Below, one piece after another: positions 1-64,000 of a DNA stretch of 64,000 nucleotides (positions are counted from its first letter, which is position 1; each line of letters opens with the position of its first letter). The notes beneath the pieces are model-generated. The model was not told the origin of the DNA. It searched no databases and saw nothing but the letters and a program-made list of their open reading frames with translations. The position numbers and the translations under genes were made by a program. This DNA comes from Halapricum salinum (GTDB lineage Archaea; Halobacteriota; Halobacteria; Halobacteriales; Haloarculaceae): the NCBI RefSeq assembly GCF_004799665.1, contig NZ_CP031310.1, positions 2,534,887 through 2,598,886 of the forward strand. The letters run 5' to 3'.

Positions 1-2
1 TT

Positions 3-938
3 CCGTCCAGCTTGCGGGTGCTCGACGTCGGGGCCGGTACGGGCGGGCCGGCGCTCGGGCTCGCTGACCTCCTTCCTGACGAGGCGCTCGTGGAGTACCA
101 CGCCGTCGAGCCGAGTGCCAACGCCGACGTTCTCGAGACGATGCTCGAAGAGACGGGTCGCAACGTCCACACGACGATCCACCGCGAACGCGCCCAGGAG
201 TTCGAGCCCGCGGGCGAGTTCGACCTGATCCTGATCGCGAACGTGCTCAACGAACTCGACGATCCCGCGGGAGTCGTCGAGGAGTACGGCGAGTGGCTCG
301 CCGAGCACGGAAATCTCGTCGCCATCGAACCCGCAGACCGGAATACGGCGACGGGGCTGCGCCGGGTCGAGCGCGCGGTCGAGGACGAGTTCACGATCTA
401 TGCGCCGACCTGCCGGCTCTGGCCCGACCGCTCGCCCGACGTCGACTGCTGGTCGTTCGACCGCAAGCCCAATCTCGAAGTTCCGGCGTTCCAGCGCAGA
501 CTCGACGACGCTGCGGGCGGGGCCTTCGAGGACGGCACGTTCGTCAACGTGGACGTCCAGTTCGCCTACTCGATCCTCCGCACAGATGAGGCCGAGCGGA
601 TCGCCTACACGCCCGATCGCTCGCGGGTCGCCTCGCTTTCCGAAGCCGGTGAGCTGGTGACCGAGCGGGTCGATCTGGTGGTGATCAAACTGAGCCACGA
701 CCTCAGCGACGGCGGCAATCCGCTGTTCGTCGTCGGCGACGGCAGCGAGCGCGAGCGCGTCTTCGCCGTGCTCACCAACGAGTCACTGCTGACTCAGGAC
801 TTGCTCGACGCACCGTACGGTGGCCTGCTCGACATCGAGAACGCACTGATTCTCTGGAACGACGACGAGGGGGCGTTCAACCTCGTCATCGACGACCAGG
901 CGGTCGTCGACGACGCCTCGCCGGCGTCGCTTCGGTGA
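3..938 (+). CDS. Rsm22-like (small-ribosomal-subunit) methyltransferase family protein, 5'-truncated by window edge
   Basis: The reading frame is open from the first bases, so the true start lies before the window. The visible part begins at the SAM-binding glycine-rich loop (VGAGTGGPALG), followed by an acidic residue ending the second strand (VEPSA) and the post-strand-4 segment LILIANVLNELDD. This is a class I methyltransferase core of the Rsm22 type. The C-terminal half has no motif I can name. In eukaryotes and some archaea Rsm22 proteins are tied to ribosome assembly; the haloarchaeal substrate is unknown. The gene ends about 95 bp before gcvPA, whose own promoter follows, so the two are probably separate units. 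The cysteine cluster often seen in Rsm22 relatives is not visible, although the missing N-terminus limits this. Confidence 0.7.
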   Translation, partial: PSSLRVLDVGAGTGGPALGLADLLPDEALVEYHAVEPSANADVLETMLEETGRNVHTTIHRERAQEFEPAGEFDLILIANVLNELDDPAGVVEEYGEWLAEHGNLVAIEPADRNTATGLRRVERAVEDEFTIYAPTCRLWPDRSPDVDCWSFDRKPNLEVPAFQRRLDDAAGGAFEDGTFVNVDVQFAYSILRTDEAERIAYTPDRSRVASLSEAGELVTERVDLVVIKLSHDLSDGGNPLFVVGDGSERERVFAVLTNESLLTQDLLDAPYGGLLDIENALILWNDDEGAFNLVIDDQAVVDDASPASLR

Positions 939-975
939 GTGGTCGGGTACAGCGAGAGACGTAGTCTCGGTACAG

Positions 976-984
976 TCTTATACG
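976..984 (+). promoter_or_regulatory. TATA-like box of gcvPA-gcvPB
   Basis: TCTTATACG lies about 30 bp upstream of an ATG at 1010 and 53 bp upstream of the gcvPA ATG. The predicted transcription start is therefore near 1006-1010. A perfect inverted repeat (984-1002) lies between the box and the predicted start. Confidence 0.5.
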
Positions 985-1002
985 CGGGGTCGTTAGCCCC
1001 GC
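984..1002. promoter_or_regulatory. Inverted repeat between TATA box and start, candidate operator
   Basis: GCGGGG and CCCCGC form a perfect 6-bp inverted repeat separated by TCGTTAG. It lies directly downstream of the TATA box, where a bound repressor would block initiation. It could alternatively be the 3' hairpin of an upstream transcript. Confidence 0.3.
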
Positions 1003-1009
1003 CAAGTCA

Positions 1010-1036
1010 ATGACCGTTCGGAGGGTGTTCCTATGA
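1010..1036 (+). other. Possible leaderless 8-codon leader ORF coupled to gcvPA
   Basis: An ATG at the predicted transcription start opens the frame MTVRRVFL, whose TGA stop overlaps the gcvPA ATG as ATGA. The Shine-Dalgarno-like CGGAGGG of gcvPA lies inside this mini-ORF. A leaderless first start followed by an SD-driven, overlapping second start would couple translation. No glycine codons occur in it, so amino-acid-sensing attenuation is not indicated. Confidence 0.25.
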
Positions 1037-2364
1037 CGGATACCGGACGGGGCAGCCCCTACGCCCCGCACACGGCGGCCGAGACGCGATCGATGCTCGA
1101 CGCGGTGGGCGTCGACGACGAAGAAGCGCTGTTCGACGTGCCCAACTCGATCAGGTTCGACGGACAGTTCGGGATCGACGCCAGGAGCGAGTCTGCGACC
1201 CGCCGGGAGGCCCGGCGGACGCTCGCGCGCAACGACGATCTCGTCTCGTTTCTCGGGCGGGGTCACTACGCCCACGAGATTCCCTCGGTGGTCGCGGATC
1301 TCGCCTCGCGCTCTGAGTTTCTGACCTCCTACACGCAGTACCAGCCCGAAGTCGCCCAGGGATTCCTGCAGGCACTGTTCGAGTACCAGTCGATGCTGGT
1401 CGAACTCACGGGATTGGAGATCGCCAACTGCTCGATGCACGACCGGGCGACGGCGCTGGGCGAAGCTGCGACCCTCGCCACACGCGTTCGCGAGACCGCT
1501 GGATCGACCGTGCTGGTCCCCGATCTCGTCCGCGAGGAACAACGAGCCGTCCTCGAAAACTACGCTCGCGGCGGCGACCTCTCGATCGCGACCGTCCCGA
1601 CCGACGACGGCACCGTCGATATCGATGCCCTCGAAGGTATCATCGACGAGGAGGTCGTGATGGTCTACGCCGAGAATCCCACTGTTCGAGGAACCATCGA
1701 GGAGGGCCTCGAAACGATCGGTGACCTCGCTGCCGCTCACGACGCGCTGTTCTGTCTGGGCTCCGACCCCGTTGCGCTCGCACTGCTCGAAGAGCCAGCC
1801 AGCGTCGGCGCGGACGTGGTCGTCGGCGACGCCGGGACACTCGGACTGGGGCAGGCCTACGGGATGGGCCACGGGCTCTTTGCCACCCGCGAGGACTTCC
1901 TCCGGCAGGTCCCGGGACGGCTCGTCGGGGCGAGCACGGACCAGAGCGGTCGGCGGGCCTACACGCTGACGCTACAGACCCGCGAGCAGCACATCCGCCG
2001 TGAGCGTGCGACTTCGAACATCTGCACGAATCAGGCCTGGGTCGCCCTCCGGACGGCGATGCACGTCGCCTGGCTCGGCCCCGACGGCCTGCTGGAACTC
2101 GCCGAAGACTGCGTCCGCAACGCCCGTGAGCTGGCCGCCCGTGTCGACGAAATCGACGGCCTACACGCGCCCGTCCACGACCGCCACCACTTCCGGGAGT
2201 TCGTCGTCGCGACCGATCAGCCCGCCGACGCGATCCGTGACCGACTCGCCAAGGAAGGCTTCGCCGTCCACGCCGTCGACGAACACCGCCTGCAACTGTG
2301 TGTGACCGACGCCAACGAGCACGCGACGGACCGACTCGTCGCCGCGCTTCGGGAGGTGGCCTGA
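1033..2364 (+). CDS. gcvPA: Glycine dehydrogenase (decarboxylating) subunit 1, glycine cleavage P-protein
   Basis: With GcvPB this forms the PLP-dependent P-protein that decarboxylates glycine and passes the aminomethyl group to the lipoylated H-protein. The 443-residue length and the N-terminal block [13 protein letters not shown], then [20 protein letters not shown] and NCSMHD, are typical of the N-terminal-half subunit in organisms with a split P-protein. The ATG start is supported by CGGAGGG 8 bp upstream and by overlap with a possible 8-codon leader. It abuts gcvPB with no gap (TGA directly followed by ATG), as expected for a two-subunit enzyme. The T-protein and H-protein genes are not in the window. 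Confidence 0.95.
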
Positions 2365-3795
2365 ATGCGCTACGATCAGGCTCGCTGGGCCGACGACGAC
2401 GCCTACGAACCCCTGCTGGTCGAGAAACGCGAGGCCGCGGTTTCGCCCGGCGACAGCGAGGACGCACCGCTGCCCGACGATCTCACCCGCGATTCGCTCT
2501 CGCTGCCCGCGCTCGCCGAACCCGAACTGGCGCGTCACTACACCCGCCTCTCCCAGGAGACCTACGGCGTCACCAGCGGCCCGTTCCCGCTGGGCAGTTG
2601 CACGATGAAGTACAATCCGCCGCTGCTCGAAGACGTCGCGGCCGATCCGTCGGCGGCGGTCCACCCCGACCGCCCGGTCGAGACGATCCAGGGTACCCTC
2701 GAAGTCATGGCGACGCTGCAGGACTGGCTGGGTCGGATCGGCGGGATGGACGCCGTGACCCTCCAGCCGCCCGCGGGGGCGGCGGGCGAGTACACCGGCC
2801 TGTTGATCGCGAAAGCCTACCACGAGGATCACGGCAACGATCGCGACGAGGTCATCATCCCCGACAGCGCTCACGGGACCAACTTCGCGAGCGCGGCGAT
2901 GGCCGGCTTCGACGTGGTCGAACTCCCCAGCGCCGAGGACGGCCGGGTCGACATGGACGCCCTGGAGGCAGCCGTCGGTGACTCGACGGCCGCACTGATG
3001 CTCACCAACCCCAACACGCTCGGGCTGTTCGAGCGCGATATCGAGGCGATCGCCGAGATCGTCCACGACGCCGGCGGGCTGCTGTACTACGACGGCGCGA
3101 ACCTCAACGCCCTGCTCGGACGCGCTCGCCCGGGCGACATGGGCTTCGACGTGATGCACTACAACGTCCACAAGACCTTCGCGACGCCCCACGGCGGTGG
3201 CGGCCCCGGTGCTGGCCCGGTCGGCGTCGTCTCCGATCTCGCCCCCTATCTGCCCGAACCACACGTCAGGGAGACAGCGGATAGCGACTACGAACTCTAC
3301 GAGCCCGAGCGCACAGTCGGCAAGGTCCACGGCTTCCACGGCAACTGGCTCGTCCTGCTGAAGGCCTACGCGTACATCCGGCGACTCGGTGACGCGGGAC
3401 TTTCCGACGCCAGCGCGAAGGCCGTCCTCAACGCGAACTATCTGGCCGAGCAGATCGACCTGGAAATCCCGTACGGCCCCTTCCATCACGAGTTCGTCGC
3501 GAGCGCGGGCGACCGGGACGCGATCGACGTCGCCAAACACATGCTGGATTTCGGCGTCCACCCGCCGACGACGAAGTGGCCGGAACTGGTCTCCGAGGCG
3601 CTGATGACCGAGCCCACGGAAGTCGAGTCCAAAGAGACGCTCGACCAGCTGGCCGCGGCGTTCGAAGCGGCCTCGGCCGCCGATGCCGCCGATCTCGACG
3701 ACGCGCCCCGGCGGACCACTGCCCGGCGGATCGACCAGGTCGAGGCCGCCCGGAATCCCCGGCTGTCCTGGCACGCATTCGACGGCCCGGAGTGA
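2365..3795 (+). CDS. gcvPB: Glycine dehydrogenase (decarboxylating) subunit 2, PLP-binding
   Basis: This 476-residue subunit carries the PLP-binding lysine in NVHKTFATPHGGGGPG. Other family blocks are SCTMKYNP near residue 76, QPPAGAAGEYTGL and PDSAHGTNFAS. It starts immediately after the gcvPA stop, so both chains are made from one message. The aspartate pairing with the pyridine nitrogen is probably in YYDGANLNA. The gene ends 9 bp before the convergent end of the next gene on the minus strand. Confidence 0.95.
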   Translation: MRYDQARWADDDAYEPLLVEKREAAVSPGDSEDAPLPDDLTRDSLSLPALAEPELARHYTRLSQETYGVTSGPFPLGSCTMKYNPPLLEDVAADPSAAVHPDRPVETIQGTLEVMATLQDWLGRIGGMDAVTLQPPAGAAGEYTGLLIAKAYHEDHGNDRDEVIIPDSAHGTNFASAAMAGFDVVELPSAEDGRVDMDALEAAVGDSTAALMLTNPNTLGLFERDIEAIAEIVHDAGGLLYYDGANLNALLGRARPGDMGFDVMHYNVHKTFATPHGGGGPGAGPVGVVSDLAPYLPEPHVRETADSDYELYEPERTVGKVHGFHGNWLVLLKAYAYIRRLGDAGLSDASAKAVLNANYLAEQIDLEIPYGPFHHEFVASAGDRDAIDVAKHMLDFGVHPPTTKWPELVSEALMTEPTEVESKETLDQLAAAFEAASAADAADLDDAPRRTTARRIDQVEAARNPRLSWHAFDGPE

Positions 3796-3804
3796 CGGGC
3801 TCTC

Positions 3805-5043
3805 CTACTCCTCGAAAAACTGCGGCCCGTATTTCTGCTGTCGATGCAGGAGACAGCCAGCGAGAATCAGAAGCACGCCCACGAGCCCCGGCGTCGCGAA
3901 CGTGAACGCTGGCTTGAGGACGTCCGCGAGCACGCTACTCGAGAGATCCGCGGCCGCGAGCAGCACCTCCACGTCGTCCCAGCGGATCGCGACCGAGGCG
4001 AGCAGCGCGCCCGCGACGAGCAACTGCCGGGGCCGCCCCGATTCGAGCAGATACAGCAGCGGAACCAGCGGGAAGTAGAGGATCACGACGTAGATCGGGA
4101 ACGAGGGGAAGAAGACGAGGATCGCGACCATCGTGCCCATGATCGAGACGAGCCGATCCTCTCGATCCTCGATCGTCCGGTAGAGGTACGCGATCGGCGG
4201 CGCGAGGACGACCAGCGCGAGCAGGCCGTAGAACGTCGGATCGACGCCCGGGAGGAGCACCGAGATTGGCCGGCGGATCGTCAGATAGGTCGCCTCGGGA
4301 TCGAGCCCGCCGGCGAACTCGCCCGGTGAGAACCGCGGCAAGATTGCGTGTTCGACGTAGGCGATCGAGAGATCGACGCCGAAGACCAGAAAGCCGAGTG
4401 CGAACCCGACGATTGCGGTCCCGACGGCGGCGGCGATAGCGCGCCAGGCCCGCCGTCGAAGTAGCCAGACGCCGACTGCGGCGGGAAAGACCTTGACGAA
4501 CGCCGCGAGTCCGAAGGCGCTCCCGGCCAGGATCTCGCGGTCGCGGTCGAGCGCGACGAATCCCAGGGCAAGTGCCGCGACCATGTGGTGGTTGACCTGT
4601 CCGAACACGAGCGAGGGCATCGAGTGGACCGAGATGACGACGAATCCGGCGATCAGGCCGCGATCGAGCCACGGCAGACGCGTCTCGCCGATGCGCTCGA
4701 CGTACCTGACGATGAGCCACGCACCCGCCAGTCCCGCGACGACAGTGAGGAGGGTGTGAATCGCGAAGCCGACTTTCCAGCCGACCAGCGCCAGCGGCAC
4801 GAACCCCAGGACCGTGATCGGCGGGTAGACGTAGTGGAAGTAGTCTGCCAGCCCCTCGGGGACGGCCGTATAGAAGTTCCCGCCTTCGAGGGCAACTTCT
4901 CCCGCGAGGTCGTAGACGACGTAGTCGATGGCGAGGTGGCCGCGGCTGGCGAGCAGGATGTACAGGAGGTTCCCGATCCCGAGTGCGACCCCCACGAGGA
5001 GGACGGCACGGGTGCTCAGTCTCGTCTCGGTGATGCGTCGCAC
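3805..5043 (-). CDS. GT87-like (DUF2029) polyprenol-phosphate-sugar-dependent membrane glycosyltransferase
   Basis: This is a 412-residue polytopic membrane protein with roughly ten hydrophobic helices. The first periplasmic-side loop begins with DYVVYDLAGE and contains YFHYVYPP, and FGQVNHHMVAALALG with AAFVKVFPAAVGVWLL follow. These are hallmarks of the GT87 family, which includes mycobacterial mannosyltransferases that use polyprenyl-phospho-sugars. In haloarchaea such proteins are presumed to act outside the membrane in glycan assembly; the donor and acceptor are not evident. The start is GTG at 5043, with a TATA-like run 27 bp upstream on this strand. It stands alone, convergent with gcvPB and divergent from nothing nearby, so its context adds no functional clue. 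Confidence 0.8.
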   Translation of the reverse strand: MRRITETRLSTRAVLLVGVALGIGNLLYILLASRGHLAIDYVVYDLAGEVALEGGNFYTAVPEGLADYFHYVYPPITVLGFVPLALVGWKVGFAIHTLLTVVAGLAGAWLIVRYVERIGETRLPWLDRGLIAGFVVISVHSMPSLVFGQVNHHMVAALALGFVALDRDREILAGSAFGLAAFVKVFPAAVGVWLLRRRAWRAIAAAVGTAIVGFALGFLVFGVDLSIAYVEHAILPRFSPGEFAGGLDPEATYLTIRRPISVLLPGVDPTFYGLLALVVLAPPIAYLYRTIEDREDRLVSIMGTMVAILVFFPSFPIYVVILYFPLVPLLYLLESGRPRQLLVAGALLASVAIRWDDVEVLLAAADLSSSVLADVLKPAFTFATPGLVGVLLILAGCLLHRQQKYGPQFFEE

Positions 5044-5064
5044 GTCCGGGTGGGACGCTCAGGT

Positions 5065-5076
5065 CCGTAAAAAACG
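5065..5076 (-). promoter_or_regulatory. TATA-like box for the GT87-like gene
   Basis: Read on the minus strand, CCGTTTTTTACG is centred about 27 bp upstream of the GTG start at 5043, the spacing expected for a leaderless haloarchaeal transcript. Confidence 0.5.
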
Positions 5077-5107
5077 GTGTGATTCGATAGAACTGTCGTC
5101 GCGGGTG

Positions 5108-5674
5108 TTAGCTCTCCAGCAGGACGCCGTCGATCGCGTGGAGCACACCGTTGGACGCCTCGAAGTCCGTCGCGACGATGGTGGCCTGTCCGTCGTTCAG
5201 GACGCCACCGTCCTGGGTGACGAAGCCCTTGTTCAGCATGCGCAGGCGGGGCGCGCCCAGCACGGACTTGGCGTAGCGGCGGCCCCGGGTGAGGTGGTAG
5301 GCCAGGACGTCGGCCGGGATATCGTCCGCGTTGGCCTCGTCGAAGCCAATCGCCGCGAAGGCGTCGTCGACGGGGGCGAACACCGTGTACTGGCCGCGCG
5401 CGGTGTTCAGCGTCTTCAGGAGCGCGGGCTTGGCCACGAGGCCGGCGATCAGCGTGTCGAATTGACCTGCGTAGGGGCCACTCGTGTTGGCCGCGATGGC
5501 GAACTCGACGAGCGTGGGGTCGGCGCTCGCCCCTTGTCGCTGCCGGGCGGCGTCACGGCCGCGCGGCCCCCGTCCGCGTCGTGCGCTCGCGGTGCCGACG
5601 CCCCCGACTGCCAGTGCCGCACCGGCCGCGCCAATCGTCTTCAATACTGTCCGTCGGCCGATGGGTCTCTGCAT
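5108..5674 (-). CDS. Tat-exported fasciclin-domain protein
   Basis: The 188-residue protein begins with a twin-arginine signal (RRTVLKTIG, hydrophobic run to about residue 30) and contains one fasciclin domain from about residue 50. The two conserved fasciclin blocks are visible: FDTLIAGLVAKPALLKTLN with YTVFAPVDDAFAA (H1 region), and LNDGQATIVATDFEASNGVLHAIDGVLL (H2 region) at the C-terminus. Fasciclin domains mediate adhesion or extracellular interactions; no enzyme activity is implied. There is no lipobox, so the protein is probably secreted or wall-associated. The start is fixed by the Tat signal and by a TATA-like box about 35 bp upstream. Confidence 0.88.
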   Translation of the reverse strand: MQRPIGRRTVLKTIGAAGAALAVGGVGTASARRGRGPRGRDAARQRQGASADPTLVEFAIAANTSGPYAGQFDTLIAGLVAKPALLKTLNTARGQYTVFAPVDDAFAAIGFDEANADDIPADVLAYHLTRGRRYAKSVLGAPRLRMLNKGFVTQDGGVLNDGQATIVATDFEASNGVLHAIDGVLLES

Positions 5675-5705
5675 AGTAGATTCCTCAACTCCTGTTCGCT
5701 CGCGG

Positions 5706-5716
5706 GGATATTAACC
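5706..5716 (-). promoter_or_regulatory. TATA-like box for the fasciclin gene
   Basis: On the minus strand the sequence GGTTAATATCC lies about 35 bp upstream of the ATG at 5674, predicting a transcription start near 5685 and a short 5' leader. Confidence 0.45.
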
Positions 5717-5806
5717 TCGATACCCATTCCTTTCGGTAGTAGAGCGCCCCGAGAGCATAAAATCGATCACCGAGAGTCCCACGGCCGGTTCGAGACGTAG
5801 CACCAC

Positions 5807-5827
5807 CGAAAGGACCAGTGTTTTTGT
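5807..5827 (+). promoter_or_regulatory. BRE/TATA promoter of the first MBL-fold gene
   Basis: CGAAA (BRE-like, 5807-5811) is followed by TGTTTTTGTC. The T-rich box is centred about 27 bp before the ATG at 5851, supporting that start over an in-frame upstream TTG. Confidence 0.5.
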
Positions 5828-5850
5828 CGCTTGCCCACCCCACTCGCCGT

Positions 5851-6756
5851 ATGGCAATCGGCGACGTCTTCGAAGTCACGACTGGCTCCTGTTCGGATCT
5901 CTACTACGTCGATACCGGGATGTACGACGTCGAGGAGTACGGCTCGGTCTACCTGCTCGACGACGAGCGGCCCGCGCTGGTCGACACTGGAATCGGGACC
6001 AACTACGAGCGGATCCTCGACCTACTCGATCACGCGGGCGTCGCGCCCGAGGACCTGGCCGTGATCGCAGTGACGCACGTCCACCTCGATCACGCCGGCG
6101 GCGCGGGCTTGCTCGCCGAGGTCTGCCCGAACGCCGAGGTGTACGTCCACGAGCGAGGCGCGCCGCACCTCCTCGACCCCACACGGCTCTGGGAGGGAAC
6201 GAAAGCGGCCGTCGGCGAACAGATCGACTTCTACACCGAGCCCGAGCCCGTCTCCGAGGACCGACTGACGACGCTGACCGACGGCGACGAGATCGATCTC
6301 GGGACCCACTCGCTGCTCGCTCACCACGCGCCCGGCCACGCCCCCCACCAGATGGCCTTCGAAGATCCCGCAAACGACGCGGTGTTCACGGCCGACGCCG
6401 CCGGGATCTACACGCCTTCGACCGACGAGGTCCACGTCACCAGTCCGCCGCCGCAGTTCGATCTCGAACAGGCACTCACGGACGTCGAAATGCTTGCAGA
6501 TCTCGACCCGGAGACGTTGCTGTACGCACACTTCGGGCCGGCCCCGACCGCAGATCGCCTGGAAACGTACGCCGAGCGACTCGACTCCTGGGTCGCGGAC
6601 GTCGCGGCCGTCCGCGAAGACGCCGAGAGTGACGAGGCAGTGATCGAGCATTTCCAGACCACCCTGGAGACGCCGGCCGTCTGGAGCGACGTGAAAGCGC
6701 GCGCAGAGATCGGGATGAACGTCCGGGGCGTGTTGCGGTATCTCGACGCCGAGTGA
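5851..6756 (+). CDS. MBL-fold metallo-hydrolase (copy 1)
   Basis: The 301-residue protein has the metallo-beta-lactamase metal-binding motif THVHLDHAGG (HxHxDH) near residue 80, the downstream histidine in HAPGHAPHQMAF, the metal-bridging aspartate in VFTADAAGIY, and a C-terminal histidine in LYAHFGPAP. It is therefore likely an active dinuclear-metal hydrolase. The substrate is not evident; thioester, phosphodiester and persulfide hydrolases share this fold. The ATG at 5851 is preferred to the upstream in-frame codon because it begins MAIGDVFEV, aligning with the MAVGDFNAV start of the next gene, and because of promoter spacing. The neighbour downstream is a clear paralogue. Confidence 0.88.
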   Translation: MAIGDVFEVTTGSCSDLYYVDTGMYDVEEYGSVYLLDDERPALVDTGIGTNYERILDLLDHAGVAPEDLAVIAVTHVHLDHAGGAGLLAEVCPNAEVYVHERGAPHLLDPTRLWEGTKAAVGEQIDFYTEPEPVSEDRLTTLTDGDEIDLGTHSLLAHHAPGHAPHQMAFEDPANDAVFTADAAGIYTPSTDEVHVTSPPPQFDLEQALTDVEMLADLDPETLLYAHFGPAPTADRLETYAERLDSWVADVAAVREDAESDEAVIEHFQTTLETPAVWSDVKARAEIGMNVRGVLRYLDAE

Positions 6757-6787
6757 TCGGCTCGCGGGTGCGCGTCTTGGCCGGTAC

Positions 6788-6797
6788 GTTTTTATTG
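6788..6797 (+). promoter_or_regulatory. TATA-like box for the second MBL-fold gene
   Basis: GTTTTTATTG is centred about 27 bp before the ATG at 6819. This shows that the second copy has its own promoter even though it lies only 62 bp after the first gene. Confidence 0.55.
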
Positions 6798-6818
6798 GCT
6801 CTCGGAGACGCTGCAGGT

Positions 6819-7766
6819 ATGGCCGTGGGGGATTTCAACGCAGTTTCGATCGGGGAGTGTCGCGATATCTACGCCGTCGACGTCGGGATGTACGATCTGG
6901 CGAATCACGCGTCGGTGTACGTTCTGGACGCGCCCAAACCGACCATCGTCGAGGCCGGGACGGGTGCGAACGCCGAGCGGGTCGTCCACGCACTGACCGA
7001 ACTCGGGATCGCCGCCGAGGACGTCGCAAACATCGTTTTGACGCACGTTCACCTGGATCACGCCGGCGGTGCGGCTTTTCTCTCACGCGTCTGCTCGAAC
7101 GCGGACGTGTACGTCCACGAGCACGGCGTGCCGCACCTGCAAGATCCCGACTTTCTGGTCGAGAGAACGAAGCGGCTCGTCGGTGAGGAGGGGTGGAATC
7201 GCTACTACGTCCAGCCCGGATCGATCGACGCCCACCGTATCCGGCCGCTCGCCGACGGCGACGTGATCGATCTCGGCGATCGAGCGCTCAGAGTTCGTCA
7301 CGCGCCGGGCCACGCCGGCCACCAGGTGCTGTTGCACTCGCCCAGCGACGACGCCGTCTTCACCGGCGACGCGCTCGGGATCTACGTGCCCGAGACGGAC
7401 TCGATTCGGCCGATATCACCGCCGCCAGCGTTCGACGCCGAGCAGGCGCTGGCAGATATCGAGACGATCCGCGACCTCGAGCCGTCGACGCTGCTGTTCA
7501 GTCACTTCGGCGCGGCTCCGACTGGTGACCGTCTCGACCGGGCCGCCGAAGCTATCGTCGAGTGGGTCAGCACAGTACAGGACGCCCGGGAGACGGCCGA
7601 GGCCGACGGTGCGGTCGTCGCGACGTTCGTCGACGCGGTCGAAGGGCCCGATCGGTGGTCGAATATCGTCGCCGAGACCGACACCGCGATGAACGTCCGC
7701 GGCGTCCTGCAGTATCTCGACCGCCAGGGCGGCGAGTTGCCGGTTGGGATCGCCCGCCGCGAGTGA
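6819..7766 (+). CDS. MBL-fold metallo-hydrolase (copy 2, tandem paralogue)
   Basis: This 315-residue paralogue keeps all catalytic elements of its upstream neighbour: THVHLDHAGGAAF, the GHAGHQV histidine, VFTGDALGIY and SHFGAAPTGDRL. It also shares the conserved opening with DVGMYDL, ASVYVLD and the ending MNVRGVLQYLD. Tandem duplication with retained metal ligands suggests two active enzymes with separate regulation, since each has its own TATA box. An in-frame ATG at 6753 is rejected because it overlaps the previous gene and precedes the promoter. The substrate is unknown. Confidence 0.88.
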   Translation: MAVGDFNAVSIGECRDIYAVDVGMYDLANHASVYVLDAPKPTIVEAGTGANAERVVHALTELGIAAEDVANIVLTHVHLDHAGGAAFLSRVCSNADVYVHEHGVPHLQDPDFLVERTKRLVGEEGWNRYYVQPGSIDAHRIRPLADGDVIDLGDRALRVRHAPGHAGHQVLLHSPSDDAVFTGDALGIYVPETDSIRPISPPPAFDAEQALADIETIRDLEPSTLLFSHFGAAPTGDRLDRAAEAIVEWVSTVQDARETAEADGAVVATFVDAVEGPDRWSNIVAETDTAMNVRGVLQYLDRQGGELPVGIARRE

Positions 7767-7917
7767 GACTGTTCGACACAGTGTTGTCGATGGAGCAGAC
7801 GAGTCTGCTGCTGGGGCACCGACTGCGATGGGCCAACTGCCGGTGGACGGCTGTGTCCATTCTCGAATAGTGAAAACTAGCACCATCTTCAGGGTCGTCG
7901 GGAACAAAACTGGACGT

Positions 7918-8571
7918 ATGTGCCCTGCCACGGACGCTGGCGCTGATCTCTCGGACCGTCGAGACCGGCTGGTCCGGGACTCGAAGCGGAGACTGACGGC
8001 CGAACTGGTCGTCACGTTCGATCCGTCCGAGTGCGCCTGCCCGGTCGTCCTCGACTGCGAGACGGCGTCGCCGATCGATCATCACGTGATCGACGACACC
8101 TGTCACGTCACGTGCCGCGGCGCGGAAGACGAGACTGCTGTCCACCACCGACAGACGCAGATCGATGGTGAGTGCATCTGTCGGATCATCGCGCGAAACG
8201 GTTGTAATCCCTCGCTGCAGTCGATCTCTGACTACGAACTGCTCGTCCGGACGAACCCACCCGACAGAGAGACGTTGCGGGCGCTGGTCTCCGATCTCGG
8301 CACTGTCGCCGAGACGGTCCGGCTCCAGCAGCTGGTCGTCGACACCGACGAGGACGAGTCGCGGTCGGAACTGGTCAACCTCGACGGGCTGACCGACACC
8401 GAACGCGAGACGATCGACCGTGCGATCGTCGCCGGCTACTACGATCGACCGCGGAGCATCTCCTTCGACGACCTCGCTGCGGAACTCGACGTCTCGAAGT
8501 CTGCCCTCTCGAAACGACTTAGCTCGGTCGAGTCCAAGATCATGCGCGACCTGTTCCACGACATCGAGTGA
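7918..8571 (+). CDS. Cysteine-rich HTH-10 (Bat/DmsR-like) transcriptional regulator
   Basis: This 217-residue protein ends in the haloarchaeal HTH-10 DNA-binding domain: LTDTERETIDRAIVAGYYDRPR, then ISFDDLAAELDVSKSALSKRL and a C-terminal helix. The N-terminal sensor half is rich in cysteine and histidine (ECACPVVLDCE, DDTCHVTCRG, GECICRIIARNGC). That pattern could bind metal or an Fe-S cluster, or sense redox or sulfur compounds. It sits directly upstream of the DMSO-reductase-type cluster on the same strand, as the DmsR regulator does in Halobacterium, so control of that cluster is the natural inference. The ATG at 7918 is chosen over the long upstream extension, which overlaps the MBL gene. 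Confidence 0.82.
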   Translation: MCPATDAGADLSDRRDRLVRDSKRRLTAELVVTFDPSECACPVVLDCETASPIDHHVIDDTCHVTCRGAEDETAVHHRQTQIDGECICRIIARNGCNPSLQSISDYELLVRTNPPDRETLRALVSDLGTVAETVRLQQLVVDTDEDESRSELVNLDGLTDTERETIDRAIVAGYYDRPRSISFDDLAAELDVSKSALSKRLSSVESKIMRDLFHDIE

Positions 8572-8592
8572 GCAGCGCTACCCCTATTTAAA

Positions 8593-8606
8593 ACACTCAA
8601 CAGTGT
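8593..8606. promoter_or_regulatory. Inverted repeat near the dms promoter, candidate regulator site
   Basis: ACACT-CAAC-AGTGT is a perfect 5-bp inverted repeat with a 4-nt spacer. It overlaps the 3' edge of a first TATA-like element (CTATTTAAAA, 8584-8593). It lies about 30 bp upstream of a second TATA-like element at 8634-8641. Its position between the HTH regulator gene and the reductase operon fits an operator. Confidence 0.4.
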
Positions 8607-8633
8607 CCGGATAGTCGGTAGCGTGAGCGCTGT

Positions 8634-8641
8634 GTATATAC
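8634..8641 (+). promoter_or_regulatory. TATA-like box of the dms operon
   Basis: GTATATAC is itself palindromic and lies about 22 bp before the GTG start at 8660. An alternative box (CTATTTAAAA) lies 50 bp further upstream, so two promoters are possible. Confidence 0.45.
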
Positions 8642-8659
8642 AGTCGTGGTGACCTCCAC

Positions 8660-8914
8660 GTGACCGACAGCAACGAGTCAGACGAGCAGATGGCGGCCGT
8701 TCTCGACGATCCCGAGTGGCAAGATCACGTCGAAGAGGTCCTCGAGGACGGCCCGAACAGTACAGCACTGGGAAAAGAGATGGGCCGGGACGCCGTCCGG
8801 GTAAGCATCGGCGAGATGTCCGAGGCGGCGTTCCACGAGAAGTATCACGACGCCGTCCTCGAGGAGTTCGGCGTCGACGACCGGCCGACGAAACCGGAGG
8901 GATACGATGAGTGA
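8660..8914 (+). CDS. Small acidic protein heading the DMSO-reductase-type operon
   Basis: The 84-residue protein starts with GTG after a GGTGACC element and ends overlapping dmsA by 8 nt. It is acidic and helical in appearance, with LDDPEWQDHVEEVLEDGP and an AFHEKYHDAVLEEFG segment. There are no cysteines, signal peptide or membrane segments, so it is neither a redox carrier nor an anchor. Its position matches the small gene (dmsE) described between dmsR and dmsA in Halobacterium, but I cannot confirm homology. A role in maturation or complex assembly is an inference from position only. Confidence 0.65.
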   Translation: MTDSNESDEQMAAVLDDPEWQDHVEEVLEDGPNSTALGKEMGRDAVRVSIGEMSEAAFHEKYHDAVLEEFGVDDRPTKPEGYDE

Positions 8915-11378
8915 ACAGGAGGGCGTCAGCCGACGAACTGTCTTGCTCAGTGCGGGGACGGCGGCCGGCGTCCTCGGCCTCGGCGGGTCGAGCCTGCTGC
9001 AGTCGCTCGACACCGGTGGACAGACCCACGCCGTCGAGCAGTTCCTCGACGAGAACGGCGTGTTCCACGGCTACTGTTCGCCGAACTGTCGCGGCAAGTG
9101 CCAGATGGACGTCCACGTCCGCGACGGACAGATCAAGAAGGTCGAACCGAAAGTCCCGGACAACGAGGACTACCAGCGCTCGTGTACCCTCGGACTCAAC
9201 CACGCCCAGCGGACCTACAACCCGACGCGGTTGAAATATCCGATGAAACGGACCGACTGGTCGCCCGGCGACCCGAATCCGTCGGGACGTGGCCCGGACG
9301 CCGAGTTCGAGCGCATCGAGTGGGACGAGGCCCTCGACTACGTCGCAGACGAGATGCTCCGCGTGCGCGAGGAGTACTCGCCTGAGAGCGTCTACTTCGA
9401 ACTCGGTTCGGGGACCGACGGCATCGGGGGGACCATCTACAGTCGCCTGGCCGGCGCGTTCGGCGGGACGATGAAGTCCTGGTCGATCGACATCAACGTC
9501 GGCCTGGGCTTCCGTCGGATCACCGGTGGCGGCTACTTCAACACCCCGACCAACCAGGCGACAGACATCGAGAACGCCAACACGATCGTCATCTGGGGCG
9601 GCAACATCTTCGAGAGTCGCTTCCAGATGGACGCCTCGAAAGTGTTGAACGCAAAACAAAACGGTGCGAAGATCGTCGTCGTCGACCCCGTCTACAACAC
9701 GACGACCGCCAAGGCCGACATGTGGCTCCCGGTCAAGCCCGGGAAGGACGGCCACCTCACGATGGCGATGATCCACACGGCCTTCGAGGAGGACTACCTC
9801 GACGAGGAGTTCCTCCGAGAACGCACGCTCGGGCCGGCCCTGGTCCGAGACGACGGCTCGTTGCTGCGGACGGCCGACGTCTTCGCGGACGGTGACGAGG
9901 AGACGCCGGTCGCCCTCGACGAAGAATCGGGCGAACCAGTCGCCCTCGAACCAGAGACCTACGGCGAGTACGCCCTCTTTGGTGAGTACGAGGTCGACGG
10001 CGAGACGGTGACGACCGGCCTCACGGAGATCCGCGAGGCCGCTGCCGAGTACACGCCCGAGGAGATGGCCGACTACGTCGGCGTCGACGCCGAGAACATC
10101 CGCCAGACGGTTCGGTGGCTCGGCACGCGTGGCCCGGGCGGGATCCTGACCGGCCTCGGTGTCGACCGCTACGTCTACGGCCACATCTTCGGACAGGCCT
10201 ACGCCATCCTGCTCGCACTGCTCGGCCAGTACGGGATGAGCGGCTGTGTGACCGGTGGCATCACCCAGGGCGGCGGGTTCGCGAGCGACTACGGCGCCGT
10301 CGAGGACGCGCCCGGCGCACGCTATCTCCAGCAGAAGGGGATCCTCTCGGCGCTGGCAGGCGACGATGAGAAGCCGATCAAGGCCATGTACGCCATGGCG
10401 TCGAACTTCACTGCCAACCAGATGCCCGACCGCCAGCGCTGGCTGGATGCGCTCGAAAACGTCGACATGGTCGCCGTGGCCGACATGCAACACACGCCGA
10501 ACGTCCAGCACGCCGACATCGTCCTGCCGGCGTCGCACTGGTTCGAACGCGAGGACGTCACCGGCTCGTGGACCCAGCCACACGTTCGCTACCGCGAACC
10601 GGCACACGAGCCGCTCTGGGAGTCCAAAAGCGACCACTGGATGCTCACCCGCCTGGCCGAGCGGCTGGGATACGGCGAGCACTTCGACCGCGACCGCGAG
10701 ACGACGCTGCGCAAGATCCTGGACGCCGAGGATCGGTTCACGCTCGAAGACCTTCGCGAGAAGGGGACCTTCTTCGACGACAGCGCTCCCGAGATCATCT
10801 GGCAGGGCGAGTTCAACACCCCGAGCGGTCGGCTGGAAATCTACGACGAGGACGCCCCCAGCGAGGACGGCACCTCGCTGGAAGTCCCGGTCCCGATGGA
10901 GAGCCGAACCGACGAGGATCACGAACTCGCCGACGAGTATCCGCTGACCTTCTTGCAGAAACACAGTCGGTGGCGGATCCACTCGCAGTTCGGCCGGATG
11001 CCCCGGATGCGACAGATCGAACCCGAGCCTGTCGTGGACATCAACCCCAGCGACGCCGAGGCTCGCGGCATCGACGACGGCGAGTACGTCCGCATCTACA
11101 ACGACCGCGGCGAGGTCGTGGTGAAGGCGCGCTACAACGAGGGGTACCGACCCGGGATGGTCAACGTCAACCAGGGCTGGTGGGGCGACGACTACGTCCG
11201 CGGCCACCACAACGACCTGACGCACACGGACGTCAGCGACGCCATCGAGAACTTCGCGTTCTACGACACTCGCGTCGAAGTCGAGTCGGCACCGGACGAC
11301 ATCGATACCAGCCAGTACACGGACCCCGAACGGGCCGCGTGGCTCGACGGGTACCCGGACGGAGGTGAGAACGCATGA
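8907..11378 (+). CDS. dmsA: Molybdopterin oxidoreductase, DMSO/TMAO-reductase-type catalytic subunit, Tat-exported
   Basis: This 823-residue catalytic subunit starts with a twin-arginine signal (SRRTVLLSAG, hydrophobic to about residue 33). An Fe-S domain follows with cysteines in GYCSPNCRGKCQMDV and a fourth in RSCTLG. The molybdopterin-binding blocks include IEWDEALDYVADEML, WGGNIFESR, VVVDPVYNTTTAKADMWLPVKPG and the C-terminal dinucleotide-binding region around DINPSDAEARGIDDGEYVRI. It therefore binds a bis-MGD cofactor outside the membrane and reduces a terminal acceptor. The family also includes selenate, nitrate and arsenate reductases, so DMSO/TMAO is the best but not the only substrate. 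SD GGAGGG precedes the ATG; it overlaps the next gene by 4 nt. Confidence 0.88.
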   Translation: MSEQEGVSRRTVLLSAGTAAGVLGLGGSSLLQSLDTGGQTHAVEQFLDENGVFHGYCSPNCRGKCQMDVHVRDGQIKKVEPKVPDNEDYQRSCTLGLNHAQRTYNPTRLKYPMKRTDWSPGDPNPSGRGPDAEFERIEWDEALDYVADEMLRVREEYSPESVYFELGSGTDGIGGTIYSRLAGAFGGTMKSWSIDINVGLGFRRITGGGYFNTPTNQATDIENANTIVIWGGNIFESRFQMDASKVLNAKQNGAKIVVVDPVYNTTTAKADMWLPVKPGKDGHLTMAMIHTAFEEDYLDEEFLRERTLGPALVRDDGSLLRTADVFADGDEETPVALDEESGEPVALEPETYGEYALFGEYEVDGETVTTGLTEIREAAAEYTPEEMADYVGVDAENIRQTVRWLGTRGPGGILTGLGVDRYVYGHIFGQAYAILLALLGQYGMSGCVTGGITQGGGFASDYGAVEDAPGARYLQQKGILSALAGDDEKPIKAMYAMASNFTANQMPDRQRWLDALENVDMVAVADMQHTPNVQHADIVLPASHWFEREDVTGSWTQPHVRYREPAHEPLWESKSDHWMLTRLAERLGYGEHFDRDRETTLRKILDAEDRFTLEDLREKGTFFDDSAPEIIWQGEFNTPSGRLEIYDEDAPSEDGTSLEVPVPMESRTDEDHELADEYPLTFLQKHSRWRIHSQFGRMPRMRQIEPEPVVDINPSDAEARGIDDGEYVRIYNDRGEVVVKARYNEGYRPGMVNVNQGWWGDDYVRGHHNDLTHTDVSDAIENFAFYDTRVEVESAPDDIDTSQYTDPERAAWLDGYPDGGENA

Positions 11379-12103
11379 CCAACTACGGAATGGTGATCGA
11401 CCAGGAGCGATGTATCGGCTGTCAAGCCTGTGCGACGAGTTGCATGGAAGAGAACAACGTGGGTCTGGGCCAGGCCTGGAACCGCGTGCTCACTGAAGGC
11501 GGTGACAACATCGAGACCCCGGCCGGAAGCTACCCCGAAGACGGTGGCGACGGGACCGGGACGATGTCGATGGACTTCCAGCCGACGGCCTGTCAGCACT
11601 GTGAGAACGCACCCTGCGTGAAAGTCTGTCCGGTCAACGCGACCTACACGCGCGACGACGGGATCGTCGAGATCGACTACGACAAGTGTATGGGTTGCCG
11701 CTACTGCATGGCGGCCTGCCCGTACAACGCACGGGTGTTCAACTACGACGAACCCGACCACGTCCCCGACGAGGGGACCGGGAACGTCCCGAAACGGCCG
11801 CAGGGCGTCGTCGAGAAGTGTACGTTCTGCAGCCACCGCGTCGAGCAAGACCTCGATCCGGCCTGTGTGGACGCCTGCCCCGCCGACGCGCGGATCTTCG
11901 GCGACCTCGACGACGAGGAAAGTACCGTCTCGAAGTACGTCAACAAGTACGAGACCCACCGGCTCCTCGAAGATCTGGAGACGAAACCGAGCACGTACTA
12001 CGTGCGCGGGGAGATGACCCCCGGTCGACAGCGTTCCGGCAAGGAACTGGAGGGGACGGAGAAAAAACGTCAGGCCGTGCCCGACGGAGGTGACGACCAA
12101 TGA
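11375..12103 (+). CDS. dmsB: Four-cluster ferredoxin subunit of the DMSO-reductase-type enzyme
   Basis: The 242-residue protein contains four cysteine groups for four Fe-S clusters: CIGCQACATSC, CQHCENAPCVKVC, CMGCRYCMAAC and CTFC with CVDAC. This is the electron-transfer subunit that passes electrons from the membrane anchor to the molybdenum subunit. There is no signal peptide, so it should be exported as a hitchhiker with the Tat-bearing DmsA. The ATG overlaps the dmsA stop (4 nt) and is preceded by a strong GGAGGTGA. The C-terminus overlaps the following membrane-anchor gene by 4 nt, indicating tight translational coupling. Confidence 0.9.
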   Translation: MTNYGMVIDQERCIGCQACATSCMEENNVGLGQAWNRVLTEGGDNIETPAGSYPEDGGDGTGTMSMDFQPTACQHCENAPCVKVCPVNATYTRDDGIVEIDYDKCMGCRYCMAACPYNARVFNYDEPDHVPDEGTGNVPKRPQGVVEKCTFCSHRVEQDLDPACVDACPADARIFGDLDDEESTVSKYVNKYETHRLLEDLETKPSTYYVRGEMTPGRQRSGKELEGTEKKRQAVPDGGDDQ

Positions 12104-13434
12104 GCGAGACCACCAGTACGGACGGGTTCGGCACGCCCGGGAAGGTCTGGCTCGGCACGCTCGTCGTGCTCGTCGTGGCCGGGCTGTTCGCCTGGTTCTA
12201 CCAGCTCAGCGAAGGACTCGCAGTGACCGGGATGAACAACGTGTTCTCCTGGGGGCTGTACATCATGCTGTTCGTGTTCTTCGTCGGCCTCTCGGCCGGC
12301 GGACTGATCATCTCCAGCGTGCCCAAGTTCTTCCATTCGGATCGCTACGACTCGATCGCGGCGCTGGGCGTGCTGGTCAGCTTCGCCTGCATCGTCGTCG
12401 CAGGGCTGCTGATCATCCCCGACCTCGGGCGACCGCTGAAAGCGATCGGCTTCCTGCTGTCGCCGGACTTCCGGTCGCCGATGGTCTGGGACTTCGCAAT
12501 CGTCATCGTCTACGGCCTGTTCACGGCCGGGTACTTCTGGCTGCTGACCCGGCGCGATCTCGCCGCACGCGGCTCGCGACTGGCCTTCGGTGTGAAAGAC
12601 ACCGCGGCCGGCCGCAAGCGGGACAAGAAGCTGAGCTTCTGGGCGGCCGCGATCGCCATCCCGCTGGCGGTCGCGCTGCACTCGATAACCGGCTGGATCT
12701 TCGCGCTACAGATCGGCCGTGGTGACTGGTTCAGCCCGCTGGTCGCGCCGATGTTCATCATGAAGGCGCTGGTCTCCGGGCTGGCGCTGATGCTGGTCGT
12801 CGCGGTCCTGGCCGACCGATTCACGCGGTTCGAGCTGTCCCGCGAGCTGGTTCCGGAACTCGGCAAAGTACTGGGAATCTTCGTCGCGGTCCACATCGTC
12901 TACCTGCTGGCGGCCGAGCGCCTCCCGCACGCGTGGGCAGACAGCTTCGGGTTCTGGTCGATCACCAGCGGCTTCCTCGTCGGCGACACGCTGTCGTTCT
13001 GGCTGTGGACGCTCGTCGGCGGGGTGATCCCGCTGGCTTTGCTGGTCCTCCCGTCGCTGCGGCGGCAGGTCTGGGCGGTGTTCACCGCGAGCGTGTTCGC
13101 CATCGTCGGCATCCTCTTCGAGGGCGTGAACCTCATCTTCACCGGCTACGACCAGCTCAACATCGACGCCGCACCCGGCGTCACCACCGGGACTGACTAC
13201 CTGAACTACGGGTCGAACGTCTGGGCGACCTCGGGCTCGTACACCCCGACGATCGTCGAGCTGTTGATCTCGCTCGGGTTAGTCGCGCTCGGCGCGCTGA
13301 TCGTGACGCTCGGACTCCGGTTCTTCCCGGTGTTCCCGGACGAGACGGTCGAGACCCACACCCGCCGCGAGCGCCCCGACGCTGCCGCGGCCGACGGCGG
13401 ACAGGCACGGACTGACGGTGGTACTGATGAGTGA
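12100..13434 (+). CDS. NrfD/PsrC-type membrane anchor, quinol-oxidising subunit (DmsC role)
   Basis: The 444-residue integral membrane protein has about nine or ten transmembrane helices. It carries NrfD-family features such as GMNNVFSWGLYIMLFVFFVGLSAGG near the N-terminus and ALHSITGWIFALQIGRGDW in the middle. It should anchor DmsAB and take electrons from menaquinol. NrfD anchors replace the unrelated DmsC of enterobacteria in many archaeal and polysulfide/tetrathionate-reductase-like complexes, so the substrate of the whole complex is slightly uncertain. A perfect SD (GGAGGTGA) precedes the ATG, which overlaps dmsB by 4 nt. The C-terminal tail is hydrophilic. Confidence 0.87.
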   Translation: MSETTSTDGFGTPGKVWLGTLVVLVVAGLFAWFYQLSEGLAVTGMNNVFSWGLYIMLFVFFVGLSAGGLIISSVPKFFHSDRYDSIAALGVLVSFACIVVAGLLIIPDLGRPLKAIGFLLSPDFRSPMVWDFAIVIVYGLFTAGYFWLLTRRDLAARGSRLAFGVKDTAAGRKRDKKLSFWAAAIAIPLAVALHSITGWIFALQIGRGDWFSPLVAPMFIMKALVSGLALMLVVAVLADRFTRFELSRELVPELGKVLGIFVAVHIVYLLAAERLPHAWADSFGFWSITSGFLVGDTLSFWLWTLVGGVIPLALLVLPSLRRQVWAVFTASVFAIVGILFEGVNLIFTGYDQLNIDAAPGVTTGTDYLNYGSNVWATSGSYTPTIVELLISLGLVALGALIVTLGLRFFPVFPDETVETHTRRERPDAAAADGGQARTDGGTDE

Positions 13435-13969
13435 CGCCGCCGACGTGAGGGGCGAGTCGGCCCAGATCGCCCAGGGCTACGCCGTGCTGGCGCGGTGCTG
13501 GCGACAGCCCGACGAGGCGCTGGTCGACGCGATCGAGTCGGGCGCGCTCGACGCCATCGTCCCGGGGATCGAGACGGTCGATCTTCAGCGGATGCGGACC
13601 GAGCACGCCCGGCTGTTCGTCGGCCCGAAAGACCCGCCGTGTCCGCCCTACGAGAGCGTCTACCGCGACGCCGACGAGGAAGGGTTCGGTGACGTCCTCG
13701 GGTCGTCGACCAGGGCGGTCGTCCGGTGGTACCGGGAGTACGGCCTTGGCCTCGATCCCGACTGGCCTGATTTGCCGGACCACGTCGCGACCGAACTGGA
13801 GTTCGCGGGCCATCTGGTGGCTACCGAGTCGCCGGCCACTCTCGAACAGTTCCTCGACGAGCATCCGCGGCAGTGGTTCGGGAGGTTCCTCGAGAGCGTC
13901 AGAGTGGCGACCGACGAGCCGTTCTACCGGGAACTCGCCGACGCGACCGAACGGGCCGCGTTCGAATAG
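13427..13969 (+). CDS. TorD/DmsD-family molybdoenzyme maturation chaperone
   Basis: The 180-residue all-helical protein has TorD-family signatures: YAVLARCWRQPDE at the N-terminus, EHARLFVGPKDPPCPPYESVYRD in the middle, and DHVATELEFAGHLV followed by FLDEHPRQWFGRFLE. These chaperones bind the Tat signal of the molybdoenzyme, here presumably DmsA, until the cofactor is inserted. The ATG at 13427 is chosen over a GTG at 13418; both overlap the NrfD gene. It is the last gene of the operon and is followed by a T-rich stretch. Confidence 0.87.
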   Translation: MSDAADVRGESAQIAQGYAVLARCWRQPDEALVDAIESGALDAIVPGIETVDLQRMRTEHARLFVGPKDPPCPPYESVYRDADEEGFGDVLGSSTRAVVRWYREYGLGLDPDWPDLPDHVATELEFAGHLVATESPATLEQFLDEHPRQWFGRFLESVRVATDEPFYRELADATERAAFE

Positions 13970-13989
13970 TTTCTCTCTCCCGTCTCACG

Positions 13990-15033
13990 ATGGTCGAACG
14001 CGTCACCACTGCCTCGGACCCGACCGATGCCGTGCTCTCGGAGTCGGCGCTGTCGGTTCACGGCGTCTGTGATTACGTCGTCAACGTCGCGACCGGGTGT
14101 CGCCACGGGTGTGCGTTCTGTTACGTCCCGTCGACACCGCCCGTTCGTGCACGCAAAGACATGATCTGTGCGGAGAGCGGCGTCGAAAGCCCACGTTCGG
14201 ACTGGGGTAGTTACGTCCTCTATCGTGACGACCTCCCCGAACGACTCGACGCACACCTCGACCGGAAGCGAACGTGGCACGAGACCGAACGCGGCAGGGG
14301 GATCGTCGGCGTCTCCTTCAGTACCGACCCGTACATGGACGACCGTGCGGCCGGTATCGCGACCGACGTAATCCGTGTGCTGGCCGACCACGAGAAGTAC
14401 GTGCGAGTGCTGACCCGGAATCCGACCCGGGCGCTACGGGACCTCGAGACGTTTGTCGACGCTGGCGAGTACGTCACTGTCGGTACCTCGATCCCCTCGC
14501 TGAACGCCGAGGCGGTTCGGGCGCTGGAACCGCACGCTCCGGCCCCCGCGAGTCGTCTCGACGCGCTCCGGTCGTTCGCCGAGGCTGGCGTCCAGGTGTA
14601 TGCCCTCGCCTCGCCCACCTACCCCGATCAGGATCGGGCCGCCCTCCGGCGGCTCCTCGAACGGATCGCGACCGTCGATCCCGCCGTGGTGTTCCACGAG
14701 CCGTTCAACGTCCGGAGCGCGCGGATGTCGGCGACACGCTCGCACGCCCGTGACTGTGGCGACCGGGACCTCGCGGACGCGTTCGACCGCCTGTCCGGCA
14801 CTGACGCGTGGATCGAGTACGCCCTCGAGCACTCCCGGCAGGTATTGGAGCTCGGAGCCGACCTCAGTCTCCCGATTCACCTCTGTCCTCACTGGCAGCT
14901 CACGCGGGCGGCAGACGGTGCCGTTCGGAAGTGGTTCGAGGCCTGGCGGGAGCGCCAACCGCCCGAGTCGTTCGCGGGACGACCGCTGTCGGACGACGCG
15001 CCGCTATCGACTCCGGATTTCGAGCGTCGGTGA
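13990..15033 (+). CDS. Radical SAM protein of the spore-photoproduct-lyase-like (Rv2578c) family
   Basis: The 347-residue protein has the radical SAM cluster motif CRHGCAFC (CxxxCxxC) about 40 residues in, preceded by VNVATG. Other family blocks are VSFSTDPYMDD, VRVLTRNPTRALRDLE and VTVGTSIPSLN. SAM is cleaved to a 5'-deoxyadenosyl radical; the substrate is not known, and related proteins are often annotated as SPL-family or DNA-repair-like. The ATG at 13990 is 20 bp after the chaperone stop, so the two may be co-transcribed, though no functional link to the DMS complex is evident. An upstream in-frame start overlapping the chaperone gene is unlikely. Confidence 0.8.
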   Translation: MVERVTTASDPTDAVLSESALSVHGVCDYVVNVATGCRHGCAFCYVPSTPPVRARKDMICAESGVESPRSDWGSYVLYRDDLPERLDAHLDRKRTWHETERGRGIVGVSFSTDPYMDDRAAGIATDVIRVLADHEKYVRVLTRNPTRALRDLETFVDAGEYVTVGTSIPSLNAEAVRALEPHAPAPASRLDALRSFAEAGVQVYALASPTYPDQDRAALRRLLERIATVDPAVVFHEPFNVRSARMSATRSHARDCGDRDLADAFDRLSGTDAWIEYALEHSRQVLELGADLSLPIHLCPHWQLTRAADGAVRKWFEAWRERQPPESFAGRPLSDDAPLSTPDFERR

Positions 15034-15079
15034 ACGCGGGTCGCGAGACACCGACGCATGCGGGCGGCGATCCGTTGCC

Positions 15080-15087
15080 CTTATATG
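15080..15087 (+). promoter_or_regulatory. TATA-like box upstream of tRNA-Ser/rps13
   Basis: CTTATATG is the only clear TATA-like element in the 166-bp gap before tRNA-Ser. Transcription would begin near 15107, giving a precursor of about 90 nt ahead of the tRNA. A GGGGGAGCGCCCCC-type hairpin lies in that leader. Confidence 0.4.
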
Positions 15088-15199
15088 CGGGCGAGTCGGA
15101 CCATGCAGACACGAATCGTGCAGGGGGAGCGCCCCCGAGTCCGTTTCCCGTCGGTGACCGACCGACGCCGGTGATGGGCGCGAGTATGCCAGCAAGCGT

Positions 15200-15282
15200 G
15201 TTGTGGTAGCCAAGCGGCCCAAGGCGCATGGTTGCTAACCATGTGGCGTCAAGCCTCCGGGGTTCGAATCCCCGCCACAACG
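15200..15282 (+). tRNA. tRNA-Ser (anticodon GCT)
   Basis: The acceptor stem GTTGTGG pairs with CCACAAC. The anticodon arm CATGG-TTGCTAA-CCATG presents GCT. A long variable arm (class II tRNA) and the T arm CGGGG-TTCGAAT-CCCCG follow. The discriminator base is G and CCA is not encoded. The 3' end lies only 17 bp upstream of rps13, so tRNA 3' processing would generate the rps13 mRNA 5' end. Confidence 0.96.
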
Positions 15283-15299
15283 CTCACTACAATCCACAC

Positions 15300-15824
15300 A
15301 TGAGTGCAGAAGACCCAGACGCGGACGAAGCGCCGGAGGACGATGAGGACCTTCGGTACTTCGTCCGTATCGGCCAGACGGACCTCGACGGCACGAAGTC
15401 TGTCGAGCGTTCGCTGACAGAACTGAACGGTATCGGCCACCGCGCCGCTCGGATCATCGCCCAGAAGGCGGGCGTCGATCGACGGGACACTTTCGGTCGC
15501 CTCGACGACGAGACGATCGACGAGGTCGTCGAACTCGTCGAAGGCTTCGCCGACGAAGTCCCCGAGTGGCTCGCGAACCATCGCAACGACTTCTTCAGCG
15601 GTGAGACGTCCCACGAGATCGGCAACGATCTCGACCTCACCAAGCGACAGGACATCAACCGCATGAAGATGATCGACTCCTACAAGGGCGTCCGCCACAA
15701 GCGCGGGCAGAAAGTCCGTGGTCAGCGCACCAAGTCCACGGGCCGTACCGAGGGGACGATCGGTGTCAACGTCGAAGCGATCAAAGAAGAACAGGCTGAG
15801 GAAGCCGCAGCTGAGGAAGAATAA
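15300..15824 (+). CDS. rps13: Ribosomal protein uS13
   Basis: This 174-residue archaeal S13 contains [29 protein letters not shown] and the basic C-terminal [22 protein letters not shown]. It sits on the head of the 30S subunit. An acidic N-terminal extension and an acidic C-terminal tail ([12 protein letters not shown]) are typical of halophiles. The ATG at 15300 lies 17 bp after tRNA-Ser. It starts the conserved archaeal cluster rps13-rps4-rps11-rpoD, and its stop overlaps the rps4 start by one base (TAATG). Confidence 0.97.
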
Positions 15825-16336
15825 TGGCACTCGGATCCAACACCAAGTTCTACGAGACGCCGAACCACCCCTATCAGGGCGAGCGGATCGGCGAGGAGTC
15901 CGGCCTGCTCAGTCAGTACGGGCTGAAGAACAAAGAGGAGCTCTGGCGCGCCCAGTCCGAGCTGCGTGGCTACCGCCGCGAGGCTCGTGAACTGCTCGGC
16001 CAGGCCGACACCGGTGTCTACGAGGCCGACGAGTTCCTCACTCGACTGAAGCGACTGGGCATCCTCGACGACCAGGACGGGCTGGACGACATCCTGAGCC
16101 TGGACGTCACCGACGTGCTCGAGCGCCGCCTGCAGACGGTGGCCTACCGCAAGGGCCTGGGCAACACGCCCAAGCAGGCGCGACAGTTCATCGTCCACGG
16201 CCACGTCACCGTCGACGGTGCTCGCGTCCAGACGCCGTCGATGAAGGTGGCCATCGACGAGGAGAGCACCATCGCGTTCGACGAGACAAGTCCGCTGGCG
16301 GACGAACTCCACCCCGAACGAGCGGAGGACCAATAA
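15824..16336 (+). CDS. rps4: Ribosomal protein uS4
   Basis: The 170-residue primary 16S rRNA-binding protein shows [14 protein letters not shown] at the N-terminus and the S4 RNA-binding domain ([32 protein letters not shown]) in the C-terminal half. The length is normal for archaea. It overlaps rps13 by one base and ends one base before the rps11 ATG, consistent with one transcript. Confidence 0.97.
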
Positions 16337-16337
16337 C

Positions 16338-16724
16338 ATGGCAGAAGACGACGACAGCAAGTGGGGCATCGCCCACGTGCACGCATCGTTCAACAACACC
16401 ATCATCACGATCACCGACCTGACGGGCGCGGAGACGCTGACCAAGTCCAGCGGCGGGACGGTCGTCAAGCAGAACCGCGACGAGGCCTCGCCCTACGCCG
16501 CGATGCAGATGGCCGAGGTCGTCGCCGAAGACGTCCAGGCCCAGGGCATCGAGGGTGTCCACGTTCGGGTTCGCGGTCCCGGTGGCAATCTCCAGACCAA
16601 CCCCGGTCCGGGCGCCCAGGCGACGATTCGAGCGCTGGCCCGAGCCGGTCTCGAAATCGGTCGCATCGAGGACGTCACGCCGATTCCACACGACGGCACA
16701 CGCAGTCCGAAATCCAGCGGGTAA
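16338..16724 (+). CDS. rps11: Ribosomal protein uS11
   Basis: The 128-residue S11 has [19 protein letters not shown] near its start, [14 protein letters not shown], the [21 protein letters not shown] segment and the C-terminal [17 protein letters not shown] tail that contacts mRNA at the platform. It follows rps4 directly and precedes rpoD by 6 bp, the standard archaeal order. Confidence 0.97.
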
Positions 16725-16730
16725 TATACA

Positions 16731-17480
16731 ATGGCAGACTACGACGTAGCGTTCATCGAGCGGGACGATCGACGGGCACGGTTCCTCGTGCGAGGAGTCA
16801 CGCCGGCGTTCGCAAACGGCATCCGCCGGGCGATGATCGCCGACGTGCCCACCTTCAGCATCGATACCGTCCGGTTCGTCGAGAACTCCTCGGTCATGTT
16901 CGACGAGCAGATCGCGCTCCGGCTCGGGCTGATCCCGCTGACCACGCCGCTGGGCGACGAGTTCGAGGAGGACGACGTCGTCACGCTCGCACTCGACGTC
17001 GAGGGGCCAGAGACGGCCTACTCCGGGGACATCGTCTCCAGCGACGATCTGGTCCAGCCGGCCGACGCGGACGTGCCGATCATGGACCTCAAGGACGGTC
17101 AGCGCCTGGAGTTCGAGGCCGACGCGACTCTCGGCTACGGGAAAGACCACGCCAAACACCAGGGCGGCGTGGCCGTCGGCTATCGACACCTCCAGCGCGT
17201 CGAGGTCGTCGGAGAGCGAGACGAGTTCGACGACGGCGAGGCCGAGATCGTCCGCGGGGTCATCGAGACCGAAGACGGCGACCTCGTCCCGACCGAGGAC
17301 TTCGACAACGACCTCACCGAGCGCTACCCTGACAGTGAGGTCGAAGTTCACGACGTCGAGAAGGCATTCGTCTTCGACGTGGAGTCTGACGGCTCCTTCG
17401 ACGTGGACACGCTGGTCCAGGCAGGTATCGACTCGATCCGCGGTCGCGCGGAAGCACTGAAAGACGCGGTACAACTGTAA
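16731..17480 (+). CDS. rpoD: DNA-directed RNA polymerase subunit D (Rpo3)
   Basis: This 249-residue archaeal alpha-like subunit shows [21 protein letters not shown], the alpha N-terminal assembly motif, and the C-terminal half of the dimerisation domain ([19 protein letters not shown]). It forms the D-L platform on which RNA polymerase assembles. The protein has no cysteine at all, so the Fe-S cluster found in some archaeal RpoD proteins cannot be present. It ends the first block of the operon, about 117 bp before tRNA-Leu. Confidence 0.97.
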
Positions 17481-17555
17481 GGATGAACACGACCCTCGAC
17501 CTCTCACGGCGCCTGCCCGCTGCCCCCAGTGGTGCGAGCGGCGCGGATCGCCGGA

Positions 17556-17571
17556 CCGAAAGGGGTTTGAA
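17556..17571 (+). promoter_or_regulatory. BRE/TATA promoter of the tRNA-Leu/S9 operon
   Basis: CGAAA (BRE-like) at 17557-17561 is followed 4 bp later by TTTGAA. The box lies about 30 bp before the tRNA-Leu 5' end at 17598. This gives the second operon segment its own strong promoter independent of the rps13 transcript. Confidence 0.55.
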
Positions 17572-17597
17572 GGGTCACGTGAAACAGACTATTGCGA

Positions 17598-17682
17598 GCA
17601 GGGATAGCCAAGTCTGGCCAACGGCGCAGCGTTCAGGGCGCTGTCCCGTAGGGGTCCGCAGGTTCAAATCCTGCTCCCTGCA
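17598..17682 (+). tRNA. tRNA-Leu (anticodon CAG)
   Basis: The acceptor stem GCAGGGA pairs with TCCCTGC. The anticodon arm CAGCG-TTCAGGG-CGCTG presents CAG. There is a long variable arm as expected for tRNA-Leu, and the T arm is GCAGG-TTCAAAT-CCTGC. The discriminator is A and CCA is not encoded. It lies 18 bp before rpl18e, as in the published Haloarcula marismortui S9 operon, which begins with a tRNA-Leu. Confidence 0.96.
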
Positions 17683-17700
17683 CTTTTCAGGAGGGACGTT

Positions 17701-18051
17701 ATGAGTAAGAGTAATCCGAGACTCAGTAGTCTCATCGCCGATCTGAAGTCGGCCGCCCGGCAGTCGGGCGGAGACGTCTGGGGCGACATCGCCGACCGGC
17801 TGGAGAAGCCGCGGCGTACCCACGCGGAAGTCAACCTGGGGCGTATCGAACGATACGCTCAGGAAGACGAGACCGTCGTCGTTCCAGGCAAGGTCCTCGG
17901 CAGTGGTGTCCTGCAGAAGGACGTCACCGTCGCGGCCGTCGACTTCTCAGGCTCGGCAGAGACAAAGATCGAACAGGCCGGCGAGGTCGTCTCGCTCGAA
18001 CAAGCAGTCGCTGACAACCCCGACGGATCGAACGTACGGGTGATCAAATGA
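17701..18051 (+). CDS. rpl18e: Ribosomal protein eL18
   Basis: The 116-residue archaeal/eukaryotic-type large-subunit protein has [37 protein letters not shown] and [13 protein letters not shown]. It overlaps rpl13 by 4 nt. tRNA-Leu lies immediately upstream, so the mature mRNA 5' end may be formed by tRNA processing. Confidence 0.96.
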
Positions 18052-18485
18052 AAGCAGACACCACCGACGCCGACGTGATCGTCGACGCGCGTGACTGCAT
18101 CATGGGTCGCGTGGCCTCTCAGGTCGCCGAACGCGCGATGGACGGCGAGTCGGTCGCCGTCGTCAACGTCGAACGCGCGGTCATCACCGGTAGCGAGGAC
18201 GACGTCACGTCGAAGTTCCAGAAGCGGCGTGAACTCGGCTCCGACCGTGGACCAGCCTACCCCAAGCGACCCGACGGTATCTTCAAGCGGGCCATCCGCG
18301 GGATGGTGCCCTACAAGGAGCAGAAGGGTCGGGCGGCCTTCGAGAACGTCCGCGTGTACGTGGGCAACCCCTACGACGACGAGGGCGAGATTCTCGAGGG
18401 AACCTCGCTGGATCGACTGTCGAACATCAAGTTCGTCCAGCTGGACGAGCTATCCGAAAGCCTCGGAGCCAAGGTAACATGGTAA
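18048..18485 (+). CDS. rpl13: Ribosomal protein uL13
   Basis: This 145-residue L13 has [21 protein letters not shown] at the start, then [12 protein letters not shown] and [23 protein letters not shown], typical of archaeal L13. It overlaps eL18 by 4 nt and uS9 by 7 nt; the rpl13-rps9 pair is conserved across life. Confidence 0.97.
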
Positions 18486-18877
18486 CGAACACGTCAGGAA
18501 AGAAGAAGACAGCCATCGCTCGCGCGACTGTGAGCGACGGTAACGGTCGGGTTCGGATCAACTCCCGGCCTGTCGAACTGGTGGAACCGGAGCTGGCACG
18601 GCTGAAGATGCTCGAGCCGTTCCGCATCGCCGACGCCGACCTCCGCGAGTCGGTCGATGTCGACATCACGGTCGAAGGCGGCGGGACGACCGGGCAGGCA
18701 GACGCCACCCGGACGGCGATCGCCCGCGGCCTGGTCCAGCACACGAACGACGCGGAACTGCGCGACGCGTTCATGGAGTTCGACCGGTCGCTACTGGTCA
18801 ACGACGTGCGCCAGTCCGAACCCAAGAAGTGGGGCGGACCGGGTGCCCGTGCGCGCTATCAGAAGTCCTACCGCTAA
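18479..18877 (+). CDS. rps9: Ribosomal protein uS9
   Basis: The 132-residue S9 contains [13 protein letters not shown], the [20 protein letters not shown] core and the C-terminal basic tail ending QKSYR, whose terminal arginine contacts the P-site tRNA anticodon. It overlaps rpl13 by 7 nt. The next gene, rpoN, starts 13 bp later. Confidence 0.97.
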
Positions 18878-18889
18878 GGTGATAAAACT

Positions 18890-19084
18890 ATGATGGTACC
18901 GGTCAGGTGTTTCACCTGTGGAAACGTCATCGGCGGGCACTGGGAAGAGTTCAAAGCGCGGACGCGTGAAGACGACGAAGACCCCGAGAAGGTACTCGAC
19001 GAACTCGGTGTCGAACGGCATTGCTGTCGCCGGATGCTCGTCTCCCACAAGGACCTCGTCGACATCGTCTCACCCTACCAATGA
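18890..19084 (+). CDS. rpoN: DNA-directed RNA polymerase subunit N (Rpo10)
   Basis: The 64-residue zinc-binding subunit has CFTCG near the N-terminus and the HCCRRM pair near the C-terminus, the atypical CxxC...CC zinc site of RpoN/Rpb10. It helps assemble the D-L platform. Two consecutive ATG codons open the gene (18890 and 18893); either could be used. The stop overlaps the rpoK start. Confidence 0.97.
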
Positions 19085-19263
19085 TGGGACAGCAGTACAA
19101 CCGCTACGAGAAAGCCCGCATCATCGGTGCCCGAGCGCTGCAGATCGCACACGGCGCGCCGGTGCTGGTCGAGACCGACCAGACCCAGCCGATCCTCATC
19201 GCGGCCGAGGAGTTCGACGCTGGGGTCCTGCCCTTCACAGTTAACAGAGGTAAACACACATGA
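19081..19263 (+). CDS. rpoK: DNA-directed RNA polymerase subunit K (Rpo6)
   Basis: The 60-residue RpoK (Rpb6 homologue) has [23 protein letters not shown] and [12 protein letters not shown], the conserved core that clamps the largest subunit. The first of two adjacent ATGs (19081) overlaps the rpoN stop as ATGA; the second ATG (19084) is also possible. It overlaps eno by 4 nt. Confidence 0.95.
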
Positions 19264-20459
19264 CGCTGATCACCGACATCCGACTCCGACGCGTACTGGA
19301 CTCCCGAGGCAACCCGACTGTCGAAGCCGACGTCACCACCGAGAGTGGCGGCTTCGGCCGTGCGGCCGCACCGAGCGGCGCGAGCACGGGCGAACACGAA
19401 GCCATCGAACTGCCGGCCAACGAGGCCATCGCACAGGCACGCGAACACGCCGTGCCGCGGCTCGTCGGCGAGGTCTACGCCGGCGACCAGCGCGAGGTCG
19501 ACGGAGTGCTCCGAGCGGCTGACGGCACGGACAACTTCTCGGAGATCGGCGCGAACGCCGCAGTCGCCATCTCGATGGCCGCGGCCAAGGCCGGTGCCGA
19601 CGTGCTCGGTGCGCCGCTGTACCAGCACCTCGGTGGCACCTTCCGCGGCGATCAGTTCCCGACCCCCCTTGGGAACGTCGTCGGCGGTGGCGAACACGCC
19701 GCCGAGGCGACGAACATCCAGGAGTTCCTCTCCGCACCGGTCGGTGCACCGAGCGTGACCGAGGCGGTCTTCGCGAACGCGAAGGTCCACGCCCGGATCA
19801 AGGAACTGCTCGAAGACGAGGGCGTGCCGACGAACAAGGGCGACGAGGGTGCCTGGGCGCCGCCGATCGGCGACGACAAAGCGTTCGAGATCGTCGACCA
19901 GGCGACCTCCGAAATTGCGGACGAACTCGGCTTCGAGATCGGCTTCGGCCTGGACATGGCCGCCGCCGAGATGTACGAGGACGGCGAATACGTCTACGAC
20001 GGCGAGGACAACCGTTCGACCGACGAACAGATCGAGTACGTCGCAGAGATGACCCGCGAGTACGACCTCGCGTACGTGGAAGATCCTCTCGACGAGAACG
20101 ACTTCGAGGCCTTCGCCGACCTCACCGACGAGGTCGGCGACGAGACGCTCATCTGTGGTGACGACCTGTACGTGACGAACGTCGAGCGCCTCCAGACCGG
20201 GATCGAACAGGGGTCGTCGAACTCGATCCTCATCAAGCCAAACCAGATCGGCACTCTCTCCGACGCCGTCGACGCCATCGAACTCGGCGCGAAGAACGGT
20301 ATCCAGTCCGTGGTCTCGCATCGATCCGGCGAGACCGAGGACACGACCATCGCTCACCTCGCCGTCGGCGCCGCGGCCCCGTACATCAAGACGGGGACCG
20401 TCGCCGGCGAGCGGACGGCGAAACTGAACGAACTGATCAGGATCGAAGAACAAGCATGA
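19260..20459 (+). CDS. eno: Enolase (phosphopyruvate hydratase)
   Basis: This 399-residue enolase converts 2-phosphoglycerate to phosphoenolpyruvate. Visible features are [15 protein letters not shown] at the start, the [12 protein letters not shown] loop, metal ligands in [17 protein letters not shown] and GDDLYVTN, the catalytic lysine in [10 protein letters not shown], and [18 protein letters not shown]. Its location between rpoK and rps2 is the established haloarchaeal S9-operon arrangement, linking a glycolytic gene to ribosome synthesis. It overlaps both neighbours by 4 nt. Confidence 0.97.
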
Positions 20460-21250
20460 GTCAGGACGAAGACGACGCAGACATCGACGACGCTTCGGAG
20501 ACAGCCGGCGAGGCCGGCGCCGTCGCCGAGGCTGAGGAAGCGCCCGCGTCCGAGGCCGAGGAGTCGGCCACGGACGTCGAGACACCGGCCGAGGAGGCCG
20601 ACGCTGCGGAAGAGCAGGCCGCCGAGGAGGAGCCGACGCTCGACGAGGACGTCATGCCGGAGGGCGAGGAGGCAGACCTCCTCATCCCGGTCGACGACTA
20701 CCTCGGTGCCGGGGTCCACATCGGGACCCAGCAGAAGACCAAGGACATGGAGCGGTTCATCCACCGCGTCCGCACGGACGGGCTGTACGTGCTGGACGTC
20801 TCGATGACCGACAAGCGGATCCGCACGGCAGCGGACTTCCTGGCGAACTACGATCCCGAGCAGATCCTCGTGGCATCGAGTCGGCAGTACGGTCGGTTCC
20901 CGGCCGAGAAGTTCGCCCAGGCCGTCGGTGCACGCGCCCGGACTGGTCGATTTATCCCCGGGACACTGACTAACCCCGACTACGAGGGCTACATCGAGCC
21001 CGACGTCGTGGTCGTCACGGACCCGATCGGTGACGCCCAGGCCGTCAAGGAGGCCATCACCGTCGGGATCCCGGTCATCGCGATGTGTGACTCCAACAAC
21101 ACCACCAGCAACGTCGACCTCGTCGTCCCGACGAACAACAAGGGTCGAAAAGCACTGTCGGTCGTCTACTGGCTGCTGGCCAACGAGACGCTCGACCGCC
21201 GCGGTGCCGAGCCGTCCTACGCCCTCGAAGACTTCGAGAGCGAGATCTAA
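20456..21250 (+). CDS. rps2: Ribosomal protein uS2 with acidic N-terminal extension
   Basis: The 264-residue S2 has its conserved core from about residue 80: [64 protein letters not shown] and [12 protein letters not shown]. The first 70 residues are an extremely acidic, low-complexity extension (Glu/Asp/Ala), a known haloarchaeal feature of uS2. It overlaps eno by 4 nt and is the last gene of the operon here. Downstream lies a short gap and a convergent gene, not the mevalonate-pathway genes often seen in haloarchaea. Confidence 0.96.
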
Positions 21251-21319
21251 GGTCCCTCGATTTCGACTGTTCTGCCGGCGATTCGCGGTTTTGTCGTTGT
21301 CGTACGTCGTCGCTTCTGA

Positions 21320-21910
21320 TTAGCTATAGCGGTCCTGTTCCCAGGGATTGGCGGTGTCGGAGTAGCCGCGTTGTTCCCAGTAGCCACGTTCTTCCTCGGT
21401 GAGGAAGGTGACGCTGTCGACCCACTTGGCGCCTTTCCAGGCGTACTTGTGTGGCGTGACGACCCGCAGGGGGCCACCGTGATCTGCGGGGAGGGGTTCG
21501 CCGTCGAGTTCGTAGGCAAACAGGACCTCCTGGCGGTTGCAGGCGTCGAAGGCGAGGTCGGTGGTGTAGTCGTCGGCCGCGCCGAACATGACGTGGACGG
21601 CGTCCTCGGAGACGCCCGCGCGCTCGACGATTTCGGGGAAGGGGACGCCCGTGAACTCGTTGTCGAGACGGCTCCAGCCCGTGACACAGTGGAAGTCCTG
21701 GAGTTGGGTCTCACTCGGGAGGTCGAGAAATTCCTCCCACGTGAAGGTGAGTTCGTTCTCGACGGCACCCGAGACGGTGAATTCCCAGACGTCGGTATCG
21801 ACCCGGGGTGTGCCGCCTTTCGAGAGGACGGGGAAATCCTCGCGCTCGCTCTGGCCCGGCGGAAGTCGCTCGTCGCCGAATTCCTGGTAGAGATCCGTAA
21901 CGTCGCGCAT
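21320..21910 (-). CDS. Sulfite-oxidase-fold molybdopterin oxidoreductase (YedY/MsrP-like), cytoplasmic
   Basis: This 196-residue protein is a minimal SUOX-fold molybdopterin domain. FHCVTGWSRLDNEFTGVPF contains the cysteine that ligates molybdenum. YTTDLAFDACNRQEVLFAYELDGEPLP and HGGPLRVVTPHKYAWKGAKWV form the rest of the cofactor pocket. It lacks a Tat signal and the heme and dimerisation domains of true sulfite oxidases, so it resembles haloarchaeal YedY-like stand-alone proteins. The substrate is unknown; sulfite and methionine sulfoxide are family examples. No partner membrane subunit is adjacent. Confidence 0.85.
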   Translation of the reverse strand: MRDVTDLYQEFGDERLPPGQSEREDFPVLSKGGTPRVDTDVWEFTVSGAVENELTFTWEEFLDLPSETQLQDFHCVTGWSRLDNEFTGVPFPEIVERAGVSEDAVHVMFGAADDYTTDLAFDACNRQEVLFAYELDGEPLPADHGGPLRVVTPHKYAWKGAKWVDSVTFLTEEERGYWEQRGYSDTANPWEQDRYS

Positions 21911-21957
21911 TGCTGGGTTCTAGTCGTCTGAGACGGAAATGGGATTCGGGTTCACTC

Positions 21958-22785
21958 GCTAGGCAATAGCGATACTGCTGGAGAGGCCTCCTCGAAAGCC
22001 CTCACCACGCTCGGAGTTCCGGGGCTCGCTGCGCGCTTCACTCGCTTCGCTCGTTGTAGTGCTTGAGTCGCCCGGGAACCGCCGACCGTGGTTCGCCCTT
22101 TCATTCCACCAGGTATCGTAGGTGTGAGCGCGACAAAACGCGCTCGCGAATGACTCCACCACTCCCCCCGGTTCCGCGCCGTCCGGCGCGCTCGCGGTTT
22201 CACCGTCTTCTCGCGGGCTCCGCCCGCTCGAACGGTCCGTGGAACTCCGTTCCACGCGACTCGCTCATTCCGAGATCTTCGCTTCGCTCCACGGCTCGCT
22301 GCACTCGCCGTTCCGCATCGAGGGCTCCCGCTGGTCGCCCTCGCACCGCTCAGATCTCGCGCGGAACACGCTTCCTGACCGCCCCGCGGTGGCCGGGAGC
22401 GCGTGCGAGACGCGACCGCAGGGAGCGTCTCGATTGCGAACGGGGAACGCAGTGACCCGTGAGCGCGCGACCCGGGGAAGGGCAGGCTTGCTGTGTTGTC
22501 AGTACAAGCACACGGCGAGCAAAGTGAGCCGTTTCACCGGACGCAAAGCCGAAGGCTGAGCGTCCGGGTCGTTTTTCCCCATGTTTTTCTGACCGAGTGG
22601 TTCCCGCAGTGAGCGAAGCGAACGAGGAAACCCGAGGGAGGAAAAAGTGGTTGTGGCAGGCTTGTTGTGCGGGGCGGTTGCCTGGAGGATTGAAAGGGCG
22701 AGACTCGGTCGGGCTGAAAGGGAGTCGAGGGCTTTCCCTGCTTGTTGGCGTCATAGTCTCCGGCTCCTAGCCAGCGAGCCGGGAG
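21958..22785. repeat. Long non-coding repeat element, copy A (downstream of proA)
   Basis: This 0.8-kb gap has no credible gene. It shares many blocks in the same order with 25870-26690: CTCGAAAGCCCTCACCACGC (from 21991), CACGCTTCCTGACCGC, GGGGAAGGGCAGGCTTGCTG, CGTCCGGGTC followed by TTTTTCCCCA, GAGGAAAAAGTGGTTGTGGC, AAAGGGCGAGACTCG, GAGGGCTTTCC and TAGCCAGCGAG. Variable-stem inverted repeats fill the parts between the conserved blocks. Copy A holds one 174-bp module (22481-22654) bounded by the short direct repeat GGCAGGCTTG. Confidence 0.75.
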
Positions 22786-22803
22786 AACACGAGAGAAAGA
22801 GAA

Positions 22804-24141
22804 TCAGTTGCCAGAGAGCTGTCCAGGCCGCCAGTCACCCTCGAAATCGCGGTGCGTGAACGGCTTCGCATCGTCACCAGCGTAGGTCGCGACGAGCTGC
22901 CCGTCACCCTCCAGATAGTACTTGTACGTCGTCAAACCCGCAAGACCCACGGGGCCACGCGCGTGGATCTTCCCGGTCGAGATCCCGACTTCGGCACCCA
23001 GACCGTAGCGATACCCGTCGGCGAACCGCGTCGAGGCGTTGTGGAAGACGCTCGCGGCGTCGATCCCAGTCATGAAGGCTTCTGCGTGCTGGCTATTCTC
23101 GGTGACGATCGACTCGGTGTGTTTCGAGCCGAAGGTGTTGGCGTGATCGATCGCGTCGTAGACGTCCTCGACGACCTTGATCGAGAGTTCCAGATCGCCG
23201 TACTCCGTCGCCCAGTCCTCGTCGGTCGCGGGATCGATATCCACGAACTCCTGGGTCGTGGGACAGCCACGCAGAGTCACGCCCGCGTCTTCGTAACGAG
23301 CGACCATCCCGGGCAGGAAGTCCGCGGCCACGTCCTCGCTGACGAGCAGCGTCTCCACGGCGTTACAGACCGCAGGATACTGGGTCTTGGCGTCGAAGGC
23401 GATGTCTGCGGCCATCTCCAGATCGGCCTCGCTGTCGACGTAGACGTGACAGACCCCCTCGGTGTGGCCCAGCACGGGAATCTGGGTGTTGTCCTGAATG
23501 TAGGAGACGAACTCCGAGGAGCCACGCGGCATGATGAGATCGACCTTGTCGTCCATCTCCAGCAGGGCGTCGACCTCCTCGTGGGCCTCGATGAGCTGGG
23601 CCCAGCCCTCGGGCATTTCACCTGTGGCCTCGACGATGGTCTCGTAGAGGACCCGGTTCGACTCGCTGGCCTCGCTGCCACCTTTCAAGATCACTGCGTT
23701 CCCGGATTTGAGCGACAGCGCGGCGATCTGGACCAGCGCGTCGGGCCGGGATTCGAAGATGGTCCCGACGACGCCGATAGGGACCGCGACCTTGTACAGC
23801 TCCAGATCGTCGTCCAGTTCGCGGGCCTCCAGCGTCTCGCCGAGGGGATCGTCCTGTGCGGCGACGGACTCGACCATCTCGGCGATCGATTCGAGCTTTC
23901 CGTCGTCGAGTTTCAGCCGATCGACGAGTGCCTGGGTGTACTCGCCCTCTTCGAGCAGTTGCTCGGCTTCCGCGACGTCTTGCTCGTTGGCCTCCAGAAT
24001 CGCCTCGCTGTGCTCGCGGATGGCGTCGGCGATCGACTGGAGGGCGTCGTCACGATCGTCCTCGCTGACGTTCGCGAGTCGCAGCGCCGCCTGCTGTGCT
24101 TCCGTGACTTGCCCGTCGGTGTCGTAGACAGTCTCACTCAT
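22804..24141 (-). CDS. proA: Gamma-glutamyl phosphate reductase
   Basis: This 445-residue aldehyde-dehydrogenase-superfamily enzyme reduces glutamyl-5-phosphate to the semialdehyde with NADPH, the second step of proline synthesis. The catalytic cysteine is in [14 protein letters not shown]. Other blocks are [31 protein letters not shown], and the C-terminal [17 protein letters not shown]. The ATG at 24141 overlaps the end of proB (GATGAGTGA), so it is translationally coupled; a GTG nine bases upstream is possible but less likely. The stop is only 19 bp from repeat element A. Confidence 0.95.
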
Positions 24142-24988
24142 CGGACTCACCGTTGATAGGGACGAATAGCGTTCCCACGGGTTTGGCAGTAGCGATTTTC
24201 TCCAGGACGTCCCGTTCCGTGGATTTGGCGATGATGGCGGGGATACCGTGCTCGCTCGCGTCGCGAGCCCCCTCGACTTTGGTCTGGATGCCGCCGAACG
24301 CCGCGTCCGTCGAGGCGTCGATGATCTCCTGGACTGCGCTGTAGTTCGTGCCGACGGCCTCGATCAACTCGGCGTCTGGGTCGTCCTTGGGATTGCCCGT
24401 GAAGACGCCGCCGACGTCGGTCAGCGTCACCAGCAGATCGACGTCGATTCCGATGGCCACGGAGGCGGAGATCATGTCGTTGTCGCCGATCTGGATCTCT
24501 TCTGTGGCGACGGCGTCGTTCTCGTTGATGATCGGGACGACGCCCCATTCGAACAGCTGCTCGACAGTGTTGGCGAAGTTGGTGAAGCGCTCGGGGTTCG
24601 ACAGGTCGTGTTCGGTGAGCAGGACCTGGGCCACTTGCTGGTCGTAGCGGTCGAAACTCTGGGTGTAGTGGTGCATCAGTTGACTCTGACCGATGGTCGA
24701 GAGGGCCTGGGAGCCTTCGACGGTCTCGACGTCTTCGTCGAGCAGTCCCTTGCCGGCGCCGATGGCGCCCGACGACACGAGGAGGACGTCCTTGCCCCGT
24801 TTTCGGAGGTCCATGATGTCGCTGACGAGCTTGTCCAGTTTCACGCGATCCAGCCGTGACTCCTCGTCGGTCAGGGAGTTCGTCCCGGCCTTGACGACGA
24901 CGCGCTGGGCGTCGGCCGCGAGTTGACGCGCCCGTTCGACTTCCTCGGCGTCGACGGTTTCGACGCGCTCGGTCTCCTGTTCAGTCAT
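24134..24988 (-). CDS. proB: Glutamate 5-kinase (no PUA domain)
   Basis: The 284-residue amino-acid-kinase-fold protein phosphorylates glutamate. It has [41 protein letters not shown] and [28 protein letters not shown]. It lacks the C-terminal PUA domain of the Escherichia coli enzyme, as in many archaea. It overlaps proC by 8 nt upstream and proA by 8 nt downstream, giving the operon order proC-proB-proA. Confidence 0.94.
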
Positions 24989-25757
24989 CGTGGAACTCCT
25001 CAGCGATCTCTTCGGAGCGCTGTTCGGCCGCCAGCACGGCCTCGATCACCTTCGCTTCGACGTCGCTGCCACGCAGTACCTTCATCCCCTCGATAGTCGT
25101 CCCGCCGGGCGAGCAGACGGCGTCGATCAGTTCGTCGACGCTGCGGTCGTCCCGGAGGACGGTCTCGGCCGCACCCTTGAACGTCTGGGCGGCGAGGGTT
25201 TCGGCCTGTTCGGGGTCGAGCCCGCCCTCGATGCCGGCTTCTTTCATGGCTCCGATGAGATAGAAGACGAAGGCGGGGCCGGAGCCGTTGACGGCCGTCG
25301 AGATGTCCATCAGGTCCTCGTCGATCTCGACGAACTCGCCCACGTCGTCGAGCAACTCGCGGATGTCGTCGGTGAGTTCGCCCTGCGTGACCGCGGCGGC
25401 CATGTCGCCGGTCTCGGCGGCGAGGTTGGGCATGATCCGAACTACTGTGGCGTCGGTGCGCGCACTCACGAAGTCGGTCGAGACGCCCGCCGCGATGGTC
25501 ACGAGCGTCTGGTCCCCGGAGAGATCGAGTTCTTCGAGGACCACGGCGACGGTGTCGGGCTTGACCGCGAGGACGACGACGGGACTGTCCTGGGCGGCTG
25601 TCAGATCCGTGCTCGTCGCTTCGCTGTGTTCGTCGATCGCGTCGAGGGCGTCGGGGTCGGCGTCGATCGCCGTCACCCGGTGGTCGCCCCCGCGGGCGAG
25701 GCCTTTCACCAGGGCCCCGCCCATGTTTCCGGTGCCGATAATGCTGACGTGTACCAT
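24981..25757 (-). CDS. proC: Pyrroline-5-carboxylate reductase
   Basis: The 258-residue NADP-dependent enzyme makes proline from pyrroline-5-carboxylate. It shows the N-terminal Rossmann loop [36 protein letters not shown], and the C-terminal [13 protein letters not shown] and [12 protein letters not shown] that form the substrate pocket. The ATG at 25757 is chosen because it starts three residues before the Rossmann strand. It heads the proCBA operon; repeat element B lies in its upstream region. Confidence 0.94.
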
Positions 25758-25869
25758 CTTACCCGTGCAGAGTAGATTGACGGACATACCAACTACGGTT
25801 TCTGGCTAGACGGGATTTCTGGGGAGTCGACTACACACCAGCGACCAACGACTGTAGAAATCCCTCTCC

Positions 25870-26690
25870 ACGCTAGGAACTGTGACTGCCGGAGACAGCA
25901 CCTTCTCGAAAGCCCTCACCACGCTCGACGTTTCGGGGCTCTCACGGCTCCCTCCGGTCGCCGTTCGAACAATTCGAGGCCTCACTCCGTTCGGCCTCGT
26001 GCTCGCTCATTTCGAGACTCTCATTTCGTTCGAGTCTCGCGGGCGACACGCTTCCTGACCGCTCCGCGGTGGCCGGGAGCGGCTTTCCTGCCGCGTAGCG
26101 AGAGAGCTCCGCTCTCTCGGACCTCGCGGTGTAACCGCGAGAATCCGGGGAAGGGCAGGCTTGCTGTGCTGTCACTACAAGCATACGGCGACCGGAGGGA
26201 GCCGTTTCACCGGACGCGAAGCCGGAGGCTGAGCGTCCGGGTCATTTTTCCCCACGTTTTTCTGACCGAGAGGTGCCCACAGCGAACGAAGTGAGCGAGG
26301 ACACCCGAGGGAGGAAAAAGTGGTTGTGGCAGGCCTGCTGTGCTGTCACTACAAGCATACGGCGACCGGAGGGAGCCGTTTCACCGGACGCGAAGCCGGA
26401 GGCTGAGCGTCCGGGTCATTTTTCCCCACGTTTTTCTGACCGAGAGGTGCCCACAGCGAACGAAGTGAGCGAGGACACCCGAGGGAGGAAAAAGTGGTTG
26501 TGGCAGGCCTGCTGTGCGGATGCCTGGCGGATCGAAAGGGCGAGACTCGCTGGCGCTGGACAGGGAGTCGCTGAGCAGGCCCTATTCGAGCGAAGCGAGA
26601 ATATCCTGCTCAGCGGCCGCCAGCGAGTAGAGGGCTTTCCTTGCTTGTTGCCTTCAGTAACACCACAGTCTCATAGCCAGCGAGTCGAGA
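25870..26690. repeat. Long non-coding repeat element, copy B (upstream of proC)
   Basis: This copy is a direct repeat of the element at 21958-22785, 3.9 kb away, with the proCBA operon between them. It begins with CTAGGAACTG...CTCGAAAGCCCTCACCACGC and ends with TAGCCAGCGAGTCGAGAG. It differs in the variable hairpins (for example AGAGAGCTCCGCTCTCT at 26101-26117, and CTGAGCAGG...CCTGCTCAG at 26571-26614) and in holding two copies of the 174-bp module. No gene is supported inside it; frames are short or shadows. Confidence 0.75.
26163..26510. repeat. Perfect tandem duplication of the 174-bp module
   Basis: The unit starting GCTGTGCTGTCAC at 26163 recurs at 26337 with no differences that I can see, and a third partial boundary (GCTGTG) follows at 26511. 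The same unit occurs once at about 22490 in element A with scattered substitutions. Each unit is bounded by GGCAGGCYTGYTGTG, so unequal recombination between these short repeats would create or remove units. Confidence 0.9.
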
Positions 26691-26712
26691 GCATTCCAGC
26701 GGCGAAAACAAG

Positions 26713-29346
26713 TCACGCTTCGGGCCAGGAGACGGCGTTGTCGGGAAAACTCAGCCGGACGATCGATCCCCGGGGCTCGTTGTCCGCGTACTCGACGTCG
26801 CCACCCAGAGACGTCACCAACCAGGTCACGAGCCAGAGACCGACGCCCTGACCGTGTTCGAGCGGGGTCTCCTCCTGGCGTTCGAGGATGGTGCGTTCCT
26901 CGGTCGGCAGCCCGGGGCCGTCGTCACGGACCTCGATGGCGATCCGGTGGTCCGGACGTTCGACGGCGATTTCGACGGTCGTCGGTTCGCGGTCGCCGTG
27001 CTCGATAGCGTTCTCGATGAGCGCTTCGAGGACAATGCCGATCCGCTCGTCGATCGACGGGAGCGACCCGCCCACAGTCGTCCGGACGACGGTGTCCTCG
27101 CGCTGACGATAGGGCTCGACAGTCTGGTCGATGATCGTTGCTAGCGGTCGGCTGGGAGCGTCCTCGCGGTCCAGGGCTTGCTCGGCGGTCCGGATCCCTT
27201 CCGCGAGATCGACGACGTCTTCGGCCATCCGTCGGATCGCTTCGGCGTGGGTGTCGAGGTCGTCGGGGTCGTCGGTCTCCTCGAGGTAGTTCGCCCGGCC
27301 GAGGACGACGCTCATGTCGTTGCGGATGTTGTGACGGAGGACGCGATTGAGCACCCCCAAGCGGCGCTGGCGCAGGCGCTGGTCGGTGATGTCGGTGTAG
27401 ACCCCGAAGGCGGGCGTGCCCTCACCGTCATCGGAAGTGACGGGGATGCCCCGAAAGAGGAAATACCGGATCCCGCCGGCCGTCTCGCGCCTGACTTCGG
27501 CGCTGACTAGCTCGCCCGCTGCGGCCTTGCGGTCGAGGTCGACGCCGGCGTCGCCTTCCTCGGGCGGGAGGACGAACTCGTTGAGGGAGTTGCCGACGAC
27601 GCGCTCTGCGTCGTAGCCGAACGTCTCTTCGAAAGCGTCGTTGACGCTCTCGACGATCGGTTTCCCGTCGGTGATCGTGGCTTCGACGACCGGGTCGGGG
27701 ACGTTCTCGAACAGCTCGACGAAACGGTCGCGCTGGTGCTGAAGTTCGGACTCGACCTCTCGGCGCTCGCTGATGTCGTGGACAACGGCGACGACGCCGT
27801 TCAGTTGCGCCGCTTCGGGCAGGGGTGCGAAGACGACTTCACATGGGACCGACGACCGGTCGGCGGTCGTGAGTGTCACTTCGACGGTCGTCGACTCGCC
27901 GGATTCGAGCGATCCCAACCGTGTGCGAATCCGCTTTGCGTCGGCTTCGGAGACAAAGTCCGCGGCCGAGGACCCGAGCACGCCATCCTCGCTGCGCCCG
28001 AGAAACGAACAGAGCGCCTGATTGGCCATCCTGACGTGGCCGCTGGCGTCGAGGACGGCCACCCGGGCGTCGATGGTCTCGAAGATGGTCTCGTAGCGCC
28101 GCAGTTCGGCTTCCCGCTGGGCGCTCTCGAAGGCCGCAGCGGCGGTCGTCGACAACAGTTCGGCGAAGTCGATCTGGTAGTCGTCGAACTGCCGATCCTC
28201 GCGTGAGCCCGAAACCAGCAGCCAGCGGTCGCCGACCGGAACCTGTAACTCCGTCCGGATGTCGGTTTCGGGATCGTGGACGGGCCCTTGCTCGGCCACG
28301 TCGCGAATGACTCGCGTCTCGCCGTTCTCGAAAGTCTCCCAGGCCAGTGACTCACCCGCTGCCAGCGTGGGTTCGCCGAACAGTGCCCGGGCCTGCTCGG
28401 TCGTCGCTACCGGAACCAGCGCTTCCAGCCCTGGCTCGTGTCGGTACACCCCAGTTATCGGGAGATCGAGCGCCTTACTTGCCGTCTCGGCGGTGATCTC
28501 GGCGATCTCCTCGGGCGTCGAGGCCAACAGGAGTCGATCGGACGCCTCGTAGAGATCCGAGAGTGCTGTCTCGCGTTCGACCAGCGGACTCACGTCTCGC
28601 AACAGGCCAGTGAAGTGGCGTTCGCCGGCCACTGTAAACTCGCCGAAGGAGATCTCGAGGTCGATCTCGTGGCCGTCGGCGTGCTCGCCCGGGAGTTCGA
28701 TCGACGACCAGTCGAGCGCCCGATCCCCGGTATCGAGATAACGGGCGACCCCCTCGTGGTGGGGGCCGTGGAATCGATCGGGCATCAGCATGGTCAGCGA
28801 CGACCCGACCACCTCGGCGGGGTCGTAGCCGAACACCTCCCGGACGGCGTCGTTGACGTACTGCACGGTGCTGTCCTCGTCGATCGTCACCAGCACTTCC
28901 GAGAGACTGCCGGCGACCGATTCCAGCGGCACGGGCGTCCCCTCGCTGGTGACGGCCGTCTCGACGGTGCGCGGCTCTCCAGACTGATTTTCGAGAGCGT
29001 CCCAGATCCGTTCGGCGAGTCGATCCTCGTCCGACAGCGGGAGGTAGTCGGTCGCACCCGCGCCGAGGACGTCCGTGGCCAGGCGCTCGCTGCCGTCGCG
29101 GGCCGTGACGACGACTGGAATCTCCGGCCAGCCGTCGGCGATGGCTCCGACGACGGCGACGGGGTCCGGGCGGTCGAAGCCGTCGGTACAGACGACGCAG
29201 TGGACGTGATCGCCGCCGAGTGCCGCCATCGCGTCTTCGAGTCTCTCGACCGCGACTGTCACGAACGCGTCGTCGAGACGCCCGATCCGTTCGGCGAACG
29301 CGCCGTCGACGGGATCGACGACGAGCAGCCGAACTGGATCTGTCAT
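26713..29346 (-). CDS. Haloarchaeal multi-sensor histidine kinase (REC-like, PAS, GAF, PAS, PAS, HisKA, HATPase)
   Basis: This 877-residue kinase starts with a receiver-like domain (residues 1-115). Its phosphoacceptor region reads CVVCTDGFDRPD and it lacks the usual lysine in the last strand, so it may not be phosphorylated. PAS (about 145-255), GAF (about 265-415) and two further PAS domains (to about 655) follow. The HisKA phosphohistidine is in VLRHNIRNDMSVVLG. The ATPase has the N box LIENAIEHGD, G1 DDGPGLP and G2 GQGVGLWLV. No membrane segments are visible, so it senses an intracellular signal. The ATG at 29346 is fixed by a TATA-like box 28 bp upstream; a longer upstream frame is rejected. 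No response regulator is adjacent. Confidence 0.88.
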   Translation of the reverse strand: MTDPVRLLVVDPVDGAFAERIGRLDDAFVTVAVERLEDAMAALGGDHVHCVVCTDGFDRPDPVAVVGAIADGWPEIPVVVTARDGSERLATDVLGAGATDYLPLSDEDRLAERIWDALENQSGEPRTVETAVTSEGTPVPLESVAGSLSEVLVTIDEDSTVQYVNDAVREVFGYDPAEVVGSSLTMLMPDRFHGPHHEGVARYLDTGDRALDWSSIELPGEHADGHEIDLEISFGEFTVAGERHFTGLLRDVSPLVERETALSDLYEASDRLLLASTPEEIAEITAETASKALDLPITGVYRHEPGLEALVPVATTEQARALFGEPTLAAGESLAWETFENGETRVIRDVAEQGPVHDPETDIRTELQVPVGDRWLLVSGSREDRQFDDYQIDFAELLSTTAAAAFESAQREAELRRYETIFETIDARVAVLDASGHVRMANQALCSFLGRSEDGVLGSSAADFVSEADAKRIRTRLGSLESGESTTVEVTLTTADRSSVPCEVVFAPLPEAAQLNGVVAVVHDISERREVESELQHQRDRFVELFENVPDPVVEATITDGKPIVESVNDAFEETFGYDAERVVGNSLNEFVLPPEEGDAGVDLDRKAAAGELVSAEVRRETAGGIRYFLFRGIPVTSDDGEGTPAFGVYTDITDQRLRQRRLGVLNRVLRHNIRNDMSVVLGRANYLEETDDPDDLDTHAEAIRRMAEDVVDLAEGIRTAEQALDREDAPSRPLATIIDQTVEPYRQREDTVVRTTVGGSLPSIDERIGIVLEALIENAIEHGDREPTTVEIAVERPDHRIAIEVRDDGPGLPTEERTILERQEETPLEHGQGVGLWLVTWLVTSLGGDVEYADNEPRGSIVRLSFPDNAVSWPEA

Positions 29347-29370
29347 GGACGATGGGTTGCGGAGAAGAGA

Positions 29371-29378
29371 GATAAATC
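29371..29378 (-). promoter_or_regulatory. TATA-like box for the histidine kinase
   Basis: On the minus strand GGATTTATC lies about 28 bp before the ATG at 29346, consistent with a leaderless transcript. Confidence 0.5.
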
Positions 29379-29462
29379 CTCGGACGAACCGCTCCATCCC
29401 TACGGAGCGCCCCGGTCGCCGCTGGCCAGTCGACGGACCACGCACAATACAGCAGTCGTGGA

Positions 29463-29476
29463 CCGAAATACATTTT
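29463..29476 (+). promoter_or_regulatory. BRE/TATA promoter of the 238-residue membrane protein gene
   Basis: CCGAAATACATTTT combines a BRE-like CCGAAA with a T-rich box about 33 bp before the ATG at 29506. It is divergent from the kinase promoter, 85 bp away. Confidence 0.45.
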
Positions 29477-29505
29477 CGCTCGTACTCTGTCGAACAATTT
29501 GAACG

Positions 29506-30222
29506 ATGGCCGTTCTCGAACGAATACAGGCTACGATCGCCGAGAACAGGGGGACGATACTCCTCCTCGTTGGGCTCTTTCTCCTCTTGAACCCACAGCT
29601 TACGGCGGGACTCGCCGAAACGGATGCCGACCAATATGGCTACGAGTCGTTTCAGATCACGGTGACCGAAGACGGGACGCTCGAAACGTCCGAGAAGATC
29701 TTTTCTATCGATTCAGACGCTGCGTGTCTAGATATTCCGATCACCCGGGCATGTATCCTCGAACAGGCAGTCTACGACGATGGTGGGATCGTCTACGCCG
29801 GCCCGTCGTCGTTCATCGAGCGCTCGTACTCGTACGTCTACGTTCACGACGAGGGGTTCTTCGAGCCTGTCGAACGAGAGCGCAGCGACGGACGTGTCCA
29901 CTACGGGCACGACCCCGTCGACGCGAGCACCGCGATGGATCGAATCTCCACGCCGATCGATCGCGCTTCTGTGGATGCACGTGAGGCGATCGAGCAGGGG
30001 ACTTTCGGCACGACCGACGAGATTCGGGACGCCAACGAACTGATCCAAGTCGACGGCGAGTACTACGTCGTCGACCGCACGAGCTACGACTCGGCAGGTG
30101 ACGATGGCACGTGGGTGACGCTCCTCATCCGGTGGCTTCCCGGTCTTCTCGGATTCGGTCTCCTCCTCGTCGGACACTTCCTCCAGGTCGCGACCGATGT
30201 CAAGCGCGTCCGACAACAGTGA
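29506..30222 (+). CDS. Two-helix membrane protein of unknown function with an external domain
   Basis: The 238-residue protein has a hydrophobic segment at about residues 17-36 (ILLLVGLFLLLNPQLTAGL) and a second at about 208-228 (LIRWLPGLLGFGLLLVGHFL). Between them is an acidic domain, probably outside the cell, with two cysteines about 8 residues apart (DAACLDIPITRACILEQ) that could form a disulfide. I do not recognise the family. It is divergent from the histidine kinase, so a link to its signal is possible but unproven. It ends 59 bp before the helicase, which has its own promoter. Confidence 0.75.
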   Translation: MAVLERIQATIAENRGTILLLVGLFLLLNPQLTAGLAETDADQYGYESFQITVTEDGTLETSEKIFSIDSDAACLDIPITRACILEQAVYDDGGIVYAGPSSFIERSYSYVYVHDEGFFEPVERERSDGRVHYGHDPVDASTAMDRISTPIDRASVDAREAIEQGTFGTTDEIRDANELIQVDGEYYVVDRTSYDSAGDDGTWVTLLIRWLPGLLGFGLLLVGHFLQVATDVKRVRQQ

Positions 30223-30252
30223 AACGCTCCGCCTCATCCGACTCCGAACCCC

Positions 30253-30260
30253 TGAAATAG
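30253..30260 (+). promoter_or_regulatory. TATA-like box for the helicase gene
   Basis: TGAAATAG is centred about 26 bp upstream of the GTG at 30282 and supports that non-ATG, leaderless start. Confidence 0.4.
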
Positions 30261-30281
30261 CCCTGTCTCGTACACCGATTC

Positions 30282-32366
30282 GTGTCACAGCAGGTCGCCC
30301 AGGTGGACACGCTGTTCCTCCACGAGCAGGGTGCGAACTTCCAGGTCGCCGTCCTCCGAGACGGCCAGCGCGTGCTCCACGCGATCCTCGAACTCAAAGA
30401 GACCAGCGCCGGGCCTCGCCCCGCCCGCCTCCGCGTGAAACAGGGGTCCAGCGAGGAGCCGCGCAGCCCCGACCAGTTCGTGGACATCGCCCGCCGAGCG
30501 ACCCGCATTCGAATCTCAGAGCAGACCACCCAGCGCGGCCGCGACCGCGTCCGGGAGATGCTCGACGGCTACCAACTCGACGCCAAGGTCGTCCGAACCT
30601 GCCGGTACTGTGCCTCTGCCGGCGAGTACTCTCCGATCACTTCCGAGACGGCGATACAGGCCGACGACGAGCAGATCTGTCCGGACTGTGCGATCACCGA
30701 ACTCGAACGCGAACTCGCCTATCACGGCGACGTGACAGGGAGCGCCCGGGACCGGCTGGAAGAACTCCTGCTCGACGTGCAGGACCTCGACCGGATCACG
30801 AACCTCCTCTCCGGTGAACTCGATCCCGATCTCACCAAATTCGACGAAATCTCCGCGACGGTGGACGAGGTCGACCTCGTCCCCACGGACTCGCTGAATC
30901 TTCACCCCGGGATCCAGAGCAAGCTCGAAGGTCGCTTCGACACCCTCCTTCCGGTGCAGAGTCTGGCCGTCGAGAACGGCGCGACGGAGGGCCGGGACCA
31001 GCTCGTCGTCTCCGCCACGGCAACAGGCAAAACGCTCGTCGGCGAGATGGCTGGGATCGACCGCGTCCTCAACAACAAGGGCAAGATGCTGTTTCTGGTT
31101 CCCCTGGTCGCGCTGGCGAATCAGAAGTACAACGATTTCCGCGAGGAGTACGGCGACATCTGCGACGTCTCGCTGCGCGTGGGGTCGAGTCGGATCAGTG
31201 GCGACGACAACCGCTTCGACCCGAGTGCGGACATCATCGTCGGGACCTACGAGGGGATCGATCACGCCCTCCGAACGGGCAAGGACCTGGGGACGATCGG
31301 CACGGTCGTCATCGACGAAGTCCACACCCTCGGCGAGGGCGAGCGCGGCCACCGCCTCGATGGTCTGATCTCGCGACTCAAGTACTACTGCGAGGTCGAT
31401 AGAACTGTGGCCCAGAAACACGACGGCCGAGCCGGCCCCCACGACCACGGCGACACCCAGTGGATCTACCTCTCGGCCACAGTCGGCAACACATCCGAAC
31501 TGGCCGAGACTCTCGGGGCGCAGCTCATCGAGTTCGAGGAGCGGCCCGTGCCGATCGAACGCCACGTCACGTTCGCCGACGGTTACGAGAAACTCGATCT
31601 GGAGGACAAACTCACGAAACGTGCCTTCGACACCAAGTCCTCGAAGGGCTACCGGGGACAGACGATCATCTTCACCAACTCCCGGCGGCGCTGTCACGAG
31701 ATCTCACGGAAACTCCAGTATTCCTCTGCACCCTATCACGCCGGCCTGGACAACAGGCGACGCCAGCGCGTCGAGAAGCAGTTCGCCGAGCAGGAGCTGG
31801 CGGCCGTGGTCACGACTGCGGCGCTCGCGGCAGGGGTCGACTTCCCGGCGTCGCAGGTGATCTTCGATTCGCTGGCGATGGGCATCGAGTGGCTGACGGT
31901 GCAGGAATTTCACCAGATGCTCGGCCGAGCGGGCCGGCCGGACTACCACGACAAGGGGACGGTCTATCTACTGGTCGAGCCCGACTGTGCCTATCACAAC
32001 AGCCAGGAGATGACCGAAGACGAGGTGGCGTTCAAGCTCCTCAAAGGTGAGATGGAGTCGGTGATGACTCGCTACGACGAGAACGCCGCCGTCGAGGAGA
32101 CGCTGGCGAATCTCGTCGTCGCCGGCCCGCAGGCAAAGCGGTTGAACGCCCGGATGCTCGGCGAGATCCCGACCAAACACGCCATCGGCAAACTGCTGGA
32201 GTACGACTACATCGACGGGCTCGACCCGACGGATCTGGGTCGGGCGGTCTGTCGGCACTTCCTCTCGCCGACTGACGCCTTCCTGATTCTCGATCAGATC
32301 CGAAAAGCGGCCGACCCCTACGAGGTCGTCGCGGAACTGGAACTCCGCGAGAACGAAGCGGCCTGA
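30282..32366 (+). CDS. Ski2-like DEAD/DEAH-box helicase with N-terminal zinc-finger region
   Basis: The 694-residue protein has an N-terminal domain with a probable zinc site (CRYCASAGE at about residue 107, ICPDCAI at about 130). The superfamily 2 motor follows: motif I SATATGKTLVGEMAG, motif II VIDEVHTLGEGERG, motif III YLSATVGN, motif IV TIIFTNSRRRCHEI and motif VI HQMLGRAGRPDYHDKG. The QMLGRAGRP box is typical of Ski2/Hel308-type helicases. The C-terminal helical domain is shorter than in Hel308, so I do not assign that name. DNA repair or RNA remodelling are both possible. The GTG start is supported by promoter spacing. The gene ends directly against a convergent gene. Confidence 0.85.
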   Translation: MSQQVAQVDTLFLHEQGANFQVAVLRDGQRVLHAILELKETSAGPRPARLRVKQGSSEEPRSPDQFVDIARRATRIRISEQTTQRGRDRVREMLDGYQLDAKVVRTCRYCASAGEYSPITSETAIQADDEQICPDCAITELERELAYHGDVTGSARDRLEELLLDVQDLDRITNLLSGELDPDLTKFDEISATVDEVDLVPTDSLNLHPGIQSKLEGRFDTLLPVQSLAVENGATEGRDQLVVSATATGKTLVGEMAGIDRVLNNKGKMLFLVPLVALANQKYNDFREEYGDICDVSLRVGSSRISGDDNRFDPSADIIVGTYEGIDHALRTGKDLGTIGTVVIDEVHTLGEGERGHRLDGLISRLKYYCEVDRTVAQKHDGRAGPHDHGDTQWIYLSATVGNTSELAETLGAQLIEFEERPVPIERHVTFADGYEKLDLEDKLTKRAFDTKSSKGYRGQTIIFTNSRRRCHEISRKLQYSSAPYHAGLDNRRRQRVEKQFAEQELAAVVTTAALAAGVDFPASQVIFDSLAMGIEWLTVQEFHQMLGRAGRPDYHDKGTVYLLVEPDCAYHNSQEMTEDEVAFKLLKGEMESVMTRYDENAAVEETLANLVVAGPQAKRLNARMLGEIPTKHAIGKLLEYDYIDGLDPTDLGRAVCRHFLSPTDAFLILDQIRKAADPYEVVAELELRENEAA

Positions 32367-33200
32367 TCAGGCCGAGACGAAGTTGTCGATCGAGAAGGTC
32401 GTCGCAGCGGCGGCCGCGGCGGTCACGGCCCCGACGACGACGCTGTCGATGAGCAGGTTCAGGAACTGGACGGACCCGAGTGCCGTCGAGACGTCCATCT
32501 GCGCGGTGGCCAACTCACCGAGGCCGTCGGGGAGGAAGGCAGTCGCGTCGGGTATCGACAGCGACGCGATGAACGTCGCGAGGATCATAAAGAGGATCGC
32601 ACCCACGAACGTACCCGCCGCTACAGTTTGAACTTTCGACCCGTCGTCCATCTGGAATGCGACGGCGATGCCGAATATCGGCGCCATCAGGAACGCGATG
32701 AACGGTGCGATGAGGCTCACGAGATAGCCGTTGAGCGTCTTGTAGGTGCTCGACTCGACTTTGTCGATGTAGTCGGCACTCACCTGTGAACTGCCCGGGA
32801 CACCCGTGTCGGACGCCTGCTGTTCGATCTCCTGTCTGGCGTCGTCGTAGGCACCGGGGAGGACGGCGAATCCACCGATTGCGCCGAGCAGAAAGACCAG
32901 CACACCCAGCAAGATGCCGACCGTGGCCATCGTCGAGATGATCCCTTTGAGATACTTGTTCGGCTCGCCATCGCCGAGCGCGTCGAGCGCGTTCCCGCCA
33001 CCGCCCGGCGGCTGTCGCCGTTGCTGGCCCCGGGGTGCTTGCTGTGCGGCCCCTCGCCCCTGGCTCTGGCCTGTACTCTGCCGGGATTGTCCACTCTGAT
33101 TCGGCTGTTGTCCGCCGTGATTTGCGCCCGTATTCTGTCGGGACGGGCCACCACGATTCGGCTGCTGTCCACCCTGATTCGGATCGTTCGACCCTGACAT
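32367..33200 (-). CDS. Membrane protein with Asn/Gln/Gly-rich N-terminal repeats
   Basis: The 277-residue protein opens with about 70 residues of low-complexity sequence containing an imperfect repeat (GGQQPNRGGPSRQNTG and GGQQPNQSGQSRQSTG). About five hydrophobic helices follow from residue 90. The helical part resembles small haloarchaeal polytopic proteins of unknown function. Basic and polar N-terminal repeats are unusual in a proteome this acidic. They could be a cytoplasmic linker or an assembly/aggregation segment; this is inference. It is divergently transcribed from the duplicated-domain protein at 33295 across a 94-bp promoter region, so shared regulation is plausible. Confidence 0.75.
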   Translation of the reverse strand: MSGSNDPNQGGQQPNRGGPSRQNTGANHGGQQPNQSGQSRQSTGQSQGRGAAQQAPRGQQRRQPPGGGGNALDALGDGEPNKYLKGIISTMATVGILLGVLVFLLGAIGGFAVLPGAYDDARQEIEQQASDTGVPGSSQVSADYIDKVESSTYKTLNGYLVSLIAPFIAFLMAPIFGIAVAFQMDDGSKVQTVAAGTFVGAILFMILATFIASLSIPDATAFLPDGLGELATAQMDVSTALGSVQFLNLLIDSVVVGAVTAAAAAATTFSIDNFVSA

Positions 33201-33223
33201 CGGTGGAAGTGACAGAGTCCATA

Positions 33224-33234
33224 CTTATAAAAAT
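33224..33234 (-). promoter_or_regulatory. TATA box of the Asn/Gln-rich membrane protein gene
   Basis: On the minus strand the run ATTTTTATAAG lies about 28 bp before the ATG at 33200, one of the clearest TATA elements in the window. Confidence 0.6.
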
Positions 33235-33257
33235 ACCTGATGTGTTCGACGGCGTGA

Positions 33258-33270
33258 CGAAACCCCTATC
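33258..33270 (+). promoter_or_regulatory. BRE/TATA promoter of the duplicated-domain gene
   Basis: CGAAACCCCTATC pairs a BRE-like CGAAA with CCCTATC about 27 bp before the ATG at 33295. It is divergent from the neighbouring promoter. Confidence 0.5.
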
Positions 33271-33294
33271 TGACACGCCTGCGACCGCTCAAAT

Positions 33295-34689
33295 ATGGGG
33301 CTGCTCGATGCAATTCGGTCGGCGCTCGGCGGTGGCGACGCCGAAGAGTCAGCCGGCGAGGAAGACGAGGCGGTCGCGACCGATTCAGTGTCGACCGGAA
33401 CCTCGACAGCCACGCAGCCGAGTGAGAAACCGACAGCCGAAACCGAACAGCCAACCGAGACGAGCGGAGGCGAGGCGACCGATTCGGACTCCGAGCCAGC
33501 GAGCGAGACTGAGACGACCGACGACGAGACGGGAACCGAGCCGACGACAGCGGCCGAGTCGACACCGGCTGACGGACCGGACGCCGAGGCGACTACGGCC
33601 GAGAGCGCCGCTGGGACGTCCCCAGGCGACGAATCGGACGCGTCCAGGCCGTTGACGGCCGACGACGAGTCGGGCTTCGATCACCTCACCACCGAGACGG
33701 TCAGCGACGGCCCGGACATGGCAGAAGAGGCCGCGGCGTTCATCACCGAGGCCGAAGACACGGCCGAGGAACACGAGGACGACGCCACCCGAATCGAGGA
33801 GATTCCCGAGGACGACCCGCGGGCGGAGTTCGTCGCCCAGGCCGAGGACCTCGTGGAATTCTGGGGTGAGTACGAACTCGACTACACCCTCGAATCGCTG
33901 ACGAACCTCGACGATCTCGTCGACGAGCAGTGGGACCCCGAGCGCTTCGAGGACGTCGAATTCGGCGGCGAGGACTACGACTCGCAGGTCTTTACTGATA
34001 CTGTGACACAGCTGGGGAGCTACTTCGGGGAGGTACTGGTCCGCCAGCAGGACGGCACCTGGCAGCAGGAGACCGGCGTCGGCTGGACCATTACTGTTCC
34101 GTCGGGTCCCGAGAGCGAGGCCGCCGGCGCGACGGTGACGGTCTTCCAGGTCGCCGAGGACTGTCTCACCGGGGCGTCGACCTTTACTGGCATGCACGAC
34201 GCGCTGGCCGACCGCCTGAATCTCTCGGGGCGGGCCGGCGACGGCGAGACGCCGGTCGATCTGGACCGTGCGGACATCGAGACCGTCGCCAGCGACGAGG
34301 AGATCGACGACGCCGCTGAGCGCCTCCGCGAAGGGGCCGAAGACCTCGCAGAGCGCTGGCCGAGCTACGACCTCGATTTCTCGATCGACTCGCTGGAGCG
34401 CCTTGAGGAGCTACTCGATGCGGAGGTCGATCGCGAGCGCTTCGAGGGCGTGGAGCTGGGCGACGAGACCGACCAGGAGTCGATGCTGCTGACGGCCCAC
34501 GTCGTCGGCGTCGCGGGCTATCTCGCGGAGGTCCTGCGACGCCAATCCGGCGCTGAATGGGCCGAGCAGGGTCGGATGGTGCTGGTCGTCGAGCACGGCG
34601 ACTCCCGGACCCGAATCGACCCCATCGAGGTTGCCATCGCCAGTGTTCGTGGCACCGGGTCGTTGACGACGGCCGTGCCTGATTTGTAA
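33295..34689 (+). CDS. Protein with acidic linker and two copies of a DUF3806-like domain
   Basis: The 464-residue protein has a short amphipathic start (MGLLDAIRSALGGGD), a 130-residue acidic/threonine-rich linker, and two related domains at about residues 180-320 and 340-464. The copies align as QAEDLVEFWGEYELDYTLESLTNLDDLVDEQ with REGAEDLAERWPSYDLDFSIDSLERLEELLDAE, and as LGSYFGEVLVRQ with VAGYLAEVLRRQ. The pattern resembles DUF3806-type domains. No catalytic motif, signal or membrane segment is visible. It is divergent from a polytopic membrane protein. Function unknown. Confidence 0.75.
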   Translation: MGLLDAIRSALGGGDAEESAGEEDEAVATDSVSTGTSTATQPSEKPTAETEQPTETSGGEATDSDSEPASETETTDDETGTEPTTAAESTPADGPDAEATTAESAAGTSPGDESDASRPLTADDESGFDHLTTETVSDGPDMAEEAAAFITEAEDTAEEHEDDATRIEEIPEDDPRAEFVAQAEDLVEFWGEYELDYTLESLTNLDDLVDEQWDPERFEDVEFGGEDYDSQVFTDTVTQLGSYFGEVLVRQQDGTWQQETGVGWTITVPSGPESEAAGATVTVFQVAEDCLTGASTFTGMHDALADRLNLSGRAGDGETPVDLDRADIETVASDEEIDDAAERLREGAEDLAERWPSYDLDFSIDSLERLEELLDAEVDRERFEGVELGDETDQESMLLTAHVVGVAGYLAEVLRRQSGAEWAEQGRMVLVVEHGDSRTRIDPIEVAIASVRGTGSLTTAVPDL

Positions 34690-34717
34690 CGCCGTCGTGG
34701 GAATAATATGGTGGCTA

Positions 34718-34732
34718 TGTGAAAATTTCACA
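34718..34732. promoter_or_regulatory. Perfect 15-bp palindrome upstream of the giant secreted protein's TATA box
   Basis: TGTGAAA-A-TTTCACA is a perfect 7+1+7 inverted repeat ending 6 bp before the T-rich TATA box at 34739-34749. This is where haloarchaeal activators or repressors bind relative to BRE/TATA. No other perfect copy was noticed in the window. Confidence 0.5.
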
Positions 34733-34738
34733 CCAAAA

Positions 34739-34749
34739 GTTTTTTTATC
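34739..34749 (+). promoter_or_regulatory. TATA-like box of the toxin-like gene
   Basis: GTTTTTTTATC predicts a transcription start near 34770, 10-20 bp before the apparent TTG start at 34786. The T-run could also help end transcription of the gene upstream. Confidence 0.5.
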
Positions 34750-34785
34750 ATGTGTTGAGGGCGAGATTCTATTGATTCGGGTGGG

Positions 34786-37700
34786 TTGGGTGCGGCCGTA
34801 TTCGCCGTACTACTGACAGTATCGATGTTCGCGCCTGCAGTGAGCGCGCAGACGAACACCAGCGACGACACCAGTCTTCAGTCGAATACTGGATCGCAGA
34901 TTGCACAGCAGTCACTCGTGAATACGAGCGACGATCCAGCGATCGTTCTGAAGATTCGGGCTATCGAACGGGTACGAACGCTTGAAGCGAGCGACCCGAT
35001 CAACGACACCCTGGTGTCGACGCTGTATCACTACAGGGGACCGACTCGCGTCAATTCGAGTAGCGTCTTCAGGAGCGATGCGCAAGCACTACGCGACCTC
35101 CGACGGTATGTTTCTGATCCTGACTCCGCTGCGAATGCAACCAGAGCAGGCGTTCTACTGGCTGGTGCTGATAATAAGACTGCCTACCGTGCAGTCCGAG
35201 ATGCAGAGCAGGCGCTTGCGTTTGCGCGCGACCGAATCGATCACCGGGGAACACTCAGGAGTTCCCAGGCGCATCTGGACAATGCCCGACGCGCGTACCA
35301 ACGTGGCCTCTCGGAACTCGACCGTGCGGGGACGGCCGACGCCGAGCGCGCACTCGATCATCGCGCACAGGCTGTGATTCACTTCCGACAGGCGTGGACG
35401 CAGTCCCAGCAGGTTCTGGACCGACTCGACGGCTCTCTCTCGCCGGAGGTTACGATCACGAATCGCGCTGATCCTGTTCGAAACGGCTCTGCCAACCGGA
35501 CTGTCAGTGCGCTCGTTCGATCAGTTCGTCCGGAGACGATCGAAACTGCGACTGTGTTCGTCGACGGGCAGGAACGGACGACGACCAACGTCTCGACACT
35601 CGGGGTCGGCCCCGCCGGGAACGCGACCCTGAGTACGACCGTTCGACTTTCCGACCGAACGGCCAACGTGACCGTCGTCGTCCAGTCGGGGGCTGCTACG
35701 AGTAGTAACGAACCGCATAGTGACGACAGACGCGGCGGTCCGCCGTCGCATGCTAGGTCCGGCGGGAACGGAAACGGCGGCCCGCCTGCACACGCTGGTC
35801 AAAGCGACGAGAAGGTCGGTGAAACCGGGCACGCGACGCTGCTCCTCGATGGCGATGGTCTCAACGACACGTACGAACGGGAGATACTCGGGACTGATCC
35901 GCTCGCCCCTGACAGCGATGCCTCAGTCACCGACGCCGACGAGAGTGACGACGGCGTGATCGACGGCGCAGAAGACTTCGACGGTGACGCTCTCCAGACG
36001 GTTCGAGAACTCGAACTCGGGACAGACCCGCTGGAGGCAGACACCGACGGAGATGGCCTTAACGACGGATTCGAACTGCACCTCACGGAGACGGACCCGC
36101 TCGATCCTGATACAGATGGGGACGGCCTCGACGATGGCAGCGAAGACCTCGACGACGACGGATTGACCAATGCTGAAGAAAGCGACGCCGGAACCGTACC
36201 CCAGCTGGCCGACGCCGACCAGGACGGACTGACCGACGCGCAGGAACTCGACAACGAGACGGATCCGTTCGAGTCTGATACCGACGGCGACGGGCTTGAC
36301 GACGGCGTGGAGATAGCGGCGCCGTACAATACTGAGCCGACCGATCCCGACACCGACGACGATGGCGTCCTCGACGGAAACGAAACCTACACGTCGAGTG
36401 TCGAAAACGAGTCGCTGGGCGTCAGCGTCGAAGTGACCGGTCAGGGTGATGCTGTCGCGACTACCACTATCGAGAAGCCGACACACGCCCGATTTGCCGA
36501 GGAGAGCCCGTTGGCTCGGAACGTCTCCGTCGCGGAAGGAACCTTCGCAAACTTCGAGACGGAGGGTGAGATCGACAGCGCGACACTCACGTTCGAGTAC
36601 AACGAGAGTCAGATCTCGACCAACGAGTCAGCACTTTCGGTGTATCGCTTCAACGAGACGCTCCAGCGCTACGAGAAACTCCCGTCGGCGGTCGATCCCG
36701 ACGCCGACACGATCAGCGCGAACACGAGCCACTTCTCGACCTATACCGTGCTGGACGAAGGGGCGTACCAGGCGTTTCTCACCCGAATGCGGGAGGCCGT
36801 CGTCACGGGTGAGACGTCCGTTATCTACCAGGAAGACTTCGAGGGAATGTCGCTGGACGATTCGGCGTGGACCTGTCGGAACGATCCGCGCGGTGGCCCG
36901 TACGGAGACACCCCGGCGAAGGGATTCTGTGACGTAGAGGACGGGTGGGCTACCGTGCAGGAAGAGACCAACCGAATGCGCTATCTCAATCGGACCGTGA
37001 CGCTGGACGTCCCCGAGGACTCGAACGTGCTGGTCACGACGCACGTCAAAGCCCAGATCAACGCCGAGTGGTCCGGGGCGGCGATGAAGCTGGTCGTCGA
37101 AAACGGCAGCGAGTCGCGGACGGTCGCAGCACTCAAGAATGACTGGTCGGGCCAGACCCGTACGATCGACACCGTGACGACCGCCGACGTGAGCGATTTC
37201 GCTGGCGAGACGGTCAACATCTCGTTGCAGGCCGACGGCCGCTGGACCTACCAGCGTCAGAACACGACCTCGTGGATCTCGGTCAACAATATTACGATCA
37301 CTGGTGGGCAGTTGGAAGACGCCGACGGTGACGGGATTCCCGATCTGCAGGAGCAGCACCTGCCGTTGCGGAACTATGGTGTGGTGTCTACGAGTACCGC
37401 GACCGAGTCCGATGGATCAAACCCAGGATTCGACACAGATGGAGACGGTCTTCCTGATGGTGTCGAAGTTATCAATACGACGAAGGTGATTGCGCCAGAT
37501 GCTACTCAGAGAACTGTTATTGACGCCGGAGTGGTTCGGACATCTGAGTACGAGTGGGTAGATCCATCGACGTATGTCAATGAGGGCGTCTTGGTCGACT
37601 CAAGCGATGGATTTTACGGATATCCATGGCTCTCAGACCCGACGGAAGCAGACACCGATGGAGATGGTCTCGAAGACGATACTGAACTATACGGCTGGGG

Positions 37701-39603
37701 AGTGTCTGTGACGACAACGACGAATTCAGAGGGTGAGACGGTCCCGTATCGATGGGCCTCACCAGATGAGACTCCTGATGAGACAGTCCGGTTCACGTCT
37801 GATCCGAAGGAATATAACAGCGACGACGATGGCGTCGATGATGCTGAGGAAAAGCGACTGAAGACTGATCCGGCGAGTGAGCAGACGTATTACGTGACTG
37901 CTGAACACGAGGAGCTGTTGCGGAACTCGTTCTCGGCGAATCTCTCGTTCGAAGACCCGTTCAGAACTCTTAGCTCCGCATATACGATGGATCAAATGGG
38001 TCTCCTCCGGGACGATCTCGAATTCCAGCCCTGGGACCCGGCTCTCGATGACGGCACGGACGACTTCGATCTCAAGATCGACCAGTCACATGATGGACTT
38101 GGCCAGTACTACGTTCTGAAAATAGCTGGTCGTGACCGAACGGACTACTGGCTCTCGAACGAGCAGGAATTACAGAGTTGCCAGGGGTGCTCTCCGTACG
38201 CTCGATATTACGAGGAAGTCAGCACTGGTCCGTGGCTGGCCGATAGTGACGGTGATGGTCTGACTGACGGCCAGGAGATGAGTGGTGTCGACATTATAGT
38301 GGATGGTTCGAGCCGGGTGTATTCTACGAATCCGAATTTGAGAGACACAGATCAAGATAGACTGGGAGATTTAGCGGAATATCGGTTTGGTGGTAATCCT
38401 GTGGATCGGAATCCCGATGGCGATCAGTTCGGAGACTTTGCAGATCCGCAGCCTCGAACTGAGAATACTTTCCCGTCAATAAATGTAACTTTCAACCCAA
38501 CATTATTCGGGGGAAGTAGGGGTGTTACTGCTACCGATGAGTCGGGGATCCACCGTCTAATACTCACATATGAAGTGAAATCAAAACAGGGTGAATGGGG
38601 AGAAGTCCAATACTCTGGACGAGAAGTGTCTGAGAATAAACGGAGCATAACTGGAGTCTCTATACCCTCCGACGCTAGAAATATTACAGCTACAGCTGTA
38701 GATGAAAATGGTAACTCCCTCTCGATAGGACTCAAATTCGAAGACTCCAGTGGCGAAGTGACGGGGATCGGAATGAATGCTGCTGGACTCACACCGTTCG
38801 TGCCTGTTGCTTCAGCGGAACCAACCCCCGCAGGGGAGGTAATCTTGGGTATCCTCATCACGGGTGCAGTCACTATCGATATCGGTCAACGAGTATACTC
38901 TGTCATAACTTCTGACGGGACGACGCGGACCTACGAAGCTCCACGATACGCAACTCCAGTACAGGAGAGCTACAATTCCGGTGAGATTCTGCTCACGGAA
39001 GGCCACCTTGAGACGAACGGCGGATTCACGCGGGGCTACGGCTGGGAATATATCTCAGCGACGACGGAACTCACTCAGAGTGAGGTCAGTACGATCGTCA
39101 ACAACGGCCGGACGATCGATCGGCAGGGACCGGTGGATTACATCATCGGCAATATCGGTGACAAGACGGTCGTGCTGACGGTGATCGGCAGCACGCTGAT
39201 GGCGGCGTCAACGGATGGATTCACTAACGATCCGTGTAATCAAGCTGAGACAGTTGATCTTGAATACGAAGAAGATCACTACACACGTAATCCCGAAAAC
39301 ACTCCTGAGAAACCATATGATGACCGGTCAACTGTGAAAAAGTTACTTGACGATGGGAGTGAAGCGGCTCTTGAAACGGCTAATGGGAAACGGTATTATA
39401 TCAAGAAAGTTGGTCCAAACCAGTGGACAGTAATCGTTCTTCTGCCAGTCGTAGAAGAGATATCAGGAAAGATGGTAAATAATTTTGCGAAGCGATTTGT
39501 TAAAACGTTCCTCACTGATGTTGATGATGGGGAACAATTCTTTGACTCTAAAGACGAAGCTAAAGACGCAATTGATGAACACGTAACAGAAATTAATTGT
39601 TGA
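34786..39603 (+). CDS. Giant secreted TSP3-repeat protein with variable C-terminal tip; candidate polymorphic toxin
   Basis: This 1605-residue protein begins with a hydrophobic signal-like segment (AAVFAVLLTVSMFAPAVSAQ) and no ATG; TTG at 34786 is the apparent start, and an upstream in-frame ATG is cut off by TGA. TSP3-like Ca-binding repeats (DTDGDGLDDG type) occur at about residues 354-540, 844-1010 and 1151-1200. A LamG-like part (about 690-840) and an Ig-like part (about 1230-1340) lie between and after. A hydrophobic pre-tip segment at 1438-1473 (YIIGNIGDKTVVLTVIG) leads to a 132-residue tip ending in Cys. GC content falls from about 37380 onward. The next gene starts 2 bp after the stop and looks like an immunity gene. 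A toxin delivered or released at the surface is the inference; an adhesin is the alternative. Confidence 0.75.
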   Translation: MGAAVFAVLLTVSMFAPAVSAQTNTSDDTSLQSNTGSQIAQQSLVNTSDDPAIVLKIRAIERVRTLEASDPINDTLVSTLYHYRGPTRVNSSSVFRSDAQALRDLRRYVSDPDSAANATRAGVLLAGADNKTAYRAVRDAEQALAFARDRIDHRGTLRSSQAHLDNARRAYQRGLSELDRAGTADAERALDHRAQAVIHFRQAWTQSQQVLDRLDGSLSPEVTITNRADPVRNGSANRTVSALVRSVRPETIETATVFVDGQERTTTNVSTLGVGPAGNATLSTTVRLSDRTANVTVVVQSGAATSSNEPHSDDRRGGPPSHARSGGNGNGGPPAHAGQSDEKVGETGHATLLLDGDGLNDTYEREILGTDPLAPDSDASVTDADESDDGVIDGAEDFDGDALQTVRELELGTDPLEADTDGDGLNDGFELHLTETDPLDPDTDGDGLDDGSEDLDDDGLTNAEESDAGTVPQLADADQDGLTDAQELDNETDPFESDTDGDGLDDGVEIAAPYNTEPTDPDTDDDGVLDGNETYTSSVENESLGVSVEVTGQGDAVATTTIEKPTHARFAEESPLARNVSVAEGTFANFETEGEIDSATLTFEYNESQISTNESALSVYRFNETLQRYEKLPSAVDPDADTISANTSHFSTYTVLDEGAYQAFLTRMREAVVTGETSVIYQEDFEGMSLDDSAWTCRNDPRGGPYGDTPAKGFCDVEDGWATVQEETNRMRYLNRTVTLDVPEDSNVLVTTHVKAQINAEWSGAAMKLVVENGSESRTVAALKNDWSGQTRTIDTVTTADVSDFAGETVNISLQADGRWTYQRQNTTSWISVNNITITGGQLEDADGDGIPDLQEQHLPLRNYGVVSTSTATESDGSNPGFDTDGDGLPDGVEVINTTKVIAPDATQRTVIDAGVVRTSEYEWVDPSTYVNEGVLVDSSDGFYGYPWLSDPTEADTDGDGLEDDTELYGWGVSVTTTTNSEGETVPYRWASPDETPDETVRFTSDPKEYNSDDDGVDDAEEKRLKTDPASEQTYYVTAEHEELLRNSFSANLSFEDPFRTLSSAYTMDQMGLLRDDLEFQPWDPALDDGTDDFDLKIDQSHDGLGQYYVLKIAGRDRTDYWLSNEQELQSCQGCSPYARYYEEVSTGPWLADSDGDGLTDGQEMSGVDIIVDGSSRVYSTNPNLRDTDQDRLGDLAEYRFGGNPVDRNPDGDQFGDFADPQPRTENTFPSINVTFNPTLFGGSRGVTATDESGIHRLILTYEVKSKQGEWGEVQYSGREVSENKRSITGVSIPSDARNITATAVDENGNSLSIGLKFEDSSGEVTGIGMNAAGLTPFVPVASAEPTPAGEVILGILITGAVTIDIGQRVYSVITSDGTTRTYEAPRYATPVQESYNSGEILLTEGHLETNGGFTRGYGWEYISATTELTQSEVSTIVNNGRTIDRQGPVDYIIGNIGDKTVVLTVIGSTLMAASTDGFTNDPCNQAETVDLEYEEDHYTRNPENTPEKPYDDRSTVKKLLDDGSEAALETANGKRYYIKKVGPNQWTVIVLLPVVEEISGKMVNNFAKRFVKTFLTDVDDGEQFFDSKDEAKDAIDEHVTEINC
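39096..39206 (+). repeat. 111-bp pre-tip repeat, copy 1 (inside the giant protein gene)
   Basis: This segment encodes the end of the pre-tip region (VNNGRTIDRQGPVDYIIG onward). It is repeated at 40248-40358 with only two mismatches, both in the CAGGGACCGG part. Sequence similarity stops sharply at both ends, where the two coding contexts diverge. Confidence 0.95.
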
Positions 39604-39605
39604 CA

Positions 39606-40232
39606 ATGACTCGAAAATCTGGCAAACACAAGGAAAACAGAGCCAAGGAATATCATAAAAACGGGCAGTTCGAAAATGCTGCAACGTCATATACCCAAGC
39701 TGCATATGAGTTCCTTGGTGAAAATGGCCTTACGCATTCGGTGTCAGCAGCTAGCGGTCTCAGGAATCTCCTTGTCGGAGCTGCCTGTTTTCGATTCCAA
39801 AAGTCAACCGAACAGTGTACTAATCATTGCTGGCAAGGAGTTTATATGACCGAGGCGATCGCTAAGGAGGCTATGGATCTCCCGCAGGAAGAACATAGCT
39901 ACGATCAGTCGGTCCGCGGCATCTGGTTTGAGTTTGAAGGTGATTTTCGCACAGTTGGGGGTTTACCTGGTGCTGGGTCTGCTTATGATCAAGCAAGGTC
40001 TGTATATTGCGATGCTGGCAATCCTGACACAGCGTCATTTGAGCAGTATCATCTGGCAGTGTCTGCTTTCACAAAAATTGTTTTTCGAGAGACTGATACT
40101 GCTGCTGACGAATTGAATACTGTTCTCAGACCCGGCCACAAACTGACTGACTGGATAGATTTCAAGGAACGGTATCTCTCAGATGCCCTCTCTGAACTAT
40201 ATAGTCAAGAAAACTGGAACTATAAATTCTAG
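39606..40232 (+). CDS. TPR-like protein, candidate immunity protein 1
   Basis: The 208-residue soluble protein is helical in appearance and has no signal or membrane segment. Its N-terminal region (AKEYHKNGQFENAATSYTQA, ending in AAYEF) resembles a tetratricopeptide helix pair. It starts 2 bp after the stop of the giant secreted protein, the usual toxin-immunity spacing. A clear paralogue (40772-41416) follows the orphan tip in the same geometry; shared blocks include RGIWFEFEGDFRTV against RGAWHEFIGDLRTV and a C-terminal QENW against QGSW. Immunity by binding the tip is an inference from context. A chaperone for the tip is an alternative. Confidence 0.7.
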   Translation: MTRKSGKHKENRAKEYHKNGQFENAATSYTQAAYEFLGENGLTHSVSAASGLRNLLVGAACFRFQKSTEQCTNHCWQGVYMTEAIAKEAMDLPQEEHSYDQSVRGIWFEFEGDFRTVGGLPGAGSAYDQARSVYCDAGNPDTASFEQYHLAVSAFTKIVFRETDTAADELNTVLRPGHKLTDWIDFKERYLSDALSELYSQENWNYKF

Positions 40233-40770
40233 AGCAACGACAAATTCCGTCAACAACGGCCGGACGATCGATCGGCAGGGGCCCGTGGATTACATCATCG
40301 GCAATATCGGTGACAAGACGGTCGTGCTGACGGTGATCGGCAGCACGCTGATGGCGGCAGAAGAATTTTCCCGCCCAGTCGAACATGATGCGTCTGAATC
40401 AAATTGTAACGGCGAGGATTTCGTTGTAGAGACTGAGAACAAGCGAAATTCTGGCCCTGACAATCCGGAGCATACGCTCCGAGATGAGAAACCGATTAAC
40501 AGCTACGAGAAACTCAAAGAGATCATTAAAAACCCAGATCGAATACTCGACTTCGGAAACCGTAGATATCTACTAAAACGATTCGAAGGCGGAAAGACTG
40601 CGGTTATTAAACTCCATAAGAATCTTGATCCGACGCTTTCGGATGTCGTCTTTGAGCTCATCACCCAGTTAACTGACAGCAACAGACTATACGATTCAAT
40701 GGATGATGCTGTAGATGATATGGAAGAGGATATTGAAGATGACGATCCAACAAGGGATATCGACTGCTAA
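40183..40770 (+). CDS. Headless (orphan) toxin-tip cassette
   Basis: The frame encodes 195 residues, but the first 22 (from an ATG inside the preceding gene) have no relatives here. Real homology begins at residue 23 with VNNGRTIDRQGPVDYIIG, identical to the giant protein's pre-tip segment. A different 135-residue tip follows. It shares with tip 1 a CN near its start, a central basic stretch (NRRYLLKRF against GKRYYIKKV) and a terminal Cys after an acidic run. There is no signal peptide or evident promoter, so it is probably silent until joined to the large gene by recombination, like orphan CdiA-CT modules in bacteria. Confidence 0.65.
   Translation: MPSLNYIVKKTGTINSRATTNSVNNGRTIDRQGPVDYIIGNIGDKTVVLTVIGSTLMAAEEFSRPVEHDASESNCNGEDFVVETENKRNSGPDNPEHTLRDEKPINSYEKLKEIIKNPDRILDFGNRRYLLKRFEGGKTAVIKLHKNLDPTLSDVVFELITQLTDSNRLYDSMDDAVDDMEEDIEDDDPTRDIDC
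40248..40358 (+). repeat. 111-bp pre-tip repeat, copy 2 (head of the orphan tip)
   Basis: 109 of 111 bases match 39096-39206 in the same orientation, 1152 bp downstream. Recombination between the copies would delete tip 1 plus its neighbour gene and fuse tip 2 in frame to the large protein. Confidence 0.95.
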
Positions 40771-40771
40771 A

Positions 40772-41416
40772 ATGAAAGAAAAAGCAAGAAACCTCTCAAA
40801 GAAAGCAGAGGAATTACGTCAATCCGATCGGCTCCAGGCTGCTGGAAACTACTACACAGCTTCAGCTCATGAATATGCCGGAGTCGTGACTGAGCATACA
40901 TTCCCTGGTGCTGATAAAACGGTGTCCGCTCTTGGAGAGTTACTCAACGCCGCCACCTGTTATCGTCTCGTTGGCGACACGTACCGAGTGAATAACAGGT
41001 GTGAACTAGGTACTCTACTGGCTGAAGATTACCTCAATTACATTGATTCCGGAGAGTGGGACGAAAACTCATTTGTTCCGTTCCGTCGAGGTGCATGGCA
41101 CGAATTTATCGGCGATCTTCGAACCGTTGCAGAGAAGGAAGAAGCAAGCAACGCATACGAGAAGGCGATTGACATCTATATTTCTGCTGGTGACTGGGAA
41201 GTCGTTTACGGAGAGAAAGAACACCTTCGGATAGCGTCGTATCTTAGAAGTGTCCGGAGGGGGCTCGGACACGATATCTCTGAGGATGCACCCGAGATGC
41301 AGGGTTCCGGGACAACCTTCTCAGAATGGGTTTGGTACAAACAAGAGAACTTGCCAAAATACCTATCCCAGCTAGAAGCTCAGGGATCCTGGCCGACACA
41401 AATCGATCAGTCATAA
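40772..41416 (+). CDS. TPR-like protein, candidate immunity protein 2 (paralogue)
   Basis: The 214-residue soluble protein starts one base after the orphan tip stop. It aligns along its length with the gene at 39606: KKAEELRQSDRLQAAGNYYT, a central Cys (AATCYRL against GAACFRF), the RGAWHEFIGDLRTV block, YEKAIDIYISAGD, EKEHLRIA, and an ending with Q(E/G)xW. Divergence between the two matches divergence between the two tips, as expected for specific toxin-immunity pairs. It has no promoter that I can see, although read-through from the upstream genes is possible. Confidence 0.7.
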   Translation: MKEKARNLSKKAEELRQSDRLQAAGNYYTASAHEYAGVVTEHTFPGADKTVSALGELLNAATCYRLVGDTYRVNNRCELGTLLAEDYLNYIDSGEWDENSFVPFRRGAWHEFIGDLRTVAEKEEASNAYEKAIDIYISAGDWEVVYGEKEHLRIASYLRSVRRGLGHDISEDAPEMQGSGTTFSEWVWYKQENLPKYLSQLEAQGSWPTQIDQS

Positions 41417-41422
41417 ATAGAG

Positions 41423-41668
41423 ATGCACGAACTGGGCCACTCGTTCCATATCGGGGAGGCCGACGACGACGGGCCGTTGCCGTTCGGGGAAGTGTATCGT
41501 GGCAGTAGAGATGATGACACTGTGGAAAGAGTGATAGTTCGCGGTGATCCGACGGAAACGTGGAGTATAATGCGCAAAGGCTGGAGGCCTCAGTCGCTCA
41601 TATACTATAATTCAGCTGCTTACCACGTGTTCAGCCTGCAGGAACTATCTACAATTCAGCTTCCGTAA
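41423..41668 (+). pseudogene. C-terminal metallopeptidase shard (HExxHxxG), possible third orphan tip
   Basis: The frame opens right after the previous stop and encodes MHELGHSFHIGEADDDG, a zinc-metallopeptidase motif (HExxHxxxGxxD-like), then about 60 residues including WSIMRKGW, a Met-turn-like segment. The catalytic core upstream of the helix is missing, so it cannot be a complete enzyme alone. The first 25 bp (GAGATGCACGAACTGGGCCA onward) recur at 42171. It is likely the 3' end of a former tip or of a metzincin-like gene, left by recombination. Confidence 0.6.
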
Positions 41669-41671
41669 ACG

Positions 41672-42151
41672 ATGAAACAGCAACTCTACCTCGGCCTGGT
41701 CGCTATCGTGATCGTTACTTCGGGGTGTCAGTGGTACACCTCAACTTCGACACAGGGAACGTCGATTGAATTTGAAGGGTCGTTCAACGTATCCGAGGGG
41801 GATTTCACGATAGAAGGTCAGATCGTCAATTATGCACGAGAAGGGGAACAGCACTCTTTTGAGGACCTCAGGGTGTATCTCTATAGCGAGAATGAGACTG
41901 TCCTCAATTCAACTCGTTTTGACCGACTCGAAACGAGATCCCCTCGGTTTTCGCTTTCAGCCAGTAAACTACCCGAACATATAATCATCTATTCTGATGG
42001 GTTCTGGCAGATTGATGAATTCAAAGTCGAATATTATTCCCATACTGAAATGGAGAGCAGCATACCATACGACCCGGATTTTGCCACCTCGAAAGATGAG
42101 TTACCCGTGATCCCCGACGCTGAAATAAACACGACAACAGGAAGTCCATAG
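41672..42151 (+). CDS. Small lipoprotein following the metallopeptidase shard
   Basis: The 159-residue protein begins with a short Sec-type signal and a lipobox (VIVTSGCQW, Cys at about residue 19). A beta-rich domain of unknown family follows. It starts 3 bp after the metallopeptidase shard, the same order as tip followed by small gene in the two preceding modules. A surface-anchored immunity protein against an extracellular peptidase tip is a reasonable inference, but it could be an ordinary lipoprotein. Base composition is AT-richer than the chromosome around it. Confidence 0.65.
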   Translation: MKQQLYLGLVAIVIVTSGCQWYTSTSTQGTSIEFEGSFNVSEGDFTIEGQIVNYAREGEQHSFEDLRVYLYSENETVLNSTRFDRLETRSPRFSLSASKLPEHIIIYSDGFWQIDEFKVEYYSHTEMESSIPYDPDFATSKDELPVIPDAEINTTTGSP

Positions 42152-42152
42152 C

Positions 42153-42233
42153 ATGACACTGGCCGCAACCGAGATGCACGAACTGGGCCACTCGTCACAC
42201 CACATCGCAGTCCTGCCCTCGCTACCTATTTGA
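42153..42233 (+). pseudogene. Second metallopeptidase remnant (27 codons)
   Basis: The frame reads MTLAATEMHELGHS and then diverges to a quick stop. It shares 25 bp with 41420-41444 and also keeps the upstream codons TLAATE, which the first shard has lost. It therefore preserves the region just before the zinc helix of the ancestral gene. It ends at the TATA box of the next gene and marks the right edge of the scrambled locus. Confidence 0.6.
42225..42233 (+). promoter_or_regulatory. TATA-like box of the SLC13 transporter gene
   Basis: CCTATTTGA is centred about 29 bp before the GTG at 42258, supporting a leaderless GTG start. Confidence 0.5.
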
Positions 42234-42257
42234 ACCCGGCGCCACTCCACCCCGTCA

Positions 42258-44171
42258 GTGGCACTGTTCGGACTCTCGGCAGGCGTCCTCGTCGTCTTCG
42301 CGATCATCCTCGCAGCGCTGGCGCTGTTCGTCACCGAGGTCGTCCCGGTCGACGTCACCGCGCTGGGAATTCTGGTCACGCTGTTGCTCGTCCAGCCGGT
42401 CACCGAGCAACTGACGACGTGGGGGCTGCTCGCCGAGCCGATCTACGTCCTCACCCAGCCCGGTAGCGACGTCAGCGCGACTTCCCAGGGACTCTCTGGG
42501 TTCGCGAGCACGGCGACGATCACCGTGCTGGCGATGTTCATCCTCAGCGCGGGCGTCCGGCGCACGGGTGTGATCCAGATCCTCGGCTCGAAGATCGCCG
42601 CGTATACGCGCGACGACGAGACGAAACAACTGGGCGCGACGATCGGCCTCGTCAGTCCCATCTCGGGGTTCATCAACAACACCGCCGCCGTCGCAATCTT
42701 GCTGCCGATGGTGACCGACCTCGCCCAGAAGGGTAAGACCTCGCCATCGAAACTGCTGATGCCGCTGTCCTTTGCGTCGATGTTCGGCGGGACGCTGACG
42801 TTGATCGGGACGTCGACGAACATCCTCGCCAGCGAGATCACGGGCCGGCTCGGCCGCGAACTGGGGATCGCCTCCCTCGACGAGTTTTCGATGTTCGAGT
42901 TCACCAGCCTCGGGATCGTCGTCATGCTCGTCGGGATGGCCTATCTGATGACCGTCGGGCGCTGGCTCACGCCCGCGCGGATCAAGCCCGCCGAGGACCT
43001 CACCGAGGAGTTCGAGATGGCCGACTACCTGACGGAGGTCGTCGTGCGAGAGGATTCACCGATCGTCGGCCAGACCGTCCAGACCGCGTTGCAGGACACC
43101 GACTTCGACGTCGACCTCGTGCAGTTGATCCGCGACGAGGCGGTCTTCCTCGAACCACTCGGGCCGAAAGTCATCCAGCCGGGCGACGTCTTCGCCGTCC
43201 GGACCGACCGCGATACGCTCGTCGAACTGATGGACGTCGACGGCCTCGACTTGTTGCCGGAAGTCGAGGTCACAGAGGAGGAGTTAGAGGCCGCCGAGAA
43301 CGAGGCCCAGAACCTCGTCGAAGTCGTCGTCGCGCCGGGATCGACACTTGTCGGGGAGACGCTGGCGAGCATGAACTTCCGCCAGCGCTACGACGCGACG
43401 GTGCTGGCCTTCCGGCGTGGCGGGGAGATCATCCACGAGCGGATGGAAGACACGCGGCTCCGGGTGGGGGACACGCTGTTGATCCAGGGGACCGCCGACA
43501 GTATCGACCGTCTGAACAACAACCGCAACTTCATCGTGGCACAGGAGGTCCAGCGGCCAGACTACCGCCAGTCGAAGATCCCCGTCGCGGTCGGGCTCGT
43601 CGCTGCCGTGGTCGGGCTGGCCGCGCTGACGCCGATCGACATCGCGACGGCCGCGCTCGGCGGTGCACTCGGGATGATCCTGACGGGTTGTCTCAAGCCG
43701 ACGGAGATCTACGATTCGGTCCAGTGGGACGTCATCATCCTGCTGGCTGGTGTGATCCCGCTCGGGATCGCCCTGGAGGTCACGGGTGGCGCGGCGCTGA
43801 TCGCCGACGGGATCGTCGCGCTCGCGCCGTCGTTGCCGCCGATCCTCGTCCTCGGGTTGATGTACGTCGTCACCGCCGTCCTGACGAACGTCATCTCGAA
43901 CAACGCCTCGGTGGTGTTGATGATCCCCGTCGCCGTCGAGGCGGCCACCCAACTGGGAGCAAATCCCTTCGCGTTCGTGCTCGCGGTAACGTTCGCGGCC
44001 TCGACGGCGTTCATGACGCCCGTGGGGTACCAGACGAACCTCTTCGTCTACGGCCCGGGTGGGTATCGATTCACGGACTACGTTCGCGTGGGCGCGCCGC
44101 TGCAGGCGCTTCTGGCCGTGGTGACGACGATCGGGATCGCGGTCATCTGGGGATTGCAGCCGCCGGCCTAG
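42258..44171 (+). CDS. SLC13/DASS-family anion permease with two internal RCK_C (TrkA-C) domains
   Basis: This 637-residue protein has transmembrane helices at both ends (about 1-235 and 440-637) and a soluble middle with two TrkA-C domains. The first is at about 255-335 (VREDSPIVGQTVQTALQD) and the second at about 350-430 (VVAPGSTLVGETLASMNFR). The signature NNTAAVAILLPMVTDLAQ near residue 136 and its partner NVISNNASVVLMIPVAVEAA near 545 are the SNT-type sodium/anion sites of the family. Likely substrates are sulfate, phosphate or dicarboxylates; they cannot be told apart here. The GTG start fits promoter spacing. It overlaps the convergent BofA-like gene by 4 nt. Confidence 0.87.
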   Translation: MALFGLSAGVLVVFAIILAALALFVTEVVPVDVTALGILVTLLLVQPVTEQLTTWGLLAEPIYVLTQPGSDVSATSQGLSGFASTATITVLAMFILSAGVRRTGVIQILGSKIAAYTRDDETKQLGATIGLVSPISGFINNTAAVAILLPMVTDLAQKGKTSPSKLLMPLSFASMFGGTLTLIGTSTNILASEITGRLGRELGIASLDEFSMFEFTSLGIVVMLVGMAYLMTVGRWLTPARIKPAEDLTEEFEMADYLTEVVVREDSPIVGQTVQTALQDTDFDVDLVQLIRDEAVFLEPLGPKVIQPGDVFAVRTDRDTLVELMDVDGLDLLPEVEVTEEELEAAENEAQNLVEVVVAPGSTLVGETLASMNFRQRYDATVLAFRRGGEIIHERMEDTRLRVGDTLLIQGTADSIDRLNNNRNFIVAQEVQRPDYRQSKIPVAVGLVAAVVGLAALTPIDIATAALGGALGMILTGCLKPTEIYDSVQWDVIILLAGVIPLGIALEVTGGAALIADGIVALAPSLPPILVLGLMYVVTAVLTNVISNNASVVLMIPVAVEAATQLGANPFAFVLAVTFAASTAFMTPVGYQTNLFVYGPGGYRFTDYVRVGAPLQALLAVVTTIGIAVIWGLQPPA

Positions 44172-44440
44172 GCGAGAACGAGCGCGGCGACGAACGCGAC
44201 GTCGAGATACGACAGCAGGATCACCAGTAGCGCGCCTGGGACGCCGGCGATTGCGACGACAAGTAGCGAGATTGGTGTGATCGCGATCGATAGTCCCAGT
44301 AGGAGATCAGCGAGGACGAACACGACCAGTCCGAGGACGGCGTTCCAGACGAACGGTTTGATCGTCTTGACGACCTTGTACGCGCCGAAGACGATCGCGA
44401 GTACGAGGAGGACCAGCCCGATTTCGAGGAACGTGACCAT
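44168..44440 (-). CDS. BofA-like (pro-sigmaK processing inhibitor family) membrane protein
   Basis: The 90-residue protein has two or three hydrophobic helices. The ending, with repeated GLVVFVLADLLLGLSIAITPISLLVVAI and GVPGALLVILLSYL, is typical of the BofA family; the PG-containing helix end is its hallmark. Archaea have no sigma-K, so the bacterial sporulation role does not apply; the archaeal function is unknown. The ATG at 44440 is chosen over an upstream in-frame start because it begins directly before the first helix. Confidence 0.75.
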   Translation of the reverse strand: MVTFLEIGLVLLVLAIVFGAYKVVKTIKPFVWNAVLGLVVFVLADLLLGLSIAITPISLLVVAIAGVPGALLVILLSYLDVAFVAALVLA

Positions 44441-44484
44441 GCCTGAATGGTCGCCTCGCGAGGGTATGTGTTTTCGGGCCGCAA

Positions 44485-44497
44485 CGAAACGCTTTAC
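44485..44497 (+). promoter_or_regulatory. BRE/TATA promoter of tRNA-Pro
   Basis: CGAAACGCTTTAC has the BRE-like CGAAA and a TTTAC box about 30 bp before the tRNA 5' end. Confidence 0.5.
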
Positions 44498-44523
44498 CAC
44501 CCCTCACTGTTAGGAGAGGATGC

Positions 44524-44596
44524 GGGGTCGTGGGGTAGCTTGGTAACCTTCGGGCCTTGGGTGCCCGTACCCCCGGTTCAAATCCGGGCGACCCCA
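44524..44596 (+). tRNA. tRNA-Pro (anticodon TGG)
   Basis: The acceptor stem GGGGTCG pairs with CGACCCC. The anticodon arm CGGGC-CTTGGGT-GCCCG presents TGG. The T arm is CCCGG-TTCAAAT-CCGGG and the discriminator is A. CCA is not encoded. The last 20 bases reappear, slightly altered, at 44701-44722. Confidence 0.95.
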
Positions 44597-44599
44597 TTT

Positions 44600-44724
44600 G
44601 CTGTCGTGAGCAAATAGGCGAGCGACAGCACTGCAAGAGCGCGGATTTGAACTAGACGAGTCGCAGCGCCGAGCGTAGCGAGGCGACCGTCTTGGCGTAG
44701 TTCACAATCCGGGCGACCCTATCG
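44600..44724. repeat. Displaced tRNA-Pro 3'-end copy with conserved-loop hairpin
   Basis: TTCACAATCCGGGCGACCCT (from 44701) repeats the tRNA 3' end TTCAAATCCGGGCGACCCC (from 44577) with few changes, 124 bp downstream. An inverted fragment (GCGGATTTGAAC) lies at about 44641. Between them is the motif CGAGCGTAGCGAGG, common to the other non-coding hairpins in the window. It looks like the scar of an insertion or excision at the tRNA 3' end. Confidence 0.55.
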
Positions 44725-44817
44725 TTTTTCCAGACTGAATCGTGAGGGGTATCGCCACGTTCGGGCGACGATAGAGCGGTCGAATCCCTCAAGTGGCCAT
44801 CCGACGAATCGACTCCA

Positions 44818-45615
44818 ATGCGCGCGTTCAGGGTCGCCTACGACGGCCGCCCCTTCCACGGCTTCCAGCGCCAGCCCGACGTGTCGACGGTCGCCGACGC
44901 GCTTCTGGACGCCCTTCGGGATCTCGGAGTCGCCTTCGATGGCGACGTACCACCGGGATACGCCGCAGCCGGACGCACTGACGCCGGCGTCTCGGCGCTC
45001 GCCCAGACCGTCGCCTTCGAGGCTCCAGCGTGGCTTTCCCCGGCGGCGTTCAACAGCGAACTCCCGGCCAGCGTTCGTGCCTGGGCGGCCGCGGACGCCC
45101 CAGAGGGGTTTCATGCGACCCACGACGCCGTCGAGCGCGGCTACACCTACTATCTCTACGCGCCCGAGGCTGCCCTGGCCCAGTCTCGCGAGGCTGCGGC
45201 CGCGCTCTCGGGCGAGCACGACTTCCACAATCTCACGCCCGACGAGACGGGGACGGTTCGGGACCTCTCTATTTCGGTCGAACGCGAGGATGAGTTTCTC
45301 GTGTGTGAGTTCCGTGCGGACGGGTTCGCCCGCCAGCTCGTCAGACGGCTCGTGACGGTTCTCGAAGCCGTGGCGACCGGGGCGGCGACGCTCGACCGAA
45401 TCGACCGCGTGCTCGCTTCCGACCCGCTGGACGGTCCCGAGGGTGTCGCTCCGGCCCCGGCCCACCCACTGGTGCTGACTGACGTCGTCTATCCGAGCCT
45501 GTCGTTCGAGGTCGACGCGGAAGCGGCCGCCAGCGCCCGCGAGATATTCGACCAGCGCCATCGCGAGTGGACTGCGAGAGCCCAGGTCGCGGCGTCGATT
45601 CGCGACGGGATCTGA
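44818..45615 (+). CDS. truA: tRNA pseudouridine synthase A
   Basis: This 265-residue TruA converts U38-40 of the tRNA anticodon arm to pseudouridine. The catalytic aspartate is in AGRTDAGVSALAQ at about residue 61. Other blocks are AYDGRPFHGFQRQPD at the start, ATHDAVERGYTYYL, GEHDFHNLTPD and FRADGFARQLVRRLVTVLEAV. It lies downstream of tRNA-Pro but has no shared transcript evidence. Confidence 0.94.
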   Translation: MRAFRVAYDGRPFHGFQRQPDVSTVADALLDALRDLGVAFDGDVPPGYAAAGRTDAGVSALAQTVAFEAPAWLSPAAFNSELPASVRAWAAADAPEGFHATHDAVERGYTYYLYAPEAALAQSREAAAALSGEHDFHNLTPDETGTVRDLSISVEREDEFLVCEFRADGFARQLVRRLVTVLEAVATGAATLDRIDRVLASDPLDGPEGVAPAPAHPLVLTDVVYPSLSFEVDAEAAASAREIFDQRHREWTARAQVAASIRDGI

Positions 45616-45651
45616 ACAGGTACAAGTCGATCCAGCCCCGAGAGACGGGTA

Positions 45652-45870
45652 ATGGATCGATCCCAGATGCTCACGGGCGGGCTGATCCTGGCGGCGATGG
45701 TGCTCGTCCCCGGGGTCACGAAGTACGTGCTCACCGAACTCGGCTATGCGACCCTCGGGTCGATGATCTGGTACGGCGGCTACGCTACCGGCGTCCTCCT
45801 GGTCTGGGCGATGTGGATTCGTCCACTCGATCTCACTGGCCCGACCGAACCGGATCATCCCGGGGAGTGA
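45652..45870 (+). CDS. Small two-helix membrane protein
   Basis: The 72-residue protein has two predicted transmembrane segments (LTGGLILAAMVLVPGVTKYV and GGYATGVLLVWAMWI) and a short acidic C-terminal tail. It starts 37 bp after truA and precedes another small gene. I do not recognise the family. Strong hydrophobic periodicity and halophilic tail composition support coding. Confidence 0.65.
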   Translation: MDRSQMLTGGLILAAMVLVPGVTKYVLTELGYATLGSMIWYGGYATGVLLVWAMWIRPLDLTGPTEPDHPGE

Positions 45871-45899
45871 CTTTTGCCCGCGGGGCTTCTCTGTCCGGT

Positions 45900-46184
45900 A
45901 TGGCCTCCGAAGACGACGACACGGTCCGGGTCTGGCTCGTCGAACGCACCTACTCCGACGACGAACAAAATCTGATCATCCTCGTCTACGCGACGCCCGA
46001 CGGCGAGCACTACTTCCGAAAAGAGCGGGCGCTGACCAGTTTCTCGGGCGATCGTCGGGAGACGACGGCTGCTCTCGACGTCGAACCTCAGCAACTCGGG
46101 ACCGTCGATCCTGACGACCGCGAGCAGTACGCCAGCGAAGCCCGGCGGATGGCCCGTATTCACGACCCGGACGACCCGATCTGA
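45900..46184 (+). CDS. Small acidic cytoplasmic protein, conserved-looking, function unknown
   Basis: The 94-residue protein has an N-terminal beta-rich stretch (VRVWLVERTYSDDEQNLIILVYATPDGEHYFRKERALTSF pattern) and an acidic C-terminus with ASEARRMARIHDPDDPI. A TATA-like ACTTTTGCC about 27 bp upstream supports the ATG at 45900. There are no cysteines, membrane segments or known motifs. Confidence 0.7.
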   Translation: MASEDDDTVRVWLVERTYSDDEQNLIILVYATPDGEHYFRKERALTSFSGDRRETTAALDVEPQQLGTVDPDDREQYASEARRMARIHDPDDPI

Positions 46185-46245
46185 GCTCTGGATGACCTGC
46201 CTGGTGACCGCAACGACCTTTTTCGCCCAGCCCTGAGGACCGGGT

Positions 46246-47520
46246 ATGCAACAGCGTGGGATCTCTCGGCGGGAGTTCGCCAAGGCCGCGGTCGCGATCG
46301 GTGGGGCCAGTGCGCTGGCGGCCTGCATGGAGCGAGAGGGTGAGGGGACGCCGACCGTCGACGTTCCAGAGGGGCCAGACGATCTCTCGTCGCTGCCGGC
46401 CCGCCAGCACGCCTGGAACGACGCACTGGCGACCGACGACCACGGTAACACGCTCAACGCCCGCCACCACGTCCTCCTGTATCTGGAGTACGGTGGTGAG
46501 GGAACACCGACCGACGACGACCGCAGTACCGTCGAAGACGCTCTTCAGAGTCTCGAACACGCCTACGAACGCTCCAACGAGGGACTGCTCTTGACGATCG
46601 GCTACTCGCGAGCGTACTTCGAGCGTTACGACGCGGCCCTGTCCGAGGGCGTCGACCTCCCCCGACCCCGAGCACTCGCGGACTTCGAGGATCCAGATCC
46701 CGACGAACCAGACGCGATTGTCCACCTCGCCAGCGATCACGCCCGGGTCGTCCTCGAAGCAGAGGAGGCACTCCGTGGCAACCGCGAACAAGCCAACGGG
46801 CGGGCGATGGACGCCGACTTCTCGGGCATTTTCGAGGTGGCGGATCGACGCACGGGGTTCATCGGCGACGGCCTCCCGGCCGAGCACGACGACGTCGATG
46901 GCGTCCCCGAGGACGAAGTCGACGAGGACGCCCCGCTCTACATGGGATTCAAGTCCGGCTTCGAGAAGAACCAGGCCACGGAGGATCGCGTGACGATCCA
47001 GTCGGGGCCGTTCGAAGGCGGGACGACCCAGCACATCTCGAAGATCCGCCTCCATCTCGACCAGTGGTACGAACAGGACAGTCGCTACCAGCGCGTCGGC
47101 AAGATGTTCTGCCCGGCACACGCCGAGAACGGCACGGTCGAAGGCGTGGGCGAGAATCTCGGGACTGACAGTGGGATGGATCAGTGTCCGGCCCACGTCG
47201 AGGACGACGCCCGCGACATGGGCTTTGTCGGCCACTCCCAGAAGAACGCCCAGGCCCGCGAGGACGACGCGCCCGTGATCCTCCGGCGGGACTTCGACTC
47301 GACCGACGACGGCCACGCCGGCGTCCACTTTCTGGCACTCCAGCGGCAGATCGGTGATTTCGTCGCCACACGGGAGGCGATGAACGGGACCGACGCCGCC
47401 GAGGCCGGCGGGGTCGGCACGCGACACAACAACGGGATCTTGCAGTACATGACCGTCCTCCGGCGCGGGAACTACCTGGTGCCGCCACGGGAGCGGCGGT
47501 CGCTTCCGCGGCCGGCCTGA
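46246..47520 (+). CDS. Tat-exported lipoprotein resembling Dyp-type peroxidases (iron-uptake-type)
   Basis: This 424-residue protein has a twin-arginine signal (SRREFAKAAVAIGGASALAACM) ending in a lipobox cysteine at about residue 27. The mature part resembles the Dyp-peroxidase fold: GFIGDGLP, YMGFKSGFEKNQA, GPFEGGTTQHISKIRLHL and a C-terminal histidine-containing GHAGVHFLALQRQIGDF. Exported Dyp peroxidases such as EfeB take part in iron acquisition. A P19-like lipoprotein gene 0.9 kb downstream strengthens that link. Heme ligation cannot be confirmed by eye. Confidence 0.75.
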   Translation: MQQRGISRREFAKAAVAIGGASALAACMEREGEGTPTVDVPEGPDDLSSLPARQHAWNDALATDDHGNTLNARHHVLLYLEYGGEGTPTDDDRSTVEDALQSLEHAYERSNEGLLLTIGYSRAYFERYDAALSEGVDLPRPRALADFEDPDPDEPDAIVHLASDHARVVLEAEEALRGNREQANGRAMDADFSGIFEVADRRTGFIGDGLPAEHDDVDGVPEDEVDEDAPLYMGFKSGFEKNQATEDRVTIQSGPFEGGTTQHISKIRLHLDQWYEQDSRYQRVGKMFCPAHAENGTVEGVGENLGTDSGMDQCPAHVEDDARDMGFVGHSQKNAQAREDDAPVILRRDFDSTDDGHAGVHFLALQRQIGDFVATREAMNGTDAAEAGGVGTRHNNGILQYMTVLRRGNYLVPPRERRSLPRPA

Positions 47521-47539
47521 GGTGTGTCCGCCGGTCAGG

Positions 47540-48325
47540 CTATCGACGGCCCAGTGGCGACTCGTTCGTGTGGTACTGGAAGTTGACGATGAAGCCGGTA
47601 AACAGCGTCGCGGCGGCGAGATAGAGGCTCGTGAGGATGAGGAGGACGCCGCTGAGGACGCCGTAGACGGAGAACTGACCGGCGTTGATTGCGTAGAACT
47701 GGATCCCGGTGTGGATGACGGTCCAGCAGAACGCCGTCGTCGTCGCGCCGGGGAGGGCGTCCCGAGACTTCGTGATGGCCGTCGACGGGAGGACGTACAG
47801 CGGGAGAAACATGATTGTCAGCAGGAGCCAGAGACTCCCGAACGCGGCCACGAAATCGAGTGGGCCGCGCCCAGTGTAGGCAAAAATGACCGTCGTCGTC
47901 GTGATGGTGAGGATGGCCGCGCCGATGCTGCCGAGGATCCCGATCGCGTCGCGAATCCAGGCGTGAACGCCGGCTCTACTCTCGCCTTCGATCCGCTCGA
48001 CGACAGCCCGCACGTCGCCGACGAAGTTCACACCACTCCAGACCAACACGAAAACGGCCAGCAACCCGGCGCTGATCCGGTGGGTGGCCGTCTGTAACGA
48101 CTGGTCGATCAGATCGCTGACTTCCGGTGTGAGAAACGTCGGCGCGATCCGGGCCAGCTGGGTCGTGAGCTGGTCACCGAGGACGGCGACGACCAGGAGC
48201 AACAGCGGGACGAACGAGACGAACCCGTAGTACGCTAGCGCGGCCGCGGGGTATCGAATCTCTTCTCGATAGGCGGTCAGGGCGACGGCTTTGAGGAAAG
48301 AGGCGGCGTCGCCGACCAGTCCCAT
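47540..48325 (-). CDS. YihY/BrkB-family inner membrane protein
   Basis: The 261-residue protein has six hydrophobic helices and the family signatures RYPAAALAYYGFVSFVPLLLL near the start and FSVYGVLSGVLLILTSLYLAAATLFTGFIVNF near the end. Members were once called ribonuclease BN in error; they are transporter-like with unknown substrates. The ATG at 48325 is preferred over a GTG two codons upstream. It sits between two iron-related lipoprotein genes but is on the opposite strand. Confidence 0.87.
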   Translation of the reverse strand: MGLVGDAASFLKAVALTAYREEIRYPAAALAYYGFVSFVPLLLLVVAVLGDQLTTQLARIAPTFLTPEVSDLIDQSLQTATHRISAGLLAVFVLVWSGVNFVGDVRAVVERIEGESRAGVHAWIRDAIGILGSIGAAILTITTTTVIFAYTGRGPLDFVAAFGSLWLLLTIMFLPLYVLPSTAITKSRDALPGATTTAFCWTVIHTGIQFYAINAGQFSVYGVLSGVLLILTSLYLAAATLFTGFIVNFQYHTNESPLGRR

Positions 48326-48427
48326 GGCCACCCTTGGACGTTACAGATGAAAAAGCTCGGTGGCCAGTGACAGCCGATCGCCACGAAACCACATCGCTAT
48401 TGTCCGTCTAGCCCCGAGGGCCGACAA

Positions 48428-49462
48428 ATGAGACGGCGAACCTTCCTCGGTGGGTGCGCGACCGGCGTCGCGGCCGGACTGGCGGGCTGTGGCGGACTGC
48501 TCGAAGAGCGCTCGACTGACGGGAGCGGAAACCCGTCCGTCCTCGAAGATCGGCCGGACGCGGTCTATCACCCGACCCATATCGAGGGTATGGAGATGAT
48601 CGGCACCCAGACTGTCGGCGACCGCAAGGTGGGCCTGTTCTACTCCTACGCCCACCGATTCTGGACCGTCACCGGAACCCGGACCAATCTGGCCGAGATC
48701 CAGGACGGCCAGGACGTCCACCTGATGGCTTCGACCTGGGATCCCGAGACGCAAACCGTGATTCCCGTGCTCGACCAGCCCACCTTCACCATCACCCAGG
48801 ACGGCAGCGAGGTCGACGAAAAGCGCGCGTGGCCCATGCTCAGCCAGAACATGGGCTTTCACTTCGGCGAGAACATGGCACTGTCCGGCGACGGGACCTA
48901 CACCGTCGAAGTCGACGTTCCGGCCGTCGGTGCGACTACCGTCGACGACTTCCAGGGGCAGTTCGGTGAGTCGATTACTGCCGAATTCAGCTTCGAGTAC
49001 GCTCAGAGTGAGCGCGACGACATTCGCTTCGAGCAGTTCCCCGACCAGAAGGGCTCGAGCGCGGCTGTCTCGCCCATGGAGATGGGGATGTTGCCGCTGT
49101 CGTACGCGCCCCGGATGGGGCAACTCCCGGGCTCGCCCGTCGAAGTGGGGAGCGTCGGTGACGCGACGATGGTGGCCACAGTCGACGGGTCGACGCTGCT
49201 CGTCTCGCCGCGGACGCCCTACAATCACTTCTCGATTCCCGGATTCTCGCTGTCGGCCACAATCGAGAGCGTCGGCTTCGATGGCCAGCTAGACGACGCG
49301 ATCGGCCCCGTGCTGGGTGCCCACTACCGAGCGGAACTACCGGAAGCACCGTCGAGTGGTGACGAACTCACAGTCACTGTCGACGGGCCGTGTTCGCTCT
49401 CCCGACACGAGGGTTACGAGACGGCGTTCCTCGAACGCGGGTCGGTCTCGAGGACGCTGTAG
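48428..49462 (+). CDS. Tat lipoprotein of the P19-like iron-transport type (haloarchaeal DUF7350-like)
   Basis: The 344-residue protein starts MRRRTFLGGCATGVAAGLAGC, a twin-arginine signal with a lipobox cysteine at residue 21. The first mature domain (about 45-210) is rich in Met and His at places expected for a P19/Tp34-type metal site (HPTHIEGMEMIG, YAHRFW, MGFHFGENMAL). The second half is a beta-rich domain with HFSIPGFSL. P19 proteins aid periplasmic iron uptake with FTR1 permeases. No permease is in the window. With the Dyp-like lipoprotein nearby it suggests an EfeUOB-analogous surface system. Confidence 0.75.
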   Translation: MRRRTFLGGCATGVAAGLAGCGGLLEERSTDGSGNPSVLEDRPDAVYHPTHIEGMEMIGTQTVGDRKVGLFYSYAHRFWTVTGTRTNLAEIQDGQDVHLMASTWDPETQTVIPVLDQPTFTITQDGSEVDEKRAWPMLSQNMGFHFGENMALSGDGTYTVEVDVPAVGATTVDDFQGQFGESITAEFSFEYAQSERDDIRFEQFPDQKGSSAAVSPMEMGMLPLSYAPRMGQLPGSPVEVGSVGDATMVATVDGSTLLVSPRTPYNHFSIPGFSLSATIESVGFDGQLDDAIGPVLGAHYRAELPEAPSSGDELTVTVDGPCSLSRHEGYETAFLERGSVSRTL

Positions 49463-49559
49463 GGCCGTCGTGTCCGAGTCGTCGTTTCGTCAGACTAGTG
49501 TCAGCAGCTATGTGAATGTCTGACGTAGGTTTATGCAGGCAGAGGCTGGGGTAGTGAAT

Positions 49560-49841
49560 ATGTGCGGCAACCGCGTCGAGGAACTGGAAGAGCAGGTCAA
49601 TCAGCTACAGGCGACCGTCGACGGACTGACCGACGAACTCGTCGAGTGCAAGGTCAGGATTCGGGAACTGGAGAACGCGGTCGACGACGGCAACGGGTTC
49701 AGCCCGGACGGCGAGCCCGATCCCGAGACCGACATCGAGGACGCCGGACCGGAGCCGGCCGAAGAAGCTAACAATGAGGAACCCGACGCAACTGACGACG
49801 AAGAACAGACCGAAAGCGGATCGGACATCATCATCGCGTGA
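49560..49841 (+). CDS. Small coiled-coil acidic protein upstream of smc
   Basis: The 93-residue protein starts with MCGNRVEELEEQVNQLQATV, a leucine-heptad coiled coil over about residues 5-45, and ends in a disordered acidic tail. TTTATGCAG about 27 bp upstream acts as a TATA box for the ATG at 49560. It directly precedes smc with 44 bp between them, a placement that suggests association with chromosome structure but does not prove it. Confidence 0.7.
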   Translation: MCGNRVEELEEQVNQLQATVDGLTDELVECKVRIRELENAVDDGNGFSPDGEPDPETDIEDAGPEPAEEANNEEPDATDDEEQTESGSDIIIA

Positions 49842-49867
49842 CGCCACCGGGTGCCCACCTGGCGTCA
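49841..49867. promoter_or_regulatory. Inverted repeat between the coiled-coil gene and smc
   Basis: GACGCCA and TGGCGTC pair perfectly across 13 bases that themselves contain GGGTGCCC. It begins at the stop codon of the upstream gene, so it could end or stabilise that transcript, or regulate smc, whose ATG is 19 bp further on. Confidence 0.4.
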
Positions 49868-49885
49868 GCGAGTAGTTGACCCCCC

Positions 49886-52800
49886 ATGCACATCACAGAG
49901 CTCGTACTCGACAACTTCAAGAGCTTCGGTCGGAAGACGCGAATCCCCTTCTACGAAGACTTTACGACTATTAGCGGCCCGAACGGCTCGGGCAAGTCCA
50001 ACATTATCGACGCCGTGCTGTTCGCGCTCGGACTCGCTCGAACCTCGGGTATCCGCGCGGAGAAGCTGACGGATCTCATCTACAACCCCGGCCACGCCGA
50101 CGAGGAAGTCGAACACGCGGGCGAGCGCGAGGCCAGCGTCGAGGTCGTCCTCGACAACTCCGACGGAACCCTCGATCGTTCGCAGGTCGTCAACGCCGCC
50201 GGCACGGAGAAGGTCGGCGACATCGAGGAGATCACGATCAAGCGCCGCGTCAAGGAGACCGACGACAACTACTACTCCTACTATTATATCAACGGTCGCT
50301 CCGTGAATCTCTCGGACATCCAGGACCTGCTCGCGCAGGCCGGCGTCACGCCCGAGGGGTACAACGTCGTCATGCAGGGCGACGTGACCGAGATCATCAA
50401 CATGACGCCCTACGCCCGCCGGCAGATCATCGACGAGATCGCGGGCGTCGCGGAGTTCGACGCCAAGAAAGAGGACGCCTTCGAGGAACTCGAAGTAGTC
50501 GAGGACCGCATCGAGGAGGCCGACCTCCGCATCGAAGAGAAACAGGATCGCCTCGACCAGCTCGAAGACGAACGCGAGACCGCCCTGGAATATCAGGAGC
50601 TACGCGAGCAGAAAGAAGAGTACGAGGGCTATCGCAAGGCCGCGGAGTTAGAGGACAAGCGCGAGGATCTCGGCGAGGTTCGCGAGAAGATCGACACCAA
50701 GGAAGACGAACTCGCAGCGCTGCAGGCCGAACTCGACGAGCGCCAGGGCAAAGTCGTGCGGCTGGAAGACGAACTCGCGGAGTTGAACCGCGAGATCGAA
50801 CGCAAAGGAGAGGACGAGCAACTCCAGCTCAAACGCGAGATCGAGGAGGTCAAAGGCGAGATTTCGCGGCTCGAAGACAAGATCGCCAATGCGGAAGAGA
50901 AACTCGAAGACGCCGAGAACGAACGCCGTCAGTCGTTTGTCGAGATCGACCGCAAGCAGGAGACGATCGACGATCTGGACGGCGAGATCCGCGAGATCAA
51001 AGTGAAGAAGTCCTCGCTGATGGCCGAGATCCAGGAGAAAGAAGCGGAGTTAGAGCGGGTCGAAGCCGAGATCGAGGAGTTAGGCGAGGAGTTCGAGGAC
51101 GTCCGGGAGGAACTGCAGGCCCGCAAAGAGGATCTCGCGCAAGCGAAATCCGAACGCAACGACCTCCAGCACGAGCAGGATCGACTGCTCGACGAGGCCC
51201 GGCGGCGCTCGAACGCCCAGCAGGAGAAAGAGGAGGCCATCGAAGAGGCCCAACAGCGGATCCCGGAGATCGAGGCCGAACTCGAAGACCTACAGGCCGA
51301 ACTGGAGAAGGCCCAGAAGAACCGCGAGACGATCACCGAGGTCGTCGAGGACCTCACCCAGGAAAAGCGCGAACTCCAGTCGGATCTCGACTCGATCGAA
51401 GACGAGATCAGCGCGAAACAGCAGCAGTACGCACAGTTAGAAGCCAAAGCTGACGATTCGGGCGACAGCTCTTACGGCCGCGCGGTGACGACGATCCTCA
51501 ACGCTGGCAAAGACGGCGTCCACGGCACGGTCGCTCAGTTGGGCAGTGTCAGCGGGAAGTACTCTGTCGCCTGTGAAACCGCCGCTGGCGGGCGGATGGC
51601 CCACGTCGTGGTCGACGACGACGGCGTCGGCCAGCGCTGTATCGAGTACCTCAAGTCCCGAAACGCCGGCCGAGCGACGTTCCTGCCAATCACGAAGATG
51701 CAGCATCGGTCGCTACCGAGCAAACCCGACCATCCGGGCGTCGTGGACTTCGCGTACAATCTCGTGGACTTCGACAGCGAGTACGCGGCCGTCTTCTCGT
51801 ATGTCCTCGGCGACACGCTCGTGGTCGAGGACATGCAGACCGCCCGCGACTTGATGGGCGACGCTCGACTCGTCACGCTCGATGGCGACCTCGTCGAGAA
51901 GAGCGGCGCGATGACCGGCGGTTCTCAGAGCGGCTCGCGCTATTCGTTCGCGGGGAGCGAGGGCAAACTCGAACGCGTGGCTCAGCAGATCAACGACCTC
52001 GAAGATCAGCGCCAGGACATCCGGAGCGACATCCGGGACGTCGAAGACCGGCTGGAAGACGCCCGCGACCGCAAGTCCGACGCCGCCGAACAGGTCCGAG
52101 ATATCGAAAACGAGATCGAGAAACGCGAGAGCGAGCGCGAGGCCGTCCGCGAGGAGATCAGTGATCTCGAAGCCGACCTGGAATCGATCGAAGACGAACG
52201 CGAGGAAGTCTCCGATCGGATGGACGAGATCGAAGCCGAGATCGAGGCCAAAGCGGACGAGATCGCTGAGATCGAGAGCGAGATCGACGACCTCGAGACC
52301 GAGATCGAGGATTCGGAGCTGCCGGACCTCACGGACGAGGCCGAAGAGATCCAGGAAGCGATCGACGATCTCCAGAGCAAGGTCGACGATCTCGACGCCG
52401 AGTTGAACGAGAAACAGCTCGAGAAGGAGTACGCCGAGGACGCGATCGACGATCTCCACGAGACGATCGAGACCGCGCAGAACCGAAAGGCAGACTGCCA
52501 GAAGGAGATCGCCGAACTCGAATCGAAGATCGAGGAGCAGGAAGAGATACTCGACGAGAAAGAGGCCGCAGTCGCAGACCTCGAAGACGAACTGGCCGAC
52601 CTCAAAGGCGAGCGCGAGGACCTCCGCGAGGATCTGAAAGCGGCCAAGAACGAGCGCGACGAGCAGAGAGACGCGGTCGAGCGCGTCCAGAGCAAACTCG
52701 ACTCCTTGGAGGAGACCGCAGAGCGACTGGACTGGGAGATCGACGAACTCGAGAGCGAGGTCGGCGACTACGACCCCGAGGAGATCCCCGACCACCACAC

Positions 52801-53458
52801 GGTCGAGTCCCAGATCGGGCGCCTGGAGAGCGAGATGGAGAAGCTCGAACCCGTGAACATGCTCGCGATCGAGGAGTACGACGACGTGCAGGCGGATCTC
52901 GACGACCTGGAGGACAAGCGCGCGACCCTGCAGGAGGAGGCCGACGGGATCCGCGAGCGGATCGAGTCCTACGAAGCGAAGAAAAAGGAGACGTTCATGG
53001 AGGCGTTCGACGCGATCAACGGCTACTTCCAGGACATCTTCGAGCGCCTCTCGAACGGGACGGGCCACCTCCATCTCGAAGACGAAGACGACCCCTTCGA
53101 GGGGGGTCTGACGATGAAGGCCCAGCCGGGCGACAAGCCGATCCAGCGGCTCAACGCGATGAGCGGAGGCGAGAAGTCCCTGACGGCGCTCGCGTTCATC
53201 TTCGCGATCCAGCGCCACAACCCCGCACCCTTCTACGCGCTGGACGAGGTCGACGCGTTTCTGGACGCCCACAACGCCGACCTCGTTGGCGAGATGGTCG
53301 ACGAACTCGCCGGCGACGCCCAGTTCGTCGTCGTCAGCCATCGCTCGGCGCTGCTCGAACGATCCGAGCGCGCCATCGGCGTGACGATGCAACAGGACAA
53401 CGTCTCCGCGGTGACTGGGATCGACCTGAGTACAGGAGGTGTTCCGGCAGATGACTAG
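49886..53458 (+). CDS. smc: Chromosome segregation ATPase SMC
   Basis: The 1190-residue protein has the full SMC layout. Walker A (GPNGSGKSN) is at about residue 33. A long coiled coil runs to about 510, then the hinge with GKYSVACETAAGGRMAHVVVDD, a second coiled coil to about 1000, and a C-terminal head with the signature LNAMSGGEKSLTALAFIFAI and Walker B (YALDEVDAFLD). The ATPase dimer entraps DNA with ScpA. It is followed by an overlapping ORF that leads into scpA. Confidence 0.97.
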   Translation: MHITELVLDNFKSFGRKTRIPFYEDFTTISGPNGSGKSNIIDAVLFALGLARTSGIRAEKLTDLIYNPGHADEEVEHAGEREASVEVVLDNSDGTLDRSQVVNAAGTEKVGDIEEITIKRRVKETDDNYYSYYYINGRSVNLSDIQDLLAQAGVTPEGYNVVMQGDVTEIINMTPYARRQIIDEIAGVAEFDAKKEDAFEELEVVEDRIEEADLRIEEKQDRLDQLEDERETALEYQELREQKEEYEGYRKAAELEDKREDLGEVREKIDTKEDELAALQAELDERQGKVVRLEDELAELNREIERKGEDEQLQLKREIEEVKGEISRLEDKIANAEEKLEDAENERRQSFVEIDRKQETIDDLDGEIREIKVKKSSLMAEIQEKEAELERVEAEIEELGEEFEDVREELQARKEDLAQAKSERNDLQHEQDRLLDEARRRSNAQQEKEEAIEEAQQRIPEIEAELEDLQAELEKAQKNRETITEVVEDLTQEKRELQSDLDSIEDEISAKQQQYAQLEAKADDSGDSSYGRAVTTILNAGKDGVHGTVAQLGSVSGKYSVACETAAGGRMAHVVVDDDGVGQRCIEYLKSRNAGRATFLPITKMQHRSLPSKPDHPGVVDFAYNLVDFDSEYAAVFSYVLGDTLVVEDMQTARDLMGDARLVTLDGDLVEKSGAMTGGSQSGSRYSFAGSEGKLERVAQQINDLEDQRQDIRSDIRDVEDRLEDARDRKSDAAEQVRDIENEIEKRESEREAVREEISDLEADLESIEDEREEVSDRMDEIEAEIEAKADEIAEIESEIDDLETEIEDSELPDLTDEAEEIQEAIDDLQSKVDDLDAELNEKQLEKEYAEDAIDDLHETIETAQNRKADCQKEIAELESKIEEQEEILDEKEAAVADLEDELADLKGEREDLREDLKAAKNERDEQRDAVERVQSKLDSLEETAERLDWEIDELESEVGDYDPEEIPDHHTVESQIGRLESEMEKLEPVNMLAIEEYDDVQADLDDLEDKRATLQEEADGIRERIESYEAKKKETFMEAFDAINGYFQDIFERLSNGTGHLHLEDEDDPFEGGLTMKAQPGDKPIQRLNAMSGGEKSLTALAFIFAIQRHNPAPFYALDEVDAFLDAHNADLVGEMVDELAGDAQFVVVSHRSALLERSERAIGVTMQQDNVSAVTGIDLSTGGVPADD

Positions 53459-53774
53459 CGCGGTTCTGAGCGTCGCGAAGAACCGCGGAAAATGCGAACG
53501 GGGAGCGGAGCGACCCGTGAGCAGAGCTGCCCGCAGCGCAGCAAGGGCAGCGGAAACGCGAGCGGGGGAAGCCGCGAGCAGGGAGACGCGAACGGTAGTG
53601 AGCGTCTCCGAAAGTCGAGCGGGGGAAGCCGCGAGCAGGGAGACGCGAACGGTAGTGAGCGTCTCCGAAAGTCGAGCGGGGGAAGCCGCGAGCAGGGAGA
53701 CGCGAACGGTAGTGAGCGTCTCCGAAAGTCGAGCGGGGGAAGCCGCGAGCAGTAGGACCGGAGGTGAGCCATGA
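53451..53774 (+). CDS. 107-codon repeat-built ORF bridging smc and scpA
   Basis: An ATG overlapping the smc stop (GATGACTAG) opens a frame that runs through the whole gap and ends in TGA overlapping the scpA ATG (CCATGACT). Most of it is three 57-bp repeats, so the protein repeats a 19-residue unit (RAGEAASRETRTVVSVSES). The composition (Arg/Ala/Ser/Glu rich, not acidic) is unlike its neighbours. The frame may be kept only because the repeat is 19 codons long and because continuous translation couples smc to scpA; a functional protein is doubtful. Confidence 0.4.
   Translation: MTSAVLSVAKNRGKCERGAERPVSRAARSAARAAETRAGEAASRETRTVVSVSESRAGEAASRETRTVVSVSESRAGEAASRETRTVVSVSESRAGEAASSRTGGEP
53560..53752. 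repeat. 57-bp tandem repeats, three units plus a partial fourth
   Basis: Units start at 53560, 53617, 53674 and 53731 and look identical. Each contains the inverted repeat GAGACGC...GCGTCTC around the loop GAACGGTAGTGA. The region just upstream (GCGAACGGGGAGCGGAGCGA then CCCGTGAGC) has a related hairpin that also occurs in repeat element A at about 22435. Confidence 0.95.
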
Positions 53775-54730
53775 CTGAGGAGGATATTCCGCTGAATATC
53801 GCAGGCCACGAGGATCGTGACGCACCGGACGAAGGGGACACCGCCAGCGAGGACACCCGTAGCCTCCCGGACGGCGGAACGAGCGTCGTCACCGGCAGCG
53901 ATCAGGGCGGCCCCGGTGGGCCACCCGGGCCCGAAGGGCCGGGAGAAGACGAGGTCGAACCGGTCGAGGTGCTCGTCCAGCTGGCCGAAGACGGCGAGAT
54001 CGACCCGTGGGACATCGACGTCGTCCGGGTGACCGACAAGTTCCTCGACGCCCTGGAGGAGGCCGACCTGCGGACCTCGGGGCGGGCGCTGTTCTACGCG
54101 AGCGTCCTCGTCCGAATGAAGAGCGACGCGATGCTCGAAGACGACGAGCCAGAGGAGGACGCCTTCGACGAGGCTGACCCGTGGCAGGAGCCGCTGGGCG
54201 ACGAGGAGTTGGAGGTCGATCCGTTCGATCAACTCGACGCCGAGATGGATCGGCGACTCGAACGCAAGCGCGCCCGGGGGATGCCCCAGACGCTGGACGA
54301 ACTCGTCCACGAACTCAGAGACGCCGAGCGGGGCAACTGGTGGAAAGAGTCACGAGAGTACGACACCAGCGACTCGCCACACGGCTACTCCCGGGGGACC
54401 CAGGAACTCGACTATCGAAGCGGCGACGACCTGCGGATGGACGACGAACCCACCGCAGCGGACGTGACGGGGACGGCCCACGCCGAGAACATCGACGAGA
54501 TCATCGACGACGTCTACGGCGCGGTGTCCGAACACTACGACGCCGGTCGTGCCGAGGTGCTCTACCGGGAAGTGTCCGACTCGGGAGGGACCCGCGTCGA
54601 GACGTTCCTCGGGCTGCTGTTCCTGGCGCACCGCGGCGACGTCCGACTCCGGCAGGACGACCTGTTCGGCGACCTCTGGATTCAGGATCCCGACGCCGAA
54701 ACTGCCAGCGAGGAAGCTGCCGCAGACTGA
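53771..54730 (+). CDS. scpA: Segregation and condensation protein A (kleisin)
   Basis: The 319-residue ScpA has an acidic N-terminal extension of about 60 residues, then PVEVLVQLAEDGEIDPWDIDVVRVTDKFLDAL, the SMC-binding N-terminal kleisin helix. ALFYASVLVRMKSDAML follows, and a C-terminal winged-helix region (RVETFLGLLFLAHRGDVRLRQDDLFGDLWI) closes the ring on the SMC head. SD GGAGGTGA lies 8 bp before the ATG. It is coupled to smc through an overlapping repeat-built ORF. Confidence 0.93.
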   Translation: MTEEDIPLNIAGHEDRDAPDEGDTASEDTRSLPDGGTSVVTGSDQGGPGGPPGPEGPGEDEVEPVEVLVQLAEDGEIDPWDIDVVRVTDKFLDALEEADLRTSGRALFYASVLVRMKSDAMLEDDEPEEDAFDEADPWQEPLGDEELEVDPFDQLDAEMDRRLERKRARGMPQTLDELVHELRDAERGNWWKESREYDTSDSPHGYSRGTQELDYRSGDDLRMDDEPTAADVTGTAHAENIDEIIDDVYGAVSEHYDAGRAEVLYREVSDSGGTRVETFLGLLFLAHRGDVRLRQDDLFGDLWIQDPDAETASEEAAAD

Positions 54731-54801
54731 TTCTCTGCCCACTGTTCGTCGTCGATGGGCGACGGGGAAGAACTATCACTATCTATCACGTATTTTCTGG
54801 T

Positions 54802-54906
54802 ATGACACCGGATCGTGTCCGCGAGCGTCTCAAGCAACTCGAAGGCCGGGTCGATCGGGACGAGTACTATCGAGCCCTGGAGTACGTTCACGACGACGGG
54901 CGATAA
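54802..54906 (+). CDS. Possible 34-residue small protein
   Basis: The frame MTPDRVRERLKQLEGRVDRD... encodes an amphipathic helix-rich peptide with normal haloarchaeal codon use. CTATCTATC about 27 bp upstream could be its TATA box, giving a leaderless start. It ends next to the convergent transporter gene. Conservation is untested. Confidence 0.45.
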   Translation: MTPDRVRERLKQLEGRVDRDEYYRALEYVHDDGR

Positions 54907-55902
54907 TCACAGGAGTGCGCCACTCTCCAGGAGCGCGATCAGGACCGTCAGCGTCGGGATCGACAGCAGCGTCGAGGTGAACACGACCGTCGAGACGTAG
55001 GACTCGGGTTCGATTCCGTCGATGTCCCCAGTCGAGAACTCGCCGACGAGGATCAGCGACGTCACCGCCGCGGGAGTCGCACATTCGAGGACGAACACCC
55101 GTGCCACAGTCTGATTCGGAGCGGCCGCACCGAGTCCCTGGAAGGCAGCCGTCGCGGCGAGCGCGACACCAACGGCGACGGCGGGCGCGGCGACCATCTT
55201 GAGCGCGTTCGCGCGGACGACGCTGCCGAGCGCGGCCCCGAAGTTCGTGCCCGCGAGCTGGATGCCGAGCAGGAGCAACATCACCGGAATCGAGGCGTTG
55301 CCGACCGTCTGGATCGTCGACATCGCGGCCGAGTCCGCCGGCGGGAGGACGCCGAGCCACTGGGCGGCCAGCCCGGCGACGACGGCGTAGACCAGCGGGA
55401 TCGTGAACACGCGTTTGACGCCCGCAAGCGGGCTCTTTCCGGGCCCTCTGGCCGCGACGTAGACACCGATCGTGTACATGAGCACGCTCTGGACGACGAT
55501 GTAGAGGACGGCCGTCTGCCGGCCGACGGTTCCGAACGCGAAGTCCGAGAGCGGGATCCCGTAGTTGCCAGCGTTGCTGAACGTGCTCGTGAGGACGAAC
55601 GCGCCGAGCAGTGGTTCGGTGTCGCCGGCCAGCCGGCCGACGCCCTCAGCGAGGGCGACCATCGCGATCGTGAACCCGACGACAGAGATGGCGAGCCACG
55701 CGACGGTCGCCCCGCTCAGCGAGGCTGTCGCGACGCTGTGAAAGACCAGTGCCGGCACGAGCACGTACACCGTGATCGTGTTCAGCGGCCCCGGATCGAC
55801 GTCCTCGAATCGGCCGAGAACGTAGCCTGCGGCAGCGACGGCCACGATCGGCAGGATCGCTGTCGCGAAGATCGAGAGCAGCCGTGAATCCAGAAGCGCC
55901 AC
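54907..55902 (-). CDS. AEC-family (auxin efflux carrier-like) transporter
   Basis: The 331-residue membrane protein has about ten helices in two fives. Typical family features are LPIVAVAAAGYVLGRF at the start, TSTFSNAGNYGIPLSDFAFG in the first crossover and AAPNQTVARVFVLECATPAAV in the second half. Substrates of this family in archaea are unknown; malate and other organic acids are examples. GTG at 55902 is chosen because it starts just before the first helix; an ATG further upstream overlaps the divergent phosphorylase gene. Confidence 0.82.
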   Translation of the reverse strand: MALLDSRLLSIFATAILPIVAVAAAGYVLGRFEDVDPGPLNTITVYVLVPALVFHSVATASLSGATVAWLAISVVGFTIAMVALAEGVGRLAGDTEPLLGAFVLTSTFSNAGNYGIPLSDFAFGTVGRQTAVLYIVVQSVLMYTIGVYVAARGPGKSPLAGVKRVFTIPLVYAVVAGLAAQWLGVLPPADSAAMSTIQTVGNASIPVMLLLLGIQLAGTNFGAALGSVVRANALKMVAAPAVAVGVALAATAAFQGLGAAAPNQTVARVFVLECATPAAVTSLILVGEFSTGDIDGIEPESYVSTVVFTSTLLSIPTLTVLIALLESGALL

Positions 55903-55949
55903 GTCTGTGGGTGACGCTGCCGGGCGCTTGTGGGTTGCGGATCGACTCG

Positions 55950-55957
55950 CTTTTTGC
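55950..55957 (+). promoter_or_regulatory. TATA-like box of the nucleoside phosphorylase gene
   Basis: CTTTTTGC lies about 28 bp before the ATG at 55981, consistent with a leaderless transcript. Confidence 0.5.
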
Positions 55958-55980
55958 CCCCGGCACTCCCACCAACGGAT

Positions 55981-56706
55981 ATGGCAAAACAGCCGCACTT
56001 ACTCGTCGAAGAGGGTGACGTCCACGACCTGGCGCTCGTCCCGGGTGACCCGGGCCGGGTCGATCGGATCGCTAGCCACTGCGAAGACGCCGAGACCGTC
56101 GCGGAAAACCGCGAGTACAAGCTGGTCAATGCGACCTACGAGGGCCGCGATCTGACAATCTGCTCGACCGGGATCGGCAGCCCCTCGGCGGCGATTGCGG
56201 TCGAGGAACTCGCGGCGGTCGGCGTCGAGACGTTCGTCCGCGTCGGGACGACCGGTGCACTCCAGTCGGGAATCGAGATCGGCGATATGATCGTCGCGAC
56301 CGGCGCGGCCAAAGACGAGGGGACGACCGCTCGCTACGAATCCGATACTGTCCCAGCGGTCCCGGATTACGAGGTGCTCTCGGAGCTGGTCGACGCCGCC
56401 GAGGCGCGCGGCGAGGACGTCCACGTCGGGCCGATCGCGACAGACGACGCGTTCTACGCCGAGACCGAGGAGTACGTCGACAACTGGGAGGCGGCGGGCC
56501 TGCTGGCCGTCGAGATGGAGGCGGCCGCCCTGTTCACGCTCGCTCGCCGGAAGGGACTCCGGGCGGGCGCGATCTGTACCGTCGACGGTAATCTCGTCGA
56601 AGGCACGCAGAAGGGCGCGACCGACGACGAGGAGTTGCCCGAGAAGGCCAAGAACAACGTCGAGCGAGCGATCTCGATCACCCTCGACGCCGCGACGTCG
56701 CTCTGA
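55981..56706 (+). CDS. Nucleoside phosphorylase (uridine/purine phosphorylase family)
   Basis: This 241-residue PNP/UDP-family enzyme splits nucleosides with phosphate. It has VPGDPGRVDRIA (phosphate loop) at about residue 22, STGIGSPSAAIAVEELAAVG, RVGTTGALQ and the ribose-binding AVEMEAAALFTLARRKGL. It resembles uridine phosphorylase (Udp) more than PNP, but base preference cannot be read with confidence. It is divergent from the AEC transporter. Confidence 0.88.
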   Translation: MAKQPHLLVEEGDVHDLALVPGDPGRVDRIASHCEDAETVAENREYKLVNATYEGRDLTICSTGIGSPSAAIAVEELAAVGVETFVRVGTTGALQSGIEIGDMIVATGAAKDEGTTARYESDTVPAVPDYEVLSELVDAAEARGEDVHVGPIATDDAFYAETEEYVDNWEAAGLLAVEMEAAALFTLARRKGLRAGAICTVDGNLVEGTQKGATDDEELPEKAKNNVERAISITLDAATSL

Positions 56707-56782
56707 ACCCCTCGCCCGCCGTTGTGACACTCTCCCCACGAGGGCTTTTTGTATGCGTGGCGGGATGGGCTGGATAGCGACG

Positions 56783-58402
56783 ATGTTCGAGCGAGCCCGC
56801 GAGTGCGTTCGAGGTGTGCGACTGCGACTGCGTCGATTCGAACGCCGCGAGATTCGAGCGTTCCGGCGCTGGATCGAGACCACGCACAACCTCGTTCATC
56901 TGTCGATTCTGGTCGCGCTGCCGATCCTGCTCGGGATCGTCACCGCCCTCTCGAACGCGATCGATCTCCTTCCGTTCCTCCTCTTTCCGCCCCTGGCGTC
57001 GGGTTCGTACACGCTCTTTGCCAACCCCGAGAGCCGGGCGTCCTCGCCGCGACGGTTCGTCGGCGGACTCACTGCCGGCGCGCTGTGTGGCTGGATCGCC
57101 CTCGCCGTCTCGGCTCGTTACTGGTACGGGACGCCGCCGACGGCCTTCGAAGTCAATCCTGGGGCCGTCGCGCTCGGATTGCTCCTGACCGGTGCAGTCA
57201 CGTGGGCGCTCGACATCCAGGAGGCGTCGGCGTTCTCGACGGCCTTGCTCGTCCACGTGACGGGGACGACACAACTCGCCTACGTGGGCAGCGTCGCCGT
57301 CTCCAGTACGCTCGTGGCCGGGGCGTTCGTGCTCTGGCGAGACACCGTCTACGAGCAGCGCGCGAAGTTCCTCTACGAGTCGACCAAGGGCGACGACCAC
57401 GTGCTGGTCCCGATGCGCGGCCAGCGCGACGACGCGACGGCCATGCTCGGCGCGCGACTCGCCGCCGCCCACGACGCCGGAAAGGTCGTCCTGCTCGACG
57501 TCGTCGAGGACGAGGACCTCGCGGCCGCCGAGGAGACCGTGCTCGAAGACGAACACCTGGCGACCGACAGCGCGGCTGACCGGTCTCGCCCGCGGCTGGA
57601 GGTACCGCACGCCGACTCCGACGGCGTCCATCCGGCCGACGTTCACGAAAACTGGGCGGCCTTCGAGGAATCACCGCCTGAGCACGGTCCGGGGGCCGTC
57701 GAGGCCGGCGACGTCAGCCAGGACTGGGTGCCCTATGACGAGGAGCAACTCCACGAACTCGCTCGCGAGCGTGCTGTCGAGACTGCGGCGGAGACGCTCG
57801 AAGAGCGGGCCGAGCGAATCGAAACCGTCGTCGGTGTCCCCTGTCAGGTCGTCGTCGCCGTCGGCGGGGGGTCGCTCGCCCGGACGATCGTCCAGACCGC
57901 CCGGGAGGCAAACTGCGATCTCATCACTGTCCCCTACGAAACCGACGACGAGCGACTCGCACCGTACATCCGGGATCTCTTTCGCGGCCCCATCGACGTC
58001 CTCGTCCATCGCTCCTACGACGGTCGCACCCGCTGGTCGCGCGTGCTCGCCCCGGTCAGACGGGCCGGCGATCTCGCTCACAGCATGCTCGACTTCGCGA
58101 CGCGACTCGCCGGCACTGCCGGGACGGTCAGCGTCTGTCACTGTATCGATAGCGAGAGCGACCGCCGCCGCGCCGAGGAGATGCTGGCTAACTTGACCGA
58201 GACCGCAAACGGCTCGCTGGAGACGCGCGTCCCGCGTGCCCGGATCGAGGCGTTCATCGACGAAAACGCTGACCAGTACGACCTCGTCGTTCTGGGGTCG
58301 AGCCAGGACCGCAGTACAGCCTCGCGATTTATCTCCCGGCCGACGTTCGAACGCCTCGGCGATGTCGAGACCGACGTGGTGATCGTCGATCGAAACTACT
58401 GA
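56783..58402 (+). CDS. HPP-family membrane protein fused to universal-stress-like domains
   Basis: The 539-residue protein has an N-terminal HPP-type membrane domain of four or five helices (LVHLSILVALPILLGIV, LLPFLLFPPLASGSYTLFANPES, then VGGLTAGALCGWIALAV). A long soluble part follows with a USP-like fold at about 215-400, split by an acidic insert, and a second one at about 410-539 ending in YDLVVLGSSQDRSTASRFISRPT and VIVDRNY. HPP proteins include nitrite transporters. The start is uncertain: ATGs at 56753 and 56765 are also in frame, and the T-rich box at 56743-56750 favours the later one. Confidence 0.78.
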   Translation: MFERARECVRGVRLRLRRFERREIRAFRRWIETTHNLVHLSILVALPILLGIVTALSNAIDLLPFLLFPPLASGSYTLFANPESRASSPRRFVGGLTAGALCGWIALAVSARYWYGTPPTAFEVNPGAVALGLLLTGAVTWALDIQEASAFSTALLVHVTGTTQLAYVGSVAVSSTLVAGAFVLWRDTVYEQRAKFLYESTKGDDHVLVPMRGQRDDATAMLGARLAAAHDAGKVVLLDVVEDEDLAAAEETVLEDEHLATDSAADRSRPRLEVPHADSDGVHPADVHENWAAFEESPPEHGPGAVEAGDVSQDWVPYDEEQLHELARERAVETAAETLEERAERIETVVGVPCQVVVAVGGGSLARTIVQTAREANCDLITVPYETDDERLAPYIRDLFRGPIDVLVHRSYDGRTRWSRVLAPVRRAGDLAHSMLDFATRLAGTAGTVSVCHCIDSESDRRRAEEMLANLTETANGSLETRVPRARIEAFIDENADQYDLVVLGSSQDRSTASRFISRPTFERLGDVETDVVIVDRNY

Positions 58403-59664
58403 CCGTCGTCGCTCTTGGCCGCCTCGTCGCCGTCCGTCTCCTCGCCGAGATCCTCGACTTCTTCGGCCATCTCTTCGACTTCCTCACCTCTCGTTCCGAC
58501 GATCTGGTCGGCGACCGATTCGACGCCCTGCTGGCCCAGTGCGGACTGGACGAGCAGGTGGCCGCCGATGACGGCTGGACTGATCACCGTATCCGCGCCG
58601 GCACGGCGAAGTTTCGCGCTGTTCTGGCGATCGGTCGCCGCGGCGACGATCCGGACGTCGGGATTGAGTTCCCGTGCGGTGAGGATCGCCAGTGCGTCTT
58701 CGGCGTCGTTGTTCGTCGCCGCGACGACACCGATGGCGCGTTCGATCCCGGCGTCGTGTAACGGCGTCTCGTCGCTGGGGTCGGCAGTCAGGACGTTGAT
58801 ATCCCGATTGCGCAACGCGCTCGCCTTTTCGCTGTTCGGCGTGATGACGATGAACGGGATCTTGCTGTCTTCGAGTTCGTCGAGAATCGGTTCGGTCAGT
58901 TCGCCATAGCCCATGACGATGATGTGGTTTTCGAGCATGCTGAGTTGTGCCTCCGTCATCTGGCCGAGTGCGGCCGCAAAGCGGGCCTCGATCGCCGGTC
59001 CGAGCAGCGTCCCGGCGGCCACACCGAAGCTCGCGACGCCGATGACGAGGACCGAGAGGCTGAACAGCCGACCGATCTGTGTGGCCGCACTGATGTCGCC
59101 GTAGCCGACCGTCGAGGCCGTCACGAGCGTGAAGTAAAACGCGTCTAGAAGAGTGTTCACCGCCGGGAACTCCTCGCGGAGGGCGTAGGTCCCGACCGTG
59201 CCGTAGATCTGTGCGCCGATCAGTGCCGACAGCGCAGCCAGCTGGGTCGTCGAGATGGCCCACTGATCGTCGAACCGCTTCCGATTGATGGCGACCAGCG
59301 GCATCGACACCAGTGACAGTGCGACCAACGGCAGCGACACCGGCACCGAGACGCCGACCATCGGCAGCGTGATCGCGCCCGACTGGACGACGCCCTGAAC
59401 GGCCGTCACCGGCAGCAGCAACATCGTCGAGTACCAGGCCGCCCGTAGACCCTTGCGGAGGCCGAGCGCGCTCATCAACATCAAAAACCCGGTCATCGCG
59501 CCCGTGAACCCCGCGAGGCGCTGGGCCGACTCCGGAATGTACTCGCCGAAGAAGATCACGTCCTGGGAGGCGATGTTGATGACTCCGACTGCAAACGAGA
59601 GGACAGACACGACGGTGACCAGCCAGATCGTCGCCCGGATGGTTCGCCAGTCCCGTCGGTACAT
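58396..59664 (-). CDS. Potassium channel protein with TrkA-N/RCK domain
   Basis: The 422-residue protein has about seven hydrophobic helices and a pore with the potassium selectivity filter TVGYGD (residues about 185-190). An RCK domain begins with NHIIVMGYGELTEPILDEL; the Rossmann motif GxGxLT is slightly altered. VLTADPSDETPLHDAGIERAIGVVAATNNDAEDA follows. It is probably a ligand-gated K+ channel, useful in a halophile with high internal potassium. The ATG at 59664 is fixed by a TATA box 28 bp upstream. Its 3' end overlaps the HPP gene end by 7 nt. Confidence 0.9.
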   Translation of the reverse strand: MYRRDWRTIRATIWLVTVVSVLSFAVGVINIASQDVIFFGEYIPESAQRLAGFTGAMTGFLMLMSALGLRKGLRAAWYSTMLLLPVTAVQGVVQSGAITLPMVGVSVPVSLPLVALSLVSMPLVAINRKRFDDQWAISTTQLAALSALIGAQIYGTVGTYALREEFPAVNTLLDAFYFTLVTASTVGYGDISAATQIGRLFSLSVLVIGVASFGVAAGTLLGPAIEARFAAALGQMTEAQLSMLENHIIVMGYGELTEPILDELEDSKIPFIVITPNSEKASALRNRDINVLTADPSDETPLHDAGIERAIGVVAATNNDAEDALAILTARELNPDVRIVAAATDRQNSAKLRRAGADTVISPAVIGGHLLVQSALGQQGVESVADQIVGTRGEEVEEMAEEVEDLGEETDGDEAAKSDDGQ

Positions 59665-59686
59665 ACCTGCTTTTCTTCGGGGGACT

Positions 59687-59696
59687 CGTATAAACG
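59687..59696 (-). promoter_or_regulatory. TATA box of the potassium channel gene
   Basis: On the minus strand CGTTTATACG is centred about 28 bp before the ATG at 59664, giving a leaderless transcript. Confidence 0.6.
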
Positions 59697-59739
59697 TCAC
59701 CGTGTGGGTCGGTGGTATCTCGATGAAGCAAAAAGTGAA

Positions 59740-59971
59740 CGGGCGCGGTGGGATTGTGAACAACGCGAAGACGATCGCCCTCGCTTCGCTCGGGCGCTGC
59801 GACTTCTCTCGTTCAAATCCCGCTGGCCGCTTCGCTCGTCGCGTCTGCTCCTCGCAGAAGCGGGCGCGGCGGGATTTGAACCCGATGGCGAGACTCACTG
59901 CGTTCGTCTCGCGTGATTCAAATCCCGCCGCGCTGCGATTCAGCACGCCTCGCAATCGCTCGGCGGCTTCA
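59740..59971. repeat. Cluster of displaced tRNA-Arg 3'-end fragments and conserved-loop hairpins
   Basis: The 3' half of the adjacent tRNA-Arg (GGGCGCGGCGGGATTTGAAC at 59973) recurs perfectly over 22 bp at 59862-59883 and in degraded form at 59740-59761. Inverted copies (GTTCAAATCCCGCTGG at 59811, GATTCAAATCCCGCCGCG at 59915) lie between. A hairpin CGAGAC-TCACTGCGTTC-GTCTCG is at 59889-59911. The 307-bp gap from the channel start to the tRNA holds no gene. Confidence 0.7.
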
Positions 59972-60046
59972 CGGGCGCGGCGGGATTTGAACCCACGACC
60001 ATCGGATTAGAAGTCCGATGCTCTGTCCGGACTGAGCTACGCGCCC
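59972..60046 (-). tRNA. tRNA-Arg (anticodon TCT)
   Basis: On the minus strand the acceptor stem GGGCGCG pairs with CGCGCCC. The anticodon arm CGGA-CTTCTAA-TCCG presents TCT. The T loop is TTCAAAT. The discriminator is G and CCA is not encoded. Several partial copies of its 3' end lie downstream of it. Confidence 0.94.
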
Positions 60047-60068
60047 TCGTCCATCCGTTACCAACCGG

Positions 60069-60078
60069 CTTTCAAAAC
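60069..60078 (-). promoter_or_regulatory. TATA-like box of tRNA-Arg
   Basis: On the minus strand GTTTTGAAAG lies about 28 bp upstream of the tRNA 5' end at 60046. Confidence 0.45.
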
Positions 60079-60111
60079 AGTAGTGATCCATACCGCCAAA
60101 CCGAGCATTTC

Positions 60112-60127
60112 TTTAGGCAGGCCTAAA
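60112..60127. promoter_or_regulatory. Iron-box-like palindrome, site 1
   Basis: TTTAGGC-AG-GCCTAAA is a perfect 7+2+7 palindrome lying between a TATA-like ATTTCTTTA (60108-60115) and the ATG at 60140. It resembles DtxR/IdeR/SirR-type metal-repressor operators (TTAGG...CCTAA). Binding there would block initiation. Confidence 0.65.
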
Positions 60128-60139
60128 TCCATACTGGTA

Positions 60140-60427
60140 ATGCGATCAACGCTGTGGACACTTCGACGTCGGATCGACCGCCTGGCGATCGAGGAGGGGC
60201 GCTACCGGATCGTCTGTGCCCACAGCGGCCTCTCACCGGCGCCGGCCTCGGACGCTCGGTTTCCGGATCGGCGGACGGCTGGGCAGGCACTCGAACTCTG
60301 CCGGGCCTACCGGCGCGCGCTCCGCCAGCGCGACCCGCGCGCGCCGCGGTACGATCTGATCGTGGAACCGACGCCCGAACACGCCCCGCTGGCTGAGCAG
60401 CGCACTCCTCGGAGGGGATCGCTGTGA
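60140..60427 (+). CDS. Small DUF7552-like protein, first gene of the iron-regulated cluster
   Basis: The 95-residue protein contains RRRIDRLAIEEGRYRIVCAHSG, LSPAPASDARFPD and RAYRRALRQRDPRAPRYDLIV. The same pattern occurs in the gene at 62466 (RERIEAVAVDHGDFGVACKDTG, SPAPVTDVTF, RAYRSALRRLDPSLPEYDLVV), so the two are paralogues. The function is unknown. The iron-box-like palindrome at its promoter and the siderophore-type binding protein downstream suggest a part in iron metabolism. It overlaps the next gene by 4 nt. Confidence 0.75.
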   Translation: MRSTLWTLRRRIDRLAIEEGRYRIVCAHSGLSPAPASDARFPDRRTAGQALELCRAYRRALRQRDPRAPRYDLIVEPTPEHAPLAEQRTPRRGSL

Positions 60428-61206
60428 ACGTCGCCACCGACGTCGAGCGCGCACGCGAGCGCGTCGCCGACGAGCGCGAGTGGACTGCCGAGAAACGCCG
60501 AGCATTCGAGCGGTTCGCCGACGCAGTCGCGGAGATCGACGCCGGGACTCCCGGGGGAGCGGCGGCTTTCGGCGGGCCGACGGCCGTCGCCACCGCGAGC
60601 AACTCCTCGACCGGCGTCTCGGCTGTGCTGGACGCCTTCGAGGAACACCTCGGGCCGTACAGCGGCGACGCTCAGGAGACGCCCGAAACCGTCCACCAGG
60701 CGGTCGCGACCGAGTTCTCGGCCGAACTGGCTGTCTCGCTCTGCGGGGGCGACAGCGCAGGCGTGTTGACACCACAGCTCAAGCAGGTCGTGCAGGCCGA
60801 AACGCAGTCGCGCCTGGACGAACTCGACGTGATGGGCCGGGCGCTCGAACGCGAGATCGAGTCGCTGTCGACCGTCGAGGAACCCATCGGAGAAGTCTGT
60901 AAATGGTTCGTCGAGCACAATCCCACACTACTCGACGAACTCGGGTTCGACCAGCTCCGGGCGTGGCACGAGACGCTCGACGACCACCGCGAGCGACTCG
61001 ACGCCGTGGCGGCCGAGCGCCAACAACACCTCGACGCGACGACTGGTGGGCGCGGCGCGGTCGGGATCGAACACCGAGTCCTCGTCGAGTACCTCTACGC
61101 CGGCTTCCCGGCGAGCTATCCCGCCCTGGCGACGCTTGCGCGGCTCGAAGACGCCTGTCGGGAGGCCCAGCGATCACTTCGTGCGCATCTGGTCGCCCGG
61201 GCTTGA
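60424..61206 (+). CDS. Helical coiled-coil protein (DUF7260-like) in the iron cluster
   Basis: The 260-residue protein is mainly amphipathic helices, with heptad-like stretches near both ends (DVERARERVADEREWTAEKRRAFERFADAV; LEREIESLSTVEEPIGEVCKW; RERLDAVAAERQQHLD). It resembles the haloarchaeal DUF7260 group. No signal, membrane segment or catalytic motif is visible. The GTG start overlaps the stop of the upstream gene, so they are one operon. Function unknown. Confidence 0.7.
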   Translation: MNVATDVERARERVADEREWTAEKRRAFERFADAVAEIDAGTPGGAAAFGGPTAVATASNSSTGVSAVLDAFEEHLGPYSGDAQETPETVHQAVATEFSAELAVSLCGGDSAGVLTPQLKQVVQAETQSRLDELDVMGRALEREIESLSTVEEPIGEVCKWFVEHNPTLLDELGFDQLRAWHETLDDHRERLDAVAAERQQHLDATTGGRGAVGIEHRVLVEYLYAGFPASYPALATLARLEDACREAQRSLRAHLVARA

Positions 61207-61235
61207 TCCCCCTCTCTTCGAGGAACGATCGATAT

Positions 61236-61251
61236 TTTTGGCCCGCCTAAA
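61236..61251. promoter_or_regulatory. Iron-box-like palindrome, site 2 (one mismatch)
   Basis: TTTTGGC-CC-GCCTAAA matches site 3 except at one base of the left half. It lies 36 bp upstream (centre to centre) of site 3, so two repressor dimers could flank the TATA element. Confidence 0.5.
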
Positions 61252-61271
61252 GATCGAAACGGCTTTTACCG

Positions 61272-61287
61272 TTTAGGCGGGCCTAAA
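61272..61287. promoter_or_regulatory. Iron-box-like palindrome, site 3
   Basis: TTTAGGC-GG-GCCTAAA is a perfect 7+2+7 palindrome between the TATA-like CTTTTACC (61263-61270) and the ATG at 61292, the same geometry as site 1. Confidence 0.68.
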
Positions 61288-61291
61288 AAGT

Positions 61292-62464
61292 ATGGAGAGA
61301 GACGAGGCGACACGACGAACGTTCGTGACGGGAGGAATTGGAGCAGTGACCGCCGGGCTACTGGCCGGGTGCGGACAGACGGGTGGGGACGACGGAACGC
61401 CGACCGACGATACGACGACCACTGACAGGACGACGACTACGGCGAGCGGCGAGTCCGAAAGCGTCGAGACGCCTTACTCGGTGTCAATCGACCCGGTCGG
61501 CGAGGTTACCTTCGAGAGCGTCCCCGAAACGTGGGTCGCCAACAACGGTAGCTGGGCGGACATGGGAATCGCGCTCGGCCTCGAACCGCCGAAGGGTGTC
61601 TGGCTCAAAAATCGCTACCATACCCAGTACTACGACGCCGTTCCGGGACTGTCCGTCGACAAGAGCGACATGGTGTCACTGTACCAGGAGGGCGGGATCA
61701 GCGACGAGGTGTTCTACGAACTGGACGCGGACGTCCACGTTATGGATCCGAACTTTTTCATGAATCGTTTCAAGGGCTGGAACCGGGACGACGTCGAAGA
61801 GATCGCCGAGAACGTCGGCCCGCTGTTTGGCAACTGCATCTACGCCCAGCACTACCCCTGGCACGACGACTACCGCTACTACACCCTCTACGAAGGCTTC
61901 GAAAAGCTCGCGCAGGTGTTCAAACGAACCGACCGCTACGAGGCCTTCGTCGATATCCACGACGACTTTACAGCGACCCTCGCACCGCACGTCCCGAACG
62001 CCAGCGACGCGCCGGCCGGTGCGGTGTTGTGGGGCGTCGGCGACAATCCCGAGTCCTACTACCCCTACATCATCGGCGGCGGGACCGGCTTCAAGCACCT
62101 CCGGGATCTGAACGTCCGGGACGCACTGGCCGAGACGGACATCAAGGACTTCCACGGGAGCCGTGACGCGATCGACCTCGAGACGCTGCTGGACGTCGAT
62201 CCGGAGGTCCTCCTGCTGCGGGGCTACGAGGGCAAGACCGAAGCGGAGTTCCAGGACACCGTCGTCTCGTTCCTCGAAGACCACTCGCTTGCGAGCGCGC
62301 TGACTGCCGTCCAGAACGGCGACGTCTATCGCGCTGGCGGGCTCTATCAGGGTCCGATCACGAACATGGTCCTGACCGAGCGTCTCGGCGGCGACCTCTA
62401 CGATGTCGACGAGGAGCTGTTCGACCGTCAGCGCGTTGTCGACGTGGTGAACGGGGCGTTCTGA
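61292..62464 (+). CDS. ABC transporter substrate-binding lipoprotein, Fe-siderophore type
   Basis: The 390-residue protein has a twin-arginine-like signal (TRRTFVTGGIG) and lipobox (LLAGCGQ, Cys at about residue 27), then a Thr-rich linker and a class III periplasmic-binding fold. Features include VTFESVPETWVANNGSWADMGIALG, LDADVHVMDP, a TPR-free lobe with many aromatic residues, and DPEVLLLRGYEGK. FecB/BtuF-type proteins bind ferric siderophores, heme or corrinoids; the iron-box palindromes favour iron. No permease or ATPase gene is in the window. Confidence 0.8.
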   Translation: MERDEATRRTFVTGGIGAVTAGLLAGCGQTGGDDGTPTDDTTTTDRTTTTASGESESVETPYSVSIDPVGEVTFESVPETWVANNGSWADMGIALGLEPPKGVWLKNRYHTQYYDAVPGLSVDKSDMVSLYQEGGISDEVFYELDADVHVMDPNFFMNRFKGWNRDDVEEIAENVGPLFGNCIYAQHYPWHDDYRYYTLYEGFEKLAQVFKRTDRYEAFVDIHDDFTATLAPHVPNASDAPAGAVLWGVGDNPESYYPYIIGGGTGFKHLRDLNVRDALAETDIKDFHGSRDAIDLETLLDVDPEVLLLRGYEGKTEAEFQDTVVSFLEDHSLASALTAVQNGDVYRAGGLYQGPITNMVLTERLGGDLYDVDEELFDRQRVVDVVNGAF

Positions 62465-62465
62465 G

Positions 62466-62981
62466 ATGGCAGCCAGCGACGGATCCGCGGACCTCGACGA
62501 CCGGACCCGAGAGGCGGCCGCCGCGAGCGCGACGATCCGCCAGGCTCGCGAACGTATCGAGGCTGTCGCGGTCGATCATGGCGACTTCGGCGTCGCCTGC
62601 AAGGATACCGGCTGCTCGCCTGCTCCCGTCACAGACGTGACTTTCGAGACGTTCGAGGCGGCCGAACTGGCGTGTCTCTCCGCGCGGGCCTATCGGTCGG
62701 CCCTTCGACGGCTGGATCCGTCGCTGCCCGAGTACGACCTCGTCGTCTGCACGACCGACGAGGGTGCCGTCGAACAGGTGAGCGTTCGCAAGCAGACGAA
62801 AGGCCGGCGCGAGAACGGCCTCCCGGAGACGAGCCAGTCGGTGACGATCTCTGGCGGCGCCACCGACGAGTGGCTCCGGGTCGAGAACGCCCCCGTCGTC
62901 CACCTCAGGGGTAGTGACTCGCTGCTGGACGACGAGTTCGTCACTCGACAACTCGAATCGAAGCTCACGGAGGAATCATGA
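62466..62981 (+). CDS. DUF7552-like protein with C-terminal extension
   Basis: The 171-residue protein has a DUF7552-like N-terminal domain (about residues 20-100) paralogous to the gene at 60140, with extra cysteines (FGVACKDTGCSPAP). The C-terminal 70 residues (NGLPETSQSVTISGG and VVHLRGSDSLLDDEF) are not found in the shorter paralogue. It starts one base after the binding-protein stop and overlaps the FAD oxidoreductase gene by 4 nt, so it is in the same operon. It could interact with the oxidoreductase; function unknown. Confidence 0.75.
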   Translation: MAASDGSADLDDRTREAAAASATIRQARERIEAVAVDHGDFGVACKDTGCSPAPVTDVTFETFEAAELACLSARAYRSALRRLDPSLPEYDLVVCTTDEGAVEQVSVRKQTKGRRENGLPETSQSVTISGGATDEWLRVENAPVVHLRGSDSLLDDEFVTRQLESKLTEES

Positions 62982-63910
62982 GTGACGATCCCGAGCACGT
63001 CGATGTCGTGATCGTCGGGGGCGGCCCCGCCGGGGCTTCGGCGGCGGTGTTCACGGCGCGGTACGGCCTCGACACCCTTGTGTTCGACCGCGGCAACGCC
63101 GCTCTGGACCGATGTGGCTACCTCGAAAACTATCTCGGCTTCCCCGCTGGCGTCGAAATCGAGACCTTCCAGAAACTCATAGCCGCCCACGTCCGCGAGG
63201 CGGGCGCCGAGCGCCGCGAGGAACTGGTCGAGTCGGTCACGCGGGTCGACGGCGACGCGAGCTTTCGTATCGAGACCCAGCAAGGGACGACGGTGGGGGC
63301 CGAGGTTGTAGTCGCGGCTGCGTGGTACGACGGCTCCTACCTTTGGGGACTCGACGAGCCGTCGATGTTCGAAGAGCACGAACACCACGGCGACCTCGAA
63401 GAGCGGTTCGATCCGGACTACGCCGATTCGGACGGCCGGACGCCGATCGATGGCCTGTACGTCGCTTCACCTGCGGGTGCCCGGAGCGCACAGGCTATCG
63501 TGGCTGCCGGGAACGGTGCCCACGTCGCTCGGACGTTGATCGAGGATCGACGACGCGAGCGTGGCCTCTCCGGCGAGGTCGCACCCGAGTACGACTGGGT
63601 CCGCCCGGAGTCCGAATATGCGGGGGAGTGGGCCGACCGCGAGCGCTGGGTGGAGTGGTTCGACACCGAGATCGACAGCGAGGAGCTGAGTGAGGAGCAC
63701 CTCGCCGAGTTGCGCGAGACGTACGTCGACCGGGCGTTCGAGACGAGAGTCACGGAATCCGAGGTCGACGAACGGGCCGCACGTGGGCGCGAACGGCTGG
63801 TCGAGGTGGTCGGTGCGGAGGCGTTGCTCGACGCGATGGACGAAGAGACGATCCGCGAGTATGTCGACGAGCGGACGGCCGAGGAAGCTCCCGTCGCCGA
63901 CGGAGAGTGA
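62978..63910 (+). CDS. FAD-dependent oxidoreductase of the thioredoxin-reductase fold without CxxC
   Basis: The 310-residue protein starts with a Rossmann FAD motif (VVIVGGGPAGASAAVFTARYG) and DTLVFDRGNAALDRC, then GLYVASPAGARSAQAIVAAGNGAHVA, the second FAD block of the thioredoxin-reductase family. It lacks the redox CxxC of true thioredoxin reductases, and the NADPH half is much reduced. A 90-residue acidic helical tail follows. In an iron-regulated cluster with a siderophore-type binding protein, reduction of ferric-siderophores is a sensible guess, but direct evidence is absent. Confidence 0.78.
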   Translation: MSDDPEHVDVVIVGGGPAGASAAVFTARYGLDTLVFDRGNAALDRCGYLENYLGFPAGVEIETFQKLIAAHVREAGAERREELVESVTRVDGDASFRIETQQGTTVGAEVVVAAAWYDGSYLWGLDEPSMFEEHEHHGDLEERFDPDYADSDGRTPIDGLYVASPAGARSAQAIVAAGNGAHVARTLIEDRRRERGLSGEVAPEYDWVRPESEYAGEWADRERWVEWFDTEIDSEELSEEHLAELRETYVDRAFETRVTESEVDERAARGRERLVEVVGAEALLDAMDEETIREYVDERTAEEAPVADGE

Positions 63911-63986
63911 GTACGGAATGATCGGCGCAGAGTCGACACCGGGGAACGTTATGAGGTCCCGGGCAGAACCACCTGACAGATACTTC

Positions 63987-64000
63987 ATGGGTGACTCGAG
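63987..64000 (+). CDS. Possible start of the next gene, cut by the window end
   Basis: An ATG at 63987 opens MGDS and runs to the window end. There is no clear SD. TTATGA about 35 bp upstream might be a TATA element. Too little is visible to judge. Confidence 0.2.

Follow-up and report, generated by a model that had tools for sequence, protein, structure and literature searches.

What occupies the 312 nt between smc and scpA of Halapricum salinum, and what is the open reading frame that bridges them for? We analysed this junction within a 64,000-nucleotide stretch of the chromosome (the window) and compared it with the corresponding junctions of other haloarchaea.

Anatomy of the smc–scpA gap

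The features of the junction, in window coordinates, were as follows.

49886..53458, + strand: smc, 1190 aa, end GATGACTAG (ORF; Pfam SMC_N and SMC_hinge)
53451..53774, + strand: relay ORF, 107 codons plus stop, ATG at 53451, TGA at 53774 (sequence, ORF list and comparative frame test)
53459..53487, + strand: first hairpin, CGCGGTTCT-11 nt-AGAACCGCG, beginning on the base after the smc TAG
53498..53518, + strand: second proximal hairpin, ACGGG-GA-GC-GGA-GC-GA-CCCGT, outer closure TGC/GCA
53559..53752, + strand: tandem array, 57-bp unit, 3.4 copies, 100% identity (TRF)
53562..53575, + strand: weaker second hairpin type of the unit, GCGG...CCGC, recurring each 57 bp up to 53746
53582..53609, + strand: unit hairpin, copy 1, GGAGACGC-GA-AC-GGTA-GT-GA-GCGTCTCC
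53639..53666, + strand: unit hairpin, copy 2
53696..53723, + strand: unit hairpin, copy 3
53771..54730, + strand: scpA, 319 aa, start ATGACTGA (Pfam SMC_ScpA, PF02616)

The ATG of the relay ORF lies over the smc stop, giving an overlap of 8 nt with the smc 3' end. The ORF then spans the entire hairpin chain and ends, at its TGA, in a 4-nt overlap with the start of scpA. Both overlaps had been described in an earlier note on this DNA and are borne out by the sequence and the ORF list. Each end of the relay ORF thus shows the stop/start overlap and co-direction by which coupled gene pairs are recognised. The same note had identical 57-bp units filling the gap. The copies are indeed identical, but the array accounts only for the distal 194 nt of the 312, and the proximal 100 nt (53459-53558) hold different hairpins of the same kind. 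A perfect 8-bp stem was present in every full unit, and the unit hairpin alone folded at -17.1 kcal/mol as RNA. The whole gap had a folding z-score of -6.1 against shuffled sequence. The relay ORF matched no Pfam family, and an Rfam search of the gap region gave no matches at E up to 1.

One unit equals 19 codons and is stop-free in the relay frame, and the frame therefore stays open for any number of whole units, as the note had stated. However, an open relay frame at this single locus is weak evidence, the array being stop-poor: another sense frame runs for 87 aa without a stop, none of the three antisense frames is closed, and five of the six frames in all are largely open. Stops for both of the other frames lie in the scpA start ATGACTGA, and a frame that arrives open therefore ends within 4-8 nt of that start. 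Because of these stops, relay inserts need not be multiples of 3 and both overlap sizes (4 and 8 nt) occur. We rejected a unit length divisible by 3 as proof of selection: high-identity junction units measured 57, 69, 69 and 66, three of the four lying inside ScpA, and two of five control units were likewise multiples of 3.

Junctions and reading frames across haloarchaea

Junctions were collected from named genomes, the family and the order, with a wider motif used to include 28 loci whose ScpA reads EPWD; 155 were distinct after duplicates were removed. The scpA start sat on the smc stop in 114 of them (direct overlap), and hairpins, often present at these junctions, were fused in frame as an N-terminal extension of ScpA (e.g. 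L008, L029, L046 and L070). An out-of-frame relay ORF lay between the two genes at 35 junctions, so that overlapping ORFs join smc to scpA in 149 of 155. At the other six the overlapping ATG is replaced by ACG; these have no insert, and 3-7 nt separate smc from the scpA start. An uncoupled gap, that is, an insert with an uncoupled stop, occurred at none of the 155, although inserts reached 375 nt. The relay stop overlapped the scpA start by 4 nt at 22 of the 35 relay junctions and by 8 nt at 13, and three loci (L010, L015 and L028) carried chains of two relay ORFs. Tandem units of 69 bp were seen in frame in the ScpA N-terminus of Natrarchaeobius (L046, 66-347 nt past the smc stop, 4.1 copies) and Natronococcus (L070, 10-202 nt past the smc stop, 2.8 copies).

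This distribution supports the proposal of the earlier note that translation may be coupled through the bridging ORF. The note had named two cases that would speak against it. A frame broken without consequence was not found among these junctions; normal coupling with no repeat was, in relatives such as L002, L009, L047, L060 and L075, which have the direct 8-nt overlap. Since such repeat-free relatives couple directly, the repeat is not required for coupling and is tolerated while it is readable.

The note had gone further and suggested that changes in unit number could adjust, by way of the bridging ORF, how much SMC is made relative to ScpA. Identical stop-free copies do make a recent change in copy number plausible. 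However, this suggestion found no support, and we judge it highly improbable: additional units lengthen the relay ORF without adding a reinitiation step, repeat-free junctions exist, and Halapricum species differ in their mixtures of modules and not in counts of the 57-bp unit. With the same two hand-overs at any unit number, additional copies should have little effect, except where the hairpins make ribosomes drop off.

The frames of relay inserts of at least 100 nt were then compared, with control frames counted from the base after the smc stop, since control frames begun within the smc tail are closed by that tail (TGA at -7, smc stop at -3). The relay frame was open in 14 of 15 inserts and the other sense frames in 2 of 15 and 4 of 15. 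In the 3.2 kb of these inserts the relay frame contained 2 stops, versus 50 and 20 in the other frames. The lone closed relay frame is that of L015, where both stops lie and where the first relay stop overlaps the start of the next relay ORF. Uncoupled stops are therefore absent specifically from the relay frame. Arrays of these elements at other sites gave an independent baseline: at lengths of at least 100 nt, a given sense frame was open in only 16 of 36 cases (44%), well below the relay frame. That 44%, together with the largely open frames of the H. salinum locus, would on the other hand favour the reading that stop-poor repeats make an open frame meaningless. The difference between the designated relay frame and its two neighbours across junctions makes such a chance origin extremely unlikely.

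Multiplying the open-frame fractions in an earlier set of junctions gave 3e-6 over 17 loci, 1e-5 over 16 clusters and 0.008 with one long relay locus per genus (6 genera). On a quick tree, relay versus non-relay status required at least 14 changes (10 for inserts of at least 70 nt), of which the well-supported branches force only 3-4. The open-frame signal is strong but phylogenetically clustered, and the loci are not independent.

The pattern of openness supports selection that would keep ribosomes moving from smc to scpA via termination-reinitiation. An identical lack of stops is predicted if unbroken translation instead shields a long gap from transcription termination or decay, with scpA initiating on its own. 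On that account the overlap with scpA adds little, since ATGACTGA ends any open frame with a 4- or 8-nt overlap automatically. However, a relay requires a start on the smc stop, and that start is kept wherever an insert exists; the six junctions without it have scpA close by and no insert. In addition, untranslated stretches of mRNA have been reported to be stable in Haloferax volcanii (PMC6728339). Avoidance of polarity is the chief competing account, but an unlikely one.

The peptide itself appears to be free to vary. The same module appears in two reading frames at L086, relay peptides have pI values of 4.5-12 with no stable value, and the modules differ among Halapricum species, which argues that openness is kept and the peptide is not. 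In itself the relay peptide is probably functionless.

Distribution of the hairpin family

Most hairpins share one architecture: a stem, a GA/GA internal loop, two pairs and a GNA or GNNA loop. The window contains 14 GA/GA hairpins, versus 0.05-0.35 expected under a Markov null. When first hairpins were sought without the GA requirement (11-12 nt between the arms), nearly all interiors started and ended with GA. Stems and inner pairs vary freely with pairing kept, and all 8 pairs show changes on both sides, in an alignment whose rows were preselected for pairing and which therefore describes covariation and does not prove it. In most Halobacteriales genomes the core GAGCGNAGCGA is about 1.5-2.5 times as frequent as its reversed control; some have a ratio near 1, and elsewhere in the phylum there is no consistent excess. 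At 79 smc/scpA loci, 22 elements lay at the junction versus 3 in 777 kb of flanking DNA, and all 22 were on the sense strand. Hairpins of this class are scattered through Halobacteriales, with strong enrichment at the smc/scpA junction.

This enrichment and uniform orientation, the covariation with the qualification given above and the frequent placement of the first hairpin on the base after the smc TAG would also fit an mRNA element at the junction, acting for example by slowing ribosomes or binding a protein, with frame preservation secondary. We consider such an element very unlikely. Many relatives have no hairpins at the junction, and arrays of these elements also directly follow the carA stop, where there is no coupled gene. 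The sense orientation also fits peptide hydropathy, with a mean GRAVY of -1.4 in the relay/ScpA frame versus +0.42, -0.33 and -1.22 in the antisense frames.

The carA-adjacent arrays were found in this genome (L236:1892-2045) and in a Halapricum relative (L234:1691-2160). Both start directly after the carA TAG stop, carA being named from its translation, and the recurrence of TAG at the unit boundary suggests that the units inserted or spread at such stop codons. We considered and rejected ATGACTAGCGAG as a general signature of insertion, since it is rare genome-wide and mostly confined to the smc/scpA junction. The Y1 (TnpA-REP) transposase associated with REP elements is absent, PF01797 having no match in the whole genome.

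Elsewhere in this genome, two hairpin units lie in frame within a 622-aa S9-peptidase-like gene, named from its translation (L245:1859-1918). An intergenic 174-bp tandem unit (2.1 copies, 99% match) occupies window positions 26154-26517, with more GA/GA hairpins nearby (25944-26603). At window positions 59864-59994, the 3' end of the tRNA-Arg gene (59972-60046, minus strand) has a repeat copy at 59864-59883 and an inverted one at 59914-59933. The GA/GA hairpin type is also represented twice here, at 59776-59912, and past integration at this tRNA may have left the copies and hairpins as scars.

Proposed ribosome hand-over and comparison with known systems

We consider it likely that the gap arose when mosaic palindromic repeats of haloarchaea colonised the smc/scpA junction, with the 57-bp tandem recently expanded, and that inserts survive there only if ribosomes can be handed over from smc to scpA. 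The ancestral junction was probably a direct overlap, GATGACTGA, at which ribosomes finishing smc would reinitiate on scpA. Repeats would have entered at or beside the smc stop codon and met one of two fates, in-frame fusion to ScpA as a disordered N-terminal tail or, at this locus, a relay ORF. A ribosome ending smc would restart on the overlapping relay ATG, read through the relay ORF while melting its hairpins, terminate on the TGA at 53774 and restart on scpA. Smc and scpA, as partners in one complex, would have to stay coupled.

In H. volcanii, reinitiation strictly couples overlapping genes (PMC6728339), and coupling is almost lost once about 20 nt separate the genes (PMC10666635). It is disputed whether post-termination ribosomes scan long gaps or need overlaps (PMC10666635). 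The H. volcanii pairs resemble the present junction in their short ATGA overlaps, in the co-direction of genes for one complex and in the haloarchaeal host; however, the present junction has, in place of the direct overlap, two overlaps with an ORF of palindromic repeats linking them. The word smc is absent from the text of both papers (PMC6728339, PMC10666635).

Helper ORFs are described in bacteria. A small intergenic ORF is reported to promote translation of a gene downstream of it, for a Mg2+ transporter of Salmonella (PMC8092293), and upstream ORFs of a synthetic, nonsense kind are reported to raise translation of their target (PMC13255528). These ORFs are, like the relay ORF, short, upstream of a target gene and of little or no peptide function; unlike it, they are bacterial and not built from repeats.

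The palindromic units in dispersed mosaic arrays agree with one part of the definition of REP/BIME elements. Bacterial REP/BIME and REPIN elements (PMC2817692, PMC3116915) are likewise short palindromic modules in mosaic arrays dispersed through the genome, but this genome has no Y1 transposase, and the haloarchaeal repeats have the GA/GA-GNA architecture and also occur within coding frames. The text of a 2025 survey of REPs in bacteria and archaea contains no word starting with "Halo", and our literature search, which reached few subscription papers, found no description of haloarchaeal GA/GA hairpins.

Termination-reinitiation, intergenic helper ORFs and mosaic palindromes are thus already known. 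Palindromic elements of Rickettsia insert in frame inside proteins, and in both groups palindromic repeats are tolerated in frame in coding sequence. However, the Rickettsia elements are unrelated in sequence, and the haloarchaeal repeats also make separate relay ORFs. Within the same reach of the literature, no description was found of a repeat-built relay ORF that keeps two genes coupled. It is possible, and we put it forward tentatively at somewhat under even chances, that relay ORFs are a distinct and recurrent product of evolution, in which repeat DNA inserted into a coupled junction stays open for the sole purpose of passing ribosomes from one partner gene to the other, selection acting on openness and overlaps and not on the peptide.

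The smc/scpA junctions amount to a natural experiment in a core gene pair, in which inserts have entered repeatedly. The lack of uncoupled gaps argues, from evolution, that smc/scpA needs overlap. For annotators, "hypothetical proteins" of this kind may exist only to be translated.

A separate feature of the window, at 34786-41416, was a region with a 1605-aa surface-type protein that has a low-GC C-terminal end. The sequence VNNGRTIDRQGPVDYIIGNIGDKTVVLTVIGSTLMAA is common to this C-terminal end and to a separate downstream ORF (40183-40770), and small low-GC ORFs lie between and after the two. The arrangement resembles that of a polymorphic toxin accompanied by a spare tip cassette and by immunity-like genes.
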